DNA of 64,000 bases, from positions 186,001-250,000 of the forward strand of contig JAPLLG010000003.1 of NCBI GenBank assembly GCA_026387665.1. Reading direction: 5' to 3'. The DNA comes from Nitrospirota bacterium (GTDB taxonomy: Bacteria > Nitrospirota > Nitrospiria > Nitrospirales > Nitrospiraceae). Made by a program: the position numbers and the translations under genes. Of the stretch, positions 1-64,000 are shown in pieces. A model generated the notes under the pieces. It was not told the DNA's origin. It ran no database searches and saw only the letters and a program-made list of their open reading frames with translations. Each line of letters begins with the position of its first letter. Position 1 is the first letter of the stretch.

Positions 1-126
1 CCCTTACTGCCTACTCATGACAAATACGTATAGCCTAACCTATTGAAATTACGTACATCGATCGATTGGCGCAGGTTTTGCTTTAACACGCTGGCAGCAG
101 TGCACATCACAATCAAGGAGGATTCG

Positions 127-300
127 ATGGGATGTCCGAAATGCAAAGGCCTCATGATGTTGGAGCGGTTCTCAGACTTCTTTTTGATATTTTACGCCTG
201 GAAGTGCATTAACTGCGGCGCGATCATCGACCGCACCATTTCGAATAACCGGCGGAAGAGCTTGGCCGTTCAGGAACCCCAAGCAGTGGCGACCCGCTAA
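127..300 (+). CDS. small zinc-ribbon protein (57 aa)
   Basis: A short protein with two CxxC knuckles: CPKC just after the start and CINC about 30 residues later, which is the spacing of a small treble-clef or zinc-ribbon fold. The start is the ATG at 127, because AAGGAGG at 115-121 lies five bases upstream; the open frame reaches back to 43 but nothing supports that start. The stretch between the knuckles is rich in Phe, Leu and Tyr and may pack the ribbon. The C-terminal 20 residues look disordered. Similar tiny zinc-ribbon proteins of unknown role are common in Nitrospira-like genomes. It is separate from rsmD, 275 bp downstream. No specific function can be given. Confidence 0.7.
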   Translation: MGCPKCKGLMMLERFSDFFLIFYAWKCINCGAIIDRTISNNRRKSLAVQEPQAVATR

Positions 301-575
301 GACCATCGCGATTCGTCTCCGCTGGTCGCCACTCGTGGTCGCCGTAATCATGCGTCGACCGTATGGCCCCTCATGCCGCTACATCGCCAGGCGGCATTAT
401 AAGCAACCCCACAAAAGTCGTCAAAACGCTTCCATTTCTCACGCCAGCTCCTCGTGACCAGCCGCACCAGCGCGCCGGATAAATCCCGCAAATCTCCGCC
501 ACAGCAGTCACCTTGACCCCTTCAAAAACGCTATGTTAGAGTCAGTTGCTCCTGAAATGCCTCTCACCTGAAATT
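301..575. other. intergenic region upstream of rsmD
   Basis: This stretch of 275 bases has no convincing coding frame, RNA gene or terminator. It must hold the promoter of the rsmD-coaD run, but no consensus -35/-10 pair stands out. Confidence 0.5.
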
Positions 576-1157
576 ATGCGTATCATTGCCGGATCCCACC
601 GAGGCCGACGCCTCAGTGGACCAGAAGGGACGGCTCTCCGCCCCACATCAGATAAGGTTCGTGAGGCCCTCTTTTCGATTCTGGGGCCTCAGGTGATTGG
701 CAGCCGTTTTCTGGATTTGTACGCCGGCACAGGAGCCGTCGGGATTGAAGCCTTAAGCCGTGGCGCCGCAACCGTCACCTTTGTCGAATCAGACCCCAAG
801 GCTGTGAAGCTGTTACAGAAAAATCTACAGGCCTGTCAGCTGCTCGACCGGGCCAAGGTCTGCGTGGGACAGGCCGCCACCTTTCTCGCGCGACAAGACT
901 GGTGGGAAGGCCCCTATGACATCTTCTTTGCGGATCCGCCCTATGCCGCGCTGGATGAGCTAGAGATCCTGATCCATGCCTGGAGACCAGGACTGCTATC
1001 GGAAGAGGCGACCGTGATGATTGAACAGGACTCGCGCACAACATTGCCAGACTCGATCGACCACGCGACCCTGGCGCGGCGATACGTCTACGGCGACACC
1101 GCACTCTATCGGTATCGCCTATCCACATCAGACATGGCAGAGTCACCCGCATCATGA
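576..1157 (+). CDS. rsmD: 16S rRNA (guanine(966)-N2)-methyltransferase RsmD
   Basis: Methylates N2 of G966 in 16S rRNA during 30S assembly, using SAM. The protein opens with MRIIAGSHRGRRL, the conserved RsmD N-terminus, followed by RPTSDKVREALFSIL. It has SAM motif I (LDLYAGTGAVGIEA) near residues 46-59 and the amino-methyltransferase motif DPPY near residue 125. The start at ATG 576 fits the family; the frame also opens at TTG 546, which would add ten unconserved residues. Length (193 aa) is normal. Its stop overlaps the coaD start (ATGA, 1154-1157), so the two are translationally coupled; rsmD-coaD adjacency is common in bacteria. Confidence 0.95.
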   Translation: MRIIAGSHRGRRLSGPEGTALRPTSDKVREALFSILGPQVIGSRFLDLYAGTGAVGIEALSRGAATVTFVESDPKAVKLLQKNLQACQLLDRAKVCVGQAATFLARQDWWEGPYDIFFADPPYAALDELEILIHAWRPGLLSEEATVMIEQDSRTTLPDSIDHATLARRYVYGDTALYRYRLSTSDMAESPAS

Positions 1158-1642
1158 AAATTGGCATCTATCCAGGAACCTTCGATCCCATTACCCACGG
1201 GCACACAGACATCATCACCCGAAGTTTGAAGGTGTTTGATAAAGTGGTGGTCGCCGTCGCGCCGAATCCGGCCAAGCATCCGCTCTTCACGCTAACCGAA
1301 CGGCTGGAGATGATCCGGGTCGTGACGCAGGAGATCCAAGGGGTGGAAGTCACCCACTTCGACGGCCTGCTGGTGGACTATGTCCAACGCTACGGGGCCC
1401 ATGCAATTATCCGGGGGTTGCGGGCTATCTCAGACTTCGAGCATGAGTTTCAGATGGCCCTCATCAATCGCAAAATCGCCAAACAGGTCGAAACGGTCTT
1501 CCTCATGCCCAGCGAGGAATATTCCTATTTATCCTCCACCATCATTAAAGACGTGGCCACCCATGGCGGGGCGCTCACGGAATTCCTGCATCCAGAAGTC
1601 GCACGCCGGCTGCAGGAACGAATCAGGAGTTTGAAAACATGA
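1154..1642 (+). CDS. coaD: phosphopantetheine adenylyltransferase
   Basis: Catalyses the penultimate step of coenzyme A synthesis: 4'-phosphopantetheine plus ATP gives dephospho-CoA plus pyrophosphate. The N-terminal GTFDPITHGHTDII carries the nucleotidyltransferase (T/H)xGH signature, and YSYLSSTIIKDVA near residues 122-134 is the ISSTxxK-type motif. At 162 aa it has the usual length. The ATG overlaps the rsmD stop, and its own stop overlaps the start of the following aminotransferase (ATGA, 1639-1642), so three genes are coupled in one transcript. Confidence 0.97.
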   Translation: MKIGIYPGTFDPITHGHTDIITRSLKVFDKVVVAVAPNPAKHPLFTLTERLEMIRVVTQEIQGVEVTHFDGLLVDYVQRYGAHAIIRGLRAISDFEHEFQMALINRKIAKQVETVFLMPSEEYSYLSSTIIKDVATHGGALTEFLHPEVARRLQERIRSLKT

Positions 1643-2832
1643 AGCTTGCTGCACGTGCAGGGCGGATCGCCCCTTCCCCGACTTTGGCCATGGCGGCCAC
1701 CGCAAAAGCCATGGCGGCCCGCGGAATCGACGTCGCCGACTTTTCGTCCGGGGAGCCGGACTTTGACACGCCGGAACCGGTGAAAGCCGCGGCGGAAGCC
1801 GCGATTCGCGCCGGGTTCACCAAATACACGCCCTCGTCCGGCATCGATGAACTGCGCCAGGCGATTATCGACAAGCTGCAGACCGAGCAAGGGCTACAGT
1901 ACGAGAAGTCTCAAGTGCTAGTCTCCTGCGGCGCCAAACATTCGCTCTACAACCTGGCCGAAGCGCTCCTCGAAGCAGGCGACGAGCTCATCATTCCCGT
2001 TCCCTATTGGGTCTCCTATGCCGACCAGACCCTGCTCAACGACGCCACCCCAGTATTTTTGCAGACCCGCGAAGAGGATGGCTACGCCATTGATGCCAAG
2101 GAGTTGGCGCGGCTGGTGACCCCGCGCACCAAAGCGATCATCGTCAATAGCCCCTGCAACCCGACTGGCGCGACCTACAACCGGGCGACGCTTGAGCAGT
2201 TGGCCGAACTGGCCGTCAGCCGGGATCTGCTCCTGATTTCCGATGAGATTTACGAAAAGGTTCTCTATGACGGCGCGACCCACACGAGCATCGCGTCATT
2301 GGGACCGGAAGTGGCAGCCCGCACCGTTGTGATCAACGGAGTCTCGAAAGCCTATGCCATGACCGGCTGGCGGATCGGCTACGCGGCGGGACCGAAAGAC
2401 CTCTTGACCGCCATGGCCAACATTCAAAGCCAGAGCACGTCCAACCCCTGCTCCATCTCCCAAAAGGCTGCCGTGGTAGCCTTGCGTGAAGGCGATGCCT
2501 TTACGAAAAAGATGGTCACCGAGTTCGACCGGCGGCGGCGCGTGATCGTCGAACGGCTCAACGCCATGCCAGGTGTTCGTTGCAGTATGCCCAGCGGAGC
2601 ATTTTATGCGTTTCCCAATGTGAGCGGATTGCTCGGACGGAAGGGCCCCAGCGGAACCATCTCGACCCCGACCGACCTGGCGAACTATCTCTTGAAGGAA
2701 TTCCAGGTTGCCGTGGTCCCTGGTGAGCCGTTCGGGAGCCACCAGCATATTCGGTTGTCCTATGCGACCAGCATGGAGACGATTGTCCGTGGCATGGATC
2801 GCCTCGACGCGGCGTTCAAACAGCTCACGTAG
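1639..2832 (+). CDS. pyridoxal-phosphate-dependent aminotransferase (aspartate-type, class I)
   Basis: A 397-aa fold-type I aminotransferase. The PLP lysine is K237 in VSKAYAMTGWRIGY. The Asn-Pro-Thr-Gly motif (NSPCNPTGA, about 170-178), the DEIYEKVLY segment (about 202-210) and the substrate-carboxylate arginine in HIRLSYA near the C-terminus are present. This pattern matches the Thermus/Bacillus-type aspartate aminotransferase subgroup (AspC/AspB), which makes aspartate from oxaloacetate and glutamate; some members also act on prephenate. It starts inside the coaD stop codon. Exact substrate choice cannot be read from sequence. Confidence 0.88.
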   Translation: MKLAARAGRIAPSPTLAMAATAKAMAARGIDVADFSSGEPDFDTPEPVKAAAEAAIRAGFTKYTPSSGIDELRQAIIDKLQTEQGLQYEKSQVLVSCGAKHSLYNLAEALLEAGDELIIPVPYWVSYADQTLLNDATPVFLQTREEDGYAIDAKELARLVTPRTKAIIVNSPCNPTGATYNRATLEQLAELAVSRDLLLISDEIYEKVLYDGATHTSIASLGPEVAARTVVINGVSKAYAMTGWRIGYAAGPKDLLTAMANIQSQSTSNPCSISQKAAVVALREGDAFTKKMVTEFDRRRRVIVERLNAMPGVRCSMPSGAFYAFPNVSGLLGRKGPSGTISTPTDLANYLLKEFQVAVVPGEPFGSHQHIRLSYATSMETIVRGMDRLDAAFKQLT

Positions 2833-2906
2833 CTGAGCGCCTCATCATGAGGAGCCCCGCAGCGTGACGAAAACAGATTTTTCGGTTTAGCAGGAGGAAA
2901 CGAATC

Positions 2907-3296
2907 GTGCCAATCTACGAATACCAATGTGACGGCTGCGCAGACCGGTTTGAAGTCAAGCAAAGCATGAAGGACGACGCCCTCACCACCTGCCCGAAGT
3001 GCGGGAAACATGTCCAGCGGTTGATTTCCTCGCCTGCCATCATGTTCAAGGGCAGCGGGTGGTACGTGACCGACTACTCCGACAAAATGAAACCGTCCTC
3101 AGGAAGTGAACCACCGGCACCCAAGACCGGGGAGAAGAAAGAGGCGGCGCCCAGCACATCTGAACAGACGACGTCTGCCGCTCCTGCGACTCCCGCTTCT
3201 CCCCCCGCGTCCGCGCCGGCCAGTGCCCCATCGAGTCCGGCCCCGGCGGCCTCCAGCACCACGACAACCGCACCCTCGTCTTCCGCTGCCAAATAG
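2907..3296 (+). CDS. FmdB-family zinc-ribbon protein with disordered Pro/Ala/Ser tail
   Basis: The first 55 residues are a FmdB-type regulatory zinc ribbon: MPIYEYQCDGC, then CPKCGKHVQRLISSPAIMFKGSGWYVTDY. Two CxxC pairs would bind one zinc. The remaining 70 residues are almost only Pro, Ala, Ser and Thr and are surely disordered. The start is GTG 2907 behind the ribosome site AGGAGG ending about ten bases upstream. FmdB domains were named from a formamidase regulatory protein, but most family members have no proven role. It lies 74 bp after the aminotransferase and converges with the lipoprotein gene at 3315. Confidence 0.85.
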   Translation: MPIYEYQCDGCADRFEVKQSMKDDALTTCPKCGKHVQRLISSPAIMFKGSGWYVTDYSDKMKPSSGSEPPAPKTGEKKEAAPSTSEQTTSAAPATPASPPASAPASAPSSPAPAASSTTTTAPSSSAAK

Positions 3297-3314
3297 GCAG
3301 CGGAGCGAGATGCG

Positions 3315-3725
3315 CTAGCGCGTCGCCTTCGTTGCGGCTTTCTTCTTGGCTGGAACCTTCGGCGCGACCTTGGCCGCTGGCTTGGGTGCGCCAGCCTTCG
3401 GCGTGGTGACTTTCACCGACTTCGCCAGCCGCTCTTGCGCCGCCGCCAGGTTGTTCTGCAAATTACCGATCATGGCCGACTTATCGCGGTTCGCCTTTGT
3501 GAGATCATCCACCTGCGCCTGCAGATCGTCCCGCACCTTCCCAAACGACGCCACTTGATTCTCGAGCTGGGCCTTCTCTGCGGTCACCGTCTGCAGCTCG
3601 GCACGAAGTTGTTCAACTTGCGCCTGGAGTGCCGGGGGCCAGTAATCGCATCCGGACAGACTGACCGCGGACAGTGTGATTGCCGCCACAGCCACAAGGT
3701 TGCGCACCATCATGGTTCGAATCAT
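3315..3725 (-). CDS. lipoprotein with coiled coil and Lys/Ala-rich tail
   Basis: The 136-aa product starts with MIRTMMVRN, a hydrophobic stretch and the lipobox LSGC, so it should be exported and lipidated at that cysteine. Residues about 35-95 form a heptad-rich coiled coil (VEQLRAELQTVTAEKAQLE and on), and the tail is a repetitive Ala/Pro/Lys segment. The frame is open to 3755, but the ATG at 3725 is favoured by AAAGGAGA about six bases upstream. It is the last gene of the purH-purD-tsaC run, 36 bp after tsaC. The basic tail might bind cell wall or polyanions (inference). No named family is recognised. Confidence 0.8.
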   Translation of the reverse strand: MIRTMMVRNLVAVAAITLSAVSLSGCDYWPPALQAQVEQLRAELQTVTAEKAQLENQVASFGKVRDDLQAQVDDLTKANRDKSAMIGNLQNNLAAAQERLAKSVKVTTPKAGAPKPAAKVAPKVPAKKKAATKATR

Positions 3726-3761
3726 CAGGACTCTCCTTTCAATATAAACATACAACCGACT

Positions 3762-4439
3762 TCACCGACTCTCTGCCTCGAGATGCAGGCCATGAGCGGC
3801 CAACTGTTCCGCAATGACGCCTCGCTCGATGGCTCCCTCGCGAACGATTCTGATCGGCCCCCGAACGTCGACGACCGTAGACGGGCGCCCGCCAGGCGTC
3901 AGTCCCGCATCGACGATCAGATCGACCTCTTCACCCAGGTTCGCCTGAACCTCTTCGGCCCTGATTGGCGGCGGAAGGCCTTCCCGATTCGCGCTGGTGC
4001 CGGTCACAGGCCCGACCTGCCGCAAGAGATCGACCAGCGGCTGGCAGCCACTCAGGCGAATGCCCACTGAACCAGTTCCCGCCGTCACGGCATCAGAGAG
4101 CGCCACAGCTGCGGGAAAGACAATCGTCAGCGGTCCGGGCCAGAAGGCGTTCATCAAGACGGTGGCAGCCGGGGGAATCGTCTGAACCAAGGGAGCCAAT
4201 TGAGACTGGTCTCCAATCAGGAGAAGAATCGGTTTTCCCTCGGAGCGGCCCTTGACCCGCCATAACCTGGCCAGAGCCTGTTCGTCGAAGGGGGCTACCG
4301 CCAGTCCGTAGAAACTTTCTGTCGGCAACACGCAAAGGCCGCCCGCTCCGAACAGGCGGCGCATCTGAGCGACAAGCACCGGAACGGTCGAAGCCACATA
4401 ACGCTCGATCTGTGCCATGGCAGGAACCATCAGTCCCAT
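3762..4439 (-). CDS. tsaC: L-threonylcarbamoyladenylate synthase (Sua5/YciO/YrdC family)
   Basis: Makes threonylcarbamoyl-AMP from threonine, bicarbonate and ATP, the first step of t6A37 modification of ANN-decoding tRNAs. The YrdC-domain signature is clear: VLPTESFYGLAVAPFDEQALARL, KGR near residue 63, FWPGPLTIVF, a GSVGIRLSGCQ segment and TGTSANREG. At 225 aa it is the short TsaC form without the Sua5 C-terminal domain. It starts six bases after purD ends, so it is in the purine operon. The first seven residues may not be translated, since internal ATGs follow closely. Confidence 0.92.
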   Translation of the reverse strand: MGLMVPAMAQIERYVASTVPVLVAQMRRLFGAGGLCVLPTESFYGLAVAPFDEQALARLWRVKGRSEGKPILLLIGDQSQLAPLVQTIPPAATVLMNAFWPGPLTIVFPAAVALSDAVTAGTGSVGIRLSGCQPLVDLLRQVGPVTGTSANREGLPPPIRAEEVQANLGEEVDLIVDAGLTPGGRPSTVVDVRGPIRIVREGAIERGVIAEQLAAHGLHLEAESR

Positions 4440-4445
4440 TCTGCG

Positions 4446-5723
4446 TTATGTTGCGTGACGTGCGAACGCCCGGTGCGCTATATCATTCCGGTAATGCGCG
4501 CCGTCAAAGGCAATCGACCGGGTCACGCGATAGGCTTCCGCTTGCGCGACAGCCAGGGTCTTCCCCAATCCTGTAATGCCCAGCACCCGCCCTCCGGCCG
4601 TCACCACCTCGGCGCCGGTTCGTGCTGTGCCTGCATGGAAGACCACCGTCGTCGCATCTGGCGCAGCAGGCAATCCATGAATCGCTCGACCGGTTGGATA
4701 GGAGCCGGGGTACCCTGCCGACGTCATGACGATACAGACCGCCGTGGCATCATGCCACTCGACGCTCAGCTGATCGAGCCGATGTTCGACCACCGCCTCG
4801 ATCACCTCCAGCAAATCCGTCTTGAGCAACGGGAGGACGACTTGCGTTTCCGGATCTCCCATCCTGGCATTGAACTCCAACACGTAGGGTATCCCCTTCA
4901 CAACCATCAGGCCCGCATACAAGACGCCTTGAAAGGGACAACCCATGCGAGACAGGGCCTCGACGGCTGGATAGAGCACCTGCTTCGTAACCTGTTCGCG
5001 CAGAGCTGCAGTACCAAGCGGAGCAGGGCAATAGGCGCCCATGCCACCCGTATTGGGACCCGTATCACCATCGCCGACCCGTTTATGATCTTGTGCCGGC
5101 AGCATCGGCACCACCGTCCGGCCATCCGTGAAGGCCATGATCGTCAGTTCTTCGCCGTCAAGAAACTGCTCGATCAATACGCGCTGACCGGCCTGACCAA
5201 ATACGGCATGTTCCATCGAATCGCGGACGGCCTGCTTCGCCTCCTCGCGGGTCGTCGCGACCACCACGCCCTTCCCCTGCGCCAGTCCATCGGCCTTCAC
5301 CACCACAGGCAGTTCGTGCTGATCGAGATAGGCCAAGGCCGGAGCGAGCTGATCGAAGCTTTGCGCCTTCGCTGTGAGGATCTTCGCGCTGGCCATGATC
5401 TCCTTGGAAAAGACCTTGCTGGCTTCGATGCGAGCGGCGCCCTTTGTCGGGCCGAATATTTTCAGTTTGGCTTTACGGAACTCGTCGACGATGCCCAGCG
5501 CCAGCGGCGCTTCCGGCCCCACGACCGTCAGATCGATCTGCTCCGACTGCACGAAGGCTTTCAGTCCGGCAATATCGTCGGCTTTGATTGGCACGCAGGT
5601 CGCGAGGGATTCGATTCCCGCATTGCCCGGCGCACAATAGAGCGTGGGCTTGCGGGGACTTTGCGCGAGCTTCCACGCCATCGTGTGTTCTCGCCCCCCA
5701 CTCCCGATGACAAGAATCTTCAC
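4446..5723 (-). CDS. purD: phosphoribosylamine-glycine ligase (GAR synthetase)
   Basis: ATP-grasp ligase of purine synthesis joining phosphoribosylamine and glycine. The N-terminus [19 protein letters not shown] is the conserved N-domain. The ATP-grasp core follows with [16 protein letters not shown] and [13 protein letters not shown], then [21 protein letters not shown] and [20 protein letters not shown]. At 425 aa it is normal. It lies downstream of purH on the same strand, 166 bp away, with a palindromic repeat in the gap, and six bases before tsaC. A long open frame on the opposite strand here is a shadow of the GC-rich codon pattern. Confidence 0.97.
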
Positions 5724-5765
5724 CGTCGACTCCTCAGTTCTTTCCTGGAGTGGTACGTGCGGAAC

Positions 5766-5888
5766 GGATGTTCAAACCGGCCTTCCAGCAAGGCCGCAGG
5801 CGAAGGCAAAACCGGAGGCGTAGCCCTCTGGGCTACGTTGAGGATTTTGCCAAGCCGAGAACGAAGCTGGAGGCTGGTTTCAACATCC
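5766..5888 (-). repeat. family A palindromic repeat, copy A1 (between purH and purD)
   Basis: A 123-bp element with outer arms GGATGTTCAAACCGG and CTGGTTTCAACATCC, an inner GTAGCCC/GGGCTAC hairpin, and conserved CAAGGCCGCAGG and GAGAACGAAGCTGG blocks. It matches copies at 50600, 54908 and 60173. Its edge touches the purH stop codon with a single base between, so it sits in the leader of purD mRNA. By position it could stabilise or attenuate the message, like REP/BIME elements (inference). Confidence 0.85.
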
Positions 5889-5889
5889 G

Positions 5890-7440
5890 TCAATGGCGGA
5901 AATGCCTCATCGCCGTCATAATCATCGCCAGCCCCTGCTCGTCTGCGGCTTTGATAATTTCGGCATCGCGAATCGAGCCGCCCGGCTGAATGACCGCCGT
6001 AATGCCGGCTTGGGCCGCCGCATCCAATCCGTCACGGAACGGGAAGAACGCATCCGACGCCATCACGCAGCCCTTGACCGGCATCTGGGCTTTCATGATC
6101 GCCAGCTTCACCGAATCGACCCGGCTCATCTGGCCTGCGCCGATTCCCACCGTCTGCCCCGGCTTCGCATAGATGATCGCGTTCGACTTCACATGTTTGC
6201 AGACCTTCCAGGCAAAGGCACAGGCCGCATATTCTTCGTCCGTCGGTTTCCGCTGGGTCGGAACGTTCAGCGCTCTCAGATCGGTCAAGACCCCAAGGTC
6301 CCGATCCTGCACGATCAAACCACCGACCAGTTTCTTGAGGTCGAAACCCTCCTGCTTCACCTTCATGAGCGGGCCGACATCGAGCAACCGTAGATCCTTT
6401 TTGCGCTTTAATTCCGCGAGGGCATCCTCGGCAAATCCCGGCGCCACGACCACTTCCACAAACGTGGAGGTAATTTCCTTCGCGGCGGCCAGATCCACGG
6501 GGCGGTTGAAGGCAATCACGCCGCCGAAGGCCGAGACAGGATCGGTCTCCCGGGCTTTCACATAGGCCTCGACCGGCGTCGCGCCCAATGCCACGCCGCA
6601 GGGATTATTGTGCTTGATGATGGCGACAGCGATTTCGTCGTACTCTTTCGCCAACTCCAACGCCGAATTGGCATCGAGGAAATTGTTGTACGACATCGCC
6701 TTGCCATGCAGAATCTTCCCGCGGGAGACCGAGGGCTCGGTCGAATGCAATTCCCGGTAGAAGGCCCCCTGCTGATGCGGGTTCTCCCCGTAACGGAGAA
6801 TCTCCGCCCGCTCGAACTGCAAAGACAATATCTTCGGGAACTTCGTCTCGCCCTGCACCTGCTTTTCGAGATACCCGGCAATCAGACTGTCGTAGCGCGC
6901 CGTATGCTGAAACACCTTCATCGCCAGCTCGCGCCGCAACTCATGCGACACAATGCCGGCCTTCGCCGCATCGAGCACACGCTGGTAATCGGTCGGGTCC
7001 ACCACGACCAGGACATCTTCGTGATTCTTGGCGGCAGAACGCAGCATCGAGGGTCCGCCGATGTCGATATTTTCGATGGCCTCTTCGAACGGGCAGCTCG
7101 CTTTTGCGATCGTCGCCTCAAAGGGATAGAGGTTGACCACGACCACGTCGATCGGGCCGATGCCATGCTGCTCCATCTGCGCAACATGGGCCGGCACCGA
7201 ACGCCGCCCCAGCAAGCCGCCATGAATCTTGGGATGCAGGGTTTTGACTCGGCCATCGAGGATTTCCGGCGAGCCGGTATAGGCCGCCACGTCGGTCACC
7301 TTCACGCCGGCTTCGCGCAACGCTTTGGCGGTTCCTCCGGTCGAAAGGATCTCGGCGCCCAAGGCCTCAAGTCCTTTGGCCATCTCCACCACACCGGTCT
7401 TATCTGACACACTGATTAATGCCCGCTTGATGCCGGCCAT
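5890..7440 (-). CDS. purH: bifunctional AICAR transformylase/IMP cyclohydrolase
   Basis: Catalyses the last two steps of IMP synthesis. The N-terminal MGS-like IMP cyclohydrolase domain begins [18 protein letters not shown] and includes [10 protein letters not shown] and [16 protein letters not shown]. The C-terminal transformylase domain carries [41 protein letters not shown] and, close to the end, [15 protein letters not shown]. At 516 aa it is the usual length. It is the first gene of the purH-purD-tsaC-lipoprotein run and diverges from the OmpA gene at 7679. The 238-bp gap should hold both promoters, but none is obvious. Confidence 0.97.
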
Positions 7441-7678
7441 AGGTCACTCCTTGGAAGACAATCGATTGATAGTATGTGAATCGGAAGGTGCGGCGAAGAA
7501 TAACAAATGACTCCTCTCCTTACAAGGGGAATGCCGCGCCCAGGCATCGAATACCAACCTATTCATCGACTCAGGTCCGACCCGACAGCCCACTGCGCCG
7601 CAGGCCACAAATCCTGCCTGGCACGACTGTACTCAGTATGATAGGTTCAGAAGCGCCTACCGATTACTTTCACACGAG

Positions 7679-8548
7679 ATGTCCTTGATGATGCGTGCAG
7701 CGATTCTTGCAGCAGGGGTTGTGGCACTTGGCCTCCTTGCCGTCCTCTGCTTCCCGCGCCATCTTCCGTCACCGGCTGCCTCGACCTCCCTGACCCAGGC
7801 CACATTTCATGCGCGTTTCGAGCAGGGCATTCTGACCCTCCGTGGCTCACTCCCCACTGAGTCCAGCAAAGCCGCCATCCTGCACCAGGCCCAACAGCTG
7901 TACGGCTCTGCACCTGGCCGCCTGATCGACCAGCTGACGGTGGATCCGGACCTGAGACCGGCAGCCTGGGCAGAGCAGATCCCCGCGATGCTCCCCGTTT
8001 TAGGGCAGATGACCGAGCGAGGCTCGATCATCATCGACGGTCGTTCAATCGTGCTGAGCGGCCGCGTCGACAACGATCAGGTCAAAGCTACTGTCCTGCG
8101 CGACATTGACCCTCTCGTGCAAGCTGGGCTCAATCTGGAAGATTACATTCTGACGGCTCCGCACCAGGCCGCAGCAGTCCCGCTCCAGAAAAAATTGACG
8201 GACCTGCTCTCGCACGCCTCCATCGAGTTTGACTCGAATACCGCCACGCTGACGCCGCGCGGCCGCGCCACACTCGACCGGTTGACCGCACTGTTACAGG
8301 AGACCCCCCAGACTGCCATCGAGATCGGCGGCCATACGGACAAATACGGCGCCCCCGGCTATAACCTTGAACTCAGCCGCCGCCGGGCCGAAACCGTGCG
8401 ACGCTACTTCCTCAATCACAGCCTGACCCATCAATTCACCACCGTCGGCTATGGCGCCTCACGGCCCCTGTCGGCCGCACAAACGAAAGCCGGCTTTCAA
8501 CACAACCGCCGCATCGAATTACGAGTGAAAGGACCGGGCCCTCTATGA
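7679..8548 (+). CDS. OmpA-family protein with BON-like periplasmic region
   Basis: 289 aa. One N-terminal membrane segment (about residues 5-25) is followed by a region with two BON-like beta-alpha units (FEQGILTLRGSLPTES and GRSIVLSGRVDN) and a C-terminal OmpA peptidoglycan-binding domain (IEFDSNTATLTPRG, IEIGGHTDKYGAPGYN, LSRRRAETVRRYF, GASRPL, NRRIELRV). The layout resembles mycobacterial ArfA-type BON-OmpA proteins: a membrane-anchored protein reaching the cell wall. No clear ribosome site precedes ATG 7679, so one of the ATGs at 7688 or 7691 may be used. Its stop overlaps the next gene by ATGA, so the two are coupled. Confidence 0.85.
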   Translation: MSLMMRAAILAAGVVALGLLAVLCFPRHLPSPAASTSLTQATFHARFEQGILTLRGSLPTESSKAAILHQAQQLYGSAPGRLIDQLTVDPDLRPAAWAEQIPAMLPVLGQMTERGSIIIDGRSIVLSGRVDNDQVKATVLRDIDPLVQAGLNLEDYILTAPHQAAAVPLQKKLTDLLSHASIEFDSNTATLTPRGRATLDRLTALLQETPQTAIEIGGHTDKYGAPGYNLELSRRRAETVRRYFLNHSLTHQFTTVGYGASRPLSAAQTKAGFQHNRRIELRVKGPGPL

Positions 8549-9243
8549 CCACGCTCATCGGACAGATGTTGGGCTGCCTCCTGGTTGCGGCGGGAATCGG
8601 CGGAGCGGTTGGATGGCTCCTGCGCCACTTCTCCTCCGGCTCGCGCCCGCAGCAGGGCACGGGTGGCAGTTCCTCCCTGCGCCTCAACAGTCAGGCATTG
8701 GAGAAGCTCCAGCAGGAACTGAACATCAAAGTCGCTGAGACCCGGGCCCTCGAAGAGAAGATGGTCGCATCGGACGCCCTACGCCAATCCACCGAGCAGG
8801 AACTCGCCGCCCAACACGAGCAGGTCCGAACCTTGAGGGAGGAATTGGCTGCGACAAGGCAGCAGATTCTAGAACACGACACGGCGCGCGATGCCTGGAT
8901 CGATACCTACGCCCAGGCCGTCCAGCGCGCGACGGACGAAGCGGCCCGATCACAGAATCTGCGAACCCAGGCCGATGAACTCCAAGACCGGCTAACCCTC
9001 CAGGAGCAGGGGCTGAAAGAAAAAGACCAGCAGCTCGCGGCGCAAACCACGAGGGCCGGCGAAAAAGAGGCAGAGATCGATCGCCTCCGGAAGCGACTGA
9101 TCGAAGTCCAAGCCGCGCTCAGGATTCGGGCAGAGGGCGGCATCGCGCCACGCCAGCCCCAGCAGACCGGCAATCAACTCAGCCTGCAAATCGGCCAGCC
9201 CCATCCGTCAACGGCGCTCCCGACAGACGGCCTCGCGAATTGA
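8545..9243 (+). CDS. membrane-anchored coiled-coil protein
   Basis: 232 aa with one N-terminal membrane helix (IGQMLGCLLVAAGIGGAVGWLL) and a long heptad-rich coiled coil from about residue 50 to 190 that is dense in Glu, Gln and Ala. The tail is short and probably disordered. It starts within the stop of the OmpA/BON gene (8545-8548), so the two products are probably made together and may act as an envelope-spanning or scaffold pair (inference). No named family is recognised. The 175 bp to dnaE hold nothing recognisable. Confidence 0.75.
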   Translation: MTTLIGQMLGCLLVAAGIGGAVGWLLRHFSSGSRPQQGTGGSSSLRLNSQALEKLQQELNIKVAETRALEEKMVASDALRQSTEQELAAQHEQVRTLREELAATRQQILEHDTARDAWIDTYAQAVQRATDEAARSQNLRTQADELQDRLTLQEQGLKEKDQQLAAQTTRAGEKEAEIDRLRKRLIEVQAALRIRAEGGIAPRQPQQTGNQLSLQIGQPHPSTALPTDGLAN

Positions 9244-9418
9244 CATTCGCCCGCGATGCGCAAAGAATCAACTGGCTCACGATTTTCCTGAATCACACTC
9301 GAGTATGTCGCGATGAGAAACCCGGTAATCCGTCTACGCAGACAGCTAACAGCAGTGACCGGCATCGATTGACTTCACTTCTCGTCGCTGACTAGAATCT
9401 TTAAAAGGACATTCCCCC

Positions 9419-12400
9419 TTGGCATCGCAATTCGTTCACCTCCATCTCCATACCCAATTCAGTCTCCTGGACGGCGCGAATCAAATTGAGCCGCTCGTCC
9501 AGCAGATCAAATCGTTCAATCAGCCGGCCGTGGCCATGACCGACCATGGCAACATGTTCGGGGCCATCGAGTTCTACCGCAAAGCCAAAGAAGCCGGCAT
9601 CAAACCCATCATCGGCTGCGAAGCCTATATGGCGCCAGGCAGCCGCTTGGCGGCCAAAGACAGCGGCCTCGCCCACAACGACTACTACCACCTCATCCTC
9701 CTGGCTCGAAACCTGACCGGCTATCAGAATCTGATCAAGCTCGTTAGTAAGGCATACCTTGAAGGGTTCTACTACAAGCCACGGATGGATAAGGAAATTC
9801 TTAAAGAGCACCATGAGGGCATCATTGCCCTCTCCGGTTGCTTGAGCGGCGAGATTCCCTACCTCATCGGCCAGAAGGACATGGATGGCGCCATGGCTGT
9901 CGCTGGCGAGTTTCAGGAAATATTCGGGAAGGAGCACTTCTACCTGGAGGTGCAGGCGAACGGATTGGACCACCAGCGAGTCGCCAATAGCGGCCTGCTT
10001 GAGATGTCCAAGAAGATGGGCATCCCGATGGTCGGCACCAACGACTGCCACTACCTCAAGAAAGAAGACTTCCGCCCGCACGAGCTGATGCTCTGCCTCC
10101 AAACCGGCAAGACGATCAGCGACCCGAATCGGATGAAGTTCGATACGGATCAGCTCTACGTAAAATCGACCGACGAAGTGACGGCCGCTTTCATCGAGTT
10201 CCCCGAGGCCGTCAACAATACCTGCCGGATTGCGGACAACTGCGACCTCCAACTGACGCTGAATAAAACCTATCTCCCGCAATACAAGGTTCCCGAACCC
10301 TTCACGAGGGAAACCTATCTGGAGAGTTTGGCGCTGGCGGGGTTGGCGGCCAGACTCAAAGAGCGACCCAGCCAGATCCTGCCGGCCGCTTACGAGCTGC
10401 GCCTGCGTGAAGAGCTGACGATCATCTGCTCGATGGGCTTCGCCGGTTACTTTCTCATCGTCTGGGACATCATCAAGTTTGCCCGCTCGCGCAACATTCC
10501 GGTCGGGCCTGGCCGAGGCTCCGCCGCCGGCAGTCTTGTCGCCTACGCGCTACGGATCACGGACCTCGATCCCCTCGTCTACACGCTCCTGTTCGAACGG
10601 TTCCTGAATCCCGAACGTGTGTCCCTCCCCGATATCGACATGGACTTCTGCATGGATCGCCGAGGCGAGGTCATCAACTATGTGGTCGAGAAGTACGGCA
10701 AGGACCACGTGGCCCAGATCATTACGTTCGGGACGCTCGGCGCGAAGGCCGCGATCCGCGACGTGGGCCGCGTACTGGAAATTCCCTATGCCGAAGTCGA
10801 TCGCGTGGCTAAGCTCGTCCCCAATCAGCTCAACATCACGCTCCAGCAGGCGCTCGACCAGGAACCCAAGCTGCAAGAGCTCGTCGATACCGATGCGCGC
10901 GTCAAAGAGCTGATGGGCATTGCCCGCTCCCTCGAAGGGCTGGCCCGCCATGCCTCGACCCACGCGGCCGGCGTGGTGATTTCCGAAGGACCGCTCACGG
11001 ACCATGTGCCGCTCTATAAAGGCTCCAACGACGAAGTCGTCACCCAATATTCGATGGGCGACGTTGAAAAGATCGGGCTCGTCAAATTCGACTTCCTGGG
11101 CCTCAAAACCCTCACGATGATCAAACGGGCCGAGGACCTGATCAATGCGGGCCACCCCAACGATCCCCCCCTGGTCATGGAGCAGGTGCCCTTCGACGAT
11201 CCCAAGACCTTTGCCCTGCTTGCGTCAGGCAAAACGATCGGCCTCTTTCAGCTGGAAAGCTCCGGCATGCGCGACCTCCTGACCGGCCTGAAACCGGACC
11301 GGTTCGAGGACATCATCGCCATCATCGCGCTCTACCGCCCTGGCCCGATGGATCTGATCCCCGACTTCATCAAACGAAAACAGGGCAAGATCCCCATCGC
11401 CTACGAAACGCCTGAGCTCGAACCGATCCTGAAGGACACCTACGGGGTCATCGTCTACCAGGAGCAGGTGATGGCGATCGCCAACAAGGTGGCGGGCTTC
11501 TCGCTCGGCCAAGCCGACATTCTCCGGCGCGCGATGGGTAAAAAGAAGCCGGAGGAGATGGAGAAGTTGCGCGCGCAATTCCTGGCCGGCGCCAAGACCA
11601 ACAAGATTCCCGAGAAGAAGGCGGAGAAGCTCTACGAACTGATCCAGAAATTTGCCGGCTACGGATTCAACAAGTCGCATGCGGCGGCCTATGCCGTCGT
11701 CTGCTACCAGACCGGCTACTTGAAGGCACACTACCCGACGGAGTTCATGGCTGCCCTGATGACCACCGACATGGGGAACGCCGACAAGATCGTCGGCTAC
11801 TTCTCGGAATGCCGCGATCTCAACATCAAGGTTCTGCCTCCGGACGTCAACGAAAGCCATAAGAACTTTACCGTGGTGGACAAGGCCATCCGATTCGGCC
11901 TGGCCGCCATCAAGAACGTCGGCGAAGGCGCAGTCGAATCGATCATCGAGATTCGAAACAACACCGGCCCCTTCAAATCCTTCTTTGAGTTTTGTCGCCG
12001 CGTCGACCTGCATAAAGTGAACAAGCGCATGCTCGAAGGGCTGATCAAGACCGGCGCCTTCGATTCGACCGGCGCGAAACGGTCGCAACTGGCTGCGGTC
12101 CTGGAGCAGGCAGTCGAAGAGGGTGCCGCCGCGCAACGTGAACGGGATATGGGCCAGACGAATATTTTCGGCGACGAGCTGGGAGGACCAGAGACCACTG
12201 AACAGTTCGCCGCACCGGCCTTACCCAACATTCCGGAATGGGATCAAAACGAACGGCTGAAACATGAGCGGGAGCTGACCGGCTTTTACATCTCCTCCCA
12301 TCCGCTGGCTCGCTATGAAGCCACCATGAAAGCCCTCTCTACGGCCACGACCATCAGCCTGCCGGAATCGTCGGACGGGCGGGAGGTCAAACTCTGCGGC

Positions 12401-12880
12401 ATCATTACGACCGTCAAAAGCATGCTGACCAAAAAGGGCGACAAGATGGCCTACATCACCCTGGAAGACCTCCTGGGTGTGGTGGAGATCGTCGTTTTTC
12501 CGGATCTCTATAAAAACGCCGCCGACCTCGTTGTGCCGGAGCGCCTCGTGCGCGTGACTGGCACGGTAGACCGGGGAGATAAAGGCACGAAGATTCGAGG
12601 GAGCAAGATCGAGCCGCTCGCCGAGGTACAAGCGCAGATGATCAAGCGGGTCCACATTCGACTGCCGGCTCATCTCGACATTACGGAACAGTTATCGCGC
12701 CTCCGCGAGGTCTTTCGACGGCACCCGGGCCACACGACCATTTCCCTCACGTTGAGCATGGATGCATCGCAGGAAGCCGTGACGGCTCCCCTTCCGAATC
12801 TCACGGTCACCCCTAGTGAACGTTTCGTGGCAGACGTTGAAGAAATACTAGGCAAAGGGGCCATTTTTCTGCTATCGTAA
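9419..12880 (+). CDS. dnaE: DNA polymerase III subunit alpha
   Basis: Replicative polymerase, DnaE1 type, 1153 aa. The PHP domain opens with FVHLHLHTQFSLLDGA. The C-family palm has VGPGRGSAAGSLVAYAL and the catalytic acidic motif LPDIDMDF (about residues 402-409). Fingers and HhH parts are visible (YGVIVYQEQVMAIA, FAGYGFNKSHAAAYAVV), and an OB-fold region lies near residues 990-1070 (VKLCGIITTVKSMLTKKG). The proposed start is TTG 9419, preceded by AAAAGGA about ten bases upstream; the PHP motif begins six residues in, so no later start is possible. accA follows 64 bp downstream, a neighbour pair seen in many bacteria. Confidence 0.97.
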   Translation: MASQFVHLHLHTQFSLLDGANQIEPLVQQIKSFNQPAVAMTDHGNMFGAIEFYRKAKEAGIKPIIGCEAYMAPGSRLAAKDSGLAHNDYYHLILLARNLTGYQNLIKLVSKAYLEGFYYKPRMDKEILKEHHEGIIALSGCLSGEIPYLIGQKDMDGAMAVAGEFQEIFGKEHFYLEVQANGLDHQRVANSGLLEMSKKMGIPMVGTNDCHYLKKEDFRPHELMLCLQTGKTISDPNRMKFDTDQLYVKSTDEVTAAFIEFPEAVNNTCRIADNCDLQLTLNKTYLPQYKVPEPFTRETYLESLALAGLAARLKERPSQILPAAYELRLREELTIICSMGFAGYFLIVWDIIKFARSRNIPVGPGRGSAAGSLVAYALRITDLDPLVYTLLFERFLNPERVSLPDIDMDFCMDRRGEVINYVVEKYGKDHVAQIITFGTLGAKAAIRDVGRVLEIPYAEVDRVAKLVPNQLNITLQQALDQEPKLQELVDTDARVKELMGIARSLEGLARHASTHAAGVVISEGPLTDHVPLYKGSNDEVVTQYSMGDVEKIGLVKFDFLGLKTLTMIKRAEDLINAGHPNDPPLVMEQVPFDDPKTFALLASGKTIGLFQLESSGMRDLLTGLKPDRFEDIIAIIALYRPGPMDLIPDFIKRKQGKIPIAYETPELEPILKDTYGVIVYQEQVMAIANKVAGFSLGQADILRRAMGKKKPEEMEKLRAQFLAGAKTNKIPEKKAEKLYELIQKFAGYGFNKSHAAAYAVVCYQTGYLKAHYPTEFMAALMTTDMGNADKIVGYFSECRDLNIKVLPPDVNESHKNFTVVDKAIRFGLAAIKNVGEGAVESIIEIRNNTGPFKSFFEFCRRVDLHKVNKRMLEGLIKTGAFDSTGAKRSQLAAVLEQAVEEGAAAQRERDMGQTNIFGDELGGPETTEQFAAPALPNIPEWDQNERLKHERELTGFYISSHPLARYEATMKALSTATTISLPESSDGREVKLCGIITTVKSMLTKKGDKMAYITLEDLLGVVEIVVFPDLYKNAADLVVPERLVRVTGTVDRGDKGTKIRGSKIEPLAEVQAQMIKRVHIRLPAHLDITEQLSRLREVFRRHPGHTTISLTLSMDASQEAVTAPLPNLTVTPSERFVADVEEILGKGAIFLLS

Positions 12881-12944
12881 AGCCTCATCCTAGGGATGGG
12901 GGCCCGGCCCTCTCCACACCAATCCATATAGCCTCACCAGCCCT

Positions 12945-13913
12945 ATGCGCGATTACCTCGAGTTTGAAAAGCCGATCCGCGAGATCGAAGAAAAGATCGA
13001 AAAGCTCTCGGCCACCCCTACCGGCAAATCGAATCCTCAGGATGAAATCCGCAAGCTGCGGACCAAACTCGCCCAGGTCGAACAGGAGCTCTACGGCAAA
13101 CTGACTCCCTGGCAGAGGACACAGCTCGCCCGCCATCCCCAACGGCCCAGCACCCTCGATTACATCAGCGCCATTTTTAGAGACTTTCTTGAGCTCCATG
13201 GAGACCGGTCGTTCGGCGACGATCGTGCCATCGTCGGAGGCTTCGCCCGATTCAACGACCGGTCGGTCATGGTCATCGGCCATCAAAAAGGGAAAACCCT
13301 CAAAGAACGGATGCAGCGGAATTTCGGGATGCCGAATCCGGAAGGCTACAGAAAGGCCCTGCGCCTTATGCGGATGGCGGAGAAGTTTGGCCGCCCGGTC
13401 GTGACCTTTATCGACACGCCCGGCGCCTATCCCGGCATCGGCGCGGAAGAACGGGGCCAGGCCGAAGCCATCGCCCGCAATCTCTTCGTGATGTCCCGGC
13501 TGGCCGTGCCGATCGTCTCCATCGTCATCGGCGAAGGCGGCAGCGGCGGAGCCCTCGCCTTGGGCGTTTCCGACCGGGTCCTCATGCTGGAGCATGGTGT
13601 CTATTCGGTGATTTCTCCGGAAGGCTGCGCCGCCATCCTATGGGATGACCCGGCCAAAGTGCCTGATGCAGCCGCCGCGCTGAAGATGACGGCCAAAGAT
13701 CTGGTCGATCTCCGTATCGTCGATGAAGTGATTCCGGAACCGCTCGGCGGCGCCCATCGCGATCCCCAAGCCATCACCGAGCGCGTGGCCAAATCCCTCA
13801 CCAACCAACTCGCCCAACTCACCGACCTCTCCATCCCTGAGCTACTGATGCAACGGGACCAGAAATATCGCTCCATCGGATCCGTCAGCGGCCTGCTTGC
13901 AACGCCCCAATAG
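12945..13913 (+). CDS. accA: acetyl-CoA carboxylase carboxyltransferase subunit alpha
   Basis: The alpha half of carboxyltransferase, which passes CO2 from biotin-BCCP to acetyl-CoA for fatty acid synthesis. It starts YLEFEKPIREIEEKIEKL, the conserved helical N-terminus. The crotonase-like core includes GDRSFGDDRAIVGG, TFIDTPGAYPGIGAEERGQ, IGEGGSGGALALGV and GVYSVISPEGCAAILW. At 322 aa the length is normal. It is in line with dnaE. The partner accD is not in this window. Confidence 0.97.
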   Translation: MRDYLEFEKPIREIEEKIEKLSATPTGKSNPQDEIRKLRTKLAQVEQELYGKLTPWQRTQLARHPQRPSTLDYISAIFRDFLELHGDRSFGDDRAIVGGFARFNDRSVMVIGHQKGKTLKERMQRNFGMPNPEGYRKALRLMRMAEKFGRPVVTFIDTPGAYPGIGAEERGQAEAIARNLFVMSRLAVPIVSIVIGEGGSGGALALGVSDRVLMLEHGVYSVISPEGCAAILWDDPAKVPDAAAALKMTAKDLVDLRIVDEVIPEPLGGAHRDPQAITERVAKSLTNQLAQLTDLSIPELLMQRDQKYRSIGSVSGLLATPQ

Positions 13914-13949
13914 AGACCTCACTATTTCCGTCGATCCGAACAGGACCTT

Positions 13950-13975
13950 CGTAACGCTGACAACTCTCCGTTACG
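13950..13975. terminator. possible hairpin between convergent accA and flavoprotein genes
   Basis: A perfect 7-bp stem, CGTAACG paired with CGTTACG across a 12-base loop, fills the end of the short gap between two convergent genes. There is no U-run, so termination is only suggested by position. Confidence 0.3.
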
Positions 13976-15211
13976 CTACCTCTTCCGTTTCACGCCCTCC
14001 ATAAGCCACGCAGCAGCCCCGGCGCCAGCCGCCTTACCGGTGGCAAAACAGGCGGTCAAAAGATAGCCTCCGGTCGGCGCTTCCCAATCCAACATTTCTC
14101 CGGCGCAAAACATCCCGGGCAACGAACGGATCATCAACCGTGTATCCAATGCATCGAACGGCACGCCTCCTGCCGTGCTGATCGCTTCCGCCAGCGGACG
14201 GGCGGCAACAAGCCGCAGCGGCAAGGATTTAATCGCAGCCGCCAGGCGAGCCGGATCCGCAAAGTCCTCTTTCGACACCACTTCACGCAGCAGCCCCGCC
14301 TTCACCCCTTCGATATGGGCCTGCCGCTGCAGATGCGTGGCCATGGTGCGTTTACCGCGCGGTCGCGCTAAATCATGAGCCAGACGCGGCACATCGCGGT
14401 CAGGCGCCAGATCGAGACGCAACGTGGCCCCGCCCTTCGCCAGGATCTCGTCGCGCAACGAAGCAGAGACTGCGTAAATCACGCCGCCTTCCACCCCGGT
14501 CTCCGTGATGACGAACTCGCCGGGATGCCAGGATTCAGCGCCGGCCTCACTTCGCATAATAATCGCCACCGACTTGACCGGATGCCCGGCGAACTTCGTC
14601 CGGAAATGTTCGCTCCAGCCCACGTCGAAGCCACAGTTCGCCGGCTGCAACGGCGCAATACAAAGTCCGCGCCCCGCCAACAGGGGCACCCACGACGCAT
14701 CGGACCCGAGCTTCGGCCAACTCCCGCCACCGAGCGCCAACACCGCCGCATCGGCCTGAACAGAGCGGCGTCCCTCGGGCGTAGAAAAACACAGAGCCCC
14801 CTGCTCGTCCCAGCCGGACCAACGGTGGCGCATGTGGAACCGCACACCAGCCTGGCGCAACCGTCGAATCCAGGCACGCAGCAAGGGCGCCGCCTTGAGA
14901 TCCTTGGGGAAGACGCGCCCGGAAGAACCTTCAAATGTTTTGATGCCGAGTCCAGCGGCCCAGGCCCGCAGCTCCGCAGGCCCGAACGACGCGAGCCACG
15001 GCTCGATCTGCGCGCGGCGAGCTCCATAGCGAGCCAGAAATTTCTCCGCCGGCTCAGAATGTGTCAAGTTCAAGCCGCCCTTCCCGGCCAGAAGAAACTT
15101 GCGCCCGACTGATGCCATTGCATCATAGAGATCGACCTCTACGCCTGCGGCACGAGCCGACTCCGCGGCCATCAGTCCGGCCGGACCACCACCAATAATT
15201 GCAATTTTCAT
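13976..15211 (-). CDS. HI0933-family flavoprotein (TIGR03862-like NAD(P)/FAD oxidoreductase)
   Basis: A 411-aa flavoprotein. The FAD Rossmann motif is at the N-terminus (IAIIGGGPAGLMAAESARAA), followed by the family signature GRKFLLAGKGGLNLTHSE. The middle has AVLALGGGSWPKLGSDASW, and the C-terminus has FCAGEMLDWEAPTGGYLL, the second FAD-contact block. The HI0933 family includes BaiN-type and related enzymes, but most members have no proven reaction, so the substrate is unknown. It is divergent from the small gene at 15357. Confidence 0.85.
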   Translation of the reverse strand: MKIAIIGGGPAGLMAAESARAAGVEVDLYDAMASVGRKFLLAGKGGLNLTHSEPAEKFLARYGARRAQIEPWLASFGPAELRAWAAGLGIKTFEGSSGRVFPKDLKAAPLLRAWIRRLRQAGVRFHMRHRWSGWDEQGALCFSTPEGRRSVQADAAVLALGGGSWPKLGSDASWVPLLAGRGLCIAPLQPANCGFDVGWSEHFRTKFAGHPVKSVAIIMRSEAGAESWHPGEFVITETGVEGGVIYAVSASLRDEILAKGGATLRLDLAPDRDVPRLAHDLARPRGKRTMATHLQRQAHIEGVKAGLLREVVSKEDFADPARLAAAIKSLPLRLVAARPLAEAISTAGGVPFDALDTRLMIRSLPGMFCAGEMLDWEAPTGGYLLTACFATGKAAGAGAAAWLMEGVKRKR

Positions 15212-15356
15212 AGAGGTTCCAATGATTGTGTCTCGTGAGACGAGTAAACATACAGAGCCTGGTGACCCTACACGCAGCAGCAGAGCCGGTCAAGCAAGCT
15301 CCTCCAGACATAAAATGCTTCGGGTGTCATCGCCTCAGACAGGCTATACTGGAACC

Positions 15357-15671
15357 ATGCAGGAACAAGAGCCCCCACAGGTCGTCGAGCTTCGAGTCAG
15401 CTCCCGCTATGTCACTGAACACCCGTGGGTGGTGCAGGCCATCGGAGGATTCCTCTCCGCCTACTTCATGGAACATCCGGGGTTTCGCGTGCAACGGCAC
15501 ATCCATGAGTTGGAGTCCGGCTCCCACCTCTGGTTATGCGAAGTCCCACCCAACATGAAGGTGCTCAGACTCCTAAAACGGCTCAAGGAAGATATCCCGC
15601 CCTGCCAGGCCCAACAGATGGCTACCGATTTACCGACGCCACCCTGCTATCTCATTGATTGCCCTGAGTAA
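15357..15671 (+). CDS. hypothetical protein (104 aa)
   Basis: An unrecognised small soluble protein. The likely start is ATG 15357; the longer frame from 15222 gives a low-complexity, unconserved-looking leader that overlaps the region upstream of the flavoprotein. The sequence has a compact alpha/beta pattern (VVELRVSSRYVTEHPWVVQAI, then a helix and HLWLCEVPPNMKVL) and ends with a Pro/Cys-rich tail (TPPCYLIDCPE). A TATACT box lies just before the start at 15345-15350, which would give a very short leader if used. No function is proposed. Confidence 0.6.
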   Translation: MQEQEPPQVVELRVSSRYVTEHPWVVQAIGGFLSAYFMEHPGFRVQRHIHELESGSHLWLCEVPPNMKVLRLLKRLKEDIPPCQAQQMATDLPTPPCYLIDCPE

Positions 15672-15765
15672 GCAGAGCCATCACACCCTCGTGCGCTAAC
15701 AGAGATTTCATAAACACGACATCACTTTGAGTGGCGCGTCCGCAGAAAGAATGGTATAAATTCTC

Positions 15766-16656
15766 ATGCAACGAAAACTATTTCTTGGGACAATGGTCCT
15801 CTCGCTGGCAATAGGCCTAGGCGCCCTCTCTGCTGCGTCAGCACCGGGCGGCAGCACGTCGCACCTCCCCCGACCAGACCATATCGTGGTGGTGATTGAA
15901 GAAAATCACTCCTATAGCCAGATTATCGATTCGCCCGATGCGCCCTACATCAACAGCCTGGCAGCCCAGGGCGCAGTCTTCACCCAATCCTTTGGCGTGA
16001 CCTACCCCAGTAAACCGAACTATCTGGCGCTGTTTTCAGGGTCCACCCAAAGCATCACCGATAACTCCTGCCCACATACCATGGAGACGCCCAATCTTGG
16101 CCATGCATTGCTGGAAGCAGGGCTGACGTTCGCCGGTTATTCGGAAGACCTGCCCTCGGCCGGCTCCCTCATCTGCATCGCCGGGGACTATGCGCGCAAA
16201 CATAATCCCTGGGTGAATTGGCAGGACAGCCAGGCCCATGGACTCCCGGCAACGTCCAATCTCCCTCTGACGAGCTTCCCCGCCGACTTTAACAGGCTCC
16301 CGACCGTCAGCATGATCGTGCCGAATCAGGTCAACGACATGCATCATGGGAAGGACCCGGACAGGATTCAGCTCGGCGATCGCTGGCTCAAGGACCACCT
16401 GGAGGCCTATGTCCAGTGGGCGCAGCAGCACAACAGCCTGTTAATCGTGACCTGGGACGAGGACAACAAGAAAGAGCATAACCGGATCGCCACGCTCTTC
16501 ATCGGCCCCATGGTGCAGGCCGGTCGTTACGACCAGCAGATCAATCACTACAACGTCTTGCGTACGATCGAAGACCTCTACGGCCTCCCCCATTCCGGCG
16601 CAAGCGCCGACGCCGCTCCCATCACCAACATCTGGAAAACCACGCCCCATCCGTAA
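15766..16656 (+). CDS. secreted phosphoesterase (acid phosphatase/phospholipase C-like family)
   Basis: 296 aa with a signal peptide (hydrophobic residues about 6-22, cleavage likely after LSAASA). The mature part matches the phosphoesterase family of AcpA-type acid phosphatases: HIVVVIEENHSYSQII with the metal-binding Glu-Asn, a GVTYPSKPNYLALFSGST block with a possible nucleophile, NDMHHGKD, and LLIVTWDEDN followed by HNRIATLFIGP. These correspond to metal and catalytic residues of the alkaline phosphatase-like fold. It should act in the periplasm or outside the cell to release phosphate from esters; the substrate is unknown. It stands alone. Confidence 0.82.
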   Translation: MQRKLFLGTMVLSLAIGLGALSAASAPGGSTSHLPRPDHIVVVIEENHSYSQIIDSPDAPYINSLAAQGAVFTQSFGVTYPSKPNYLALFSGSTQSITDNSCPHTMETPNLGHALLEAGLTFAGYSEDLPSAGSLICIAGDYARKHNPWVNWQDSQAHGLPATSNLPLTSFPADFNRLPTVSMIVPNQVNDMHHGKDPDRIQLGDRWLKDHLEAYVQWAQQHNSLLIVTWDEDNKKEHNRIATLFIGPMVQAGRYDQQINHYNVLRTIEDLYGLPHSGASADAAPITNIWKTTPHP

Positions 16657-16780
16657 CTGCTCGTTACCGGCCTCCTGCCCATTGACGGCTCCCGTTTAGC
16701 CCTGGATAGAATACAGCGATCCCGATATACTCCGGCTCATCTCCACACAAGGCCGCCTGGCTGCATCACTCAGAGGTCGC

Positions 16781-18250
16781 ATGCCACTTCCTGCTCCTGA
16801 CACTCAGCCGCCAACCACCCAATCGGCACGGACGTTCTCACGCAAAATCAAAGCCGGATTTTGGCTGGTGGGAGCCATTCTCCTGTCGATCGGCCTTGCT
16901 TCCTATCAGAGCATACGAGAATTCGAAGAAACCGTGGATTGGGTCACCCATTCGCAGGACGTCTTGGGACATCTCCAAGTCGTGCTGTCCGATGTGCAGG
17001 ACATCGAGATCGGGCTGCGGGGTTATGTCATGACCGGAAAAGAACATTTCCTCGACCCCTACAAAAACGGACTGGTCGTATTGAGTCGCGATAGGGACGC
17101 ACTTTCAGCCATCATTCAAGTGAGTCCGCAGGACCGTGCCGAACATGCGCGCCGCCTCGAAACGCTCAACGCCTTGATCGATAAGAAGCTGGCCCTCTTG
17201 AAGACCATGCTCGCCTTGCGCAAGGGCGCGACCTATCAGTCCGCGCACATGGAATCGCACATGACTGAAAGCAAAGAGCTCCTGGACGGGATCCGTATGG
17301 TCATCAGAGACATGCAGCAGCTGGAGAAGGCGCGGTTGACGGTGCGGGAGCGCCATGCCGACGAAAAGGGCCAGAGCGCCGTGCTCTATTTCATCGCCGG
17401 CGTCATCATGGAAATCATGATTCTGCTCTGGATCGCCTGGCAGATCCGTCAAGAAATCTCGCAACGCCAACAGGCGCAAGATGCGCTTTTGCAGACGCAT
17501 GACGAACTGGAGCTGCGCATTCAAGAGCGGACCACGGCCTTGATCGATTCCAACGAACGGCTGCGCGAGCTCTCGCACCGCTTGATGAATGTGCAAGAGA
17601 CGGAACGCCGGCAGATCGCCCACGATCTGCATGATGAAATCGGACAGTCGCTGACCGCAATGAAGTTGGGGTTGCGCGAGGCGAATACTGCGCTGGAATC
17701 CGGCCCAACCGCTTCCCTGCTGGCCGATAGCCTGACGATCCTGGACCAGGTTATCCAGCAAGTCAGAAATCTCGCCTTGGACCTGCGCCCCTCGCTGCTC
17801 GACGAGTTGGGATTGGTCCCCGCCCTCAAATGGTACATCAAGCGCCAAGGGGAACGAGCCGGCTGGGAAACGGAATATGCCGCACAGCTCGGAGAGAACC
17901 ACCTGCCGCCTAGAGTGGAAATCGCCTGCTTTCGAATCGTGCAGGAAGCCCTCACGAATGTCGCACGCCATGCCGAGGCCACCCATGTGCAAGTGACCTT
18001 GACACGGCAGGGAGATCATCTGCTGTTAATCATCGAGGATAACGGCCAAGGCTTCAACGTCGAGCGGGCAAAGACTCGCGCCAGGACTGGCATCAGCATC
18101 GGGTTACTGGGCATGGAAGAGCGAGCCAAATTGGTCGGGGGGGAGTTGACGATCGCTTCCTCCCCGAAGACCGGCACGAAGCTCACCGCGAGCCTGCCTC
18201 TCGTTGGACTCAATCCGCAACTGGTGACATCGGAAGAGAGGATATCCTAA
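16781..18250 (+). CDS. CHASE3-type sensor histidine kinase (NarX/DegS-like, HisKA_3)
   Basis: 489 aa. The first membrane helix (about residues 27-46) and the second (about 207-227) bracket a periplasmic helical CHASE3 sensor with DVQDIEIGLRGYVMTGKEHFL. A coiled coil leads to the HisKA_3 dimerisation segment, where the phospho-acceptor histidine is in RQIAHDLHDEIGQSL. The C-terminal HATPase has ALTNVARHAEATHVQV and DNGQGF, and ends with GLLGMEERAKLVGGEL. It overlaps the response regulator start (18248-18252), so the two form one pair. Signal and targets are unknown. Confidence 0.93.
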   Translation: MPLPAPDTQPPTTQSARTFSRKIKAGFWLVGAILLSIGLASYQSIREFEETVDWVTHSQDVLGHLQVVLSDVQDIEIGLRGYVMTGKEHFLDPYKNGLVVLSRDRDALSAIIQVSPQDRAEHARRLETLNALIDKKLALLKTMLALRKGATYQSAHMESHMTESKELLDGIRMVIRDMQQLEKARLTVRERHADEKGQSAVLYFIAGVIMEIMILLWIAWQIRQEISQRQQAQDALLQTHDELELRIQERTTALIDSNERLRELSHRLMNVQETERRQIAHDLHDEIGQSLTAMKLGLREANTALESGPTASLLADSLTILDQVIQQVRNLALDLRPSLLDELGLVPALKWYIKRQGERAGWETEYAAQLGENHLPPRVEIACFRIVQEALTNVARHAEATHVQVTLTRQGDHLLLIIEDNGQGFNVERAKTRARTGISIGLLGMEERAKLVGGELTIASSPKTGTKLTASLPLVGLNPQLVTSEERIS

Positions 18251-18900
18251 TGTCTATTCGCGTCTTACTCGCAGACGACCATGCGCTGGTCCGCCAAGGC
18301 ATCCGGTCTCTCCTGGAGAAACTCGACGATATCGAAGTCGTCGGAGAAGTCAGCGATGGACGTCAGGCGCTGGAACTGTCGAAAACCACTCACCCCGATA
18401 TTGCATTCATGGACATTACGATGCCGGGGCTGAACGGCCTCGAAGCGGTCACCCGCATGAAAAAGGAATGTCCGAGTACCCGTGTCGTCATGTTATCAAT
18501 GCATGCGGGCGAAGAATACTTTCAACAAGCGCTGGATTCCGGCGCAGCCGGATACCTGCTCAAAGACGCGGACCGGATGGAGCTGGAGCTCGCGATCAGA
18601 ACCGTGCTGCGAGGAGACACCTACCTGACGCCAACCGTCGCGAAGTATGCCGTCGAGGCCTATCGGCAACGAAAAGACGGCGACCAGGGCCCGCTCGCCA
18701 GTCTCAGCTCTCGACAGAAAGAAATCCTCCAATTGATTGCCGAGGGCTATGCCAACAAAGAGATCGCGCAACGGCTGGACCTGAGTCCTCGCACCGTAGA
18801 AACCCATCGGGCAGAACTCATGGAACGGCTGAACATCCGCGACGTGCCAGGCCTCGTCAAAATCGCGCTACGCGCCGGGCTCATCAAGCCAAGCCAATAA
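18250..18900 (+). CDS. NarL/FixJ-type response regulator
   Basis: 216 aa. The receiver domain has the acidic pair DD at 9-10, the phospho-acceptor D55 in FMDITMPG and the conserved Lys in YLLKDADR. The C-terminal LuxR-type helix-turn-helix reads LSSRQKEILQLIAEGYANKEIA followed by LSPRTVETHRAELMERL. It is coupled to the upstream histidine kinase, so phosphorylation by that kinase should switch on DNA binding. The regulon is unknown, although the next genes (19075 on) lie on the same strand after a 174-bp gap. Confidence 0.95.
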   Translation: MSIRVLLADDHALVRQGIRSLLEKLDDIEVVGEVSDGRQALELSKTTHPDIAFMDITMPGLNGLEAVTRMKKECPSTRVVMLSMHAGEEYFQQALDSGAAGYLLKDADRMELELAIRTVLRGDTYLTPTVAKYAVEAYRQRKDGDQGPLASLSSRQKEILQLIAEGYANKEIAQRLDLSPRTVETHRAELMERLNIRDVPGLVKIALRAGLIKPSQ

Positions 18901-19074
18901 AACCAAGCGTTTACTATTACATCATTGCCATCCGTAGTATCCAACTCTATTCCCAGTAATATCTCCCACCCCCTCCCGTACTTCCTCAATCGGCGCATCA
19001 TCGATCACCTGCTAGTATCAATACGCACCTAATGGCACAAATCACCCACGCTGGCCAGTCACAAAGGGGTCCCC

Positions 19075-19785
19075 GTGATTCATAACCAACCTCAGAGCCA
19101 CGTCGCAGCACGACGCCTCCCCCAGACCATACCGACGGAAGTCTACTGCGATTTCGACGGCACGATCACCACCCTTGACGCCACCGATGCCGTACTTGAA
19201 GCCTTCGCCCTCCCGGCCTGGCGGGATTGGGAAGCCCGATGGGTGAACGGCGAAATCACGAGCCAGGAATGTCTCGCGCGCCAAATCGAACTCATCCAGG
19301 CGGACCGGGACACACTCATCGAATTCGCCGCGAACCTTCCGATCGACGAGGGCTTTCTCACGCTGACCCAACGGTGCACCGAACAGGAAGTCCCGTTCAC
19401 CATTGTGAGCGACGGCATCGATCTCCTGGTCGAAGCAGTCCTGCGCCGGCATGGCCTCTTGCATCTCTCGGTCTTCTCCAACCACCTGCGCTGGAATGAC
19501 GACGGTCGTCCGACCCTCAGCTTCCCCTTCGCGGAAAAAACCTGTGAAAGCGGCGCGGGCACCTGCAAATGCTCGCTGACCCGTCCCACAGATCCCCGAT
19601 CGGCGCGCCCGGTCTATATCGGAGACGGCCGCTCCGATCAATGTGTCTCAGGCAAAATGCAAACCGTCTTTGCCAAAGGCTCGCTCAAAAATTGGTGCGA
19701 GCGAACCGGCATCCCCTGCATCCCATTCAACACGCTGGCCGAAGTGGCCGAACGTCTTTTCCCACAGGAGGCCCGCATCGCATGA
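19075..19785 (+). CDS. HAD-IB phosphatase (MtnX-like)
   Basis: 236 aa, HAD superfamily subclass IB. The nucleophile motif is YCDFDGTITTLDATDAVL (D in DFDGT), motif II is FTIVSDGIDLLV, and motif III/IV is YIGDGRSDQC. The start is GTG 19075 with AAAGGGG upstream. The closest named family is MtnX, which dephosphorylates hydroxyketo-methylthiopentenyl phosphate in methionine salvage, but serine phosphatase-like enzymes share these motifs and no other methionine salvage gene is nearby. Its stop overlaps the aminotransferase start (ATGA), so it probably feeds or drains the same pathway. Confidence 0.8.
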   Translation: MIHNQPQSHVAARRLPQTIPTEVYCDFDGTITTLDATDAVLEAFALPAWRDWEARWVNGEITSQECLARQIELIQADRDTLIEFAANLPIDEGFLTLTQRCTEQEVPFTIVSDGIDLLVEAVLRRHGLLHLSVFSNHLRWNDDGRPTLSFPFAEKTCESGAGTCKCSLTRPTDPRSARPVYIGDGRSDQCVSGKMQTVFAKGSLKNWCERTGIPCIPFNTLAEVAERLFPQEARIA

Positions 19786-21176
19786 AACCTCTCCCAATGG
19801 TCCATCTCAGTGAAGCAGCGCTCCGTGAAAAAGAAGCGAAATACTGTTCGCACGGGGACACCGTCCATTACTCACCCGTCCCGAAATTTTTCCAGAACTG
19901 CGAAGGGAGCTTCCTCTACGACCGCGAGGAGAAGCCCTATCTCGATCTCCAGATGTGGTACTCGGCGGTCAACTTCGGCTATCGCAACCAGAGCATCATC
20001 GATGCCCTGAAGGCCCAGTTGGATCGGCTCCCGCAACTCGCTTGCCAATATCTCCATGAAGAAAAAGTACTCGTGGCCGAGAAGCTGGCCTTGGAATGTT
20101 TGCGGGCCTTCGGCCTGGAGGGACGCATCCAGTTCAACGTGGGCGGCGCGCAGGCCATCGAAGACTCCATGAAGCTCGTGCGGAATGCCACAGGCAAGAG
20201 CCTCTTCATGGCCTTCATGGGCGGCTATCACGGTCGTACCTTGGGCGCATCGGAAATCACATCCAGCTATCGGTATCGCCGCCGGTTCGGGCACTTCTCC
20301 AATCGGGCGCACTTCGTACCCTTCCCCTACTGTTACCGCTGCCCCTACGGGAAGAAGTTAGACTCCTGCGACTATTACTGCGTCAACCAGGTCGAGCGTC
20401 TCTTCGAGACCGAATACAACTCCTTCTGGGATGCCAAGGCCAATGAGCCGGAGTTCGTGGCCTTCTATGTGGAGCCGGTGCAAGCCACGGGCGGCTACAT
20501 CATTCCGCCACCGGAATATTTCTCGAAGCTGCAGAAGATTCTGAGGGAACGCAAGATCCTCCTGGTCGACGACGAAATCCAGATGGGATTTTTCCGCACC
20601 GGCAAGTTCTGGGCGCTCGAAAACTTCGGGGTCCAGCCGGACATCGTCGTTTTCGGCAAGGCCATGACGAACGGGTTGAATCCCATCTCCGGCCTCTGGG
20701 CGACCGAGGCCCTCATTTCACCCGCGAAGTTTCCGCCCGGCTCCACCCATTCGACCTTCGCCTCGAATCCGCTCGGGACCGCGGCAACGCTCGCAACCCT
20801 CTTGTGGATCGAGAAGCAGCAGTACGAGAAGAAGGTCAAAGAATCCGGCGCCTACTTCCTGCGCCAGCTTGAAGCGCTGAAACAGCGTCATGTGACAATC
20901 GGCGATGTCTCAGGGTTGGGCTTAGCCCTGCGCATTGAAGTCACGAAACCGGATCGCTTTACCCCGGATCGGGCCCTTGCCGACAAGATCTTCGAGGCAG
21001 GATTGGCCGGCGGCCTGCCTTCGTCGCGCGGGCCGATGGGCTTGGTGCTGGACATCGGCGGACATTATAAAAATGTGTTTACGCTGGCGCCATCATTGGA
21101 CATCACCACCGCCGAGATCGATCTGGGGATCGAACTCCTGGACTATTTGTTTACCACCTGCAAGGACGGCAAATGA
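19782..21176 (+). CDS. class III (PLP) aminotransferase with a four-cysteine motif
   Basis: 464 aa. The start is the ATG 19782 overlapping the previous stop; an upstream in-frame extension to 19569 lies within the phosphatase gene. PLP-enzyme motifs: FNVGGAQAIEDSMKLVR, YHGRTLGASE, LLVDDEIQMGFFRTGKFWA with the cofactor aspartate, and lysine K293 in VFGKAMTNGLNPISG. It carries CYRCPYG and two more cysteines (C184, C187, C196, C200). Pig GABA aminotransferase binds a [2Fe-2S] cluster through a CxxC at a similar place, so a metal site is possible but unproven. Substrate is unknown: omega-amino acids such as GABA or ornithine are typical. Confidence 0.85.
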   Translation: MKPLPMVHLSEAALREKEAKYCSHGDTVHYSPVPKFFQNCEGSFLYDREEKPYLDLQMWYSAVNFGYRNQSIIDALKAQLDRLPQLACQYLHEEKVLVAEKLALECLRAFGLEGRIQFNVGGAQAIEDSMKLVRNATGKSLFMAFMGGYHGRTLGASEITSSYRYRRRFGHFSNRAHFVPFPYCYRCPYGKKLDSCDYYCVNQVERLFETEYNSFWDAKANEPEFVAFYVEPVQATGGYIIPPPEYFSKLQKILRERKILLVDDEIQMGFFRTGKFWALENFGVQPDIVVFGKAMTNGLNPISGLWATEALISPAKFPPGSTHSTFASNPLGTAATLATLLWIEKQQYEKKVKESGAYFLRQLEALKQRHVTIGDVSGLGLALRIEVTKPDRFTPDRALADKIFEAGLAGGLPSSRGPMGLVLDIGGHYKNVFTLAPSLDITTAEIDLGIELLDYLFTTCKDGK

Positions 21177-22156
21177 CCACAAAGACCTTCAAGGGCCCTG
21201 ACCGGCTCTCCGAGATGGTGGATCGCCAGCCGACGGATATCGTCCTCCAGAACGGCAGGCACTCCCTCGTCTATTTGATCCATGGCATTACCGGCACGCC
21301 GGTCGAGATGCGCTATCTGGCTCGCGGCCTGGCACGGCGTGGCGGAGATGTCTACGCCACAACCCTGCCGGGCCATTGCACCAGCCTGCGCGACCTTGTC
21401 AGGGCCAACGAGCAACAGTGGTGCGACCACATCGCCGCACAATTAACCTATGCGCGGACGCGCTATGAGCATGTCTATGTGGCGGGGTTGAGCGCCGGAT
21501 CGCTGCTTTCGCTCGAAGCCTCAACCATGGTGCCGGTGGATGGAGTCGGCGTCATGTCCCCCACCTTCTTCTATGACGGGTGGAATACCCCCTGGAGCCA
21601 TGCCATCCTGCCGATGGCCCTCAAATTGGTGCCTGAGTGCCTGCAGCATCTCTTGTTCCACCTGGATGGCCCTCCCTACGGCGTGAAAGACAACATGATC
21701 CAGGCGCACATTCGCGCCTCCTACAATCCAAGAGCGGTCTTTCACGAATGGGTCAATTTATGGTGGGAAGGACATGAGAGCGGAGCGGCAGGGAACGGGA
21801 CAGAACCGCCATCGGCCGCATCCAAGGGCTATCCCCTCTTCCCCCTCAGGACTTTGACGGAAATCGATCGGCTCATGAAGCGCGTCAAGGGGAACTTAGG
21901 GAAGGTGTCGGCTCCGACGGTCATCCTGCAAGCGAGCGATGACGATATGACGGGACCTCGCAACGCGCAGTTCGTCCATGACGAAATCGCCTCGCTGCGC
22001 AAGCAAATCGTCATGCTGGACGATTGCTACCATGTCATCACAGTCGACCGGCAGCGCCAGGCTGTGGTCAATCACCTGGCTGAGTTTTTCAAATTGAACG
22101 CCCATGCCAAGCAGGGGGTCGAGGGGCAGAATCAGAGGGAACCGGTCGCAAGTTGA
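21173..22156 (+). CDS. alpha/beta-hydrolase (esterase/lipase-like)
   Basis: 327 aa. The oxyanion-hole stretch is VYLIHGITGTPVEMRYLARGL, the nucleophile elbow is VAGLSAGSLLSLEA (GxSxG), a catalytic Asp is likely in ASDDDMTGPRNAQF, and His in DCYHVITVD. This matches the carboxylesterase/monoacylglycerol-lipase type (Est30-like), with a longer lid around residues 115-235. The start overlaps the aminotransferase stop by four bases (21173-21176), the last of three coupled genes. It may release or form an ester or amide in the same pathway (inference). Confidence 0.83.
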   Translation: MTTKTFKGPDRLSEMVDRQPTDIVLQNGRHSLVYLIHGITGTPVEMRYLARGLARRGGDVYATTLPGHCTSLRDLVRANEQQWCDHIAAQLTYARTRYEHVYVAGLSAGSLLSLEASTMVPVDGVGVMSPTFFYDGWNTPWSHAILPMALKLVPECLQHLLFHLDGPPYGVKDNMIQAHIRASYNPRAVFHEWVNLWWEGHESGAAGNGTEPPSAASKGYPLFPLRTLTEIDRLMKRVKGNLGKVSAPTVILQASDDDMTGPRNAQFVHDEIASLRKQIVMLDDCYHVITVDRQRQAVVNHLAEFFKLNAHAKQGVEGQNQREPVAS

Positions 22157-22238
22157 CGCGCTCGCCCCGCATCACGAACGATAACACTCTGCACCCGCTG
22201 CCACGCATGGCAAACGCCTCATCAGCAACACGCCAACT

Positions 22239-23627
22239 TTAAAATGGGTAATCGAGCCCGACGAACACGTTGGCCCCATCGCGGCCATAGGCGACATCGG
22301 CCCGACCAACGATAGTGGGCTTGACCAACAAGCGAAATCCGACGCCGGGATTGTATTCAAGATTCTTGGCAAGGAGATTCTTGGCCTTCACCGTACTTTG
22401 CCCGACTCGGCCCATGTCGAGAAACGGCGCGACTTCCAGGTGGGTATCGAGACCGAACAATCTTTCGCTGAGTACGGTCACTCGCTCTTCCAGATTCACC
22501 ATGGCAGCCCAGCTGCCAATGTACCGGCCTCGTCCGAACCCGCGAAGGGTATCCTCGCCGCCCAGCGCCGCCTGCTCGTAAAACGGCACACCACGCGTGC
22601 GGCTCCCTACATCCTCGATTTGACCGAACACGCCGTTAATGAATAGGCGCGACACGAACACCATTTGGTCCGATGAATGGGGCTTATAGTGTCGAGCATC
22701 GAGGACTGTGTGCACCCATTCGTTGTTTCCACGTTCTGCCACGTTCTGCGCAAACTCGGCCAACAGGTTTACATAGGTGCCCTTGCTCGTCATCAGCTGG
22801 CTGTCTCTCGTGTCATAACGGAGCGCCAACCCATGGCCCAATATTTGAGCCCCCTGAACGCCTGGGACCAACGCATATTTGGCTGCTGTGCGCGGAAGTG
22901 AGCCGATGATGCCGTCATCCACCCGCACATCGCGATACCGTTCAATCCACATCAGGGCGAAATCCTCAGTGAGATTGATGCCGGCAGTCAGTTTGCCAAG
23001 GAACTCGCGAGAGGTATAATTGGTTTCATCCCGTTCAGGCGTGCGGCTCCCGAAGCCGAAGAATCGGGCGAAGGGATTTTTAAATGCGCTGAGATCTGCA
23101 GCAAAAATAAATCGCCCGCCTCCCGCGCTCACATTCTTATAGCCCAGATCGATCCCCTGATCGAGCCGCTCACCAGCCCAGACCAGCGCATGGTACTGCT
23201 CTGTATCGGAGGGATAGCCGAAATAATTCAGCGACCCGTAATTCCCGACATTTTTATTGTACAGGTACTGCGGGACGAACATTTCCTTCACGTCCCCGGT
23301 GGAATCCGCCTTGAGAATAGGCGCGATACCGCCAAACCACGCCCCTTCATTTTTATTCGTGCCGAAGGCAGGCAGCGGGATGATCGTATAGTCTGGTTTC
23401 GCCGGCAGGGACTTCATCAGATGTTCTGTCGGATGGCTCGAGTCCTCCAGAGGATCCCTCCTCGGAATCCCCCCCCCATCCTCTGCCTCTTGAGTCGAGG
23501 CAATAATCTGCTGGTCCTTCGAAGGACCATAGGGCTCCTCTGCGCCGGCTGAAGTCGGCGCAAGGAGTAGAGCTTGTAGCGTGAGAATCCCGATCCAATA
23601 GATCAGCACGATATCATCCGGCACCAT
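22239..23627 (-). CDS. Omp85-like outer-membrane beta-barrel (BamA/TamA, surface-antigen domain)
   Basis: 462 aa with a signal peptide (IVLIYWIGILTLQALLL, cleavage likely after SAGA). The mature protein is a chain of amphipathic beta-strands ending in aromatic GLDYPF, the C-terminal Phe typical of OMP barrels. Omp85/D15 features include ALRYDTRDSQLMTSKGTYVNL, GVPFYEQAALGGEDTLRGF, and GRYIGSWAAMVNLEERV. The sequence before the barrel is short and lacks visible POTRA repeats, so this is more like a stand-alone Omp85 barrel than BamA. Substrate or partner is unknown. It follows the EamA-type genes on the same strand at a distance of 150 bp. Confidence 0.82.
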   Translation of the reverse strand: MVPDDIVLIYWIGILTLQALLLAPTSAGAEEPYGPSKDQQIIASTQEAEDGGGIPRRDPLEDSSHPTEHLMKSLPAKPDYTIIPLPAFGTNKNEGAWFGGIAPILKADSTGDVKEMFVPQYLYNKNVGNYGSLNYFGYPSDTEQYHALVWAGERLDQGIDLGYKNVSAGGGRFIFAADLSAFKNPFARFFGFGSRTPERDETNYTSREFLGKLTAGINLTEDFALMWIERYRDVRVDDGIIGSLPRTAAKYALVPGVQGAQILGHGLALRYDTRDSQLMTSKGTYVNLLAEFAQNVAERGNNEWVHTVLDARHYKPHSSDQMVFVSRLFINGVFGQIEDVGSRTRGVPFYEQAALGGEDTLRGFGRGRYIGSWAAMVNLEERVTVLSERLFGLDTHLEVAPFLDMGRVGQSTVKAKNLLAKNLEYNPGVGFRLLVKPTIVGRADVAYGRDGANVFVGLDYPF

Positions 23628-23777
23628 CTCATGGATGGCACTCCTTGGCTGATCCTGACGGGGAGAATCTTATGGGGATGCACAGCAGAAGCGACACACA
23701 TCATAGCAGCGACATGAAGATTACAACGGAACTCAGATTACACACGTTGACTAGCCATCAAAGCGCCGAACCGCGGC

Positions 23778-24143
23778 TCAGCTTAACCCAACCAGCACCA
23801 CGCCGCCAAGAATAAAGCCCAAGCCAATCCACCGTTCCAGGCCGACCTGCTCTTGCAGCCAGACCTTCGACAACAGGGCCACAAAGACGAACCCGATGCT
23901 ACTCGCCGGAAAGGCGATGCTAATATCGAGAAGACGGATCGCCATCGTCCAGATGATCGCCTGGGCGACAAAGCAGAGAATCCCCAGCGCGACGGCTCGA
24001 TTACGCCAAAGACCGCGAAACGGACCCCATTTACTCGTATCCGCGTGGGCGCTCTCCGCCCCATGCTTGAATGCAAGTTGTCCGACCGCTTCGAAGAGGA
24101 CGGCCAGCGTCACCAGGGCCAGACCCATCACGCGAAGGCTCAT
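23778..24143 (-). CDS. EamA/SMR-like four-helix membrane transporter subunit (ArnF-like)
   Basis: 121 aa with four predicted membrane helices: GLALVTLAVLFEAVGQLAF at the start, then AVALGILCFVAQAIIWTMAI, SIGFVFVALLSKVWL, and IGLGFILGGVVLVGL at the end. This is the size and pattern of half-transporters in the DMT superfamily such as ArnE/ArnF, which flip an undecaprenyl-linked sugar. It overlaps the second half gene at 24140-24143. Two different half-subunits in tandem suggest a heterodimer. Confidence 0.78.
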   Translation of the reverse strand: MSLRVMGLALVTLAVLFEAVGQLAFKHGAESAHADTSKWGPFRGLWRNRAVALGILCFVAQAIIWTMAIRLLDISIAFPASSIGFVFVALLSKVWLQEQVGLERWIGLGFILGGVVLVGLS

Positions 24144-24604
24144 TGAGGCACCTCAGGCATCGATGGCTCCTCGCCCTGAACTGGAGCGAGCCCGGCAGTC
24201 CGGACGTTCGTGCGGCTGATGACCCAGACTCCGACCATGATCATGGCCAGGCCAGCCATCCGCGACAGGGACAGTTGGTCTTGAAACAACACCACCGACG
24301 CGCCACTGACTGTGACATAGCTCAGGGCCGTGACCGGTTGCGCATAGCTGAGATCGGCATGGGCCAGGACGATCATCCAATTGAAGAACTGCATGCAGAA
24401 CACGATCAGCGCGACATGGAACAACGGTTCATGGAGGATTGCGGCGACGCTCTGCCAGAGACCGACCGTCTCCGGGACCTGTTCGATGGCGAACTTCCAG
24501 CAGAGCTGCACGACCGTGTCCATGGCAATCGCCAGAGTCAGCGTCAGCCAGACAAGTTGTCGCCGGCTCAACAGCGTAGGTTTCGAAGTCGCTGGCTGGG
24601 TCAT
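24140..24604 (-). CDS. EamA/SMR-like four-helix membrane transporter subunit (ArnE-like partner)
   Basis: 154 aa with four membrane segments (WLTLTLAIAMDTVVQLCWKFA; ALIVFCMQFFNWMIVLAH; ALSYVTVSGASVVLF; LAMIMVGVWVI). It has a short cytosolic N-terminus and a Pro/Glu-rich C-tail. The ATGA overlap with 23778..24143 means both halves are translated together. Members of this DMT group carry small drugs, lipid-linked sugars or metabolites; nothing in the sequence decides which. Confidence 0.78.
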   Translation of the reverse strand: MTQPATSKPTLLSRRQLVWLTLTLAIAMDTVVQLCWKFAIEQVPETVGLWQSVAAILHEPLFHVALIVFCMQFFNWMIVLAHADLSYAQPVTALSYVTVSGASVVLFQDQLSLSRMAGLAMIMVGVWVISRTNVRTAGLAPVQGEEPSMPEVPQ

Positions 24605-24737
24605 AGCAAGAAAACATCCAGAGGACTGGCAGAAGACTCAACGGCTGGGTTCGACAAGGTGCCAGCAGGGCAAAACATCCTAGAAGCACCACGAGAGGAT
24701 TTCCGCGCCGCAAGGCCGCGCAAAGGCCAAGCAGGAA

Positions 24738-25121
24738 TCATCGCCAGATCGCAGCAGCCAGCGTATAACCGAGCCAAACCGCGCCAAGCCCCAGCAACAC
24801 TTGCGCGCCGGCATTCAGCAAGGCGAGCGCCGCCTCCCCTTCCCGGATTAAATTCATCGTTTCATTGCCGAAGGCCGAAAAGGTCGTAAATCCTCCGAGA
24901 ATGCCGACAATCAAAAAGGCTTGCGCGTCGGCGCCGATGAGTGCGCTGCCGGCACAAAGCCTGGACAGGAATCCGATGCAGAGACAGCCCAGCACATTCA
25001 CCGCCAGCGTCCCGTAGGGAAATACGGTGCTCTGGCTGAGCGCTTGCGCAAAGCCACTCGCGAGATAGCGAAGGACAGAACCGATGAACCCACCGGCCCC
25101 GATTAGTAAAAGTTTAATCAT
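24738..25121 (-). CDS. crcB: fluoride ion channel FluC (CrcB family)
   Basis: 127 aa, the usual size, with four membrane helices. Fluc signatures are present: GAGGFIGSVLRYLAS at the N-terminus and GGFTTFSAFGNETMNLI in the third segment. Fluc channels work as antiparallel dimers that lower cytosolic fluoride. No motif of the fluoride (crcB) riboswitch could be found upstream. A second crcB copy is absent from the window. It lies 133 bp upstream of the EamA pair on the same strand, which may or may not be co-transcribed. Confidence 0.93.
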   Translation of the reverse strand: MIKLLLIGAGGFIGSVLRYLASGFAQALSQSTVFPYGTLAVNVLGCLCIGFLSRLCAGSALIGADAQAFLIVGILGGFTTFSAFGNETMNLIREGEAALALLNAGAQVLLGLGAVWLGYTLAAAIWR

Positions 25122-25263
25122 CGTGTACAGCTACAGCCGGCGTTCTCTCGCGCCGAAGTGTATACCAAACCTCGTCAAAATCGCACCTCGATTTACCTCC
25201 TAGTGCACAGATCCGGCGCATCAGGCAACGTTTTCTCTGCCTGCGCGGTTCCGTTCTTCCGGT

Positions 25264-26634
25264 TTACAGTTTTTCTGGTGCCGCAGCCGGCTCGCCGGAG
25301 AGCTTTTTGTGGAGATGTTTCCGGCTGAAGCTCGTAATAAAGAATGCGAGACCGACCGCAAGTGGCACAAACAAGGCGGCGGCGATCTCCGCGTGACGAA
25401 GCCATCCCATCTCGTGAAGCCCCTTAAAGACATAGCCGGCTAACCCGCTGAGATAGTAGGCGATCACAATGACCGACAAGCCTTCGACCGTATGTTGGAG
25501 GATGGCCTGGCTCTTCGTCGTCTTGTCGACGCTGCTGAGGAGCGTCAGATTCTGGGATTGGAGCATGAGATCGACACGGGCGCGAATGATGGAAATAATC
25601 CCTTCAAACCCGCTGCGGAGGGTGTCGATTCGCTTCAGGAGCTGCTGATAGCCCTCCGCCACTCCGGTAATCCCGCTGAAGACAAAGTCGGACATCGGGC
25701 GGTACAGAGGCAGCGGCCGTTCATTGAGCGACGCCAGCGTCCGCTGCACAATCTTGTCGTAGGGCAGCGAGGAGGACAGTTCGAAATGCAACCGGCCGGA
25801 CAGCCGAGTGGTTTTCAACAGGTCTTGCGTCAGCCCGTTGAGCCAACGTTGCAGCGTCTGGGAGTCGGCATGGCCGATATGTTCGGTGATGATTTCACGC
25901 TGCTTCAAATGCACCTGCTCGAACTTATAGGCCTGATCGATCGCAGCCGAGAACAACGGCTTCTGCATCAGCAACAAGTGATAGTAGGTTTCGATCCGGA
26001 CAATGGCATCGACGATATCCTTCAAATGGGACCGGCTGGCCCTGACCGACCCCACGCTGACCCAATAGTGTTCTCTCCCATATTCGTCCGGCGTAAAGCT
26101 GGTGACCAGCGAGGTCTCCTCATCCAGAATCCGGCTGCCATACATGACCGGGCCTGGGAAATGAGGACGCAGCGCCTCACTGTCCGGCAATGGGTCGGCC
26201 ATCAGGACGATATCCAAATGACAGACTTCCGCGCCGAGCGGTGTGATCGGAAACCGATAGTCCGGGAACGTCATCGGGCCGAACACCACTCCCGCAGTCC
26301 TGGAGGACGGGATATGCCAGATTTGATAGCTGTAGTATTCCGTATGCGCTTGCCAGATCACGATCAGCCGATCGCCGGCCGCAGCCGTCTTGACGCCATA
26401 GCCAAACGCCTCATGCACCACCATCTCCTCCGCGGAAACGGCAAAGGCCTTCAAGAGCGACAGGAACTCGTCACGGCTCGCCGGCCTCTGCACCGGAGGA
26501 TCGGTCATGCGAAACGCTTTGTAATGGACGTGCGCCGGGGCTTGCAGCCACTCGGCCAGCGGCATCTGCGGCCGCTCGTGCAGCTTCCGGATCAGTTCGC
26601 CGGCATCCGGCTTGGCGATCTCAGGATTCGACAT
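25264..26634 (-). CDS. DUF3422-family membrane-anchored protein
   Basis: 456 aa. The N-terminal part has the family pattern LHERPQMPLAEWLQAPAHVHYKAF. The middle is soluble and mixed alpha/beta, followed by a coiled-coil-like stretch (about 320-370). Two membrane helices near residues 390-440 (VIVIAYYLSGLAGYVFKGL; AALFVPLAVGLAFFITSF) end the protein. DUF3422 proteins resemble CorA-like C-termini, but no function has been proven. It stands between fluC and the methyltransferase on the same strand, with 129-142 bp gaps. Confidence 0.78.
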   Translation of the reverse strand: MSNPEIAKPDAGELIRKLHERPQMPLAEWLQAPAHVHYKAFRMTDPPVQRPASRDEFLSLLKAFAVSAEEMVVHEAFGYGVKTAAAGDRLIVIWQAHTEYYSYQIWHIPSSRTAGVVFGPMTFPDYRFPITPLGAEVCHLDIVLMADPLPDSEALRPHFPGPVMYGSRILDEETSLVTSFTPDEYGREHYWVSVGSVRASRSHLKDIVDAIVRIETYYHLLLMQKPLFSAAIDQAYKFEQVHLKQREIITEHIGHADSQTLQRWLNGLTQDLLKTTRLSGRLHFELSSSLPYDKIVQRTLASLNERPLPLYRPMSDFVFSGITGVAEGYQQLLKRIDTLRSGFEGIISIIRARVDLMLQSQNLTLLSSVDKTTKSQAILQHTVEGLSVIVIAYYLSGLAGYVFKGLHEMGWLRHAEIAAALFVPLAVGLAFFITSFSRKHLHKKLSGEPAAAPEKL

Positions 26635-26763
26635 ACAACACCCTACGTGATGAAAAATGAACCAGCGCCAAATTACTGCCTTGCTGGAGCCCTGTCAACC
26701 GACCGTCAGCGGAGAGCCTGGAGCGGACGGCAGCTCTGCCCATGAATCCATGCGGGCAGGCTC

Positions 26764-27588
26764 CTAGGTCGCTTCCAGCACACTGACTAAATAGCCGCCC
26801 TCGAGAAAGTCCTTATCCTTGGTCTGTTCATAGACATCCAGAATGACCGCCGACGGATAATATTGCGAGGAGCGCAGCTTGAAAAACTTCTGCGGCCTCA
26901 GATGCGCCTGCGTCGTGTTCAGCGACCCCTCTTCGAACAACGTCGCCAGCAGGTCGAACCGGCCCAACTCATGCCGTTCAGCTTGACTATAATCGACGCG
27001 CACGCACAGGCCGCCCTTCCGCAGCAGCGTACGAAGGTTCCGCGACACCACCCGGCTCATGAGCAATTGATCGAAGAGCTCCTCGGCTTTCTCCCCCTTT
27101 TCCTGTTTCCTGGCTAACAGGCGCGCAAGATCCCGATCTCGCGGGAAGCGCTTTTCAAATTGGCGCCGCTCACTGGGCACAGACACGATATTGGGGAAGG
27201 TAAACACAATAACGTCCGCCTGCGCGGCGGGAGCAGAGAAGTCCGGCAATTTCGCACAACGAAACTCAATGGCGGCCTGGCGTTTTTTTCGCTTGGAAGC
27301 AGCCCAGGTCTCCGCCTCACTCAACATCACCTTCGACCCATCGATACCGAGAAAGTTCCAACCGGGAAGCGCCTCGACCAGCTGCTTCATGATCAGGCCG
27401 GTGCCGCATCCATAATCGATAAGAAAACCGCTCTCCTTCGACGCGCACCGCGCCACATGGCTCGCAATGTTCTTATAGGCTGCCACATGAGCCTTGTTCC
27501 TCGTCTGGTCCACCCACCACTGTCCCACTTTCCGGTTGTAGGCCCCGAGGCCAGCAGCCAGGGTCTTATCAAAATCAATCTGTGACAT
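26764..27588 (-). CDS. class I SAM-dependent methyltransferase
   Basis: 274 aa. The start at ATG 27588 (MSQIDFDKTL) is preferred because TTGGAGAACT precedes it with five bases between GGAG and ATG; the frame is open to 27624. SAM motif I is FLIDYGCGTGLIMKQL, with an acidic post-I residue in LGIDGSKVML, and post-motif VIVFTFPNIVSVP. The substrate is unknown; a lysine-rich insert (KQEKGEKAEELF) is present. It lies within the same-strand run from DUF3422 to nnrS. Confidence 0.75.
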   Translation of the reverse strand: MSQIDFDKTLAAGLGAYNRKVGQWWVDQTRNKAHVAAYKNIASHVARCASKESGFLIDYGCGTGLIMKQLVEALPGWNFLGIDGSKVMLSEAETWAASKRKKRQAAIEFRCAKLPDFSAPAAQADVIVFTFPNIVSVPSERRQFEKRFPRDRDLARLLARKQEKGEKAEELFDQLLMSRVVSRNLRTLLRKGGLCVRVDYSQAERHELGRFDLLATLFEEGSLNTTQAHLRPQKFFKLRSSQYYPSAVILDVYEQTKDKDFLEGGYLVSVLEAT

Positions 27589-27715
27589 AGTTCTCCAATA
27601 GCTGTCCCCTGTTACGGGGATCAATAGTTCAACTTGAACGTCTACCGCCGCGACTCTCCCTACCGGAGGGAAAGCGGCTCAGAAAAATCCTGCCGCGCCT
27701 CTGCATACGTCTCCG

Positions 27716-28912
27716 TCATTCCTCGATACTCGGACTGAGAAGAAACCGACCATAGACCAAGGCGAACAACAGATAGGCCCCACTCCACGCAACAGCCGCA
27801 GCCGTGAGCATCATGTTCGTCGGAAACGCCGTGGCCGGCCCGACGACCCGCAGCAACGCACCCAGGTTGACCAAGAGGTAGATACAGACCGTCAGAGGAC
27901 CTGCATGTTTGGGATGCCCCGTATGGCCCAGGCTGGCGCGAGTCATCACCGCCAGAGTCATCACGCCCACCGCGCCGGTCGTGAGCGCGTGCACCGCATC
28001 CGCCGGCGGCAGGTCCAGCCAGAGAATCGCGCTACCCAATACCAGCAACGACAGGGTCAGCCACCCATACCCTAGATTCAGGATCAGCACCAACGGCTCC
28101 CGCCAAGTGAGCCAGCCGTACCAACGCAATAAACGGCCAACATTGAGTACCCCGGCCGCCAGGAACAGCCAGCCTGTGACCATCGCGTGAGGCTGAACGA
28201 TCCACGAGACAGCGGCAATGACCACGAGCAACACCGACAGGCCATCGAAACGGGAAAAGGCTGCAGGCTGCTCGGACGTTCCCTGTTCGGCCAGGAACTC
28301 GCGGGTAAAGTTGGGAGTCACTCGTCCACCGATGAGCGCCAACAGCACCAAGACCAACGCCAGGGCCATGCGCTCGGGACGATCCGTCGCAGCTCCGCTC
28401 AAAGCCGATACATGGAACAGGATATTGGCGCAGGCATAGAGACTGATCAGTCCTCCTATCGGGGCATGGGACCAGCTCTTCACCGCGGCAATTTCGCGCC
28501 AAACCAGCCCAGCCACCACCACAAGAAACGCGGCATCAACGGAAGCAGAAAGAACAGGCGTGAGCAATGGAACGGCCATCAACACACGGCCGGCCAGCCA
28601 CAAGATCGAGACCAGGATCAATGCCGTGCCCCTGATCGGAGTACGGTCGGTCCAATTGGGAATCGCCGTGAACAGGAAGCCGGTGATCACAGCAGGCAGA
28701 AAGCCAAAGACCATCTCATGCACATGCCAATCCCGCGCCGGATAGAGAAATCCCAATCCACCGACTCCGACAAGAGTCAAAATCCATACAGGAATCGCCA
28801 GAGCGGCAAACAGCGATGCGCCAAGAAAAAATGGTCTGAACCCATACGAAAAAAGCGCCAGGCCCTGGTAGTCCGCTCCCTCGTCTGCGTGATCAGGCAT
28901 ATGAACGGTCAT
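27716..28912 (-). CDS. nnrS: NnrS family membrane protein
   Basis: 398 aa with about 12 hydrophobic segments. It opens with LALFSYGFRPFFLGASLFAAL and DWHVHEMVFGFLPAVITGFLFTA, the classic NnrS signature with histidines that can bind heme or copper. NnrS proteins lower damage from nitric oxide and are often regulated by NO-sensing activators. In a nitrite- or ammonia-oxidising host such a gene would be expected, since NO forms during nitrite metabolism (inference). It is downstream of the old yellow enzyme on the same strand with a hairpin in the gap. Confidence 0.9.
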   Translation of the reverse strand: MTVHMPDHADEGADYQGLALFSYGFRPFFLGASLFAALAIPVWILTLVGVGGLGFLYPARDWHVHEMVFGFLPAVITGFLFTAIPNWTDRTPIRGTALILVSILWLAGRVLMAVPLLTPVLSASVDAAFLVVVAGLVWREIAAVKSWSHAPIGGLISLYACANILFHVSALSGAATDRPERMALALVLVLLALIGGRVTPNFTREFLAEQGTSEQPAAFSRFDGLSVLLVVIAAVSWIVQPHAMVTGWLFLAAGVLNVGRLLRWYGWLTWREPLVLILNLGYGWLTLSLLVLGSAILWLDLPPADAVHALTTGAVGVMTLAVMTRASLGHTGHPKHAGPLTVCIYLLVNLGALLRVVGPATAFPTNMMLTAAAVAWSGAYLLFALVYGRFLLSPSIEE

Positions 28913-28949
28913 CCTCGGTCATGCGAACAATACTGCACTGTGAACACAG

Positions 28950-29006
28950 AACGCTGAAGTGAGGGCTCTGTCCTTCTTCATCGTTCATCGCTCACAGCTC
29001 AGCGTT
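28950..29006 (-). terminator. hairpin between the old yellow enzyme gene and nnrS
   Basis: Paired blocks AACGCTGA...TCAGCGTT and GTGAG...CTCAC form a stem of about 13 bp with a 27-base loop. It lies 17 bp downstream of the oxidoreductase stop. There is no strong U-run on the minus strand, so it may terminate weakly or separate expression of nnrS. Confidence 0.4.
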
Positions 29007-29023
29007 TTGACTGGCGACATGTT

Positions 29024-30124
29024 TCAGGATCCTGCCAAGCTCGGATAGTCGGTATAGCCCTTCTCAGTCCCCCCATAAAAGGTTTCGACCTGAGGCACGT
29101 TCAAGGGAGCGCCCTTGGCAAACCGTGCCGGCAAATCAGGATTGGCCAGGAAGAGCCGTCCGAAGGCAATGAGATCGGCCTCGCCTTTGGCAAGAGCCGC
29201 CGTCGCTCGCTCGTAGGTATAGCAGCCACAGACCATGTAGATGCCGCCAAAGAGATCGCGTAAACGGTGAAAATCGACCGATTGCCCGGTCGTGACCCCG
29301 GACTGATCCATCTCCACCGCATGCAGATAGGCCAGTTTAAGGGCACCGAGCTTCTTGGCCACATAGCCGAATGTTGTGTCAGGATCGAAGTCCTGCATGC
29401 TGTTGAATGGGTTGACCGGCGAAATCCTGACTCCGACCCGATTCACGCCCCAGACCTGCGTGACTGCCTCGACCACTTCAAATAGCAATCGCGCACGGTT
29501 TTCAATCGAGCCGCCGTAGGCATCGGTGCGATGGTTTGACCCGTCGCGCAAGAACTGATCGAGAAGATAGCCATTGGCGGAATGGACTTCGACCCCGTCG
29601 AATCCCGCCTCCAGCGCATATTGCGCGCCCTGGCGATACTGGGCCACAATCCCCGGAAGCTCCGCGAGATCGAGGGCCCTGGGCGTGACGAAGGGCTTGA
29701 GCCCTTCATAAGTGATGGCATCGCCTTCCGGCTTGATCGCAGAGGGGGCCACAGGAAGAACCCCGCCAGGCTGCAACGACGGATGGGAGATGCGCCCCGC
29801 ATGCCAGAGCTGCAAGAAGATGCGCCCGCCCTCTTGATGCACCGCCTCGGTGATCGCGCGCCAGCCCTTCACTTGTTCGACAGAATGGATGCCGGGCGTA
29901 TTCGGATAGCCGACCCCTTCCAGGCAGACCTGCGTCGCCTCGCTGATGATGAGGCCAGCCGAGGCCCGTTGCCGGTAATACAGCACATTCATCGGTTGCG
30001 GCACCTGCCCCTGCCCGGCGCGATTGCGCGTCAACGGCGCCATCACGATCCGATTGCGCAGCTCATAGGGCCCTACCTGTATCGGAGTAAACAGATCGAT
30101 CCCCTGTTTCATGCGGTATCCCAT
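29024..30124 (-). CDS. old yellow enzyme family alkene reductase
   Basis: 366 aa, FMN-dependent TIM barrel. Family features: FTPIQVGPYELRNRIVMAPLTRNRAG; QLWHAGRISHPS; the active-site pair in GFDGVEVHSANGYLLDQFLRDGSNHRTDAYGG; and GRLFLANPDLPARFAKGAPLN. It matches the NemA/OYE class that reduces activated alkenes, nitroesters or related electrophiles with NAD(P)H. The start may be at 30124 or four codons later (30112), where a weak GGGA site lies upstream. It is upstream of nnrS in the same orientation. The exact substrate is not determined. Confidence 0.92.
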   Translation of the reverse strand: MGYRMKQGIDLFTPIQVGPYELRNRIVMAPLTRNRAGQGQVPQPMNVLYYRQRASAGLIISEATQVCLEGVGYPNTPGIHSVEQVKGWRAITEAVHQEGGRIFLQLWHAGRISHPSLQPGGVLPVAPSAIKPEGDAITYEGLKPFVTPRALDLAELPGIVAQYRQGAQYALEAGFDGVEVHSANGYLLDQFLRDGSNHRTDAYGGSIENRARLLFEVVEAVTQVWGVNRVGVRISPVNPFNSMQDFDPDTTFGYVAKKLGALKLAYLHAVEMDQSGVTTGQSVDFHRLRDLFGGIYMVCGCYTYERATAALAKGEADLIAFGRLFLANPDLPARFAKGAPLNVPQVETFYGGTEKGYTDYPSLAGS

Positions 30125-30216
30125 TTCATGTGAAAGATAGCGTGGTTGTCCTCATGCTCAGTCCCGCTACCGAGATGGAGCAGAGCACAGGAGAATAACA
30201 CAGATGGAGCGTGGGC

Positions 30217-30272
30217 GGCCCGATTACTCCCCTTGCTCGCGCAACGCGCGCAGTCAGGGAGTAAATCAGGCC
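30217..30272. repeat. family B palindromic repeat, copy B1 (short)
   Basis: Outer arms GGCCCGATTACTCCC and GGGAGTAAATCAGGCC are an almost perfect inverted repeat. The centre TGCTCGCGCAACGCGCGCAG joins the two halves of the family B core with the middle missing, as if deleted between short CGCGC repeats. Copy B2 at 32507 has the same arms with a 129-bp longer centre. It is part of the 507-bp gap before the methyltransferase-like gene; the rest of that gap is non-coding. Confidence 0.8.
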
Positions 30273-30391
30273 ACCTTGAGGGAGGGGTGGAAGAACTTAC
30301 AAGCCTATCTCCTTCACGCTTCGTCGCCTACGGCGCAACGGCGCATCGTCTCGGCAATCGATGTGTCGCGGAAGAAAAAATGGTAGGACTA

Positions 30392-30418
30392 CCGGCAGGA
30401 TCAACTCGCGGTGATTTC
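30392..30418 (+). repeat. family C direct repeat, copy C1
   Basis: CCGGCAGGATCAACTCGCGG followed by TGATTTC. The same block occurs at 31740 and 32842 in the same orientation, so it flanks the methyltransferase-like gene on its left side. Confidence 0.7.
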
Positions 30419-30527
30419 ACAAAACGATCCCCCACCATCTGCCAGGTCGCAGAACGAGATCATCCGACGGCCCAACCGGCTCTAGCGCATGCAGATTTCA
30501 GCTCTAGTCCGCACATGCATATAGCCA

Positions 30528-30556
30528 ACTAGGCATTCCACTAGGCATCATTGACA
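30528..30556 (+). promoter_or_regulatory. operator-like direct repeat and -35 box upstream of the methyltransferase-like gene
   Basis: ACTAGGCAT occurs at 30528-30536 and again at 30540-30548 with a three-base spacer, followed at 30551-30556 by TTGACA, a perfect -35 hexamer. An inverted CCTAGT lies just downstream. No good -10 is seen at the expected distance. The arrangement looks like a repressor or activator site about 75 bp before the start codon. Confidence 0.4.
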
Positions 30557-30631
30557 AAATGGCCCTAGTGACGTAGTTCACTGTCCAATTGCTTAGACAC
30601 CTCAGCTATCGTCCCTCCGGAAGGAGCCTTG

Positions 30632-31696
30632 ATGGTTGCAGAACTCTCCGAGTGGTCGCAGTACCTCAGCGCACCGATCGATCCACAGGCCGTGGAGGAC
30701 CGTCGGACCCAATGCGACGCCGCCTTTCGTGACCAGCAGGACAATCTGATCAAATGCTATCGCACCTTCAAACCCAAGACGATTGCCTGCATGGGCGCCG
30801 GCTGTCTCACCGACATACCAGTTGACGTATTTCTACGCGGCGGCAGTCGCGTCGCGCTCATCGATTGGATTCCTCAAATTACCGAACTCGGGTTTCAACG
30901 CGACCTCGTCCGGCGCGATGGCAACAAATATGCGTGCCTGGTGTGCGAAGTGGAGACCTGCCCTGAGCAAGTCTGCCAAGGATTCGCGAAATCCCAGTCC
31001 CGTCGCGGCGGGGTCTGCGATAATTTCCGCCTGAGCGACAACCCCTCTTGTTGCCGATGCGCAGGATACAAGGCGGGCCCTTCGCCTCTGTTTCTGACCG
31101 CCGAAGTCACGCAGGGACGGGCCGGCCAGTTTGCGCAACGCATGACCGCCGCCGCCCTGACCTGTGACACCGCAGCCCAATGTTTCCAAAAGGCGATCGA
31201 CGTCTGCCACGACTGTGCCGAAATTCGCGAGGAGCTCCCCCTCCCGACCGGCAGTATCGACCTCGTCACATCGTCGATGGTCGTCTCGCAGTTCGAGTAC
31301 GAACCCTACGGCTTCTTCTCAAAACTTTTGGCTCGCCGCTATGGGGCAAACGCCCTGCGACACGACACAGCACTCATTCCGCTGATGGAAACGCTACGAA
31401 CAAAACTGTTCGAGCTGTTAATGGACGCGCATCTGTCTGAAATCTACCGTGTGGTGAACAAAGACCATGGCAAGGTTTATTTCTCCGTCGAGCTGTTTTC
31501 CTCACAGCCCCAGCCGGAGAAGGATCAGTACTTCCTCGTCCAAGGAATGCCCCAAGTGCTCGAAAAGCTCCGCACCCTGTTCCTGTTCGATTTCTCGGTC
31601 ATTCCCCTTCAACGCGCCTACCGACGCACCAAGATGGGAGCCCAATCCTCCATCATCCAGTCCTACGTCCTGACGCCCATCCCTGCCAGCCCGTAA
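30632..31696 (+). CDS. methyltransferase-like protein with a cysteine-cluster insert
   Basis: 354 aa. ATG 30632 has AAGGAG five bases upstream. IACMGAGCLTDIPVDVFL followed by an acidic VALIDWIP resembles motif I and post-I of a SAM-binding Rossmann fold; GSIDLVTSSMVVSQFEYEP fits motif IV. Between them an insert holds eight cysteines (C102, C105, C110, C115, C129, C140, C141, C143), enough for a zinc or Fe-S site, and it seems to replace part of the usual fold. No catalytic motif decides the reaction. It is flanked on both sides by the same direct repeat (family C), and appears to be its own module. Confidence 0.65.
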   Translation: MVAELSEWSQYLSAPIDPQAVEDRRTQCDAAFRDQQDNLIKCYRTFKPKTIACMGAGCLTDIPVDVFLRGGSRVALIDWIPQITELGFQRDLVRRDGNKYACLVCEVETCPEQVCQGFAKSQSRRGGVCDNFRLSDNPSCCRCAGYKAGPSPLFLTAEVTQGRAGQFAQRMTAAALTCDTAAQCFQKAIDVCHDCAEIREELPLPTGSIDLVTSSMVVSQFEYEPYGFFSKLLARRYGANALRHDTALIPLMETLRTKLFELLMDAHLSEIYRVVNKDHGKVYFSVELFSSQPQPEKDQYFLVQGMPQVLEKLRTLFLFDFSVIPLQRAYRRTKMGAQSSIIQSYVLTPIPASP

Positions 31697-31708
31697 AGAC
31701 AATCCATG

Positions 31709-31766
31709 ATATGTGAGGGGAGGATCGATCAGTAGTATCCCGGCAGGCTCAACTCGCGGTGACTTC
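31709..31766 (+). repeat. family C direct repeat, copy C2
   Basis: This copy has a longer matching context than C1: ATGATATG and a purine-rich GAGG stretch, then CCGGCAGGCTCAACTCGCGG and TGACTTC. Copy C3 at 32811 shares the same leading ATGATATG. It sits between the methyltransferase-like gene and the toxin-antitoxin pair. Confidence 0.7.
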
Positions 31767-31830
31767 CAAACGACTACGCCCCATATCCCGCACGTAGCGC
31801 CAGCCTTGCCGGGCATGAGGCGATCTGCTA

Positions 31831-31853
31831 TTGTCTATACAACTGCCATACAA
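31831..31853 (+). promoter_or_regulatory. operator-like repeats upstream of the antitoxin gene
   Basis: CTATACAA and CCATACAA are spaced 11 bases apart, and TTGTCTATACAA is itself palindromic. Phd/YefM antitoxins bind such short repeats to repress their own promoter. The ribosome site TGGAGG follows at 31854-31859. Confidence 0.4.
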
Positions 31854-31865
31854 TGGAGGCCTGAC

Positions 31866-32147
31866 ATGAGCGGGACGAATCTAGTACGAAAAGCGAAGCC
31901 GGTCAACGTGCGAGACGCCCAAGCGCAACTCTCGAAGCTGATCCGCTCGAAATCCCCCACGATGGTCCTCTCCCATGGCAAACCGGTGTCGTTCCTTGTC
32001 CCTTACGAGGACATGCTGAACTTGGTCGACACCCTCAATGAGTTAAAAGACAAGAAGCTGCTCGGGGAAATCGAACGGGCACGGATCGAGTATAGGCAGG
32101 GAAAAGCAGTCCCTGCGGAACGGCTCTTCAAGAAAATGGGGTTCTAG
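31866..32147 (+). CDS. Phd/YefM-type antitoxin
   Basis: 93 aa. The start is ATG 31866, with TGGAGG six bases before; the longer open frame from 31713 includes repeat sequence and is not supported. VNVRDAQAQLSKLI and LSHGKPVSFLVPYEDML are the Phd/YefM fold signature that dimerises and binds the operator. The charged C-terminus should wrap around the toxin. It is followed without a gap by the RelE-type gene (stop TAG, then GTG at 32148), a normal antitoxin-toxin order. Confidence 0.85.
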   Translation: MSGTNLVRKAKPVNVRDAQAQLSKLIRSKSPTMVLSHGKPVSFLVPYEDMLNLVDTLNELKDKKLLGEIERARIEYRQGKAVPAERLFKKMGF

Positions 32148-32447
32148 GTGGAATACGACGTCGTCTTCCCGAGCGAACGGGTCGAACGTCTCTTCCAGAA
32201 GACATTGGAAAAGATTCCCACAGACTACAGTGCCGCGATCATCGCCGCCGTCAGATCGCTCAAAAGCAATCCCCAGCCTCAAGGCAAGCGCACCAAGAAG
32301 CTGGTCGGAGAACTCATCGTGTCCCGATTCACCGCTGAGTATCGGCTGCGAGTCGGCCCCTACCGGGTACTGTACGATATCGACGACCAGCGCAAGAAAG
32401 TCGTCCTCCTCAAACTTGCCAAGCGCGACGACCAGACCTACGGCTAG
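32148..32447 (+). CDS. RelE/ParE-family toxin
   Basis: 99 aa starting at GTG 32148. The fold signature is at the C-terminus: AEYRLRVGPYRVLYDIDDQRKKVVLLKLAKRDDQTYG, where Arg, Tyr and Lys match the RelE/YoeB mRNA-binding and cleaving residues. ParE members share this pattern, so the target could be mRNA at the ribosome or gyrase. It is directly coupled to the antitoxin. The pair may act in plasmid-like maintenance of this island or in phage defence (inference). Confidence 0.85.
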   Translation: MEYDVVFPSERVERLFQKTLEKIPTDYSAAIIAAVRSLKSNPQPQGKRTKKLVGELIVSRFTAEYRLRVGPYRVLYDIDDQRKKVVLLKLAKRDDQTYG

Positions 32448-32506
32448 CAGCCACCAGAAGAAAAGAGCATATGGCTGATGGCGTATGGCTCGAAACGAAG
32501 AGGGGT

Positions 32507-32691
32507 GGCCTGATTACTCCCCCTGCTCGCGCAACGCGCACGGCTTGTCTGTCTGGTTGGCTGGTCTTTCTGGTCTTTCTGGTCTGTCTGGTTCTTCTGG
32601 ACAAATTTCTAGTCCGACTAACCAGATAGACGAGATAGACCAGATGAACCAGCACTCGTTGGACGCGCGCAGTCAGGGAGTAAATCAGGCC
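32507..32691. repeat. family B palindromic repeat, copy B2 with extra hairpin
   Basis: Same outer arms as B1 (GGCCTGATTACTCCC and GGGAGTAAATCAGGCC) but with a central insert. The insert holds a 9-bp tandem run based on TCTGGTCTT and an imperfect 24-bp stem: 32570-32593 pairs with 32620-32643 at 21 of 24 positions. It replaces the CCTTCTGAG middle of copies B3 and B4. It makes up most of the non-coding 32448-32921 gap together with C3. Confidence 0.85.
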
Positions 32692-32810
32692 GCCCCAGAG
32701 GGAACGAAAAAAGATCCAACAAGCCTACGCGGCGCAATCTCAATGGACACCCTGCTCCTCCGGCGAGTTGCGCTCAGGCTCCGCCACCCTTTGAAGGAAA
32801 GTAACCGATG

Positions 32811-32868
32811 ATATGAGAAGGAGAAATCCAGCAGTCAGCGTCCGGCAGGCTCAACTCGCGGGGATTTC
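32811..32868 (+). repeat. family C direct repeat, copy C3
   Basis: ATGATATGAGAAGGAG, a spacer, then CCGGCAGGCTCAACTCGCGG and GGATTTC. It resembles C2 over about 58 bases, so the toxin-antitoxin pair plus B2 lies between two direct repeats. Confidence 0.7.
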
Positions 32869-32921
32869 AAAAAACAGTTATGTTCCCAAGTCACGAAACA
32901 AAAACTTCAGCCCCTTTGTTT

Positions 32922-33848
32922 CTACCCAAGCACATCCTGCACACCTAGCGTCAGGAGGTTCAGCGCTTCTGAACTAAACCGTTCAGGACACTTGAGATAT
33001 AGCTGCATTAACCGCCTCAAGGCATCCTCAAGCTTGGTTGTTAACTCAAGCTCCTTATCGGTCAACTCCCTCATTAAATTGCCGTGAGCCAACTCACTTC
33101 GTAAAGTGTAGCCCTCACGGAGCTGTCGGAACTGCTGCACGCGCAACTGGCTTGGAGGCTCAAGCATCCATGCCCCTCGCAAAGCCATTTTGAATGATAG
33201 ATAAGAGCGCTCCCTCTCCCCCCTTAACAGTAATTGCTCCAGCCCAAAAACTAGGTGTGCGAGTCGGTCATCATTGTTCAGCTCAAAATAAGCCTTGTTG
33301 AACCAACGCATACCAGGCTCGGACTCCAAATCCCTGTGCCAATATTTCTCGAAAAACTTCCCAATACCTTTAAGGGTCTCGGAATTGATCGCATAGCTGT
33401 GGGGATACTTCGGCCGACGCAAGGCGGGGATATACTCAATTTGCGCGAGCGTATACCCATAAGGAACTGCCGGAGCTAGCGGCACAATTGCAAGCCGTGC
33501 ACCAATTGGACCACATTGAGCTAGCCGCAGTAGCGTGACTCCCTGGCGAATAAGATTGCCCCCGATTTCCCGCACATAGTTCAGATGAGAATTCCAAGCG
33601 TCGTTTTGGCCCGTTACATCCTGAGAAGGAAGCCTCATCTCTAAGCAAACGATCTCGGCGGGGAGTTCACCAAGTCCAAATCCAAACCTTTTTCCGCCAC
33701 TGAGGTCGCGATTGATCGTCGACATCTCAATTGGCTCAAGGTTCCGCAAGACGACATCCTTGCACAACTCAGTTCGCTGAATTGCCTCGATAACACCATC
33801 TAGCGGCGCAAGGATACTCGGATACATGGAATTCGTTGATGTGCCCAT
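32922..33848 (-). CDS. HEPN-domain protein (Apea-like)
   Basis: 308 aa. The C-terminal half is a helical HEPN domain: WFNKAYFELNNDDRLAHLV, GLEQLLLRGERERSYLSFKMALRGAW, and YTLRSELAHG, which has the RNase motif R-x4-H (R250, H255). The N-terminal half (about 1-160) is mixed beta and unrecognised. The domain order fits ApeA-type abortive-infection proteins, but this one is shorter. The gene is more AT-rich than its neighbours and lies between the repeat/TA region and an IS3 element, as expected for an acquired defence gene. RNA cleavage is inferred from the motif. Confidence 0.7.
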   Translation of the reverse strand: MGTSTNSMYPSILAPLDGVIEAIQRTELCKDVVLRNLEPIEMSTINRDLSGGKRFGFGLGELPAEIVCLEMRLPSQDVTGQNDAWNSHLNYVREIGGNLIRQGVTLLRLAQCGPIGARLAIVPLAPAVPYGYTLAQIEYIPALRRPKYPHSYAINSETLKGIGKFFEKYWHRDLESEPGMRWFNKAYFELNNDDRLAHLVFGLEQLLLRGERERSYLSFKMALRGAWMLEPPSQLRVQQFRQLREGYTLRSELAHGNLMRELTDKELELTTKLEDALRRLMQLYLKCPERFSSEALNLLTLGVQDVLG

Positions 33849-34144
33849 AATTACCTATGCAACTCCGGCAGAATGAAGATCGATGCACAGTTATGAAAAT
33901 GCTGCACACTCCACCGATCCATGCAACGACTAGCCATAATTCAGACCGACAGCAGGCTACGCCTCACGAAGAATTGCGTCAACTCGCGAGGGGGAAGTGA
34001 AGACTCCAATCCTCACCCCTTGGGTTGTTCTATCCCTCCCCGTTTCCACCCTTCCCCCAATAGGGAGTGGCCGGACGTCCTTCGGGTTCTGCCCCGCTTT
34101 TACGGACACCTGATTACGGCTCATAATGAGCCAGGAGGGGTGTC

Positions 34145-34432
34145 ATGGGAGCACGACGGAAGTTTTCAGCCGAGTACAAACGTGAAGCAGTGGCGATGTT
34201 GGAGTCACCGGGGGTGACGGTGAGCCAGATCGCCGCAGACCTAGGTATCGGGGCCAATGTCCTGGGGCGATGGTGCCGCGAGTTGCGTCAGGAGCCCAAG
34301 CCGGCGTTTGTCGGCCACGGGCGATCCCGAGATGAAGAGATGAGCCAGCTCCGTCGCGAGTTGGTCCGGGTGACGAAGGAGCGGGATTTTTTACGAGAAG
34401 CGGCAGCGTTCTTCGCGAGAGCGTCGAAGTGA
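34145..34432 (+). CDS. IS3-family transposase OrfA
   Basis: 95 aa. The N-terminal helix-turn-helix (RRKFSAEYKREAVAMLESPG followed by VTVSQIAADLGIGANVLGRW) binds the inverted ends. A short leucine-zipper-like stretch follows (MSQLRRELVRVTKERDFLREAA). ATG 34145 lies near GGAGGGG. A TTTTTTA slip site at 34387-34393 in the zero frame, as T-TTT-TTA, could move ribosomes into the OrfB frame. Confidence 0.92.
   Translation: MGARRKFSAEYKREAVAMLESPGVTVSQIAADLGIGANVLGRWCRELRQEPKPAFVGHGRSRDEEMSQLRRELVRVTKERDFLREAAAFFARASK
34387..34393 (+). other. programmed -1 frameshift site in IS3
   Basis: The heptamer TTTTTTA is read as T-TTT-TTA in OrfA (codons Phe-Leu). From it the -1 frame is open without a stop through 34429, where OrfB begins. 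This would give an OrfAB fusion, the real IS3 transposase. Confidence 0.75.
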
Positions 34433-35298
34433 AGTATCGGATGATCCAACGATGCCGCAATGCCTTTCCCATCCGCTTGATGTGTCGGTGTTTGCGCGTG
34501 TCGGCCAGCGGGTATTATAGCTGGGCGACGCGGGTGCCGAGTGCACGGAACCAGGAGAACGCCCGGCTCCTCACCCGGATTCGTCAGCTCCATGCTGATT
34601 CCGACGGCGTCATTGGGAGTCCGCGGATCTGGGAGGATCTGCGGTACGCCGGTGAGCGATGTGGGCGCCACCGGGTGGCCCGTCTGATGCGCCGCGCTGG
34701 CTTGCGCGGCCTCCCGCAGCGGCGACGCTGGCGCACCAAGCCGTCTGGGACACCGCCGGCTGGAACCCGCAACCATTTGGAGCGAGACTTCACCGCCACC
34801 GCGTCCAATACCGAATGGGTCACCGATATCACCTATGTGCGGACCGCCGAGCACTGGCTGTACTTGTGTATCGTCCTCGATTTGTATTCCGGGCTCGTGG
34901 TGGGCTGGTCCATGAGTGCGCGGCAAGATTGCCCGCTGGTCGTCCAAGCCGTCCTCATGGCGATCTGGCAGCGGCCCACCCGGACCCCGGTCATTCTCCA
35001 TTCCGATCGGGGGTGTCAGTTTACCTCGGCGGAATACCAGCAGTTCCTGGCGGCCCACCAGGTGACCTGTAGCATGAGCATGGTGGGCAGTTGTGCCGAC
35101 AATGCCGCGGCGGAAAGTTTCTTCGGCGTCCTCAAACGGGAGCGGGTCAATCGGCGGCAGTACCAGACGCGAGCCGAGGCGAGAGCGGATATCTTTGATT
35201 ACATCGAGCGCTGGCACAATCCCCGGCAGCGGCGGAGACTCGATCAGCAGCACCAGGGGGAGCAACTCTTAACTCAACCGTCCGTGGAAATGGGGTAG
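34429..35298 (+). CDS. IS3-family transposase OrfB (DDE integrase)
   Basis: 289 aa, rve-type catalytic domain. Catalytic DDE: first D in WVTDITYVRTAEHWLYLCIVLD, second in LHSDRGCQFTS, and E in ADNAAAESFFGVLKRERVNRR. The N-terminus (MCRCLRVSASGYYSW) is the usual OrfB extension. It starts at GTG 34429, four bases before the OrfA stop, and is in the -1 frame relative to OrfA. Full length and intact. Confidence 0.93.
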   Translation: MKYRMIQRCRNAFPIRLMCRCLRVSASGYYSWATRVPSARNQENARLLTRIRQLHADSDGVIGSPRIWEDLRYAGERCGRHRVARLMRRAGLRGLPQRRRWRTKPSGTPPAGTRNHLERDFTATASNTEWVTDITYVRTAEHWLYLCIVLDLYSGLVVGWSMSARQDCPLVVQAVLMAIWQRPTRTPVILHSDRGCQFTSAEYQQFLAAHQVTCSMSMVGSCADNAAAESFFGVLKRERVNRRQYQTRAEARADIFDYIERWHNPRQRRRLDQQHQGEQLLTQPSVEMG

Positions 35299-35300
35299 AA

Positions 35301-35361
35301 CCCTTCACTGCGCGCGTCGAACGAGCACCTTCTGAGCGTGCGCGTTCCGCGAGCAAGAAGG
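35301..35361. repeat. family B repeat, copy B3
   Basis: ACTGCGCGCGTCGAACGAGC, CCTTCTGAG and GTGCGCGTTCCGCGAGCA form the family core; CCCTTC and GAAGG are its outer arms here. It abuts the right end of the IS, so the insertion may have targeted the repeat edge. Confidence 0.7.
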
Positions 35362-35452
35362 ACGGCTGGCTGCTCCCTATCTATAGTTTTCTGCCCTCCC
35401 AGGTGTTAAAACATAGCTCCATCTGGTGCCTTGATTAAGAGAAGGAAATTCT

Positions 35453-37081
35453 ATGTCTTTGCCGATCGAAAAATCGTCGTCGTCCGATGAATTAGCGCGA
35501 GAAGTCGCGCGGCGACGCACCTTTGCCATTATTTCGCACCCGGACGCAGGAAAAACCACCCTGACAGAAAAGCTCCTCTTGTACGCCGGCGCGGTCCACC
35601 TGGCCGGGGCCGTGCATGCGCGGTCGAATCAGCGCGCCTCGAAGTCGGACTGGATGGAGCTGGAACAGGCGCGCGGCATCTCCATCACCTCCACCGCCTT
35701 GCAGTTCGATTACGAGGGAGTGCGGGTCAACCTGCTCGATACGCCAGGCCACCAGGACTTCAGCGAAGACACCTACCGCACCCTCATGGCCGTAGATAGC
35801 GCCGTCATGGTGCTCGACAGCGCCAAGGGCATCGAACCCCAAACTAAGAAACTCTTTGCCGTCTGCCGCAAACGCAACATCCCCATCATGACCTTCATCA
35901 ATAAGATGGACCAGCCGGGACGCCATCCCTTCGAACTGCTCGAAGAGATCGAGCAAACCCTGGGCATGACGGCAGTCCCCTTCAATTGGCCCATCGGGGA
36001 AGGGTCCGGCTTTCTTGGGCTCTATGACCTTCAGGACCCCCAAGTCCTCTTCTTCCAACGGACGGCCCATAACCAGAAACGGGCCCCGATGCGAGTCGAG
36101 ACCTTCCCCCACCCAAGCCTGGCCGAGACCCTTGGAGAGGCCTATGGTCCGCTCCAAGAAGAGATCGCCCTGCTGACCGGCGCCGGTGCCAAGTTCGATC
36201 GCGACCGTTTTCTCGCGGGCCAACTTACGCCGGTCTTCTTCGGAAGCGCCCTGACGAACTTCGGCGTCGAACCATTCCTGAACGGGTTCCTCCGGCTTGC
36301 GCCACCGCCAGGCCCTCGCATGAGTTCCAAGGGACCGGTCCAGCCAACGGACGAGCAGTTCTCCGGGTTCGTGTTCAAGATTCAGGCGAACATGGACCCG
36401 CAGCATCGCGACAGAATGGCATTTCTCCGTATCGTATCAGGCCGTTTTGAAAAGGACATGATGGTCCATCACGCGCGGCTGGACCGGAAGATTCGCATGA
36501 CGAGACCGCATCGGCTCTTCGGTCGTGACAGGGAAACCATCGATGAGGCCTACCCCGGCGACGTTGTGGGACTGGTGAATCCAGGCCTCTTTGCCATCGG
36601 GGATACCCTCTGCTCCGGCAGTCCCCTCGCCTTCGATGCGATCCCGCTCTTTCCCCCGGAATGTTTCGGCGTGCTCCGAAGCCAGGACCTCACGAAGCAG
36701 AAGCAGTTCCAGAAGGGACTCCAGCAGCTGGAAGAGGAAGGGGTCATGCAGGTGTTCTATTCACCGGACCATGTGCGGCGGGAACCGGTCTTGGCCGCAG
36801 TCGGAGAACTCCAGTTCGATGTGGTCGCCTCGCGGCTCGACAGCGAATATGGGGTCAAGGCCACGGTCGAACGGATGCCCTTCGTCCTGGCCCGCTGGGT
36901 CACGGGTGAGCCGGACGCGATCGCCCGCATCTACTGGCCGCAGGACACCAGACGGCTCGTGGACAAGGATGGCAGGATGGTGATGCTCTTCGGCTCGGAA
37001 CGGCTCCTCGCCTACTGCATGAAGGAATATGCGTCGCTCAAGTTTCAGTTGCGGGAAGAAATCGGAAAGATAGAAGCCTGA
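35453..37081 (+). CDS. prfC: peptide chain release factor 3
   Basis: GTPase that recycles RF1/RF2 from the ribosome after peptide release. 542 aa, slightly longer than the E. coli protein. G1 is ISHPDAGKTTLTEKLLLYAGA, G3 is LLDTPGHQDFSEDTYRTL, and G4 is TFINKMDQPGR. RF3-specific blocks are present: QARGISITSTALQFDY and, near the end, QFDVVASRLDSEYGVKA. The start ATG 35453 has a weak AAGAGAAGGA region upstream. The gap to the IS holds only repeat B3 and 91 bp of non-coding DNA. Confidence 0.95.
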   Translation: MSLPIEKSSSSDELAREVARRRTFAIISHPDAGKTTLTEKLLLYAGAVHLAGAVHARSNQRASKSDWMELEQARGISITSTALQFDYEGVRVNLLDTPGHQDFSEDTYRTLMAVDSAVMVLDSAKGIEPQTKKLFAVCRKRNIPIMTFINKMDQPGRHPFELLEEIEQTLGMTAVPFNWPIGEGSGFLGLYDLQDPQVLFFQRTAHNQKRAPMRVETFPHPSLAETLGEAYGPLQEEIALLTGAGAKFDRDRFLAGQLTPVFFGSALTNFGVEPFLNGFLRLAPPPGPRMSSKGPVQPTDEQFSGFVFKIQANMDPQHRDRMAFLRIVSGRFEKDMMVHHARLDRKIRMTRPHRLFGRDRETIDEAYPGDVVGLVNPGLFAIGDTLCSGSPLAFDAIPLFPPECFGVLRSQDLTKQKQFQKGLQQLEEEGVMQVFYSPDHVRREPVLAAVGELQFDVVASRLDSEYGVKATVERMPFVLARWVTGEPDAIARIYWPQDTRRLVDKDGRMVMLFGSERLLAYCMKEYASLKFQLREEIGKIEA

Positions 37082-37130
37082 CAAACCTTCCCCGTTGCAT
37101 GGTGCCGCGCGCAAGGGCGACTGCATCCGG

Positions 37131-38342
37131 CTAGGAGGCCCTCAGCCTCTGCAAGAAACGGCTCATGACCTGTTCTCCTGGGTCCGGCTGTTGGTTGCAC
37201 ATGTCCTTCGGAAGCACCACCATAAAGGGCTCCCGGATGGGAGAGGATTTGGTGAGGCTCTGGAGGCGGATTCGCATAGGCTGATTGACTTCTTGCCCCT
37301 TGGACGCCAGCAGCTCACCTTGGCCGGAGTGAATGTCCTCCACCAAAATCATGCCATTCCGAAGGTCGGCAACCCCGACCGGTTTGACTTCAAATTTTGC
37401 ATTCTCGCTCACGGTGGCGACCAGCGAGTCAAGGACCTTTGGATCGTATTGGTCCTTCCGTCCTTTCAGCTGTGCAATCGCTTCTGTCTGCGACTTGCCT
37501 GCCGAAAGTAGCGCATCGAAATCCAATGCGACTTTCAGAATTCTGGCTCCTATCGGAATGCCGTCGCCGATGTGAGGGTCGTCTGAGGCGCTGGGGCCTC
37601 CGTACGGCTTGTCCTGCAGCCGGATGATCTCTGCAACGGGCTTCATACGGGGAATGGCGGCGACCAGATCAGCGCCCATGAAGGGATGCTGCTTATAAAG
37701 CTGTATCTCTTTTTCATCCAACTTGTCACCGCGGTACACCTTATCCAACACGATCTCCGGAAGAATCACACACCCGAGTTGCGACAGCATCGCAGCAGTC
37801 GTCGTCAGCCATGGATCAGGGAGCTGCAGCTGCTCCACAATCGATTGAACGGATCGCGTAATGCGTGAGGAGCGCCCGAATGCTTCAGGATTCGCAAACG
37901 ACAGCATGTCGCAGAGCACCCGGATACTGCCGCTCAAGGTCTTTTCAAGCAGCTCCTGCTCTGCCGTGATCAGCTTGTACTGGTGGAGGGCAGCGGTGAG
38001 GGTGCTCGTCAACACCTCCGGGGGGCAGGGTTTGGTCAGGAACCGGAAGATCTGTCCCTGATTGATCGCCTGAATAGCGGAATCAAGATCGGCGTTGCCG
38101 GTCAACAAGATCCGGACGCTCTCCCGGGACTTTTCGCGCACCTGCGTCAAAAATTGAATCCCGTCCATCCCGGGCATCTGGTAATCAGAGACCACCACGG
38201 CAAAGGGACCGCCTTCCGCGACCATCTTCAAACCTTCCTCCGGTCCCACGGCCGTTTCCAGCGTAAAGTTTTTGTGAAGTTGGCGTTTGCAGCCCTCCAG
38301 CACATTGGCATCGTCATCGACCAAGAGAATCGTCTCACTCAT
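37131..38342 (-). CDS. response regulator with degenerate HD-GYP-like output domain
   Basis: 403 aa. The receiver domain (1-125) has D53 in VVSDYQMPGMDG and FLTKPCPPE. The rest aligns in order with RpfG-type HD-GYP phosphodiesterases (LPEIVLDKVYRGDKLDEKEI; YKQHPFMGADLVAAIP; GDGIPIGARILKVALDFDALL), but the HD dyad is SQ (MLSQLGCVILP) and the HHExxDGxGYP block has become RLQDKPYGGPSASDD. It therefore seems unable to cleave c-di-GMP and may only bind or signal. Its start overlaps the HDOD regulator upstream by eight bases. Confidence 0.85.
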   Translation of the reverse strand: MSETILLVDDDANVLEGCKRQLHKNFTLETAVGPEEGLKMVAEGGPFAVVVSDYQMPGMDGIQFLTQVREKSRESVRILLTGNADLDSAIQAINQGQIFRFLTKPCPPEVLTSTLTAALHQYKLITAEQELLEKTLSGSIRVLCDMLSFANPEAFGRSSRITRSVQSIVEQLQLPDPWLTTTAAMLSQLGCVILPEIVLDKVYRGDKLDEKEIQLYKQHPFMGADLVAAIPRMKPVAEIIRLQDKPYGGPSASDDPHIGDGIPIGARILKVALDFDALLSAGKSQTEAIAQLKGRKDQYDPKVLDSLVATVSENAKFEVKPVGVADLRNGMILVEDIHSGQGELLASKGQEVNQPMRIRLQSLTKSSPIREPFMVVLPKDMCNQQPDPGEQVMSRFLQRLRAS

Positions 38343-39546
38343 GGGCCTGCTCCTTCTGTAGATCAGCCGCTAGCTCACGCCATATCGGGAGTCGGTTGCC
38401 GAGGCCCAGCCGGTTCAGATACTCGATATCGAGTTGGGAGCACGGCCCTCCCCGCTCTATCGACCTGAGTTCCTTCTGCAGATTGTCGGCGACATGCACC
38501 GCCGTCAGCGGGCAGAACGCCTCCCCAGGATGCTCGGCAGGCGTGTGATGGAACGCCACCGCCTCAACAATCGAATCGTTGATTCCCCAGAGCGCGAGCA
38601 AGTAGGCCCCAACCTCCGCATGAGTATTACCGAACTCCTGTGTTTCCGCTTCCCCTCGAGGAATCCCTTCCTCCCGCTCGATCCGGCAGACAGCATCGTA
38701 TCGCTCGGTGGCATGGGCTGCGAGGACGAGGGCGCCGATATCATGGAGGACGCCCGCCGTACGGGCTTGGTCGATCGTCGGCGGCGAAGCCTGTTCAGCT
38801 TGTGCAATTGCCTGCGCCAGTGCACCGGTCACCAGGCTCTCCTCCCACAAATCCTCGATGTTGCGTCGCACGCTGTCGGTGCTGGCCAATGGAGCAAATA
38901 CGCCTCCGCTCAGAACCAGCGATTGAATGGCGTCGAAGCCCAGCAGATTCACGGCCTGCTCCGCAGTCGAGACCGTGGCGTAGAGTTCTGAATTGGAGGA
39001 GTTGGCGAGCTGCAAGACCTTGGCGGTCATTCCCATGTCCTGGGAGATACTGGTGGCGATGGCCAGCAAGGATGAATTCTTGGACTCTATCTCGCGTGTC
39101 ACTTGGCCATACCGCGCAGGATGACTGGGCACACTGCTCATGCCTGCCACGAGGTTCCGGAGAGAGTCCTGGGCGAGCGACTCGCACAAGTTGCAGGTAC
39201 GCATCATCGTGGCTTTCAATACATCGGCTTCACAGGGCTTGGTGAGATACTGATGCGTCACGCCGCGTGAATGATGGATCATGGTTTGATCCGAGTGCCC
39301 GGAGAGCACGATTCTCACGATGTGCGGGTATCGGCGCTGCACTTCTTTCAGCAGCGTGGCCCCATCCATCCCCGGCATCCGCATATCGGAAACCACAATA
39401 TGGAAGGGGGCTTGTGCGAGCGTCGCAAGGGCGGCCTCTCCACTGGTGACGAACTGCATCTCACATTGGTGACGCATCGGGCGGAGCAGACGCTGCAGAC
39501 CGGTCAGCACCTTAGACTCGTCGTCCACAAAGAGAAGCCGTTTCAT
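38335..39546 (-). CDS. response regulator with HDOD output domain
   Basis: 403 aa. The receiver has D54 in VVSDMRMPGMDG and a conserved YLTKPCEAD. The C-terminal HDOD domain spans about 130-340: SHPARYGQVTREIESKNSSLL, MTAKVLQLANSSNSEL, AVNLLGFDAIQSLVL, and the HD-like ARTAGVLHDIGALVLAAH. HDOD proteins act in signalling without a proven general reaction. It is the middle gene of three; overlaps (ATGA at 39543-39546; 38335-38342) bind it to the kinase before it and the HD-GYP-like regulator after it. Confidence 0.88.
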   Translation of the reverse strand: MKRLLFVDDESKVLTGLQRLLRPMRHQCEMQFVTSGEAALATLAQAPFHIVVSDMRMPGMDGATLLKEVQRRYPHIVRIVLSGHSDQTMIHHSRGVTHQYLTKPCEADVLKATMMRTCNLCESLAQDSLRNLVAGMSSVPSHPARYGQVTREIESKNSSLLAIATSISQDMGMTAKVLQLANSSNSELYATVSTAEQAVNLLGFDAIQSLVLSGGVFAPLASTDSVRRNIEDLWEESLVTGALAQAIAQAEQASPPTIDQARTAGVLHDIGALVLAAHATERYDAVCRIEREEGIPRGEAETQEFGNTHAEVGAYLLALWGINDSIVEAVAFHHTPAEHPGEAFCPLTAVHVADNLQKELRSIERGGPCSQLDIEYLNRLGLGNRLPIWRELAADLQKEQAHE

Positions 39547-41171
39547 TGCAAAACCTGATCGGCGATGACGCTTGACGGAACCTTAAGCGGGAGGCGAATG
39601 ACGAACGTCGTGCCTCGCCCCACTTCACTTTCAACCGTGATGCTGCCGCCATGTTTATTCACGACGACGGCGCGCGCAATGGCGAGTCCCTGGCCCGTCC
39701 CCTTCCCGACCTCTTTGGTTGTAAAAAACGGATCGAAGATCTTCGTGCGAATGGATTCGGGAATGCCGCTTCCCGTATCGGCGATGCGAATTTCCGCCTG
39801 ATCCTCGACACATGCCGTGGAGACCGTAATGGTGCCCTTCCTGGTGGTATCCTTGACGACGTCGGCAATGGCGTGAGCAGCGTTGACGATGATATTCAAC
39901 ACGACCTGATTGAACTCCCCGATCAGGCATGGCACAGGAGGGAGAGACGGATCCAAGTGGGTCTGTAAATCCGCCACATACTTCCATTCATTACTCGCCA
40001 CCGTGAGGGTGCTCATGATGGCTTTATTTAAATTCACCTCTGCTTTCTCGTTGCTTCCTGGGTGCGCAAACTCCTTCATGGCTCGCACAATAGTGCTCAC
40101 CCGCGAAACGCCCTCGCCGGATTGAAGAATAGCCACGGGGATTTCCGACAGGAGATACTCAAGATCGGCCTGGTCGTTGGTGACCTCGCACGATTCAATG
40201 AGTGCCTGGGAACAGGTGTTCGTTTTCACGGCTTCGAGAAGGCACTGGTATTGTCTCAACGCACGCAAGACTCCAATAAACGAGTCGTTAAGAAACATAA
40301 TGTTATCGCCGACGAACTGAATCGGGGTGTTGATTTCATGGGCGACTCCCGCCGCCAGCTGACCAATGGATTCCAGTTTCTGGGACTGCGCGATTTCGTG
40401 GTCGATATTCAGTTGATCGGTAATATCTTTCCCCATGAAGATATGACCGGTCCCTTGTTCCTGGATAATGGGGGTGACCGTCATCCCGATGAACCGCTCC
40501 CCCCGCTCGCCCTGGTGCAAGCGGAACCGTGTCTGTCCGCCGGGACATTGCATCAGGCCGGCAACCTCGTCCCAATTCCATGAAATCGGAAGCTCGCGCA
40601 ACAGCTTGCCGAGCGCCTGGCTCCAGGAAATGCCAAAGGTTTGTTCCGCGCGGATCGTCCACTCCGTCACACGGCCGTTGCAGTCCACATAGATAAAGAA
40701 GACATCGACGGCGGCAAGAATGCCCGCCCGCTCTTGGGCGTCACGTTCGGCCTGATCCTTCGCCTCTTTCAGCGACATTTCCGCTTGCTTTCGTTCCGTG
40801 ATGTCGCGCACGAAGGCACTGAACACGCAGCTGCCCTTCCTCTCGACCGGGATCACTGTAAGCTCTATGGGGAATTGCCGTTGATCCCGGTGCCAGCCTT
40901 CAATTTCAATGCGGGTGCCGAGCACTGCGCCTTTCCCAGTTGCCAAGAAGGTCTGAAGCCCCCGCTCATGGGCGTCTCGGTATGCGGGCGGGATGATAAG
41001 ATCGGAGAGACGACGTCCGAGTACCTCGTCTGCGGGCCACCCAAAGATCCGTTCGCTCTGCGGATTCCAGCCGACGATCGTTCCTTCTCTGTCCATCAGG
41101 ATATGGGCATCCAAGGCATTATCGAGAATGATGTGAGAAGTCTCTGAATCCAGAGTGAGAGACTTGTTCAT
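39543..41171 (-). CDS. cytosolic PAS-PAS sensor histidine kinase
   Basis: 542 aa from the ATG at 41171, which has GGAG about nine bases upstream; a start at 41186 is also possible. Two PAS domains are visible: ALDAHILMDREGTIVGWNPQ with IFGWPADEVLG and, later, VDVFFIYVDCNGRVTEWT. The phospho-acceptor is H278 in GQLAAGVAHEINTPIQFV. The HATPase has VVLNIIVNAAHAIAD, IADTGSGIP, KIFDPFFTTKEVGKGTGQGL and GTTFVIRLP. No membrane helix is seen, so it senses a cytosolic signal. It is the first gene of the operon with the two response regulators. Confidence 0.93.
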   Translation of the reverse strand: MNKSLTLDSETSHIILDNALDAHILMDREGTIVGWNPQSERIFGWPADEVLGRRLSDLIIPPAYRDAHERGLQTFLATGKGAVLGTRIEIEGWHRDQRQFPIELTVIPVERKGSCVFSAFVRDITERKQAEMSLKEAKDQAERDAQERAGILAAVDVFFIYVDCNGRVTEWTIRAEQTFGISWSQALGKLLRELPISWNWDEVAGLMQCPGGQTRFRLHQGERGERFIGMTVTPIIQEQGTGHIFMGKDITDQLNIDHEIAQSQKLESIGQLAAGVAHEINTPIQFVGDNIMFLNDSFIGVLRALRQYQCLLEAVKTNTCSQALIESCEVTNDQADLEYLLSEIPVAILQSGEGVSRVSTIVRAMKEFAHPGSNEKAEVNLNKAIMSTLTVASNEWKYVADLQTHLDPSLPPVPCLIGEFNQVVLNIIVNAAHAIADVVKDTTRKGTITVSTACVEDQAEIRIADTGSGIPESIRTKIFDPFFTTKEVGKGTGQGLAIARAVVVNKHGGSITVESEVGRGTTFVIRLPLKVPSSVIADQVLQ

Positions 41172-41662
41172 ATGCGTACGCTCCATCAGCTTTCACTCAC
41201 TGCGGTCCGTCCGACGGACCGCTTAGCAAGAGAACGACCACCGCACACTTCGTCCTGCCAAGGCACCAGGGCCAGGCCAAACGGGTATGCGCTCACCTCC
41301 GACGAATCAGGACCGGCCACAGCAGAGGGGCACATTCCACGACCCGTTCGAACAGGTCAGGCCCCCGTCGCTTCACGGGGCCAAATACTCCCTGCGATAC
41401 CTATCGGAAAGTTTCATGAAATAATTAATAGCGTACCTAACAATCTCGCGCCGTAAGCGACAGGACCGCGGTAGCCATGGTGAATTTGCACTAATTGCCT
41501 AGCGATGATCGCAGCGCAGCGGCGCGCGGCACTTCTTCATCCGAGAGGAAGTGCTTACGTAGTCTTCGCTGTACGTGTCGAACGCGCAGCCACATGAACG
41601 CCGATCCATGCGGGCAGGGACTGGGAATTGATATCAGATCGCAGGAATGTACGTAGGTTCAG
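41172..41662. other. intergenic region upstream of the signalling operon, with degenerate family B remnant
   Basis: 491 bases without a believable gene. At about 41571-41600 TTCGCTGTACGTGTCGAACG resembles the core of family B (TTCACTGCGCGCGTCGAACG) and may be a decayed copy. The short block GATCCATGCGGGCAG at 41609 also occurs nearly unchanged near 26747. The promoter of the histidine kinase gene must lie here but no clear box is seen. Confidence 0.4.
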
Positions 41663-43228
41663 TCAGGTCCGCGCCCGGCCTCCGTCAAACCCGGAGTCCC
41701 GCCACTTCTCCAGCAACGCAATCCGACGCGCCAGCTGCGCGACGGTCGCTTGCTCGACCCGGCCGCCGGTTCGCTTGATCAATTCGGCGTTAAGCTGGCG
41801 ATGATCGACGCCGGTCTTGCGCGACACGGTCCCGACAAGGGACCGGTGCTGGTCTCGCAATTCGTTCTTCTTGTCATGAAGCGCCACCGGCGGTGCGGCG
41901 AGGCCCTTCCCATCGAGAGCCGGCTCCCCCTCGTCTCCTCCGATCAAGCTATCCATCCGGGCCACTCCATGCAGAGGGATGTATTCTTTCAGCGAGGTGG
42001 CAGCAGTCCCGAACAGGGTACGCTGCACGGAAGGCATGATCTCTTCCAACACATGGTCCCGCTCCGCCTTGATTCGCTTGGCATAGTGGACGAGGGTGGC
42101 ATCCTTCGGCAGGTAGAGCCAGGCCCGTTGCGGCTTCGGCAATCCTTCTTGCATCCGGACGAATCGCCCGACGACCTGGCGGAAATACATCTCAGTCAGA
42201 ACGTTCGTGGCGTAGACGCCTACGCGGAGCCTCGGGATATCGACGCCTTCGCTCACCATGTTCACCGCGACGAGCCATTGCTGGGTCTTATGATGCGCGA
42301 AGGTCTCGATCGTCTTCGACGCAGACGGATCGTCCGAGATGGCCACATGGGCTCGACTGCCCGTAATACGCCCCACCAGTTCCGCCACCTGCCTGGCATG
42401 GTCCTGATTCATGGCGACGATGAGCCCTCCCGCATCAGGCTGTTCCTGCTTACGGAGTCGACGCAACTCAGTGTGGGCATCCGTGATGACAGGCCCGAGC
42501 CAACTATCTTGCAAGAGCGCAGTCTTGAGTCGCTCCCGCTGCAGTTCGAAGGTGAGTCCATCCTCGAAGGTCGCTCGATGTTCGCGGCCCTCCGAAAGCC
42601 AGGTCAGCTCCCCCTCGTAACTCGGGAAAAGAATCGGACGGCAGACATCTTCGCGAATCGCCTCGGCATAGCCATAGGTGAAATCAGCCTGGCTCTCGCC
42701 CTGCTCATAGCGCACGTAGGGAATCGGATTGTTATCGGAGCGAAAGGGGGTGCCGGACAAGGCCAATCGAAAAACCGCTTCGTCGAACGCTTCCCGCAGG
42801 GCATTGCCCCACTCCTTTCCCTCGCCCGCATGGTGCAACTCGTCGAAGATGAGCAGGGTGGGCCGGCTCCGGCAGGCGCGCTGAAATATGGCCGGCGCGA
42901 GACAGACTTGCTGGTAGGTCACGACGGCGCCGTGGTAGTCGCGGGCCTCGATAGCTTGCTCGTTCGTCAGCCCAGGGTCCAGCTGAATCCCCACCAGGCC
43001 AGCGGCAGTCGCCCATTGCGTGCGTAGGTGGTTGGTCGGACAGATGACCAGCACACGGCTGGCCACTCGATCCGCCAAGTACTGGTGAGCGATCCGCAGG
43101 GCAAAACGCGTTTTCCCGGCGGCGGGGGTCGCCGTCGCGAGGAAATCAGGACTCGCATGGGTCAGGACGCCGGACACGGCGCGAGCCTGCCACTCACGCA
43201 GCTTGGCAGTCCAGGGAGACAGGGTCAC
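41663..43228 (-). CDS. superfamily II DEAD/DEAH-type helicase (restriction/repair-like)
   Basis: 521 aa from GTG 43228, preceded by AAGAGG five bases upstream; the frame continues to 43492, with an ATG at 43333, but that part is unlike a helicase. Motif I: TATPAAGKTRFALRI. Motif II: IFDELHHAGEG (DELH). Motif III: LALSGTPFR. Motifs V-VI: NMVSEGVDIPRLRVGVY and RQVVGRFVRM. This matches UvrB/R-like helicases of the type III restriction/XPB group, whose members act in repair or phage defence. No nuclease domain is visible, and no restriction or methylase partner is adjacent. It diverges from the diguanylate cyclase. Confidence 0.8.
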   Translation of the reverse strand: MTLSPWTAKLREWQARAVSGVLTHASPDFLATATPAAGKTRFALRIAHQYLADRVASRVLVICPTNHLRTQWATAAGLVGIQLDPGLTNEQAIEARDYHGAVVTYQQVCLAPAIFQRACRSRPTLLIFDELHHAGEGKEWGNALREAFDEAVFRLALSGTPFRSDNNPIPYVRYEQGESQADFTYGYAEAIREDVCRPILFPSYEGELTWLSEGREHRATFEDGLTFELQRERLKTALLQDSWLGPVITDAHTELRRLRKQEQPDAGGLIVAMNQDHARQVAELVGRITGSRAHVAISDDPSASKTIETFAHHKTQQWLVAVNMVSEGVDIPRLRVGVYATNVLTEMYFRQVVGRFVRMQEGLPKPQRAWLYLPKDATLVHYAKRIKAERDHVLEEIMPSVQRTLFGTAATSLKEYIPLHGVARMDSLIGGDEGEPALDGKGLAAPPVALHDKKNELRDQHRSLVGTVSRKTGVDHRQLNAELIKRTGGRVEQATVAQLARRIALLEKWRDSGFDGGRART

Positions 43229-43458
43229 GGCAGCCTCTTCCTGCTGGTCAGCGTTCGATGGATAGGGACAACATAACGAGGGCGCGACTTCATTCGAGTA
43301 CAGACACTCCAGAGCTATGGGTAGTTTTCGCATAGAACAGGGGGCTTGGTCGATCCCCTTATTCCCACCGCAATAATCGACGCTTTCCTTGCCTTGCTTC
43401 GCGCTTCCTTTATGATGAGTGCAACCACCTCGACAGGTTCCGTACCCGAGCCACTTGC

Positions 43459-44820
43459 ATGGAACAACAGACTCCCATTTCGTCCACCACACACCGATTC
43501 CCTGTCTGGATAGGCCGCCACCGGACCTGGATCATGTCCCTGGTCGCGGCCCTGGCGCTGCTCACGTTGCTCTCTCTGGACCGGGACAACGTCCTCGCTC
43601 CCCTTGGATCGTTCCTCCGGAAACTGTCGCTGCTCGCCGGCCCAATCCTCCTCCCCCTGCTTGTCCTTGCGCTGGGAGTGATCAAGGTCTTGCACGGCGA
43701 ATGGCGCACGGCGAAACGGGAATGCCTACGGGCCAGTGCCACGGAAGCGGCCCTCACCAAACGAACGGAAGCCCTTCATACGCTGGTCGTAGCCGCACAG
43801 ACCCTGTCCGCGCAGCAAGACCTCGACGGACTCCTCTCCCATCTCCTCGACGTCGCCAAAAAGAGCACCGGGGCGCGCTATGTATCGTTAGCGGTTTCCA
43901 ACGACAATCAACGTGAACCGGGACAGTTCCTCAGCAGAGGAATTGATGACGCAGCAGCCCAAGCCATCCAGGCGCTCCCGCTTGACCAGGGAGCGATGGA
44001 CTCCCTTGGACAAGAGAATAGTGCCCTCTCCCTGAGACACCTCGCGAAGCACTGGACCTCCCTCGGATTCCCCAAAGACCATGCCCCCATGACCTCGTAT
44101 CTCGGAGTGTCGATTCGCTGCCATGGCAGATTTTTCGGCCGGCTCTCTCTCGCCAATAAACTGACCGACCAGGGACTGGCGACCGACTTCAGCGGGCTGG
44201 ACGAGCAGATCGTGCTGACCCTCGTGGCCCAGGCCGGGACCGCGATTCAAAACCTCCAGCTCCTCCAGGCATCCACGGAAGCAGCCCGGCACGATTCGTT
44301 GACGGAGCTGCTGAACCACTCGGCGATTTTGCATACCTTGGCGCAGGAACTGTCGCGGGCTGAACGGACCCGCCACCCGGTGGCGGTCCTCATGGCCGAC
44401 CTCGACCATTTCAAGCGGGTCAACGATACCTATGGGCACCCGGTGGGAGATATCGTCATCCAAGAAACTGCGCAGCGGCTCCGGAAGGCCGCCCGCCGCT
44501 ACGATCACGTCGGGCGCGCCGGAGGGGAAGAGTTCCTGATCATCGTCCCGAACTGCGATCTGGACTCACTACGCGAATGCGCCGAGCGGTTTCGAATGGC
44601 CATCAGCGGCATGCCCTTTGACACACCGAGCGGCCCGCTGCCCATTACGGTCAGCATCGGCGCGACGGTCGCATCCCCCGGCCACCCCTTGAGCTCGGAG
44701 CTCTTGCGTAAGATGGCCGACTACGCCCTCTACCGCGTCAAAAGCCGCGGCAGAAACGGAGTCGATATCGTCCCCCACCCCCACACCCTCGTGCCAGAGC
44801 AGATAAAAAAAGTCGGGTAA
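43459..44820 (+). CDS. GAF-GGDEF diguanylate cyclase
   Basis: 453 aa. Two membrane helices (about 24-42 and 56-75) are followed by a GAF-like sensor (about 100-275). The GGDEF domain has the signature GRAGGEEFLII and, before it, VLMADLDHFKRVNDTYGHPVGD. The inhibitory I-site is intact: RRYD lies five residues before GGEEF, so c-di-GMP should feed back on the enzyme. A working cyclase is expected. It is divergent from the helicase and convergent with pyrophosphatase, so it has its own promoter. Confidence 0.93.
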   Translation: MEQQTPISSTTHRFPVWIGRHRTWIMSLVAALALLTLLSLDRDNVLAPLGSFLRKLSLLAGPILLPLLVLALGVIKVLHGEWRTAKRECLRASATEAALTKRTEALHTLVVAAQTLSAQQDLDGLLSHLLDVAKKSTGARYVSLAVSNDNQREPGQFLSRGIDDAAAQAIQALPLDQGAMDSLGQENSALSLRHLAKHWTSLGFPKDHAPMTSYLGVSIRCHGRFFGRLSLANKLTDQGLATDFSGLDEQIVLTLVAQAGTAIQNLQLLQASTEAARHDSLTELLNHSAILHTLAQELSRAERTRHPVAVLMADLDHFKRVNDTYGHPVGDIVIQETAQRLRKAARRYDHVGRAGGEEFLIIVPNCDLDSLRECAERFRMAISGMPFDTPSGPLPITVSIGATVASPGHPLSSELLRKMADYALYRVKSRGRNGVDIVPHPHTLVPEQIKKVG

Positions 44821-44831
44821 CCGCCAGCTAG

Positions 44832-45515
44832 CTACGCTTTCCCGTTGCCCCAACGAATTTCCAGCTCAGGAAACTTCGCCTTGTAATCGGCATGGCTGGT
44901 GCGAATCACATTCAAGGCTTCCTCGCGACCATAGATACTCGTAATCTCGACTTTGTGCTGGGTGGTGCCTGGCGCGCTCTTATAGGTCAGGAAATAATGC
45001 CGCAAGCGATCCAGCAGCGGCAACGGAACCTGCGAGATATCGGTATAGCCGCCATAGGTCGCGTCGTCCTTCATGACCGCGATGATCTTGTCGTCCGCTT
45101 CGCCACCGTCTGCCATGCTCAGCCCGCCGATGGGCAAAGCCGTGAGGAGAATGTCGCTGTGCGGGATCGTCTTTTCCGTGAGCACACAGATATCGAGCGG
45201 ATCCCCATCCCCCACGACATCCTTGCGATTGGCCCGCGCGGAAAACAACGCGGCCACGCCCTCGCCACAATAGGTTTGCGGCACCAGTCCGTAATAGACG
45301 GGACAATAATTCGAAAACCGCTGCGGACGATCGACCTTGAGAAACCCGCTGACCTTGTCCACTTCGTACTTCACCGTGTCGGTCGGCACAATTTCAATGT
45401 AGGCCGTCACTATCTCCGGCGCCTGTTCTCCGATGGAGACTCCATGCCAGGGATGGGCTCGAAACATCTGGCTCATTAGTCGCAGCAGGGAATCGGCTTG
45501 GTTGCCGCTCATCAC
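44832..45515 (-). CDS. ppa: inorganic pyrophosphatase (family I)
   Basis: Hydrolyses pyrophosphate to drive biosynthesis. 227 aa, longer than E. coli Ppa (175) because of an N-terminal extension. Core motifs: VKYEVDKVSGFLKVDRPQ, GDGDPLDICVLTE with the catalytic Asp residues, DDKIIAV, and DRLRHYFLTYK. A second possible start lies one codon in. It converges with the diguanylate cyclase gene, 11 bp away, and is downstream of the RNA helicase with a hairpin repeat in between. Confidence 0.92.
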   Translation of the reverse strand: MMSGNQADSLLRLMSQMFRAHPWHGVSIGEQAPEIVTAYIEIVPTDTVKYEVDKVSGFLKVDRPQRFSNYCPVYYGLVPQTYCGEGVAALFSARANRKDVVGDGDPLDICVLTEKTIPHSDILLTALPIGGLSMADGGEADDKIIAVMKDDATYGGYTDISQVPLPLLDRLRHYFLTYKSAPGTTQHKVEITSIYGREEALNVIRTSHADYKAKFPELEIRWGNGKA

Positions 45516-45680
45516 GTCGTCCTCCGTTGAATGTTATGAAAATGGGAGCTGATTGCGTCGGGCGTCTAGGCTATGACCAGGCAGGAAGAGGATACCGAAG
45601 ATCGCTCATCATTCCAGGCAACAACTGTCTTGCGTCCCTCATCGCTCACTTACTTTTCTCAATCTATCTGTCACAAAACA

Positions 45681-45774
45681 GCAAGGGCGGTAGGAGCTTT
45701 CGACTGCGGCCGTCGAGCGAGGCCCTTCTGAGGGCGCGCGCTCCGGGAGCAAAGAAAACTCCTACCGCTCTTGC
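45681..45774. repeat. family B palindromic repeat, copy B4, abutting the RNA helicase stop
   Basis: A 94-base hairpin whose two 21-base arms (starting GCAAGGGCGGTAGGAG and ending CTCCTACCGCTCTTGC) pair with two mismatches. The centre has ACTGCGGCCGTCGAGCGAGG, CCTTCTGAG and GCGCGCTCCGGGAGCA, the family B core. It touches the first base of the helicase stop codon (minus strand) and may work as a terminator or mRNA-stabilising fold. Confidence 0.85.
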
Positions 45775-47564
45775 TACGCCCGTCCCCCTCGTGGCTGCTC
45801 CGTAAACAACCGCACAGCCACCTTCTGGCCCTTGATCCTGGTGCGGCTGAGGGTCTCGATGATCTCACGGGCCAATACTTCCGGCACTTCCACCAGCGAA
45901 AAATGGTCCATCACTTCGACGACGCCGATAACATTCGAATTGAGTCCTGCCTCGTTGGCAATCGCCCCGACGAGGTCGCCGGCCCGGATACCTGCCTCAC
46001 GGCCTGCGCCGATATAGAGCTTGGCTGTGCCAGCCGTTCGTCCGCCACGGACGGGAGGGCTGAAGGATCGACCCTGCCCCCCCTGACCCTCGCGTGGCAT
46101 CACGGCGCCGGCCCGCCCGCGAGGATCCATTCGAGGATCGCCCATGGGACGCCGCGCCATCGAGGGACGCTCCGGCGGCCTGCTCGACGAAGCAGGAATA
46201 TCGTATTCCTTCCGCTCTCCACCCTGGATGCGGAACAGAAGCTTCAGAGCTGCCGCTGCCACCTCCAGCGGGTCTCCCTGTTCGGCAAGCGATGCGACCA
46301 CGGCCCGGAACTGATCCAGATCACCGGCCGTCAACACTTCTTCAATCGCGCTCTTGGTTCGTGCCAACCGCTTCGTCCGAAGGTCGGCGATGGTCGGCAC
46401 TTGCGTCACAACAATTTTCGCTTTCGTCAGCTGCTCGATGTTCCAGAGCAGACGCTGCTCGCGCGGATCGAGAACGGTGATGGCCGACCCCTCGCGCCCG
46501 GCGCGCCCGGTCCGTCCGATCCGATGGACATAGACTTCCGACGACGTAGGCAGATCGTAGTTCACCACATGCGACACGGACGGAATATCCAAGCCCCGCG
46601 CCGCCACATCAGTGGCCACGAGGAGTTCAGTTTGTCCGGACCGGAACGAGCTCATGACACGATCGCGCTGGGGCTGATTCATGCCGCCATGGATCGCTTC
46701 GGCCCTGTGCCCGCGGCTAGTCAGCATCGCGGTCAATTCATCGACTTCGATACGCGTACGACAGAATATGAGGGCGGACTTCGGCGCCTCCATGTCCAGG
46801 ATGCGAGCCAATGCCGCGACCTTATGCGGTCTGGTCACGACGTAGGCCGTTTGATGCACACGCGGAACGGCGCCAGCCTTGAGTGCCTCTTTGGCGATCT
46901 TGATCTCGACCGGCTCTCTCAGGTGGCGCTTCGCAATGGAGGCGATCCTGGGCGGCATGGTGGCGGAGAACAGAGCGGTCTGCCGCTCTTTGGGGACCTG
47001 CTCCAGGATGGCGTCCAGATCGTCAGCAAAGCCCATGTCGAGCATCTCGTCTGCTTCGTCCAGCACCACCATCTGAATCGTCTTGAGCTGTAGCGTTTTT
47101 CTGCGGATATGGTCCAGCGCCCGACCGGGCGTCGCCACGATGACATCGACCCCGCGCTTGAGCGCATGGAGCTGCGGACCGATCGCCTGGCCTCCATAGA
47201 CCGGAAGCACCGTGATCTTCAACTCTTTGCCGTACCGCGTGACGGCTTCGCCGACCTGCATGGCCAACTCTCTGGTCGGTACCAGGATGAGGGCGGAGGG
47301 ACAACGCCGCGCCGAATGGGCGATGCGCTGGAGCATCGGCAGCGTAAAGGCAGCCGTCTTGCCGGTCCCGGTCGCCGCTTGGCCCAAGAGATCGCGGCCT
47401 GCTAAAAATGGAGGAATCGCTTCCCGTTGAATCGGCGTGGGCTCTTCATAGCCCAGCGTGTCGAGCGTGGTGAGCAAGGCTGCTTCCAGGCCGAGTGCCG
47501 CAAAGCCGGGCGAAAATCCCTTCGCCGGCGTTTCCGCCGGTGGGTTGGTAGTCTCATGTTTCAT
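45774..47564 (-). CDS. deaD: DEAD-box RNA helicase (DeaD/CsdA-like)
   Basis: 596 aa. Q-motif region GYEEPTPIQREAIPPFL, motif I AATGTGKTAAF, motif II VVLDEADEML, motif III FSATMP, and motif VI HRIGRTGRAGREG. The C-terminus after an Arg/Gly/Pro-rich linker has a DbpA-type RNA-binding domain (AKLYIGAGREAGIRAGDLVGAI) and ends RGGRA. Such helicases help ribosome assembly and mRNA decay in the cold. Long for the family because of the linker. It is upstream of ppa on the minus strand, with repeat B4 between. Confidence 0.93.
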   Translation of the reverse strand: MKHETTNPPAETPAKGFSPGFAALGLEAALLTTLDTLGYEEPTPIQREAIPPFLAGRDLLGQAATGTGKTAAFTLPMLQRIAHSARRCPSALILVPTRELAMQVGEAVTRYGKELKITVLPVYGGQAIGPQLHALKRGVDVIVATPGRALDHIRRKTLQLKTIQMVVLDEADEMLDMGFADDLDAILEQVPKERQTALFSATMPPRIASIAKRHLREPVEIKIAKEALKAGAVPRVHQTAYVVTRPHKVAALARILDMEAPKSALIFCRTRIEVDELTAMLTSRGHRAEAIHGGMNQPQRDRVMSSFRSGQTELLVATDVAARGLDIPSVSHVVNYDLPTSSEVYVHRIGRTGRAGREGSAITVLDPREQRLLWNIEQLTKAKIVVTQVPTIADLRTKRLARTKSAIEEVLTAGDLDQFRAVVASLAEQGDPLEVAAAALKLLFRIQGGERKEYDIPASSSRPPERPSMARRPMGDPRMDPRGRAGAVMPREGQGGQGRSFSPPVRGGRTAGTAKLYIGAGREAGIRAGDLVGAIANEAGLNSNVIGVVEVMDHFSLVEVPEVLAREIIETLSRTRIKGQKVAVRLFTEQPRGGRA

Positions 47565-47779
47565 ATAGTGCCTCGATGGCCTTTCTGAGCTGTATGCTGG
47601 TTACGTGATAAAGAGTCGAACTCGCGCTGAATCATCATACTACTGTGATTGCACTGAGAAGTGATAGCGGCTGGCAAAAATAACTCTCGCCGCCCCGGCC
47701 CTGAGGGGGTTTCGTGTGTCCATTAAGCGAGCAACTACTCAGTCCTGCTCGTTATGTGAGTAGGAGCGCACACCTCGCT

Positions 47780-47986
47780 CTATGCGTCCCTGTCTTCAGG
47801 CAGTTGGATCGGCCCGGCCCATTCCCCCTTGGCCAGCCCCACTTCCTGATACCCGCCGTCCGGCCATTGAAACTGGCCCACCTCGTCCACTTGCACGATA
47901 AAGGGGTCTGCTTCGTGCGCCAGGCCACGGAACCAGTACCAACCGGTGACAGCGGGCTTTTCCTTCGTCCATTGATTGGGGGCCAT
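47780..47986 (-). CDS. small protein of unknown function (68 aa)
   Basis: Short, Trp-rich and acidic: WTKEKPAVTGWYWFRGLA, then a VDEVGQFQWPDGG segment and EWAGPIQLPED. AAAAGGAAG lies about ten bases before ATG 47986. The pattern of Trp and Pro at regular places suggests a small beta-sandwich domain. No family is recognised and no partner is evident; the gene diverges from hrpB. The ORF is believed real because of its biased composition and ribosome site. Confidence 0.55.
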   Translation of the reverse strand: MAPNQWTKEKPAVTGWYWFRGLAHEADPFIVQVDEVGQFQWPDGGYQEVGLAKGEWAGPIQLPEDRDA

Positions 47987-48057
47987 GTCCGTACCGCTTC
48001 CTTTTCGTCCCTATCACGACTCTGTTACAGTCTCTTTTTGTCGCGAGTGAACTTACC

Positions 48058-50574
48058 ATGTCCAAGCTCCCAATAGAAGACGTACTGCCAACTCTTCGTC
48101 GCACGTTGACGGAGGAACGGAACGTACTCCTGACTGCGGCGCCTGGCGCAGGAAAAACGACGCAAGTGCCCTTAGCCTTGCTCGATGCCCCCTGGCTCGC
48201 GGGAAAAAATTTGCTCATGCTGGAGCCACGAAGGCTTGCGGCCCGTGCCGCAGCCCACCGTATGGCTACCACGCTGGGTGAACCGGTTGGCCAGACGGTC
48301 GGCTACCGCATGAGGCTCGACACGAAGGTGGGACCCACAACCAGAATCGAAGTGGTCACGGAAGGCATTCTCGCTCGACTGCTCCAGAACGATCCCGCCC
48401 TCAGCGCCTACGCGATCGTCCTCTTCGATGAATTCCATGAACGGAGCCTGCAGGCCGATACGGGCCTGGCCCTCTGCCTGGAATCACAAAGGATCTTTCG
48501 TCCGGACCTCCGTCTGCTTGTCATGTCCGCCACCTTGGACTGTGGACCGGTCTCGGAACTGTTGGGTCAAGCGCCGGTCATTGCCTGCGAAGGTAAAATG
48601 TTTCCGGTCGAAACCCGTTATCTTGAGCAGCCCCTCTCGGGCCACCTCGATGTGGCAGTCGTCCAATCGATCAAACGCTCGCTGGCGCAAGACCCTGGCA
48701 GTCTCCTGGTCTTTCTGCCCGGCATGGCGGAGATCCGCCGCGTCGAACGAAAGCTGCTCGATCTCAATCTGGGCTCGCACATCCTCATTGCACCGCTCCA
48801 TGGAGACCTGCCGCAAGAAGCGCAGGACCGAGCGATTGCGCCGACTCAACCTGGCACGAGAAAAATCGTGCTCGCCACCTCAATCGCCGAAACCAGTTTG
48901 ACAATCGACGGAATACGCATCGTCATCGACGCAGGCCTGTTGCGCGTGCCTCGCTTCGATCCGAGATCAGGACTCACGAGACTGGACACGATTCGCGTCA
49001 CGCAGGACTCGGCCGAGCAACGGCGCGGCAGAGCCGGCCGTCTCGAACCGGGCGTCTGTGTTCGCCTCTGGACCTCTGCCGAGCAGCAATCGTTGGCCCC
49101 GCGCCGCCCGCCGGAAATGCTCGACGCAGACCTGGCGCCCCTCCTGCTCGAATTGGCCCTCTGGGGCACGGCCGATCCAGCCGAGCTGTCCTGGCTCACG
49201 CCCCCCCCGGCCGGATCTGTGGCCCAGGCGAGGGAACTACTCGTCGGCCTCGGTGCACTCAATGCGGAAAGGCACATCACTCCCCATGGCACACAGATGG
49301 CCGAGCTGCCGATCCATCCCCGTCTCGCGCATATGCTGCTCAAATCTGTGCCGTTACACCTCACCAACCTCGCCTGTGAACTGGCGGCTCTATTGAGCGA
49401 GCGAGATATTCTGCGGGGCCCCTCCGGCTGGCGCAATGCCGACCTGCGACTCCGCTTGGATGTCTTGCATGGACAACACGATCACGCGGCCAGCGCAACC
49501 GTAGACCGAGCCGCCTGCCAGAGAGTGGCCCGCACCGCCGACATCTGGCAACGGCAACTGCCTCGAGCTGCCCGTTCCGGTCGGCAGGAGAGCCTCGATG
49601 AAGCCGGTCTCTTGCTCGCACTGGCCTATCCGGATCGTATCGCCCAGCGCCAACAGGGAAGCAACGCGCGTTATCTCATGGCCAATGGCCGTGGCGCGCT
49701 CTTTCAGAACCCAGACCCGCTCGGATCGGAAGACTATCTGGTTATTGCCGATCTGGACGGAGGCCAGCAATCGGCCAGGATCGATCTGGCAGCGCCAGTC
49801 AGCCTTCGCGATCTTGAAACCCTCTATGCCGATCACATTCAAACCATCGATGAAGTCTCGTGGGACGACACAGCGCAGATGGTGCGGGCGACGAGGCAAC
49901 GACGATTAGGTTCGCTCATTCTGTCCGAGCAGGGCCTCTCGAAGCCGGACCCCTCGATGATCTCGACGGCCTTGCTACAGGGCATCAGTCGGGCGGGACT
50001 CGACAGGCTGGCCTGGACTCCGGAACTTCGGCAGTGGCGGGCGCGGGTGACATTTCTGCACAGGATCAACGGGCAAGAGTCCCGATGGCCCGATCTGTCA
50101 GATGAAGCGCTGTTGCAAACACTCGACGACTGGCTTGGTCCCTATCTGGCAGGACTGACGACGCTCGACCGGGTCACCAGACTCGATCTCACTCAACCTT
50201 TGCACGCACTCCTCAACTGGGAACAGTCACGCCAGCTCGACCAATGGGCGCCGACACACCTGACAGTCCCGAGTGGATCGAACGTGCGCGTGGAATATGA
50301 GACACCGGATCTGCCGATCCTGGCTGTGCGGTTGCAAGAAATGTTCGGCTGTAAGGAAACGCCGTGTCTTGTCGACGGGAAGATCCCGGTCATGCTGCAT
50401 CTCCTGTCACCAGGACGCAGACCGGTTCAGATTACGAAGGACCTCTCCAGCTTCTGGAGATCGGCCTATATCGAGGTCAAAAAAGAACTCCGCGGGCGCT
50501 ACCCCAAACATTCCTGGCCGGACGATCCCCTCACTGCGCAACCGACAGCGAAAGCCAAACGCCGACTCCGCTAA
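48058..50574 (+). CDS. hrpB: ATP-dependent helicase HrpB
   Basis: 838 aa, DEAH-box helicase. Motif I is LLTAAPGAGKTTQVPLALLDA, motif II is VLFDEFHERSLQADTGLAL, and motif VI is QDSAEQRRGRAGRLEPGVCVRLW. The HrpB-type N-terminus and C-terminus (YPKHSWPDDPLTAQPTAKAK, the family tail) are both present, so the protein is complete. Family members are linked to RNA or DNA metabolism, but the exact target is not known. It is divergent from the small protein gene and converges with the operon at 50705. Confidence 0.93.
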   Translation: MSKLPIEDVLPTLRRTLTEERNVLLTAAPGAGKTTQVPLALLDAPWLAGKNLLMLEPRRLAARAAAHRMATTLGEPVGQTVGYRMRLDTKVGPTTRIEVVTEGILARLLQNDPALSAYAIVLFDEFHERSLQADTGLALCLESQRIFRPDLRLLVMSATLDCGPVSELLGQAPVIACEGKMFPVETRYLEQPLSGHLDVAVVQSIKRSLAQDPGSLLVFLPGMAEIRRVERKLLDLNLGSHILIAPLHGDLPQEAQDRAIAPTQPGTRKIVLATSIAETSLTIDGIRIVIDAGLLRVPRFDPRSGLTRLDTIRVTQDSAEQRRGRAGRLEPGVCVRLWTSAEQQSLAPRRPPEMLDADLAPLLLELALWGTADPAELSWLTPPPAGSVAQARELLVGLGALNAERHITPHGTQMAELPIHPRLAHMLLKSVPLHLTNLACELAALLSERDILRGPSGWRNADLRLRLDVLHGQHDHAASATVDRAACQRVARTADIWQRQLPRAARSGRQESLDEAGLLLALAYPDRIAQRQQGSNARYLMANGRGALFQNPDPLGSEDYLVIADLDGGQQSARIDLAAPVSLRDLETLYADHIQTIDEVSWDDTAQMVRATRQRRLGSLILSEQGLSKPDPSMISTALLQGISRAGLDRLAWTPELRQWRARVTFLHRINGQESRWPDLSDEALLQTLDDWLGPYLAGLTTLDRVTRLDLTQPLHALLNWEQSRQLDQWAPTHLTVPSGSNVRVEYETPDLPILAVRLQEMFGCKETPCLVDGKIPVMLHLLSPGRRPVQITKDLSSFWRSAYIEVKKELRGRYPKHSWPDDPLTAQPTAKAKRRLR

Positions 50575-50599
50575 TCCTCTCTTATGGCACGATCCCGTC

Positions 50600-50702
50600 G
50601 AATGCTCAAACAGTTCGGCAGCGAGGCCGCAGGCGTACCCTCATGGGTATGTTGAGGACCTGTTCAAGGCGAGAACGAAGCTGACGGACTTTTTCAGCAT
50701 TC
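50600..50702 (-). repeat. family A palindromic repeat, copy A2
   Basis: 103 bp, with arms GAATGCTC and CAGCATTC. Compared with A1 and A3 it lacks about 17 bases in the left centre. It lies between convergent hrpB and the MoaD-like gene, two bases from the latter's stop codon. Confidence 0.85.
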
Positions 50703-50704
50703 GG

Positions 50705-50983
50705 CTAAATTGGGATGTCGCGAGTCCCATCATACGACGTCACCGCCTGATGGGAGAACTTCACGATGTCGCCGTCCTTCACGACCGTATCCTCGGCACT
50801 CACCTTCTTATTCACCGCGATCATCACTTCCCGGTTCATAAGAAATTGCAGCAAGGGACCCATCCGCTCGAAGTTGAATTCAATGAGCTTCTTGACCGTG
50901 GTCGGCTCAGGCACCTCCAGCTCGAATTCCGTTTCTCCAACGGCATCGCGAAGCGTCAATCCAAACACCAGCACTGTGACCAT
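50705..50983 (-). CDS. MoaD/ThiS-like ubiquitin-fold protein without C-terminal GG
   Basis: 92 aa from ATG 50983 (the longer frame to 51037 is not supported). A beta-grasp pattern is seen: MVTVLVFGLTLRDAVGETEF, VPEPTTVKKLIEF, MIAVNKK and VKDGDIVKF, typical of MoaD/ThiS. Sulfur carriers need a C-terminal Gly-Gly, but this one ends TSYDGTRDIPI, so it cannot be charged in the usual way unless processed after Gly86. It is the last gene after the oxidoreductase and diheme cytochrome, 71 bp downstream. A structural role in that complex is possible (inference). Confidence 0.7.
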   Translation of the reverse strand: MVTVLVFGLTLRDAVGETEFELEVPEPTTVKKLIEFNFERMGPLLQFLMNREVMIAVNKKVSAEDTVVKDGDIVKFSHQAVTSYDGTRDIPI

Positions 50984-51054
50984 GCAACCCTCGTCTCTTG
51001 TTATTCGTCGCTCGCGTACCAAACCCCATCGTTTCACGTTTTACTTTTTACGTT

Positions 51055-51294
51055 TCACGCTCCCCTTGCATGGCAGCGCAAACAATCCTGCCGTCTGGGA
51101 TGGCGCTCCGGGAGAGGCTTACTGCCGGAAGGAACATGGCATTGCAGACAGGCCTTTTCCACCGTGATCGGCTGATGCACCGCATCGGCCGGGATCATGG
51201 GGTTCCGGTCTTTCGGAGTCGGCAGCAGCGACACCCCGACGATGACGGCCAAGGCAAACAGGACAAAGAGGCCATCGACCTTACGCAACTTCAT
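51055..51294 (-). CDS. membrane-anchored diheme cytochrome c (79 aa)
   Basis: One N-terminal membrane helix (VDGLFVLFALAVIVGVSLL) is followed by two heme-binding motifs, CLQCH (C49-H53) and CLRCH (C71-H75), with a His-rich spacer giving possible distal ligands (H40, H65). The start is the ATG at 51294 overlapping the upstream oxidoreductase stop, so the longer frame to 51531 is excluded. It is likely to take electrons from the coupled FAD/Fe-S enzyme into the periplasmic cytochrome pool (inference from coupling). Confidence 0.85.
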   Translation of the reverse strand: MKLRKVDGLFVLFALAVIVGVSLLPTPKDRNPMIPADAVHQPITVEKACLQCHVPSGSKPLPERHPRRQDCLRCHARGA

Positions 51295-54134
51295 GCTGTG
51301 CCTCCATCCTTCTGTCGGTCCGCTGCTTCGTAGGCTTCCTGAATCATTTGCGCCACGTGTTTCACCTCTGCGGCCCCCTGCAATCCGGTCCGCAATTGAA
51401 TCATACAGGCAGGGCAACTGGTGGCCACCACCTCTGCGCCGCTCTGTTCGACGGCCTGCCGCTTCCGCTCGACGATACGTTGCGAGGTCTCGAAATCCTT
51501 CACCAGATAGGTCCCGGCTCCGCCCGCGCACCGGTCTGCGTCCAGCATTTCGACATACTCGACGCCAGGCAACCCTGCCAGAATCGCACGAGGCTCCTTG
51601 GTCACTCCCGCCGCTCGCAGATGGCAGGAGGAATGGTAGGCCACCTTGCAGGGCTTGGGCTGCTGACTGGCCATGGCCGGCTTCACCGGCGATTGTGACA
51701 CAAACTCCGAAATATGGGTGACCCGTTTGGCCAAGGCCTGGGCTGCTGCCTGCTCCGGCTCACCGGCGAACAGCGTCGGATAATCCTTCAACATGAGGGT
51801 GCAGGAGGCGCAGCCGGTCACGACCTTCTCGTACCCTGCCATGGAGGCGAGGTTGACCCTGGCCCCCTCTTTGGCCAGCACACGATGCCCATAGGTTTCA
51901 ATCGGCGTTCCGGAACAACGTTGCACCGGCAGATCCGGCTCGACATCGTGTTTTCTCAACACGGCAATCACCGCATCCCCCACCCCGTCGTCGAAGTAGT
52001 TAGCCGCGCAGCCATGAAAATAGGCCACCGGAGAGCGAGCCGCTTGCCCTGCCTGTGGAATCAATTCCGGATAACGGTCGCGGAGATGTCGTTTCGCCAG
52101 TCGAGGCAATGCCAGTTGAGGCGACAAACGCGCCGTCGCAGCCAGGCCACGCATGATGGGTCTCGTCAGACGATCGAGCAGCCGCCGCATCAGAGGCCGC
52201 CCCCAGAGAAATTGGCCACGTGCAAGCAGTTTCAAGAGCGGCTCAAAAATCCATGCTCGCGCATGGAGGCGAAAAATCAAACCGGCCATCTTGTTCGGGT
52301 GCTCAGCTCGCCGGTCCAGGATGAGTTGGGACACATCCACTCCGGCAGGACAGGCCGTCCGGCAGGACTTACAATTGAGACAGGCCTCAACGACTCGCTT
52401 CGAATTGAGATAGCTGTAGTTCTTGTCCGTGACGATCTCAAACCAGCCACGCGAACTCATGTCTTCCGATTGAAAGACATCGTAGACCGGACAGACGGAA
52501 TTACACTTGGCGCAGGTCGCGCAGGGCTTCGACAATCGCACATAGTCGATATGGTCCGTGAAGGGCCGGTCGCTGATCTTGATGCCGGGATTGAGCACCC
52601 CGGCAGGATCGAAGCTCTGCTTCACCTTCACAAACAGGTCGTAGAGCTCCGGGCCGAACATCGTCTTCACATATTCGGCTCGCACCCGGCCATCCCCATG
52701 CTCTCCGCAGATCGAGCCGCCGAAACGGCCTAACACCGTTTGGTGAATCTCGTGATAGGCCTGCACCATCTTCTGGAAATCGTCTGAATCGTTCACGTCG
52801 AGCAACGGAATGATGTGGGCGTTCCCGTTCCCGATATGGCCGAAGATCGCGACCGGCACATGCTGCCCGACAAAGAACTCTTCCAGATAGCGGATTAGTT
52901 CGCTGATCCGTTCAGCTGGCACCACCACATCATCCACAAAGTTGATGGGCTTCTTCCTGGGATCGAATCGATAGAGCGTGGGATAGAGGGCCTTGCGGGC
53001 CTTCCACAACTGGTCCCGCTGCTCCGGATCGAAGGCGATCACGGGATCGGAGGTCAGGCGGTACCGTCGGCAGATCGTCGTCATCCGCTCGGCCTGTTCG
53101 CGAAGATCAGTGCCCATACCGTCAGCATCCAACTCGATCAACAGCGTGGCTGCAGCATCCGCCGGAATGCCATGCTTCGCCCTGCCGATCAGATTGAGCG
53201 TGTTGGCATCCATCACTTCCAGCGCGCTCGGCTTCAACTCCAGCAGCTTCGGCACCGCCTCTCCCACCTCTTCCAACCGGTAAAAATGGATGAGCGCCGT
53301 AAGGGTCGCAATGGGATTTTCGACCAGCATGATCGTGGCTTCACTAAAGAGACCGAGCGTGCCCTCGCTGCCAACGAAGAGTTTGGGAAGATCGAACCGG
53401 CCTTGCGCAAACCCGTCGACAAGACCAAAAAGATTGTAGCCGCAGCTGTTCTTGCTGACGGTCGGGCGCTTCCGCGCGATCAGCGTGGCATGGTCGTGAA
53501 GCAGCGACCGCAGATCCCGAAGCGGCCCGTGCGTCCTGAGCAGATCGGCGCAGGCAGGATCGTCGAGCCCATAGGATTTGGCATCCAACCATTCACCGGA
53601 CTGGAGACAAACCCGGATCGCCTCCACATTATCTTTGACCGAGCCATACCGTAGCGTGTGGGGGCCGGATGAGTTGTTCGCCAACATTCCGCCGAGCTTA
53701 CACATGTCGCCGCTAGACGGATCTGGCCCAAACATGAGTCCCTGCCGCCCCAGCTGTTTATTCAACTCGGCCAGCACGATCCCAGGCTGCACCCGCGCCC
53801 AGCGCTCGTCGCGATTCAGCTCCAGCACGCGATTCATGCGCGAGACGTCCAGGATAATCCCGGACCCGATCGCCGAGCCGGTCAGGTTCGTCCCGGCAGC
53901 GCGCGGCGTAAGGGGAATGCCTCGCTGCACGGCGTACCGTATCGTGGCGGCAATATCCTCCCCGGACTCGACCAGCACGACCGCCTGAGGCGCCATGCGA
54001 TAGATGCTCGCATCCACCGCATAGGCGGTGAGCGTCGAATAATCGTCTTTGACCTTGTCCCTGCCGAGCGCGGCCCGGAGGTCGGACGCGATGGCGTGGG
54101 AGCGTTCTGGCAGAATGAGAGTTGGTGCAGTCAT
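51291..54134 (-). CDS. FAD/Fe-S oxidoreductase (GlcD-GlcF-type fusion; D-2-hydroxyacid dehydrogenase-like)
   Basis: 947 aa with four parts in order. A FAD-binding_4 domain (PRAAGTNLTGSAIGSGIILD, GGMLANNSSGPHTLRYGSV) and a FAD-oxidase C-terminal domain (GHIGNGNAHIIPLLD; ICGEHGDGRVRAEY) are followed by two 4Fe-4S ferredoxin-like motifs (CATCAKCNSVCP; CLNCKSCRTACPAGVD) and two CCG/cysteine-rich blocks (GCASCTLML; CHLRAAG; CAGGAGTYLVKDF; CPACMIQL). This matches large respiratory D-lactate, glycolate or 2-hydroxyglutarate dehydrogenases such as YdiJ-type enzymes. The substrate is not decided by sequence. The diheme cytochrome overlaps its stop, so electrons probably go there. Confidence 0.92.
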   Translation of the reverse strand: MTAPTLILPERSHAIASDLRAALGRDKVKDDYSTLTAYAVDASIYRMAPQAVVLVESGEDIAATIRYAVQRGIPLTPRAAGTNLTGSAIGSGIILDVSRMNRVLELNRDERWARVQPGIVLAELNKQLGRQGLMFGPDPSSGDMCKLGGMLANNSSGPHTLRYGSVKDNVEAIRVCLQSGEWLDAKSYGLDDPACADLLRTHGPLRDLRSLLHDHATLIARKRPTVSKNSCGYNLFGLVDGFAQGRFDLPKLFVGSEGTLGLFSEATIMLVENPIATLTALIHFYRLEEVGEAVPKLLELKPSALEVMDANTLNLIGRAKHGIPADAAATLLIELDADGMGTDLREQAERMTTICRRYRLTSDPVIAFDPEQRDQLWKARKALYPTLYRFDPRKKPINFVDDVVVPAERISELIRYLEEFFVGQHVPVAIFGHIGNGNAHIIPLLDVNDSDDFQKMVQAYHEIHQTVLGRFGGSICGEHGDGRVRAEYVKTMFGPELYDLFVKVKQSFDPAGVLNPGIKISDRPFTDHIDYVRLSKPCATCAKCNSVCPVYDVFQSEDMSSRGWFEIVTDKNYSYLNSKRVVEACLNCKSCRTACPAGVDVSQLILDRRAEHPNKMAGLIFRLHARAWIFEPLLKLLARGQFLWGRPLMRRLLDRLTRPIMRGLAATARLSPQLALPRLAKRHLRDRYPELIPQAGQAARSPVAYFHGCAANYFDDGVGDAVIAVLRKHDVEPDLPVQRCSGTPIETYGHRVLAKEGARVNLASMAGYEKVVTGCASCTLMLKDYPTLFAGEPEQAAAQALAKRVTHISEFVSQSPVKPAMASQQPKPCKVAYHSSCHLRAAGVTKEPRAILAGLPGVEYVEMLDADRCAGGAGTYLVKDFETSQRIVERKRQAVEQSGAEVVATSCPACMIQLRTGLQGAAEVKHVAQMIQEAYEAADRQKDGGTA

Positions 54135-54274
54135 AGTTGAAAGGGTTACTCATTCTAGATGGACAGCGATGACGAGAACAAGCCATAGCCTACCAGCACT
54201 GGTGCTCACCCTTATTTGCTTCATTATTTTTTCATCCCCGCGATGCGAGGAAAAGAGACGAGGTGAGACGGCCG

Positions 54275-54725
54275 CTAATTCACGGGCTTTGCGGGGGTCG
54301 ATTCACTCCCAGTTCCCACCCCCGAGCGCCCCTGAGCTTGCGTTGACGAAATGTGACGGACGATGCCTTGCTCATCGAATGACACAGTGAGCGCATTAAG
54401 ATTAGACGTGGCTCCACCAGCAAAGAGACCCACAATCGGAATAAACGTGGCTGGATCTACGTCAACATTCATATGGGTGTAACTCCACATCTCGATATTG
54501 ATCGTAGCTGTAGAGGCTGGTCGCCAGGAAATGCAGGATAACTCCCAGATTGCCGAGAAATGCCATTCGGCTGCCCAAGAATCCGCTTCACATCGTCTTT
54601 CACGGATATATTGAGCTTGATTTGCGAGATGCGGTCTTGACAATGGAAGAGTTCCCGCTGCTGACACAACCCGTGAGAGTCAGCGCAACGGTAAGACTGA
54701 GCACCCATCCATGAGATTGCCACAT
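54275..54725 (-). pseudogene. frameshifted BamE/SmpA-like lipoprotein gene
   Basis: Three adjacent frames together spell one lipoprotein. Frame 1 (from ATG 54725): MWQSHGWVLSLTVALTLTGC, a signal peptide with a lipobox. Frame 2: ISQIKLNISVKDDVKRILGQ, the BamE/SmpA-like helix and DDVKRILGQP motif. Frame 3: MWSYTHMNVD..., IVGLFAGGATSNLNALTVSF and DEQGIVRHIS, the rest of the domain. Two indels (around 54625 and between about 54500 and 54570) break the reading. No single frame covers the protein, so it is a pseudogene or carries two assembly errors. Confidence 0.75.
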
Positions 54726-54907
54726 ACTGAAAACTCCAATCGAAGAGCGACGACAAAGCGTAGCGAACGCAGGCAAGGGAGTCAACTCCTGCATAACGAC
54801 CCGGGCTCCACCCTCTAATCTCGAAGGGAGGCGGCAGCGGAAAAACCTTACGATCACGAAGAGCATCGATGACCGCATGTGTGGCATAGGAAAGTCTAAT
54901 GCCTGCA

Positions 54908-55028
54908 GGATGCTCAAAAAGGCTGTCCAGCAAGGCCGCAGCCGATGAAAGCACCGGAGGCGTAGCCCCCGGCTACGTTGAGGATGCTTTCAAGGCGAGA
55001 ACGACGCTGGCAGACTTTTTCAGCATCC
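54908..55028 (+). repeat. family A palindromic repeat, copy A3
   Basis: 121 bp with arms GGATGCTCAAAAAG and CTTTTTCAGCATCC and an inner GTAGCCCCCGGCTAC hairpin. It lies between the divergent pseudogene and the dehydrogenase gene, ending 35 bases before the dehydrogenase start, so its fold would be inside the 5' region. The rest of the 54726-55063 gap holds no gene. Confidence 0.85.
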
Positions 55029-55063
55029 TGCTAAAATGCGATTCGTAACGAGGAGCACTAACC

Positions 55064-56029
55064 GTGACTGACACACGCCCTGCCCTGTACATTTCACGCC
55101 TGCTCCCAGATCCTGTCATGGCCATTGTGCGGGAGCGGTTTCAACTGGTGCAGGAACCGCTCGACACCTTGCCCTCTCCATCGGCGCTGCGAGCAGGCCT
55201 CTGCCAAGCCGACGCCGCAATCGTGACCCTGGGCGATCGCATCGACGCAGAAACCCTTCTCACTGCCACCAGGCTAAAAATCCTTGCGAACTATGCAGTC
55301 GGATACAACAACATCGATCTCGCTGCCGCACAACAGCGGGACCTGATCGTCACTAATACGCCGGACGTCTTAACGGATGCCACCGCCGATCTGACCTGGG
55401 CCCTGCTCCTGGCGACGGCACGCCGCATCATCGAAGGCGATGCCCTCGTCCGATCCGGCACATGGACCGGCTGGAGTCCCACACAACTCTTGGGAGCGGA
55501 TGTCTCAGGCAAGACACTGGGCATCATCGGCATGGGACGAATCGGACAGGCGGTTGCACAACGTGCTGTGGGATTTCGCATGACGGTGCTCTATCACCAG
55601 CGTCACCCCATAACCGCAGCAACTGGCCCTCAGGAATGGGAATACCGATCGCTGCAAGCGCTTCTCGAAGAATCCGATATCGTGACGATCCATGTGCCCC
55701 TCACGCCGGACACCCGTCATCTGATCGGCGCGCGCGAATTGGGCTGGATGAAACCCACGGCCTTCCTCATCAACACGGCTCGTGGTCCGATCGTCGATGA
55801 AGGAGCCTTGGTCGAGGCTCTCACGAATGGCACGATCGCCGGAGCAGGCCTCGACGTGTATGAAGAGGAACCGGCCGTTCACCAGGCGCTGGCTCGATTG
55901 CAACAAGTCGTGTTGCTCCCCCACATCGGCTCTGCCACCCTGCAAGCCAGGGTAAACATGGGACTGATCTGTCTGGACAATATCCGGGCGGTCTTGGACG
56001 GATGTCCTGCCCCGAATCAGATTCACTAG
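55064..56029 (+). CDS. D-2-hydroxyacid dehydrogenase (glyoxylate/hydroxypyruvate reductase-like)
   Basis: 321 aa starting at GTG 55064. The NAD(P)-binding Rossmann motif is GIIGMGRIGQAVAQRA (GxGxxG). Catalytic residues fit the family: Arg in INTARGPIVDEGAL, Glu in DVYEEEPAVH and His in LLPHIGSAT. NYAVGYNNID is the N-terminal substrate loop. The gene is the only one here in its direction. The enzyme may reduce glyoxylate or hydroxypyruvate; the nearby FAD/Fe-S enzyme could oxidise the same class of substrate, but the two are on opposite strands. Confidence 0.9.
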   Translation: MTDTRPALYISRLLPDPVMAIVRERFQLVQEPLDTLPSPSALRAGLCQADAAIVTLGDRIDAETLLTATRLKILANYAVGYNNIDLAAAQQRDLIVTNTPDVLTDATADLTWALLLATARRIIEGDALVRSGTWTGWSPTQLLGADVSGKTLGIIGMGRIGQAVAQRAVGFRMTVLYHQRHPITAATGPQEWEYRSLQALLEESDIVTIHVPLTPDTRHLIGARELGWMKPTAFLINTARGPIVDEGALVEALTNGTIAGAGLDVYEEEPAVHQALARLQQVVLLPHIGSATLQARVNMGLICLDNIRAVLDGCPAPNQIH

Positions 56030-56046
56030 CGGGGTGGATGCGGTGC

Positions 56047-57309
56047 TTAAACTGGACTGGGTGAGATCGAGGCTGAGGAAAACAAAGCGGTCTCGGAGGG
56101 AACCGGAGCAGATTGGCCAGCCGCTGCCGTGCCCTGCATGAGGGCCGTCAGCTTCTTCACGGTCACACTATCAGGCGCCAACGCGGCAATCTTCTCGAAT
56201 AACTCCTGCGGCAAGGTCGGCATCCCAGGCTCGGGATGGACCAACAAGAGCTCAATCGCCTTCCCATACTGGAGCACAGCGTTCGTCGCATCTCCTTTCA
56301 CTTCGTAGAGTTCTCCGTAGAGTTCACGCATCGCCGCCGACTGCGGTTCGATCGCCAGAAAATCTTCAATCAGTGCTTCGGCCTGCCCGTAGTCTTGCGC
56401 CCGCAAGGCCGCCCCCGCCAGGTAGCGATATTCGCCGAGCGCCACTCGGAGATCACCTCGATGCAGATGGACCTTCGCCAGCAATTGACAGACGGCCTGA
56501 TTCCCCGGATCGACAGTCAACAATTGCTGAAGAATGGCCTCAGCACCGGCAAATTGCTTTGCCTCAATGCGGCGGATCGCTTCTGCCAGCAGATCAACTG
56601 GCTCAGAACTCCTGGACGGGCCTCCCACACGACTAGCTCCCGCCTTTACGGGCTGTTCAGGCATCGCAGCGACCTTCTCAACTTCCTCAATGAACTGGAC
56701 TGCCTCACTGTTGGCTGGCTCAATGCGCAACACGGCCTGATAGGCCTCCCTGGCCTCCGCATAACCCTGTTGCGCCGACCACTCCCGCCCCAACTGCAAA
56801 TAGACTTTCAAGGCTTCGTCCGGCATATTTTCTTGCAGGCACAACTCCGCCACCTGCCGTTGCGCATCCAGATTCAAAGGATCCCGACTGGCAATCCTCC
56901 GATAGATGTCCAACGCGCCCTTACTGTTGCCCTCTTTGAGGTAGTGGGTCCCGAGGATGAGATAGTCTTGCACCGCGCTGTTCAGCAAACCACGCTCAGC
57001 ATTGAGGTCCCCCAGATGCCGGTACACATCGTACTGAGAGGGATCGACCTTCAAAATTTTCTTGAGCGTGGCAATCGCCTTCAACGTCGCCCCTTCCGCA
57101 CGGAAGGCGGTGGCGGCCTGCATAAACGCCGTCACGGCATCCTGCGTCGCATTGCGCTTGAGGTGCAAGTCGCCGATCGAGTTGAAGATGCTGCCATCGC
57201 CAGGCGATTCGACTGAAAGCCTCTTCCACTCAGCGATGGCTTCCTCGAATTGCCCCCGTGACGCCAGGAGCTGTGCGCTATGCAGAACCTTACTGCGGTC
57301 GATCGCCAA
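56047..57309 (-). CDS. TPR-repeat protein
   Basis: About 420 aa. At least six TPR-like pairs follow, for example EEAIAEWKRLSVESPGDGSI, AIATLKKILKVDPSQYDVYR, KGALDIYRRIASRDPLNL and AREAYQAVLRIEPANSEAV. The C-terminus is Ala/Pro/Ser-rich. The TTG at 57309 has TGAGG six bases upstream and gives MAIDRSKVLHSAQLL; the longer frame from 57330 is possible. No enzyme domain or signal peptide is visible, so it is likely a cytosolic protein-interaction scaffold. It converges with the dehydrogenase gene. Confidence 0.8.
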   Translation of the reverse strand: MAIDRSKVLHSAQLLASRGQFEEAIAEWKRLSVESPGDGSIFNSIGDLHLKRNATQDAVTAFMQAATAFRAEGATLKAIATLKKILKVDPSQYDVYRHLGDLNAERGLLNSAVQDYLILGTHYLKEGNSKGALDIYRRIASRDPLNLDAQRQVAELCLQENMPDEALKVYLQLGREWSAQQGYAEAREAYQAVLRIEPANSEAVQFIEEVEKVAAMPEQPVKAGASRVGGPSRSSEPVDLLAEAIRRIEAKQFAGAEAILQQLLTVDPGNQAVCQLLAKVHLHRGDLRVALGEYRYLAGAALRAQDYGQAEALIEDFLAIEPQSAAMRELYGELYEVKGDATNAVLQYGKAIELLLVHPEPGMPTLPQELFEKIAALAPDSVTVKKLTALMQGTAAAGQSAPVPSETALFSSASISPSPV

Positions 57310-57383
57310 AATAGACCTCACAACGTACAAACGCTAACAGTGGCTCCGAATCTTGTCAACGAAATGGGCATACAGTGCAGGCC

Positions 57384-57425
57384 GAAAAAGACAAAGGCCT
57401 GCCCCACAACAGAGTGGGACAGGCC
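57384..57425 (-). terminator. Rho-independent terminator of the cold-shock gene
   Basis: A 12-bp stem (GGCCTGTCCCAC / GTGGGGCAGGCC in the minus sense, one mismatch) with a six-base loop is followed by TTTGTCTTTTT on the minus strand. It lies about 30 bases after the cold-shock stop. Confidence 0.85.
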
Positions 57426-57455
57426 CTTCATACGGAATCTTGCGACTGAAACCCC

Positions 57456-57674
57456 TTAGGAGCCGGCGACGGCAGCCTTCAACACGTTCGACGCCTGCGG
57501 TCCCTTGGCGCCCTGCACCACATCAAACTCGACGTTCTCTCCCTCTTTCAACGTCTTGAATCCCTCTCCTTGCAAAGCGGAATAATGCACGAACACATCA
57601 TCCCCGCTCTCAAGACGAATAAACCCGAACCCCTTGCGGTCATTGAACCACTTCACCGTCCCTTTTTCCTTCAC
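57456..57674 (-). CDS. cold-shock domain protein (CspA family)
   Basis: 72 aa from GTG 57674, preceded by AAAGGAG with seven bases between; the ATG at 57701 is less likely. RNP1 is KGFGFIRL and RNP2 is VFVHYSAL, with [15 protein letters not shown] before them. It binds RNA and single-stranded DNA and relieves secondary structure in the cold. The gene ends with a clear terminator. The upstream region could be a long 5' UTR (see the promoter entry). Confidence 0.95.
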
Positions 57675-57844
57675 AGAAGTACTCCTTTCCTCAACGGCCA
57701 CGCAGAGTTACGCGGCCGGCTCCCGAAGCAGTTGGCAACACACATGATGAAGAGAAAAAACAGAAAGAAGCGCGGGCTGGACTGACTGGCTCATTGACGA
57801 GACAAAATCGATCACGAGACCCATCTTGGTTATAAATCGCGCAG

Positions 57845-57874
57845 CATGTACCATGGCATTTCAAACCTTGTCAA
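57845..57874 (-). promoter_or_regulatory. candidate promoter of the cold-shock gene
   Basis: On the minus strand TTGACA (57874-57869), an 18-base spacer and TACATG (57850-57845). It would give a leader of about 160 bases before the GTG start, the length known for cspA-type mRNAs. The -35 is perfect but the -10 is weak. Confidence 0.4.
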
Positions 57875-57980
57875 GCCATTCCTAGGTAAGGGGCAAACCA
57901 GCCCAGCCGCGCGCGCGAGGTGGACAAGCCTCGCCCGGTCGCCTATAGTGTCGCACCGTGCGAGGAGCGGGATTCTTCGA

Positions 57981-59072
57981 ATGTTTTTACGAACGCTGCT
58001 AGACCGCTACATCTTCTCCGAACTCCTGTCCCCGTTTAGCTTAAGCCTCGGAGCCCTGTGCTTCGTCATGCTCACGCGGGAACTCCTGCGTCTAGTGGAA
58101 TTGCTGGTCACCAAAGGCGTTGGAATCGTGGCCGTGCTACAGGTCTTCGCCCATCTGATGCCCTCGTTCCTCGTGTTGACCCTCCCCATCGCCGGAATCA
58201 TCGCCTCAATTACCGCCTTCGGACGACTCTCCTTCGATAAAGAACTGGTGGCGATGCAGGCGGCGGGGATGAGCCTCCTACGATTGACCCGCCCGGTGCT
58301 GCTCTTTGCCCTGCTCGTATTCGGATTGACCCTGTGCTTGGCTCAGTGGGGGCAACCCTGGAGCTCCATCAACCTCAAGAAAGTCGCACTGAATCTCCTG
58401 AAAGATCAATTGGTGCTGGCGCTGGAGCGGGGCACATTTAACGAGCCCATCCCCAACCTGACGATCTATGTCCCGGATAGCGCGCCGGGGCAGGCTACGA
58501 CCGGCATCTTCATCTCCGATGCGCGCAATGCCGACAATCCCCGCATCATCGTGGCGCAACAGTATGAAGTCCTGATGGACGCCTCCAGCAACCAAGTCGC
58601 GCTCCATCTGCAGCAGGGGGTCATTCATAACCGGCCGAATCAGACCGATCAATACGAGCAGACCGTCTTTACGAGTTACGACCTGAAGCTCTCGCTGAAC
58701 CAAAGCGGCTACGCGGCCACGGAGGAACGTCCCTCCTACCACGCGATTATCGCCCTGCTCACAGAATCCCAATGGCGCGACCCCTCCGCGCTCCGACGAT
58801 TGATGGAATACTACAAAGATCTGGCCTTCCCCACCGCCTCGCTGGTGTTTTGCCTGCTGGGGGTGCCGGTCGGCATCGTCTCGAAACGGTCCGGACGCAT
58901 GGGCGGATTTGCGGTTGGCGTGCTCATCGTCGTCATGTACTACATGCTGAACGTCGCCTGCGAATTCCTGGTCACGACGGCGGTCCTGCCGCCCTTTGCC
59001 GGAGCCTGGCTGCCGAACGGCATCTTCACGCTCGCCACCATCGTGTCGCTGTACATCATGAATCGCCGGTAA
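57981..59072 (+). CDS. lptF: LPS export permease LptF
   Basis: 363 aa from ATG 57981; the frame reaches back to 57846 but the first 45 residues are not membrane-like. MFLRTLLDRYIFSELLSPF is the conserved LptF/LptG N-terminus. It has six membrane segments, two before a periplasmic beta domain (about residues 130-280) and the rest after it (AFPTASLVFCLLGVPVGIVS near the end). LptF and LptG form the inner-membrane channel that loads LPS to LptC/A with LptB. The next gene is lptG, four bases away. Confidence 0.9.
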   Translation: MFLRTLLDRYIFSELLSPFSLSLGALCFVMLTRELLRLVELLVTKGVGIVAVLQVFAHLMPSFLVLTLPIAGIIASITAFGRLSFDKELVAMQAAGMSLLRLTRPVLLFALLVFGLTLCLAQWGQPWSSINLKKVALNLLKDQLVLALERGTFNEPIPNLTIYVPDSAPGQATTGIFISDARNADNPRIIVAQQYEVLMDASSNQVALHLQQGVIHNRPNQTDQYEQTVFTSYDLKLSLNQSGYAATEERPSYHAIIALLTESQWRDPSALRRLMEYYKDLAFPTASLVFCLLGVPVGIVSKRSGRMGGFAVGVLIVVMYYMLNVACEFLVTTAVLPPFAGAWLPNGIFTLATIVSLYIMNRR

Positions 59073-59076
59073 CCCT

Positions 59077-60168
59077 ATGCCTATTCTCTTTCGCTATCTC
59101 CTTCGCGAATACAGCAAAATCTTCATGATGTGCTTCAGCGGCCTGATGACGATTTACCTCGTCATCGACTTCTTCGAAAAGGTGCGCCGTTTCTTGCGCC
59201 ACGACGCCAACTGGCTCGACGTCCTGACCTACTTCCTGCTCAAGGCGCCGGCGATTTTCTTCCAGATTGCGCCGCTGGCCATCCTCATGGCCACCCTCCT
59301 CACGTTTGGGTTGCTCATGCGCGGCCACGAAATCACGGCCATGCGCAGTTGCGGCATCAGCCTCCCCTGGATCACCGCCCCCTTCATTGCCTTCGCCGCA
59401 GGCCTGTCCCTCGTGCTCCTACTCTTCAGCTCCACCGTCATTCCACTAGCCGCAGGCAAGTCCGAAGAAATCAGGACCACGCGCATCGAAAAGAAACCGC
59501 AGGCCGCAGCCTTAGTCCTCCAGCAACCCTGGATGAGAATCAGCGCCGACAGCCTCATGCAAGTCACCAGCGTCTCCGTCGACGGAAAACGCTTGGGCCA
59601 GGTGCACCTCTTTCGGTTCGACCAGGACTTCCAACTTGTCGATATCACCGAGGCCAAGGAAGCCCGCTACGATGGATCCGCCTGGACGCTCTATCAAGGG
59701 CAACACCGGCGGCTCCCTCAAGATGGAGCCGTCACCATCACAGGATTCGACCGCGAAGCCTTCCCGCTGACCCTCATCCCGGATGACTTCACCGTCTGGC
59801 TCACCGGCGATTCCGAGTTGATGACGTTCCACGATATCCGCGCCTATACCAGTCGGCGGCACCAGGAAGGCACCCAAACGTCGCGCTTCCAGACGGACTA
59901 TTACAGTCGAATCGCCTTTCCCTTCGTCACCGTGATCATGGTGCTGGTCGGCATTGCGCTGAGCCTTCGCCGGAGCGGCGCCAGAGGGGGCAGCATGGCG
60001 GTGGGCATCGGACAGGCGCTCGCCGTCGGTTTCTGCTATTGGACGACCCATTCCATCGCCATCGCGCTCGGCCGCGGCGGAGTCTTAACGCCCCTGCTCG
60101 CAGGCTGGATGGCCAATCTCCTCTTCCTCAGTTTTGGCCTCTATCTGATGCTCAAGGTGCGCTACTGA
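59077..60168 (+). CDS. lptG: LPS export permease LptG
   Basis: 363 aa. MPILFRYLLREYSKIFMMCF and YLVIDFFEKVRRFL form the N-terminal helices; LRHDANWLDVLTYFLLKAP is typical. The periplasmic domain is near 130-270, and the C-terminus has PFVTVIMVLVGIALSLR and GRGGVLTPLLAGWMANLLFL. It belongs with lptF, four bases upstream. lptB, lptC and lptA are not in the window. A family A repeat follows four bases after the stop. Confidence 0.92.
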   Translation: MPILFRYLLREYSKIFMMCFSGLMTIYLVIDFFEKVRRFLRHDANWLDVLTYFLLKAPAIFFQIAPLAILMATLLTFGLLMRGHEITAMRSCGISLPWITAPFIAFAAGLSLVLLLFSSTVIPLAAGKSEEIRTTRIEKKPQAAALVLQQPWMRISADSLMQVTSVSVDGKRLGQVHLFRFDQDFQLVDITEAKEARYDGSAWTLYQGQHRRLPQDGAVTITGFDREAFPLTLIPDDFTVWLTGDSELMTFHDIRAYTSRRHQEGTQTSRFQTDYYSRIAFPFVTVIMVLVGIALSLRRSGARGGSMAVGIGQALAVGFCYWTTHSIAIALGRGGVLTPLLAGWMANLLFLSFGLYLMLKVRY

Positions 60169-60172
60169 ATCA

Positions 60173-60291
60173 GGATGCTGAAAAAGTCCGCCAGCTTCGT
60201 TCTCGCATCGCTCAGAGGCTCAACGTACCCCCGGGGTACGCCTCGCCCCTTCGCTCGCTGCGGCCTTGCTGAACGGCCTTTTTGAGCATCC
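60173..60291 (+). repeat. family A palindromic repeat, copy A4
   Basis: 119 bp in the opposite orientation to A3. Arms AGGATGCTGAAAAAG and CTTTTTGAGCATCCTG, and an inner perfect hairpin GTACCCCCGGGGTAC. It starts four bases after the lptG stop and could end its transcript. A 161-base non-coding gap to the ketosynthase follows. Confidence 0.9.
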
Positions 60292-60452
60292 TGCATGGTA
60301 TGATCGCGCTATTCGAAACAGGCCCAGCGATGAAGTTTTCCTCGTCCATAAAATCACTCAACAGCCTGCGACCTAACCTTGGCAGCTGGTTGACTGCTCC
60401 TGGCGCTTCCGGTAAGTAAAGACAGGATCGTTACTGAAAGGATTTCACGAAA

Positions 60453-61709
60453 ATGCGGGCACGGGTCGTCGTCACAGGGCTGGGAGTTGTCTCACCGATC
60501 GGCATCGGGATTAGTGAATTTTGGAAAGCCGCCCTCGCCGGCCAATCCGGCATCTCGGCCATTACCTCCTTCGCTCCTTTTGCCATGGATGGCTACCGCT
60601 CCAAGGTGGCGGGCCAAGTGCGCGACTTTTCGGTCGAACGGTTTCTCGACAGCGCCCACGGCGAACGAGTCGACCGCTACGCCCAGTTCGCCCTGGTTTC
60701 GACAAAAGAAGCGCTGGCCGACTCAGGCCTCAAGATGGCAAAGGAAGACCCCCACCGGGTCGGGGTCATCGTGGGAGCCGGCATGGGTGGCATGGTGATG
60801 GGCGAACGTGAGGTCACGCAGCTCTATGAGCAGCAGAAACCCCATCGTGTCCATCCGAACTTCATTCCCACCATCACGCTCAACTCCGCCTCCGGCATCA
60901 TCGCAATGGCCTACGGGGCCAAGGGACCTAATCTGACCATCTCGACCGCCTGCTCCTCTAGCGCCCATGCGCTCGGGCAAGCGCTCCACTGCATTCGCGA
61001 AGGCCGGGCCGATGTCGTGATCGTCGTGGGAGCCGACGCCAGCATCACCCCCCTTGTCTTCGCAGGATTTTGTTCCTTGCGCGCCCTCTCCTCCAAATTC
61101 AACGATCAACCGGAAAAGGCCTCCCGACCGTTCGATCGGTCTCGCGACGGCTTCGTCATGGGAGAAGGCGCCGGCACCTTAATCCTAGAATCGGCTACCC
61201 ATGCCAAAAAGCGCAAAGCCCGTGTCTATGCAGAAGTAGCCGGCTACGCGGCCACCAGCGAGGCCTATCATATGGTCATCCCTCGTGAGGATGGCCTGGA
61301 AGTCGCGCACACGATGAAGCTGGCGCTTGCGGATGCAGGCCTGACCCCGTCACAGGTGGATTACATCAATGCCCACGCCACATCGACGACGATCGGCGAC
61401 GCGGTCGAAGCCAAGGCGATCAGGCAGCTCTTTAAATCGCGCGCCGACAAGATCGCTATCAGCGCCACCAAGTCTCTGATCGGCCATACCCTGGGCGCAG
61501 CCGGAGCCATCGGAGGCATCGCCTCGGTGCTGGCCCTCCAGACTGGCCAAATCCACCCGACGGCCAACTACGATGATCCGGACCCGGCCTGTGCCTTGGC
61601 GGGGCTCTCCCGCTCAGCGCAGGAACGTCGGGTGAAAGTCGCCCTGCTGAACGCCTTTGGATTTGGCAGCAACAACGCCGCTGTGGTATTGAAACAGGCA
61701 ACCACGTAA
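60453..61709 (+). CDS. fabF: beta-ketoacyl-ACP synthase (FabF-type)
   Basis: 418 aa. AAAGGA lies before ATG 60453. RVVVTGLGVVSPIGIG is the thiolase-fold N-terminus. The catalytic Cys is C167 in STACSSSAHALGQAL; the two catalytic histidines are in NAHATSTTIGD and SLIGHTLGAAGAIGG. The TACSSS wording is a little different from the usual TACATG of FabF, closer to PKS-like ketosynthases. It is followed by an ACP and lpxD, so it may make chains for lipid A rather than serve bulk fatty acid synthesis (inference). Confidence 0.9.
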   Translation: MRARVVVTGLGVVSPIGIGISEFWKAALAGQSGISAITSFAPFAMDGYRSKVAGQVRDFSVERFLDSAHGERVDRYAQFALVSTKEALADSGLKMAKEDPHRVGVIVGAGMGGMVMGEREVTQLYEQQKPHRVHPNFIPTITLNSASGIIAMAYGAKGPNLTISTACSSSAHALGQALHCIREGRADVVIVVGADASITPLVFAGFCSLRALSSKFNDQPEKASRPFDRSRDGFVMGEGAGTLILESATHAKKRKARVYAEVAGYAATSEAYHMVIPREDGLEVAHTMKLALADAGLTPSQVDYINAHATSTTIGDAVEAKAIRQLFKSRADKIAISATKSLIGHTLGAAGAIGGIASVLALQTGQIHPTANYDDPDPACALAGLSRSAQERRVKVALLNAFGFGSNNAAVVLKQATT

Positions 61710-61732
61710 CGAACCAACGAGAGAATCCATCG

Positions 61733-62047
61733 ATGGCAACAGACCCCACCATATCCCTGAAGATCCGCACCTCCTTGGGCGAGTACCTCAAACGAGATCC
61801 CGCGACGATACTGGTCACCCAACATCTGCGCGACGACTTGGGGCTCGACTCGATGGCGGTCATCGAATTACTCTATCGTATCGAAGAAGCCTTCGATCTC
61901 CAGATCCCGGACCAGGACCTGGTGGGACTGACGACGGTTGGCCATGTCGTGGGCTATGTTGAAAAACGGTTGGGGAAATCGGCCCCAGCAGCCCCGACAA
62001 AGAAACCAGCGACGCTCAAAAAACCGAAGAGCAAAAAGAAACTGTAA
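61733..62047 (+). CDS. acyl carrier protein with basic C-terminal tail
   Basis: 104 aa. The 4'-phosphopantetheine site is S40 in [20 protein letters not shown], a good DSM/DSL motif, followed by the helix III region [15 protein letters not shown]. The last 22 residues are Lys/Pro/Ala-rich ([15 protein letters not shown]), which ordinary AcpP lacks. The gene lies 23 bp after fabF and 4 bp before lpxD, so it may be a dedicated carrier for the nearby ketosynthase and acyltransferase. Confidence 0.88.
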
Positions 62048-62051
62048 TCCC

Positions 62052-63146
62052 ATGGCCACTCGTCCACGCAGCCCCATTACGCTGGCACAGATCCACTCCG
62101 TCGTCGGAGGAGAACTGGTCGGCTCGCCACAAGCCAGCGTCACAAGCCTGGCGAGTTTTGAGGAAGCAGGCCCGAACGATCTGACCTTCCTCACAGGGGA
62201 TCGGATGCTCAAGACGAGCGGACTGAGCCGAGCCGGAATACTCCTCGCCCACCGGCGTCTAGCGGAGCTTCCTAACCCTCACATCGTCGTCGCCAATCCA
62301 GCATTAGCTTTTGCGCAAACTGCCACAGCCTTCTTTTGCCCGGTCACGCCTCCGCGCGGCATCGATGAGACGGTGGTCCGTGGCCAGGACACGCACATCG
62401 GCCCCGATGTCTCAATCTGGCCGGGAGTCACCCTGGGAGACAGAGTGACCATCGGCGCGCGAGTGACGCTCTACCCCGGCGTGTTCATCGGCAACGATAC
62501 GACCATCGGAGACGATACGCTCCTCTATCCCAACGTCGTCGTCAGGGAAGGCTGCACAATTGGAGCTCGGGTCATCGTGCACAGCGGGACGGTGATCGGA
62601 AGCGATGGATTCGGCTATGTGCAGGACCAAGGACGGCACTACAAGATTCCTCAGCTTGGCGGGGTCACGATCGAAGATGATGTCGAGCTGGGCGCCAATG
62701 TAACGGTCGATCGAGCCACAATGCCTCGCCAAAATACAGTCATCAAGCAGGGCACCAAAGTCGATAATCTTGTTCAGATCGCCCATAACGTCACAATCGG
62801 CGCCCATTCCATCATCATCTCGCAGGTCGGGATCGCCGGCAGCACTCGCGTGGGCCATCACGTCATGATCGGTGGACAGGCAGGACTGGCCGATCACCTC
62901 ATCATCGGCGATCAAGTCATGATTGCCGCGCGCGCCGGCGTCAATCGCAATCTCGAACCGAACCAAATCGTCTCGGGGGCTCCCGTCATGCCCCATGAAG
63001 TCTGGATCAAGGCTCAAGCCGTGATTCCACGGCTCCCTGAACTCCGACAGACCGTGCGTGTATTGGAAGAAAAGATGAAGCAGCTGGAAGCCAGCCCCAA
63101 AGCGCCCCGCGCCTCGAAGGCGAAACCGAAGAAGCGAACCAGATAG
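62052..63146 (+). CDS. lpxD: UDP-3-O-(3-hydroxyacyl)glucosamine N-acyltransferase
   Basis: 364 aa from ATG 62052; an upstream frame from 61938 lies inside the ACP gene. The N-terminal uridine-binding domain has [16 protein letters not shown]. The left-handed beta-helix has many hexapeptide repeats ([39 protein letters not shown] and on). [22 protein letters not shown] and [13 protein letters not shown] with the catalytic His match LpxD. It adds the N-linked hydroxyacyl chain to lipid A from acyl-ACP. The C-terminus is a basic Lys/Ala tail. Confidence 0.95.
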
Positions 63147-63164
63147 CAGAGAGATCTGCCGCCC

Positions 63165-63686
63165 CTACCCGACAATCCCTCGCCAGCCGAACAGCTTAGC
63201 CCAGTAGAATCCGGCCCAGGGCATCAACACAGCAGGAACAGGGTCAAGATCGCCCTGCATCATGGCAAAAGCCCCTGCACCGAAAATCAACGCCGCTCCG
63301 GCAAGCGTCATCAGTGGGACGAAGCGTCGTCCCGCATGAGTGATTGTCGGCACGTCCGGCTCGGTCTTGGCTTTTTTGGTATGACGGGTCACGGCAGTTC
63401 TCATCCTAGCCGCATAGACTTCCGGGAAGTTCGCCAACAGATAGCGGTGATAACGGGTCTGCCCCCACCCGCAAAATGCGCCGACCACCAGCAAGCCTGA
63501 ACTGGCCAGAAACGTCACCCAGGTATAGGTATGGTTCGCCAGCAGCTGATACCCGAGCGATCCCACCCCACCGACCATGCAGACCAGCCCGACCACTCCG
63601 GCCGGCATGAGGATATAGGACCGGATGTAGAAACGAGCCTGCTCCTCAATCTTTTCCGGTCGCAACATTGTCACAAGTTTTGGCAT
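63165..63686 (-). CDS. membrane protein of unknown function (173 aa)
   Basis: Four hydrophobic segments: YILMPAGVVGLVCMVGGVG, WVTFLASSGLLVVGAFCGWG, PLMTLAGAALIFGAGAFAMM and a weaker VLMPWAGFYWAKLFGW. A basic cytosolic loop lies in the middle (RHTKKAKTEPDVP). No recognised domain. It is convergent with lpxD, 18 bp apart. MPKLVTMLRPEKIEEQARFY is the likely start region. Confidence 0.7.
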   Translation of the reverse strand: MPKLVTMLRPEKIEEQARFYIRSYILMPAGVVGLVCMVGGVGSLGYQLLANHTYTWVTFLASSGLLVVGAFCGWGQTRYHRYLLANFPEVYAARMRTAVTRHTKKAKTEPDVPTITHAGRRFVPLMTLAGAALIFGAGAFAMMQGDLDPVPAVLMPWAGFYWAKLFGWRGIVG

Positions 63687-64000
63687 TGACGTTCTCCCAC
63701 CCCATGACGCTGCCGGATGTCATCGTCCTCGATGAAGGAAGGCAGCAAACCGTGGCATCATACCATCCTTCTATCGCTTGTTACATGGACGTGAAGTGAC
63801 AAGGGAGCCTCTTTCTGCCTCACCCCATCGAAGCGAACGCGCCATCTCCAGGCCCAGACGATAAATTGTGGATGACCGGTGCTAGACAGTAGATGGCATG
63901 GCCGGTTTTTCCATGAGACACCATCCCCCGCTGACTCCATCATATACAGATAGACATCTGCACGAAAATGCCGCTCTATGACTGGTGATTCTCCGTCATC
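63687..64000. other. gene-free end of window
   Basis: 314 bases with no convincing gene. A small frame at 63758-63943 (minus) lacks a ribosome site and normal codon use. The promoter of the membrane protein at 63686 probably lies here. Confidence 0.4.

Follow-up and report, generated by a model that had tools for sequence, protein, structure and literature searches.

Which pathway would join a HAD phosphatase, a class III PLP enzyme and an alpha/beta hydrolase in one operon? The question is raised by three plus-strand genes within a 64,000-nucleotide stretch of DNA from a Nitrospirota bacterium (hereafter, the window). The preliminary description of this DNA stated that no known pathway combines such enzymes, and a literature search turned up none, nor any description of the cluster or experimental annotation of the HAD–AT pair (AT being the class III enzyme).

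Re-reading of the sequence confirmed the coordinates, strand and frames of that description. A HAD-IB phosphatase of the MtnX-like subfamily (19075..19785) is followed by AT, which has an aminotransferase fold (19782..21176), and by a hydrolase resembling monoacylglycerol lipases and carboxylesterases (21173..22156). Both junctions are ATGA overlaps: positions 19782-19785 hold the AT start and the HAD end, and 21173-21176 the hydrolase start and the AT end. The tight coupling claimed for the genes is borne out by these overlaps, together with linkage in relatives. A two-component pair lies ahead in the same direction, as had been reported, comprising a CHASE3-HisKA_3-HATPase_c sensor histidine kinase (16781..18250) and a NarL/LuxR-type response regulator (18250..18900), both assigned by Pfam and overlapping by one base. 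The regulator is separated from the HAD gene by 174 bases, and joint transcription with the operon is putative. Downstream, an Omp85-family outer-membrane protein gene (22239..23627; PF01103), a conserved neighbour in Nitrospira, and two overlapping EamA/SMR genes (23778..24143 and 24140..24604) lie on the minus strand, so the plus-strand operon stops at 22156. Between 18700 and 22400, no sigma70-like promoter was found and terminator-like sites did not exceed the chance level.

Comparison of genome neighbourhoods found the genes together in relatives. HAD lies immediately 5´ of AT in 79 of the 81 loci with upstream DNA, while paralogous same-clade class III loci (32–34% identity) have HAD in that position in 0/10, within the DNA examined. 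HAD and AT of the window's family are both present in 14 genomes among 175, and in the three discordant genomes the gene lies at the edge of a contig. Among the 34 hydrolase-type loci, no more than 60 bases separate AT from the hydrolase gene in 22. The separation of the genes in relatives, named beforehand as the result that would speak against the operon, was therefore not seen. The tight unit is HAD plus AT, and the third gene is exchangeable: of 83 loci, 34 carry the hydrolase and 45 a PaaK-like AMP-ligase, and none has both. As a conserved unit, the three-gene operon of the preliminary description thus stands for its first two genes but not for a fixed third. In one locus (L087), a 705-aa frame was considered as a HAD–AT fusion and rejected, since the N-terminal portion does not read as HAD and the HAD match falls in a different frame. 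The pair is found on plasmids in rhizobia, recurs across several phyla and is widespread among phyla of soil and groundwater whose membranes are poorly known. Isolates carrying the cluster include Rhizobium, Telmatospirillum siberiense and Pyrinomonas methylaliphatogenes.

The description of the first enzyme as an MtnX-like phosphatase holds at subfamily level (TIGR01489, 101.7 bits, cut-off 81.55). The protein also exceeds the Pfam cut-off for PF06888 (Put_Phosphatase), a family which we take to cover phosphoethanolamine/phosphocholine phosphatases. Its structural model (pLDDT 92.6) has MtnX as the top PDB fold match (2fea, TMq 0.82). The catalytic residues D26 and D28 are kept in 94 of 95 relatives, with one gap, and S112, K165, D184 and D188 in all 95. 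The hydrolase belongs to Hydrolase_4 and its closest PDB entries are thermostable monoacylglycerol lipases and carboxylesterases. With Ser107 in 44 of 49 relatives (Cys in four, one gap), D257 in 46 (three gaps) and H287 in 45 (four gaps), it is predicted to be an esterase, thioesterase or transacylase.

AT is a clear member of its superfamily (PF00202, 248.6 bits, cut-off 30.5), and it reached the cut-off of none of the NCBIfam models listed. Its conservation was read from 98 sequences, reduced to 85 by removing four shorter than 400 aa (L017, L018, L028 and L054) and merging identical ones. K293, presumably the Schiff-base lysine, and D264 occur in 85/85. The Glu-Arg switch of GABA-type aminotransferases, which we take to correspond to E211/R398 of E. 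coli GABA-AT, is lost, with T236 in 85/85 and T434 in 83/85, whereas 9 of 11 same-clade class III controls have Glu and Arg there; AT therefore lacks the mark of a GABA/acetylornithine-type aminotransferase. Thr (T434) replaces the GABA-AT-type Arg, and Asp (D424) stands where one control (L002) carries Arg, which makes the earlier label of omega-type aminotransferase imprecise. Residues Y60, Q89, H92, R164, Y165, R166, H323 and K430 are invariant and family-specific. The four cysteines (C184, C187, C196 and C200), previously put forward as a distinctive site, do not mark this family: 9 of 11 controls have all four and the two rhizobial members have lost three of them.

Loss of the switch could mean that AT is not an aminotransferase. 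It would then be a phospho-lyase, ammonia-lyase, decarboxylase or racemase/mutase which, with HAD, processes an amino-alcohol phosphate or an amino acid. The nearest folds of the AT model (pLDDT 81.1) are consistent with this, as GABA-AT (Z 41.4), human phosphoethanolamine phospho-lyase (6tor, 40.7) and dialkylglycine decarboxylase (40.7) are tied, and racemases are among the best PDB sequence matches. Searching the PDB with the AT alignment profile at E 1e-70, probably too strict a limit, gave no match. However, both racemases among the five PDB alignments listed keep Asp and Arg at the switch positions, and a phospho-lyase would leave no phosphate for HAD in the same route. Overall, a non-aminotransferase AT appears unlikely.

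Regarding regulation, a kinase of the window's type also lies 5´ of HAD in three other loci (L034, L035 and L036). Of the 22 hydrolase-type loci flanked by 4 kb or more on each side, 19 have histidine kinase and response regulator matches, although this similarity may take in unrelated two-component genes. The proposed link to two-component control gains from an association of HAD with sigma54 and NtrC in relatives. The comparison covered 78 of the 83 loci, the rest having no HAD immediately ahead of AT or less than 300 bases of upstream DNA. Of the non-PaaK loci, those with an NtrC-type activator have a sigma54 site (at most one mismatch) ahead of HAD in 10 of 13 cases, and those without one in 2 of 22. 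Activators were called by the GAFTGA motif, sought in all six frames and, like the -24/-12 consensus, taken in its usual form; a count with pruned frames gave 7/10 versus 5/25. No sigma54 site was found in the window.

The wider neighbourhoods suggest what the pair may be for. Fuller clusters add a FemAB-like acyltransferase, FabF/ACP or a desaturase, a glycosyltransferase, an ArnE/ArnF-like pair and two-component genes. Rhizobial and agrobacterial plasmids have the order regulator, kinase, HAD, AT, arginase, ArnE-like, (desaturase), hydrolase, GNAT, ArnF-like, (CFAS) and MipA/OmpV, and the ArnE-like/ArnF-like pair is also present in the rhizobial cluster L032. A further Nitrospirota locus (L050) reads HK-RR-HAD-AT-HYD-FabF-ACP-FemAB-SMR-DegT, Acidobacteriota loci bring a PaaK-like ligase, an ABC exporter, a radical SAM protein, a deacetylase and a glycosyltransferase, and an Omp85-family gene adjoins HAD-AT-HYD in L034, L035, L036, L037, L039, L040 and L041. 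The position of HAD–AT beside signalling, lipid and membrane-transport genes suggests a pathway for an amine-bearing envelope building block. We tentatively favour, at somewhat less than even confidence, the reading that the operon supplies the precursor for an uncharacterised pathway to an envelope lipid or glycolipid, under two-component control.

The window itself carries an ArnE/ArnF-like pair (23778..24604), in keeping with an envelope role. In its genome, the FemAB-like gene is 77% identical to one adjoining HAD–AT in another genome (G148), and FemAB-like genes and AT co-occur in seven of nine genomes versus 16 AT genomes among 175 (hypergeometric 4e-7, uncorrected for kinship). Several observations count against an envelope role, however. 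That FemAB-like gene lies about 190 kb from the operon among unrelated genes, the immediate cluster of the window has no acyl gene, and a cyanobacterial locus (L110) has GNAT, Zn-ADH, SDR, sugar-isomerase-like and amino-acid permease neighbours, which look soluble rather than lipid-related. No acyl gene of the query set lies within range in 12 of the 22 well-covered hydrolase-type loci. The arginase-like gene is missing at the window and present in only 3 of 175 genomes. FabF-ACP genes at 60453-62047, considered as the operon's partner pair, are at most a lead, their similarity to the cluster ACP/FabF genes being distant.

In the envelope pathway favoured here, AT would first aminate a small phosphorylated ketone or aldehyde, for instance a sugar phosphate or dihydroxyacetone phosphate (the latter giving serinol phosphate), and HAD would then free the amino-alcohol by dephosphorylation. 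In one cluster type the alpha/beta hydrolase and the FemAB-like GNAT acyltransferase may together acylate or activate the amine; in the other, the PaaK-like ligase may do so with FabF/ACP and the glycosyltransferase. The ArnE/ArnF-like pair or the ABC exporter would finally move the lipid-linked product outward. Both substrate and product are inferred. It had been suggested that the operon makes or degrades a small amino-alcohol or an amino acid derivative; a small amino-alcohol is the best guess, and in view of the acyltransferase, ligase, glycosyltransferase and flippase-like neighbours, synthesis is more probable than degradation. A more specific proposal, which we hold to be doubtful, is that AT represents a previously undescribed class III family without the glutamate/2-oxoglutarate Glu-Arg switch that would use the invariant basic residues R164, R166 and K430 on a phosphorylated substrate. 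With HAD, it might make the amino-alcohol head group of an envelope lipid class common to Nitrospirota, Methylomirabilota, Acidobacteriota, Omnitrophota and some Proteobacteria; where the cluster is of the hydrolase type, a two-component system would control it. If an amine-bearing envelope component is indeed made, the genes of these clusters could be tested directly as the source of a new modification of lipids or surface charge, and AT would bring a new specificity to the class III PLP enzymes.

Alternatively, AT might act on the acyl chain itself (a beta-ketoacyl-ACP or fatty aldehyde) to yield an amino-fatty acid or fatty amine, with HAD dephosphorylating a lipid intermediate. FabF/ACP, FabA-like or desaturase/CFAS genes adjoin HAD–AT in many loci, PigE is among the weak NCBIfam matches of AT, and amination of polyketide-type chains has precedents among class III enzymes. 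Nevertheless, FabF/ACP is missing from many loci, including 19 of 22 well-flanked hydrolase-type ones, though HAD remains with AT, and a small soluble HAD-IB enzyme is an atypical lipid phosphatase. We consider amination of the chain unlikely.

Far less probable is a serine route, in which a SerB-like HAD and an amino-acid racemase supply L- or D-serine to envelope synthesis. Phosphoserine phosphatases are the second-best match of the HAD profile and an Ala/Ser racemase is the top PDB sequence match of AT, but HAD falls well below the SerB cut-off (TIGR00338, 26.2 of 144.15 bits), the genome has a better SerB-like gene elsewhere (56.9 bits, likewise below the cut-off) and AT lacks the racemase residues at the switch. 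Methionine salvage, with HAD as MtnX and AT as the final 4-methylthio-2-oxobutyrate aminotransferase, is suggested by the subfamily and fold of HAD but can hardly be credited, because HAD misses both MtnX equivalog cut-offs (TIGR03333, 89.1 of 303.2 bits; PRK09552, 110.6 of 292 bits), the window's genome (G000) has no match to acireductone dioxygenase PF03079 in a search positive in 5 of 14 control genomes, and no mtn gene is among the neighbour families identified.

The favoured order, AT followed by HAD in an envelope pathway, resembles SerC/SerB, HisC/HisB-N and NtdA/NtdB, where a phosphorylated carbonyl compound receives an amino group through a PLP enzyme and then loses its phosphate to a HAD enzyme, although HAD here is below the SerB threshold and, to our knowledge, SerC, HisC and NtdA are not class III enzymes. 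The Arn system, working with PmrAB, modifies lipid A with aminoarabinose. It shares with the window a small EamA pair, an adjacent two-component system and, as proposed here, an amine-bearing envelope product; in some HAD–AT relatives, a DegT aminotransferase and a PMT_2 glycosyltransferase are present as well. However, the window's two EamA/SMR proteins, nearest to the flippase subunits ArnE and ArnF, score below the cut-offs (46.7 of 92 and 47.5 of 99 bits), as do the DegT genes of relatives against the ArnB model PRK11658 (59-82 of 631 bits), and we know of no HAD or class III enzyme in Arn. Another chemical parallel may be the N-terminal domain of RtxA, described as converting DHAP into serinol for rhizobitoxine by transamination and dephosphorylation in one bifunctional protein (PMC3222319). 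As in the proposal, an amino-alcohol arises from a triose phosphate, but from one protein instead of two genes, and the likeness lies in the described reaction. Three other reports (PMC7660261, PMC8305402 and PMC8770908) appear to concern other class III genes. MtnX (2-hydroxy-3-keto-5-methylthiopentenyl-1-phosphate phosphatase) has its fold and TIGR01489 in common with HAD, which differs in scoring below the equivalog models. Finally, AT shares its fold and K293, D264 and R152, residues whose roles we assume to be the usual ones, with GABA-AT, phosphoethanolamine phospho-lyase, dialkylglycine decarboxylase and the racemases, and it is unlike these class III enzymes in carrying T236 and T434 in place of the Glu-Arg switch and an invariant residue set of its own.

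The preliminary description was correct on the three reading frames and their strand: an MtnX-like HAD phosphatase gene (HAD, 19075–19785, +), a class III PLP enzyme of aminotransferase fold (AT, 19782–21176, +) and an alpha/beta hydrolase gene (21173–22156, +), with ATGA overlaps at both junctions. The two-component pair that it placed upstream was also found on the same strand, as a histidine kinase (16781–18250, +) and a NarL/LuxR-type response regulator (18250–18900, +), and the operon ends at a minus-strand Omp85-family gene (22239–23627). The catalytic residues are conserved among relatives in HAD and, with few exceptions, in the hydrolase. Elsewhere in the window, a small gene pair resembles Phd/RelE-type antitoxin–toxin genes by eye (31713–32447, candidate), and a cysteine-rich protein appears methyltransferase-like (30629–31696, likewise a candidate by eye).

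The HAD–AT–hydrolase arrangement is real and conserved. The comparison covered 83 loci, comprising the window, the best 80 of 332 relatives (one-per-species genomes) and two annotated rhizobial plasmids. DNA 5′ of AT was present in 81 of them. In 79 of these HAD immediately precedes AT on the same strand; the other two are L104 (order AT–HAD) and L079 (1.3 kb gap). No HAD was found in the available flanking DNA of 10 class III paralogues that belong to genomes of the same family. The window's family was represented by 175 genomes: AT (at least 85% identity) occurs in 16 and HAD (E 1e-25) in 15, with both in 14; in each of the three discordant genomes the gene lies at a contig edge. The pair occurs patchily and, in rhizobia, on plasmids, which suggests horizontal transfer. 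One AT is split into two frames with a stop (G144:C452:3317–4524; L018, L028), a broken gene or a draft assembly error.

HAD–AT is the tight unit and the third gene is exchangeable. The hydrolase is present in 34 of the 83 loci (Nitrospirota, Methylomirabilota, Alphaproteobacteria and others); a PaaK-like AMP-ligase replaces it in 45, mostly in Acidobacteriota and Omnitrophota. No locus has both and four have neither. The 22 hydrolase-type loci flanked on each side by 4 kb or more contain genes for histidine kinase (19), response regulator (19), SMR/EamA (14), FemAB-like (9), arginase-like (6), DegT (4), FabF (3), ACP (3), desaturase (2) and CFAS (2) proteins; in 12 of these 22, acyl genes of the query set are lacking. 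Ligase-type loci (26 compared) contain glycosyltransferase (21), FabF (15), deacetylase (13), radical SAM (12), ACP (11) and ABC exporter (10) genes. The Agrobacterium larrymoorei cluster is compact, without desaturase and CFAS. The adjacent outer-membrane gene is MipA/OmpV in rhizobia, where it follows the cluster, and Omp85-family in Nitrospira. The EamA pair of the window (23778–24143 and 24140–24604, both −), also seen in Rhizobium, scores highest against ArnE and ArnF, below the cut-offs in both.

Two further families were observed. A divergent arginase-fold family with GSGDFHH, DNHPD and SIDKD-type motifs and weak Pfam/NCBIfam scores accompanies the hydrolase-type cluster (L050:16949–17947, Nitrospirota; L032:16388–17341, rhizobial; L104:14158–15138); no arginase-like gene was found in the window's genome. 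Several Nitrospira relatives encode, just 5′ of HAD, a conserved protein of 125 aa whose N-terminus includes a hydrophobic stretch (L007:334–714, L037:1034–1411, L010:390–776 and similar; 11 loci counting duplicates); it is absent from the window.

A FemAB-like gene of this genome (C3:15172–16332), flanked by unrelated genes (SelR, DUF1810, flagellar), shares 77% identity with the copy adjoining HAD–AT–hydrolase in genome G148. Of the 175 genomes, nine carry a FemAB-like gene of one type or the other (one, G072, a fragment), and seven of these nine have AT (one, G029, with internal stops; hypergeometric 4e-7, uncorrected for shared ancestry). At 60453–62047 the window contains FabF-type synthase and ACP genes, the ACP clustering with those adjoining HAD–AT–hydrolase in relatives; directly 3′ is what we take to be an LpxD-like gene, and 5′ are two presumably LptF/LptG-like genes.

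For regulation, −24/−12 sigma54 sites (at most one mismatch) were sought 5′ of the HAD match and NtrC-type regulators within 9 kb. Sites occur in 10 of 13 non-PaaK loci with such a regulator, 54–104 bases 5′ of the match start, in two of 22 without (L086, whose regulator could not be classed, and L093, whose site, three bases from the match, looks like chance); neither a site nor such a regulator occurs in any of 43 ligase-type loci. The ten loci represent only two lineages, Alphaproteobacteria-type and Nitrospirota, and are therefore not independent. Since the regulator in the window is of NarL/LuxR type and no sigma54 site was found there, two-component control of its operon is suggested by position only.

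Across 85 distinct AT sequences, Y60, Q89, H92, R152, R164, Y165, R166, E231, T236, D264, K293, H323, T325 and K430 are invariant, and D424 and T434 are kept in 83. T236 and T434 occupy the Glu/Arg positions of the GABA-AT-type dual-substrate switch, where top-ranking relatives in the PDB carry Glu or Asp, plus Arg wherever the alignment extends that far; both Glu and Arg are present in nine of 11 further class III enzymes from the same clade. The loss of both switch residues would speak against use of glutamate/2-oxoglutarate in the ordinary way. The basic residues might bind a phosphate; the loop 155–174, with R164 and R166, is the lowest-confidence part of the model.

HAD and AT stay linked while their acyl, ligase, glycosyl and flippase-like partners vary, a pattern consistent with a pair that would supply an amine-bearing building block for an envelope product. 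The simplest example may be serinol from dihydroxyacetone phosphate, a conversion for which RtxA is a chemical precedent (PMC3222319). A sugar-derived compound instead of serinol is what the cyanobacterial locus L110, which encodes sugar-modifying enzymes and a GNAT, points to: at L110:1693–7899, in a setting different from that of lipid-type clusters, the genes after AT encode GNAT, Zn-alcohol dehydrogenase, SDR, DUF1349, sugar-isomerase-like and amino-acid permease proteins. Amination of an acyl chain by the PLP enzyme is a rival. The PLP enzyme may instead catalyse a lyase- or racemase-type reaction, and fold comparison could not tell GABA-AT, phospho-lyase, decarboxylase and racemase apart; the pair might otherwise serve serine metabolism. 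Methionine salvage is disfavoured, since HAD misses the MtnX cut-offs and acireductone dioxygenase was not found in the genome.

As far as the literature could be searched, the cluster is uncharacterised and its gene combination matches none described, in agreement with the preliminary view that no known pathway combines these genes. The AT active site is, within the same search, unlike that of any described pathway, and the component proteins belong to known superfamilies.

Follow-up and report, generated by a model that had tools for sequence, protein, structure and literature searches.

The DNA between an old yellow enzyme (OYE) family gene and prfC in the window, the whole stretch of 64,000 nucleotides that was analysed, holds a modular array that is probably a hotspot of gene exchange, conserved in the Nitrospira lineage and lying upstream of prfC, with a short repeat, C, at the module junctions and exchange likely proceeding over short homologies. 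C is restricted to this locus, its copies share one orientation, the modules beside them differ between genomes, and in one relative a shared block is delimited by two C cores; the route by which modules come and go is most likely homologous or short-homology recombination. From OYE to prfC the order is B1, C1, a methyltransferase-like gene, C2, a Phd/ParE-RelE pair, B2, C3, a HEPN-like gene, D and a REPIN split by an IS3 element, as follows:

29024–30124, minus strand: OYE family gene (PF00724), the left array border, kept in the three nearest genomes
30213–30275, no strand: B1, a REP/REPIN arm pair of a genome-wide family
30392–30418, plus strand: C1 core (longer unit by HMM match, 30299–30468)
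30629–31696, plus strand: module 1, a 355-aa methyltransferase-like (MT) gene (Methyltransf_11, E = 0.0063, sub-threshold)
31740–31766, plus strand: C2 core (longer unit, 31649–31795)
31866–32147, plus strand: module 2, Phd/YefM-like antitoxin (PF02604, E = 1.6e-4, under the gathering cut-off)
32148–32447, plus strand: module 2, ParE/RelE-superfamily toxin (PF05016, E = 4.8e-8; PDB 3g5o_B, E = 0.0019)
32503–32694, no strand: B2, REP arms flanking an inserted repeat-rich hairpin
32842–32868, plus strand: C3 core with a gamma-type left flank (longer unit, 32746–32927)
32922–33848, minus strand: module 3, a gene for 308 aa whose HEPN-like R-x4-H motif, RSELAH, is at residue 250
33948–33989, plus strand: D, a degenerate C-like repeat at the array end, containing TCAACTCGCG
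34063–34083, no strand: left part of a REPIN cut by IS3
34084–35303, plus strand: IS3-family insertion in two frames (NF033516; TTC at both ends)
35307–35378, no strand: B3, right part of the IS3-split REPIN
35453–37081, plus strand: prfC, the fixed right array border

The genes and repeats thus lie in the order that the initial annotation had given, and the three C cores, all on the plus strand, lie co-oriented between modules as it had claimed. Its description of the content as defence-like holds for one solid toxin–antitoxin pair and is otherwise thinly borne out. The pair is of type II, with adjacent genes matching PF05016 above and PF02604 below the cut-off, and its antitoxin is 95% identical in L078; PADLOC found no match among the window modules. 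The HEPN label of the 308-aa gene is a weak one taken solely from the R-x4-H motif, the protein having no Pfam, NCBIfam or PADLOC match and a structure model with a pLDDT of 40, and the methyltransferase label of the 355-aa gene is likewise weak, drawn from a sub-threshold match; the structure models of both proteins are too poor for use. The MT-like gene is present in just 2 of 175 genomes of the family.

Three copies of C were found in the 2.64-Mb genome by a search for the 27-bp block, all at the prfC locus, and the number of C cores expected by chance in the window is 0. Across the genus, a sequence-only covariance model gave 46 matches in 24 of 32 genomes. Matches were placed by their flanking genes, which on the left side are DUF3422, NnrS, PilZ-response-regulator or OYE; all 37 that are placeable (20 genomes) lie just upstream of prfC and in the orientation of prfC, and the remaining nine lie on short contigs, are weak or, in one case (G027:C49), are apparently elsewhere. 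A second genus of the family (g19) has three matches, one of them ~5.6 kb from a gene of the left flank of the prfC locus; C was not detected in the prfC loci of more distant Nitrospira. The initial annotation had allowed that the repeats might prove randomly scattered or the gene order fixed among relatives. For C the placement is the reverse of random scatter, and a chance arrangement, with scattered repeats and the same order in all strains, is almost certainly wrong: nothing but the scattering of B speaks for it, and it is already refuted by the restriction of C to one locus and by the differing gene orders of relatives described below.

Alignment of the copies in relatives places the 27-bp core at the centre of a longer unit of about 90–200 bp with conserved flanks, in which conservation is highest from ~−40 to +46 around the core and column entropy is ~0.6 bits in the core vs 1.0–1.4 in the flanks. 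The left flanks fall into several classes (a REP linker, another hairpin, a response-regulator-like gene or the 3′ end of the preceding gene) and the right flanks into at least three, and these classes combine differently around a single core: 51 pairs of copies are alike on the left only and 5 on the right only, with 15 alike on both sides. Copies within one locus are often just 70–80% alike outside the core, and similarity of 70–80% makes a poor RecA substrate, which counts against the preferred reading of exchange by homology between C units.

Several identities for C were tried and rejected. It is neither an attC site nor another hairpin, with 0 consensus R/L box pairs of the attC type, no conserved hairpin, and DNA folding z-scores from −0.56 to +1.7 in 10 copies, in agreement with the earlier remark that the repeats are unlike integron attC sites. 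Nor is it a dif site, since it has no dif-like dyad symmetry, the best 11-bp dyad having 5 matches, a value equalled by 917 of 1000 shuffles. Within the core, positions 9, 18 and 21 vary, and in one frame all three fall on third codon positions; a protein-coding origin was nevertheless rejected because in several copies the frame is broken just 5′ of the core, with stop codons following. An Rfam search of the C, B and D regions gave no match beyond chance.

The modules between C copies vary among genomes; they comprise one to three accessory genes, lie on either strand, and include toxin–antitoxin pairs, OmpA pairs, a DUF2321 trio, Abi_alpha (PDC-S47 in PADLOC), NHL and THAP4-like genes, GGDEF-EAL, metallophosphatase and SPFH genes, glycosyltransferases and PIN-like genes, as judged from ORF-based gene calls in draft assemblies, which break at repeats. 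The comparisons that are decisive for module turnover, at the level of sequence, are those with the relatives G030 and G150, in whose loci L221 and L265, respectively, the OYE gene has a DNA identity of 89–90%. In L221 (~90% DNA identity to the window), OYE runs straight into a C3-like unit followed by a HAD-type gene, and the contig stops in an IS30 element; L075 opens with that IS30 and continues with another part of a HAD gene, D, a REPIN and prfC, which is 99% identical in protein. The joint order in G030 is therefore likely OYE-C-HAD-D-REPIN-prfC, the join depending on 149 identical bp of IS30, and the HAD and IS30 labels being readings of the sequence without profile matches. With this order, the stretch from B1 to B2 (2.6 kb) would be absent from G030 and the HEPN gene would be replaced between C and D.

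In G150, a 54%-complete genome assigned to a different genus, the order in L265 is OYE-HigBA-C-MT-C-REPIN, where HigBA is a reading of two ORFs. Homology to the window breaks past OYE, resumes at 30393, the second base of the C1 core, and ends at 31767, one base past the C2 core, and the left half of C1 is missing. Random placement of a 1375-bp block would bring each of its two ends to 5 bp or less from a core edge with p = 0.003; the core-to-core block is a single case. Identity at fourfold sites is 0.85 for MT vs 0.73 for the adjacent part of OYE (Fisher p = 0.02), a modest difference in age, so exchange of the MT module probably postdates the separation of the lineages. Gene order is thus not fixed among relatives, the orders in G030 and G150 being different, and comparison of the locus, which the initial annotation had proposed as a check, reveals gain, loss and replacement of modules between C copies; the modules behave like cassettes in that they are delimited by C sites and swapped between genomes, in a few cases.

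Where homology ends bears on whether C takes part in this turnover or stands beside it. Ends of long homologous stretches fall near C 44 times, vs 21 expected at uniform positions (23 loci; 0 of 2000 rotations reached this), vs 31 at random intergenic positions in a wide window (20 of 2000) and, in a narrow window, 21 times vs 14.6 at random intergenic positions (113 of 2000). The excess over the intergenic control is modest, so that turnover between C units is observed and C as its cause is likely rather than proven. The initial claim of gain and loss through recombination at the repeats accordingly stands as regards turnover at C and is left softer as regards mechanism, for which C likely causes module exchange rather than marking the junctions. 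The ends scatter from ~−65 to +118 of the C core start and do not converge on one point, a scatter that fits short-homology recombination.

A possible but less probable account makes C an old non-coding unit that was duplicated in tandem along with the DNA around it, with modules arriving by flanking homologous recombination and C merely marking intergenic space. The intergenic control does take up much of the breakpoint signal, co-orientation is what tandem duplication would give, and C lies directly behind one and the same response-regulator-like gene in L077, L078, L079, L114, L174, L215, L219 and L220; an old unit fails, however, to predict the shared core-to-core block, the unrelated left flanks or a conserved core within decaying flanks. 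On this account C may be a small element with a regulatory role, or the region downstream of the response-regulator gene native to the locus.

Conservation of the core, swapping of the arms around it and the shared block in G150, which an old unit leaves unexplained, fit a site-specific system. In such a system an undescribed site-specific recombinase would act on C in trans, with the core as the crossover site of an integron-like array and the remainder as module flanks, which we consider unlikely. The core is far more conserved than the flanks, flank classes combine differently around one core with many pairs alike on one side only, and the G150 block runs from core to core with the left half of C1 absent; against this, C has neither dyad symmetry nor a fold, the breakpoints are spread instead of falling at one nucleotide, and the core is absent from the viral contigs and plasmids searched (exact patterns and blastn). 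No recombinase or integrase was found in the modules examined (module proteins scanned with Pfam, several others read by eye). Four PF00589 matches are present in the genome, on contigs C8, C9 and C13, none of them at the array; the integron integrase model TIGR02249 scores below the cut-off in this genome; within the genus it exceeds the cut-off in 2 of 32 genomes, on contigs distinct from those that bear C. That the C core is the site of an undescribed Nitrospira cassette system with a single chromosomal array and a recombinase encoded elsewhere is, in its full form, quite unlikely.

Short-homology exchange at C, the preferred reading, assigns no part to the B repeats. That the B copies share arms was borne out, with arms located at all three sites; a role for B in the modular layout was not, as the search for the B core returned at least 40 copies dispersed over the genome and none of the locus-specificity seen for C. 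Because the arms recur at least 40 times genome-wide, B1–B3 are members of a REPIN population, and the family fits the REPIN features that were tested (palindromic pair, intergenic position, many copies per genome). REPIN/REP elements are the reference class for this likeness (PMC3116915): B1–B3 are palindromic pairs in intergenic DNA, of the same kind, whereas C is confined to one locus and has no hairpin. The B3 REPIN reads GGGAGTGGCCGGACGTCCTTC at 34063–34083 and resumes at 35304 past the IS3 element, with TTC on either side of the insertion as the target duplication; an uninterrupted counterpart of this REPIN is present in L078. The insertion has the features of the IS3 family, namely two frames that hold an OrfA HTH and an OrfB DDE, inverted repeats at the ends and a target duplication, and it matches PF01527 and PF00665, as well as NF033516 on both ORFs (above the cut-off for the second). 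A second copy, 96% identical, lies elsewhere in the genome and outside any REPIN. The REPINs and IS3 would be guests that arrived in the array later.

The D repeat (CAGGCTACG...GCGTCAACTCGC), overlooked in the initial annotation, is a more degenerate relative of C; it closes the array after the HEPN-like gene and 5′ of the REPIN on that side. D precedes prfC in L075, L078, L082 and L085, and it lies toward the prfC end in several genomes and ahead of C in others. C and D might both be remnants of a REP-like, RAYT-associated mobile element that inserted here in one orientation, which appears distinctly improbable. The motif AATGGTTCCTGACACCTTTTT, found to the right of some C copies, flanks a RAYT gene in L250 on both sides in inverted arrangement, L114 has an extra C-bearing segment of ~270 bp by a REP arm vs L079, and the C copies of the sister genus bear a similar end motif beside the core. 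RAYT transposase genes are, however, absent from this genome and from the modules examined (they are present in 19 of 32 relatives), genomes that bear RAYT suggest no C beyond the prfC locus, and REP families are dispersed, like B, in a way that C, which has no hairpin, is not.

If C is the agent of exchange, the C units (the 27-bp core and the wider unit of ~100 bp around it) would serve as short stretches of shared homology; DNA taken up from relatives would recombine between C copies or with C on one side and a fixed flank on the other, and deletion between direct C copies would remove modules.

Genomic islands and ICEs accrete in tandem at one att site, as at the SXT/R391 hotspot in prfC. 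The array resembles such accretion in its direct core repeats with differing arms and in adjoining the same housekeeping gene; it differs in that no integrase was seen in the modules and that prfC is intact, with C upstream of the gene and not inside its 5′ end. Integrase-free hotspots, which exchange their content by flanking homologous recombination, share with the array fixed flanks, variable content and the lack of a recombinase, although we know of none described with locus-specific, one-way junction repeats, and the papers searched include none on Nitrospira prfC islands. In neutral terms the array comes closest to an exchange hotspot that has no integrase and carries a one-way repeat of its own at the boundaries. 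Cassette arrays of integrons, among them CALIN (clusters of cassettes that lack an integrase), are alike in small modules (several of them toxin–antitoxin), one-way repeats, a fixed site and swapping between relatives; the C array differs in having no integron integrase in its own genome, no attC-like fold or symmetry, and modules on either strand. The pdif (Xer) modules of Acinetobacter are alike in sites of 27–28 bp and in small modules, often toxin–antitoxin, that carry no recombinase; C lacks dyad symmetry, keeps a single orientation throughout and is chromosomal at one locus, whereas a dif site consists of two 11-bp arms whose inner inverted repeats enclose 6 bp, and inverted copies flanked the pdif module that was described first (PMC6449649). 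The array works like integron and pdif modules yet fails the defining features of both that were tested.

A whole nitrifier lineage keeps an array of this kind, in which a one-way repeat is confined to the locus and no enzyme is in evidence. Bacteria gain defence and toxin–antitoxin genes at hotspots, and most modular arrays known to us need a recognisable recombinase or site (IntI/attC, Xer/dif or island integrases). Either short repeats alone suffice for a cassette array, or an unrecognised recombination system exists in these nitrifiers.

The repeat-rich hairpin in the B2 copy of the window (32540-32660), which consists of CTGGTCTTT units and their complement, lies between the REP arms and is an insertion between them; its relatives occur at several further sites of the genome (e.g., G000:C7:443534 and C2:23311). 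At the sister locus (L221 and L075, from related genomes), the HAD gene is apparently split by an IS30-like element, both names being readings of the sequence, and this parallels the IS3 within the REPIN of the window.

A hairpin-like element, AGAGCCCTTCGCTTCAACGCC..., recurs immediately left of copies of the one-way repeat C at four loci from related genomes:
L078, 5300-5420, hairpin-like element left of a C copy
L221 (reversed), about 7940-8060, hairpin-like element left of a C copy
L087, about 2850-2930, hairpin-like element left of a C copy
L090, about 5370-5450, hairpin-like element left of a C copy

Outside the genus, a C unit also stands behind a DUF4411 gene in the genome of a sister-genus member (L227, 745-1445). 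Integron integrases scoring above the curated cut-off were found in two genomes of the genus (G008:C10:192882-193826 and G015:C280:2834-3772), on contigs different from those that carry C, and in the window's own genome one contig ends in the remains of a tyrosine recombinase gene that contains two stops (G000:C13:164-535).

Upstream of the full prfC in related locus L101, by ~860 bp, a second stretch (4367-4768) matches prfC residues 1-143 at 74%; insertion of an element at the start of prfC would leave such a stretch behind. At another related locus, L250, a RAYT-type gene (1204-1930) has AATGGTTCCTGACACCTTTTT on either side, inverted, and the same sequence is found 3' of the core in some C copies; a connection of C with RAYT elements is possible.
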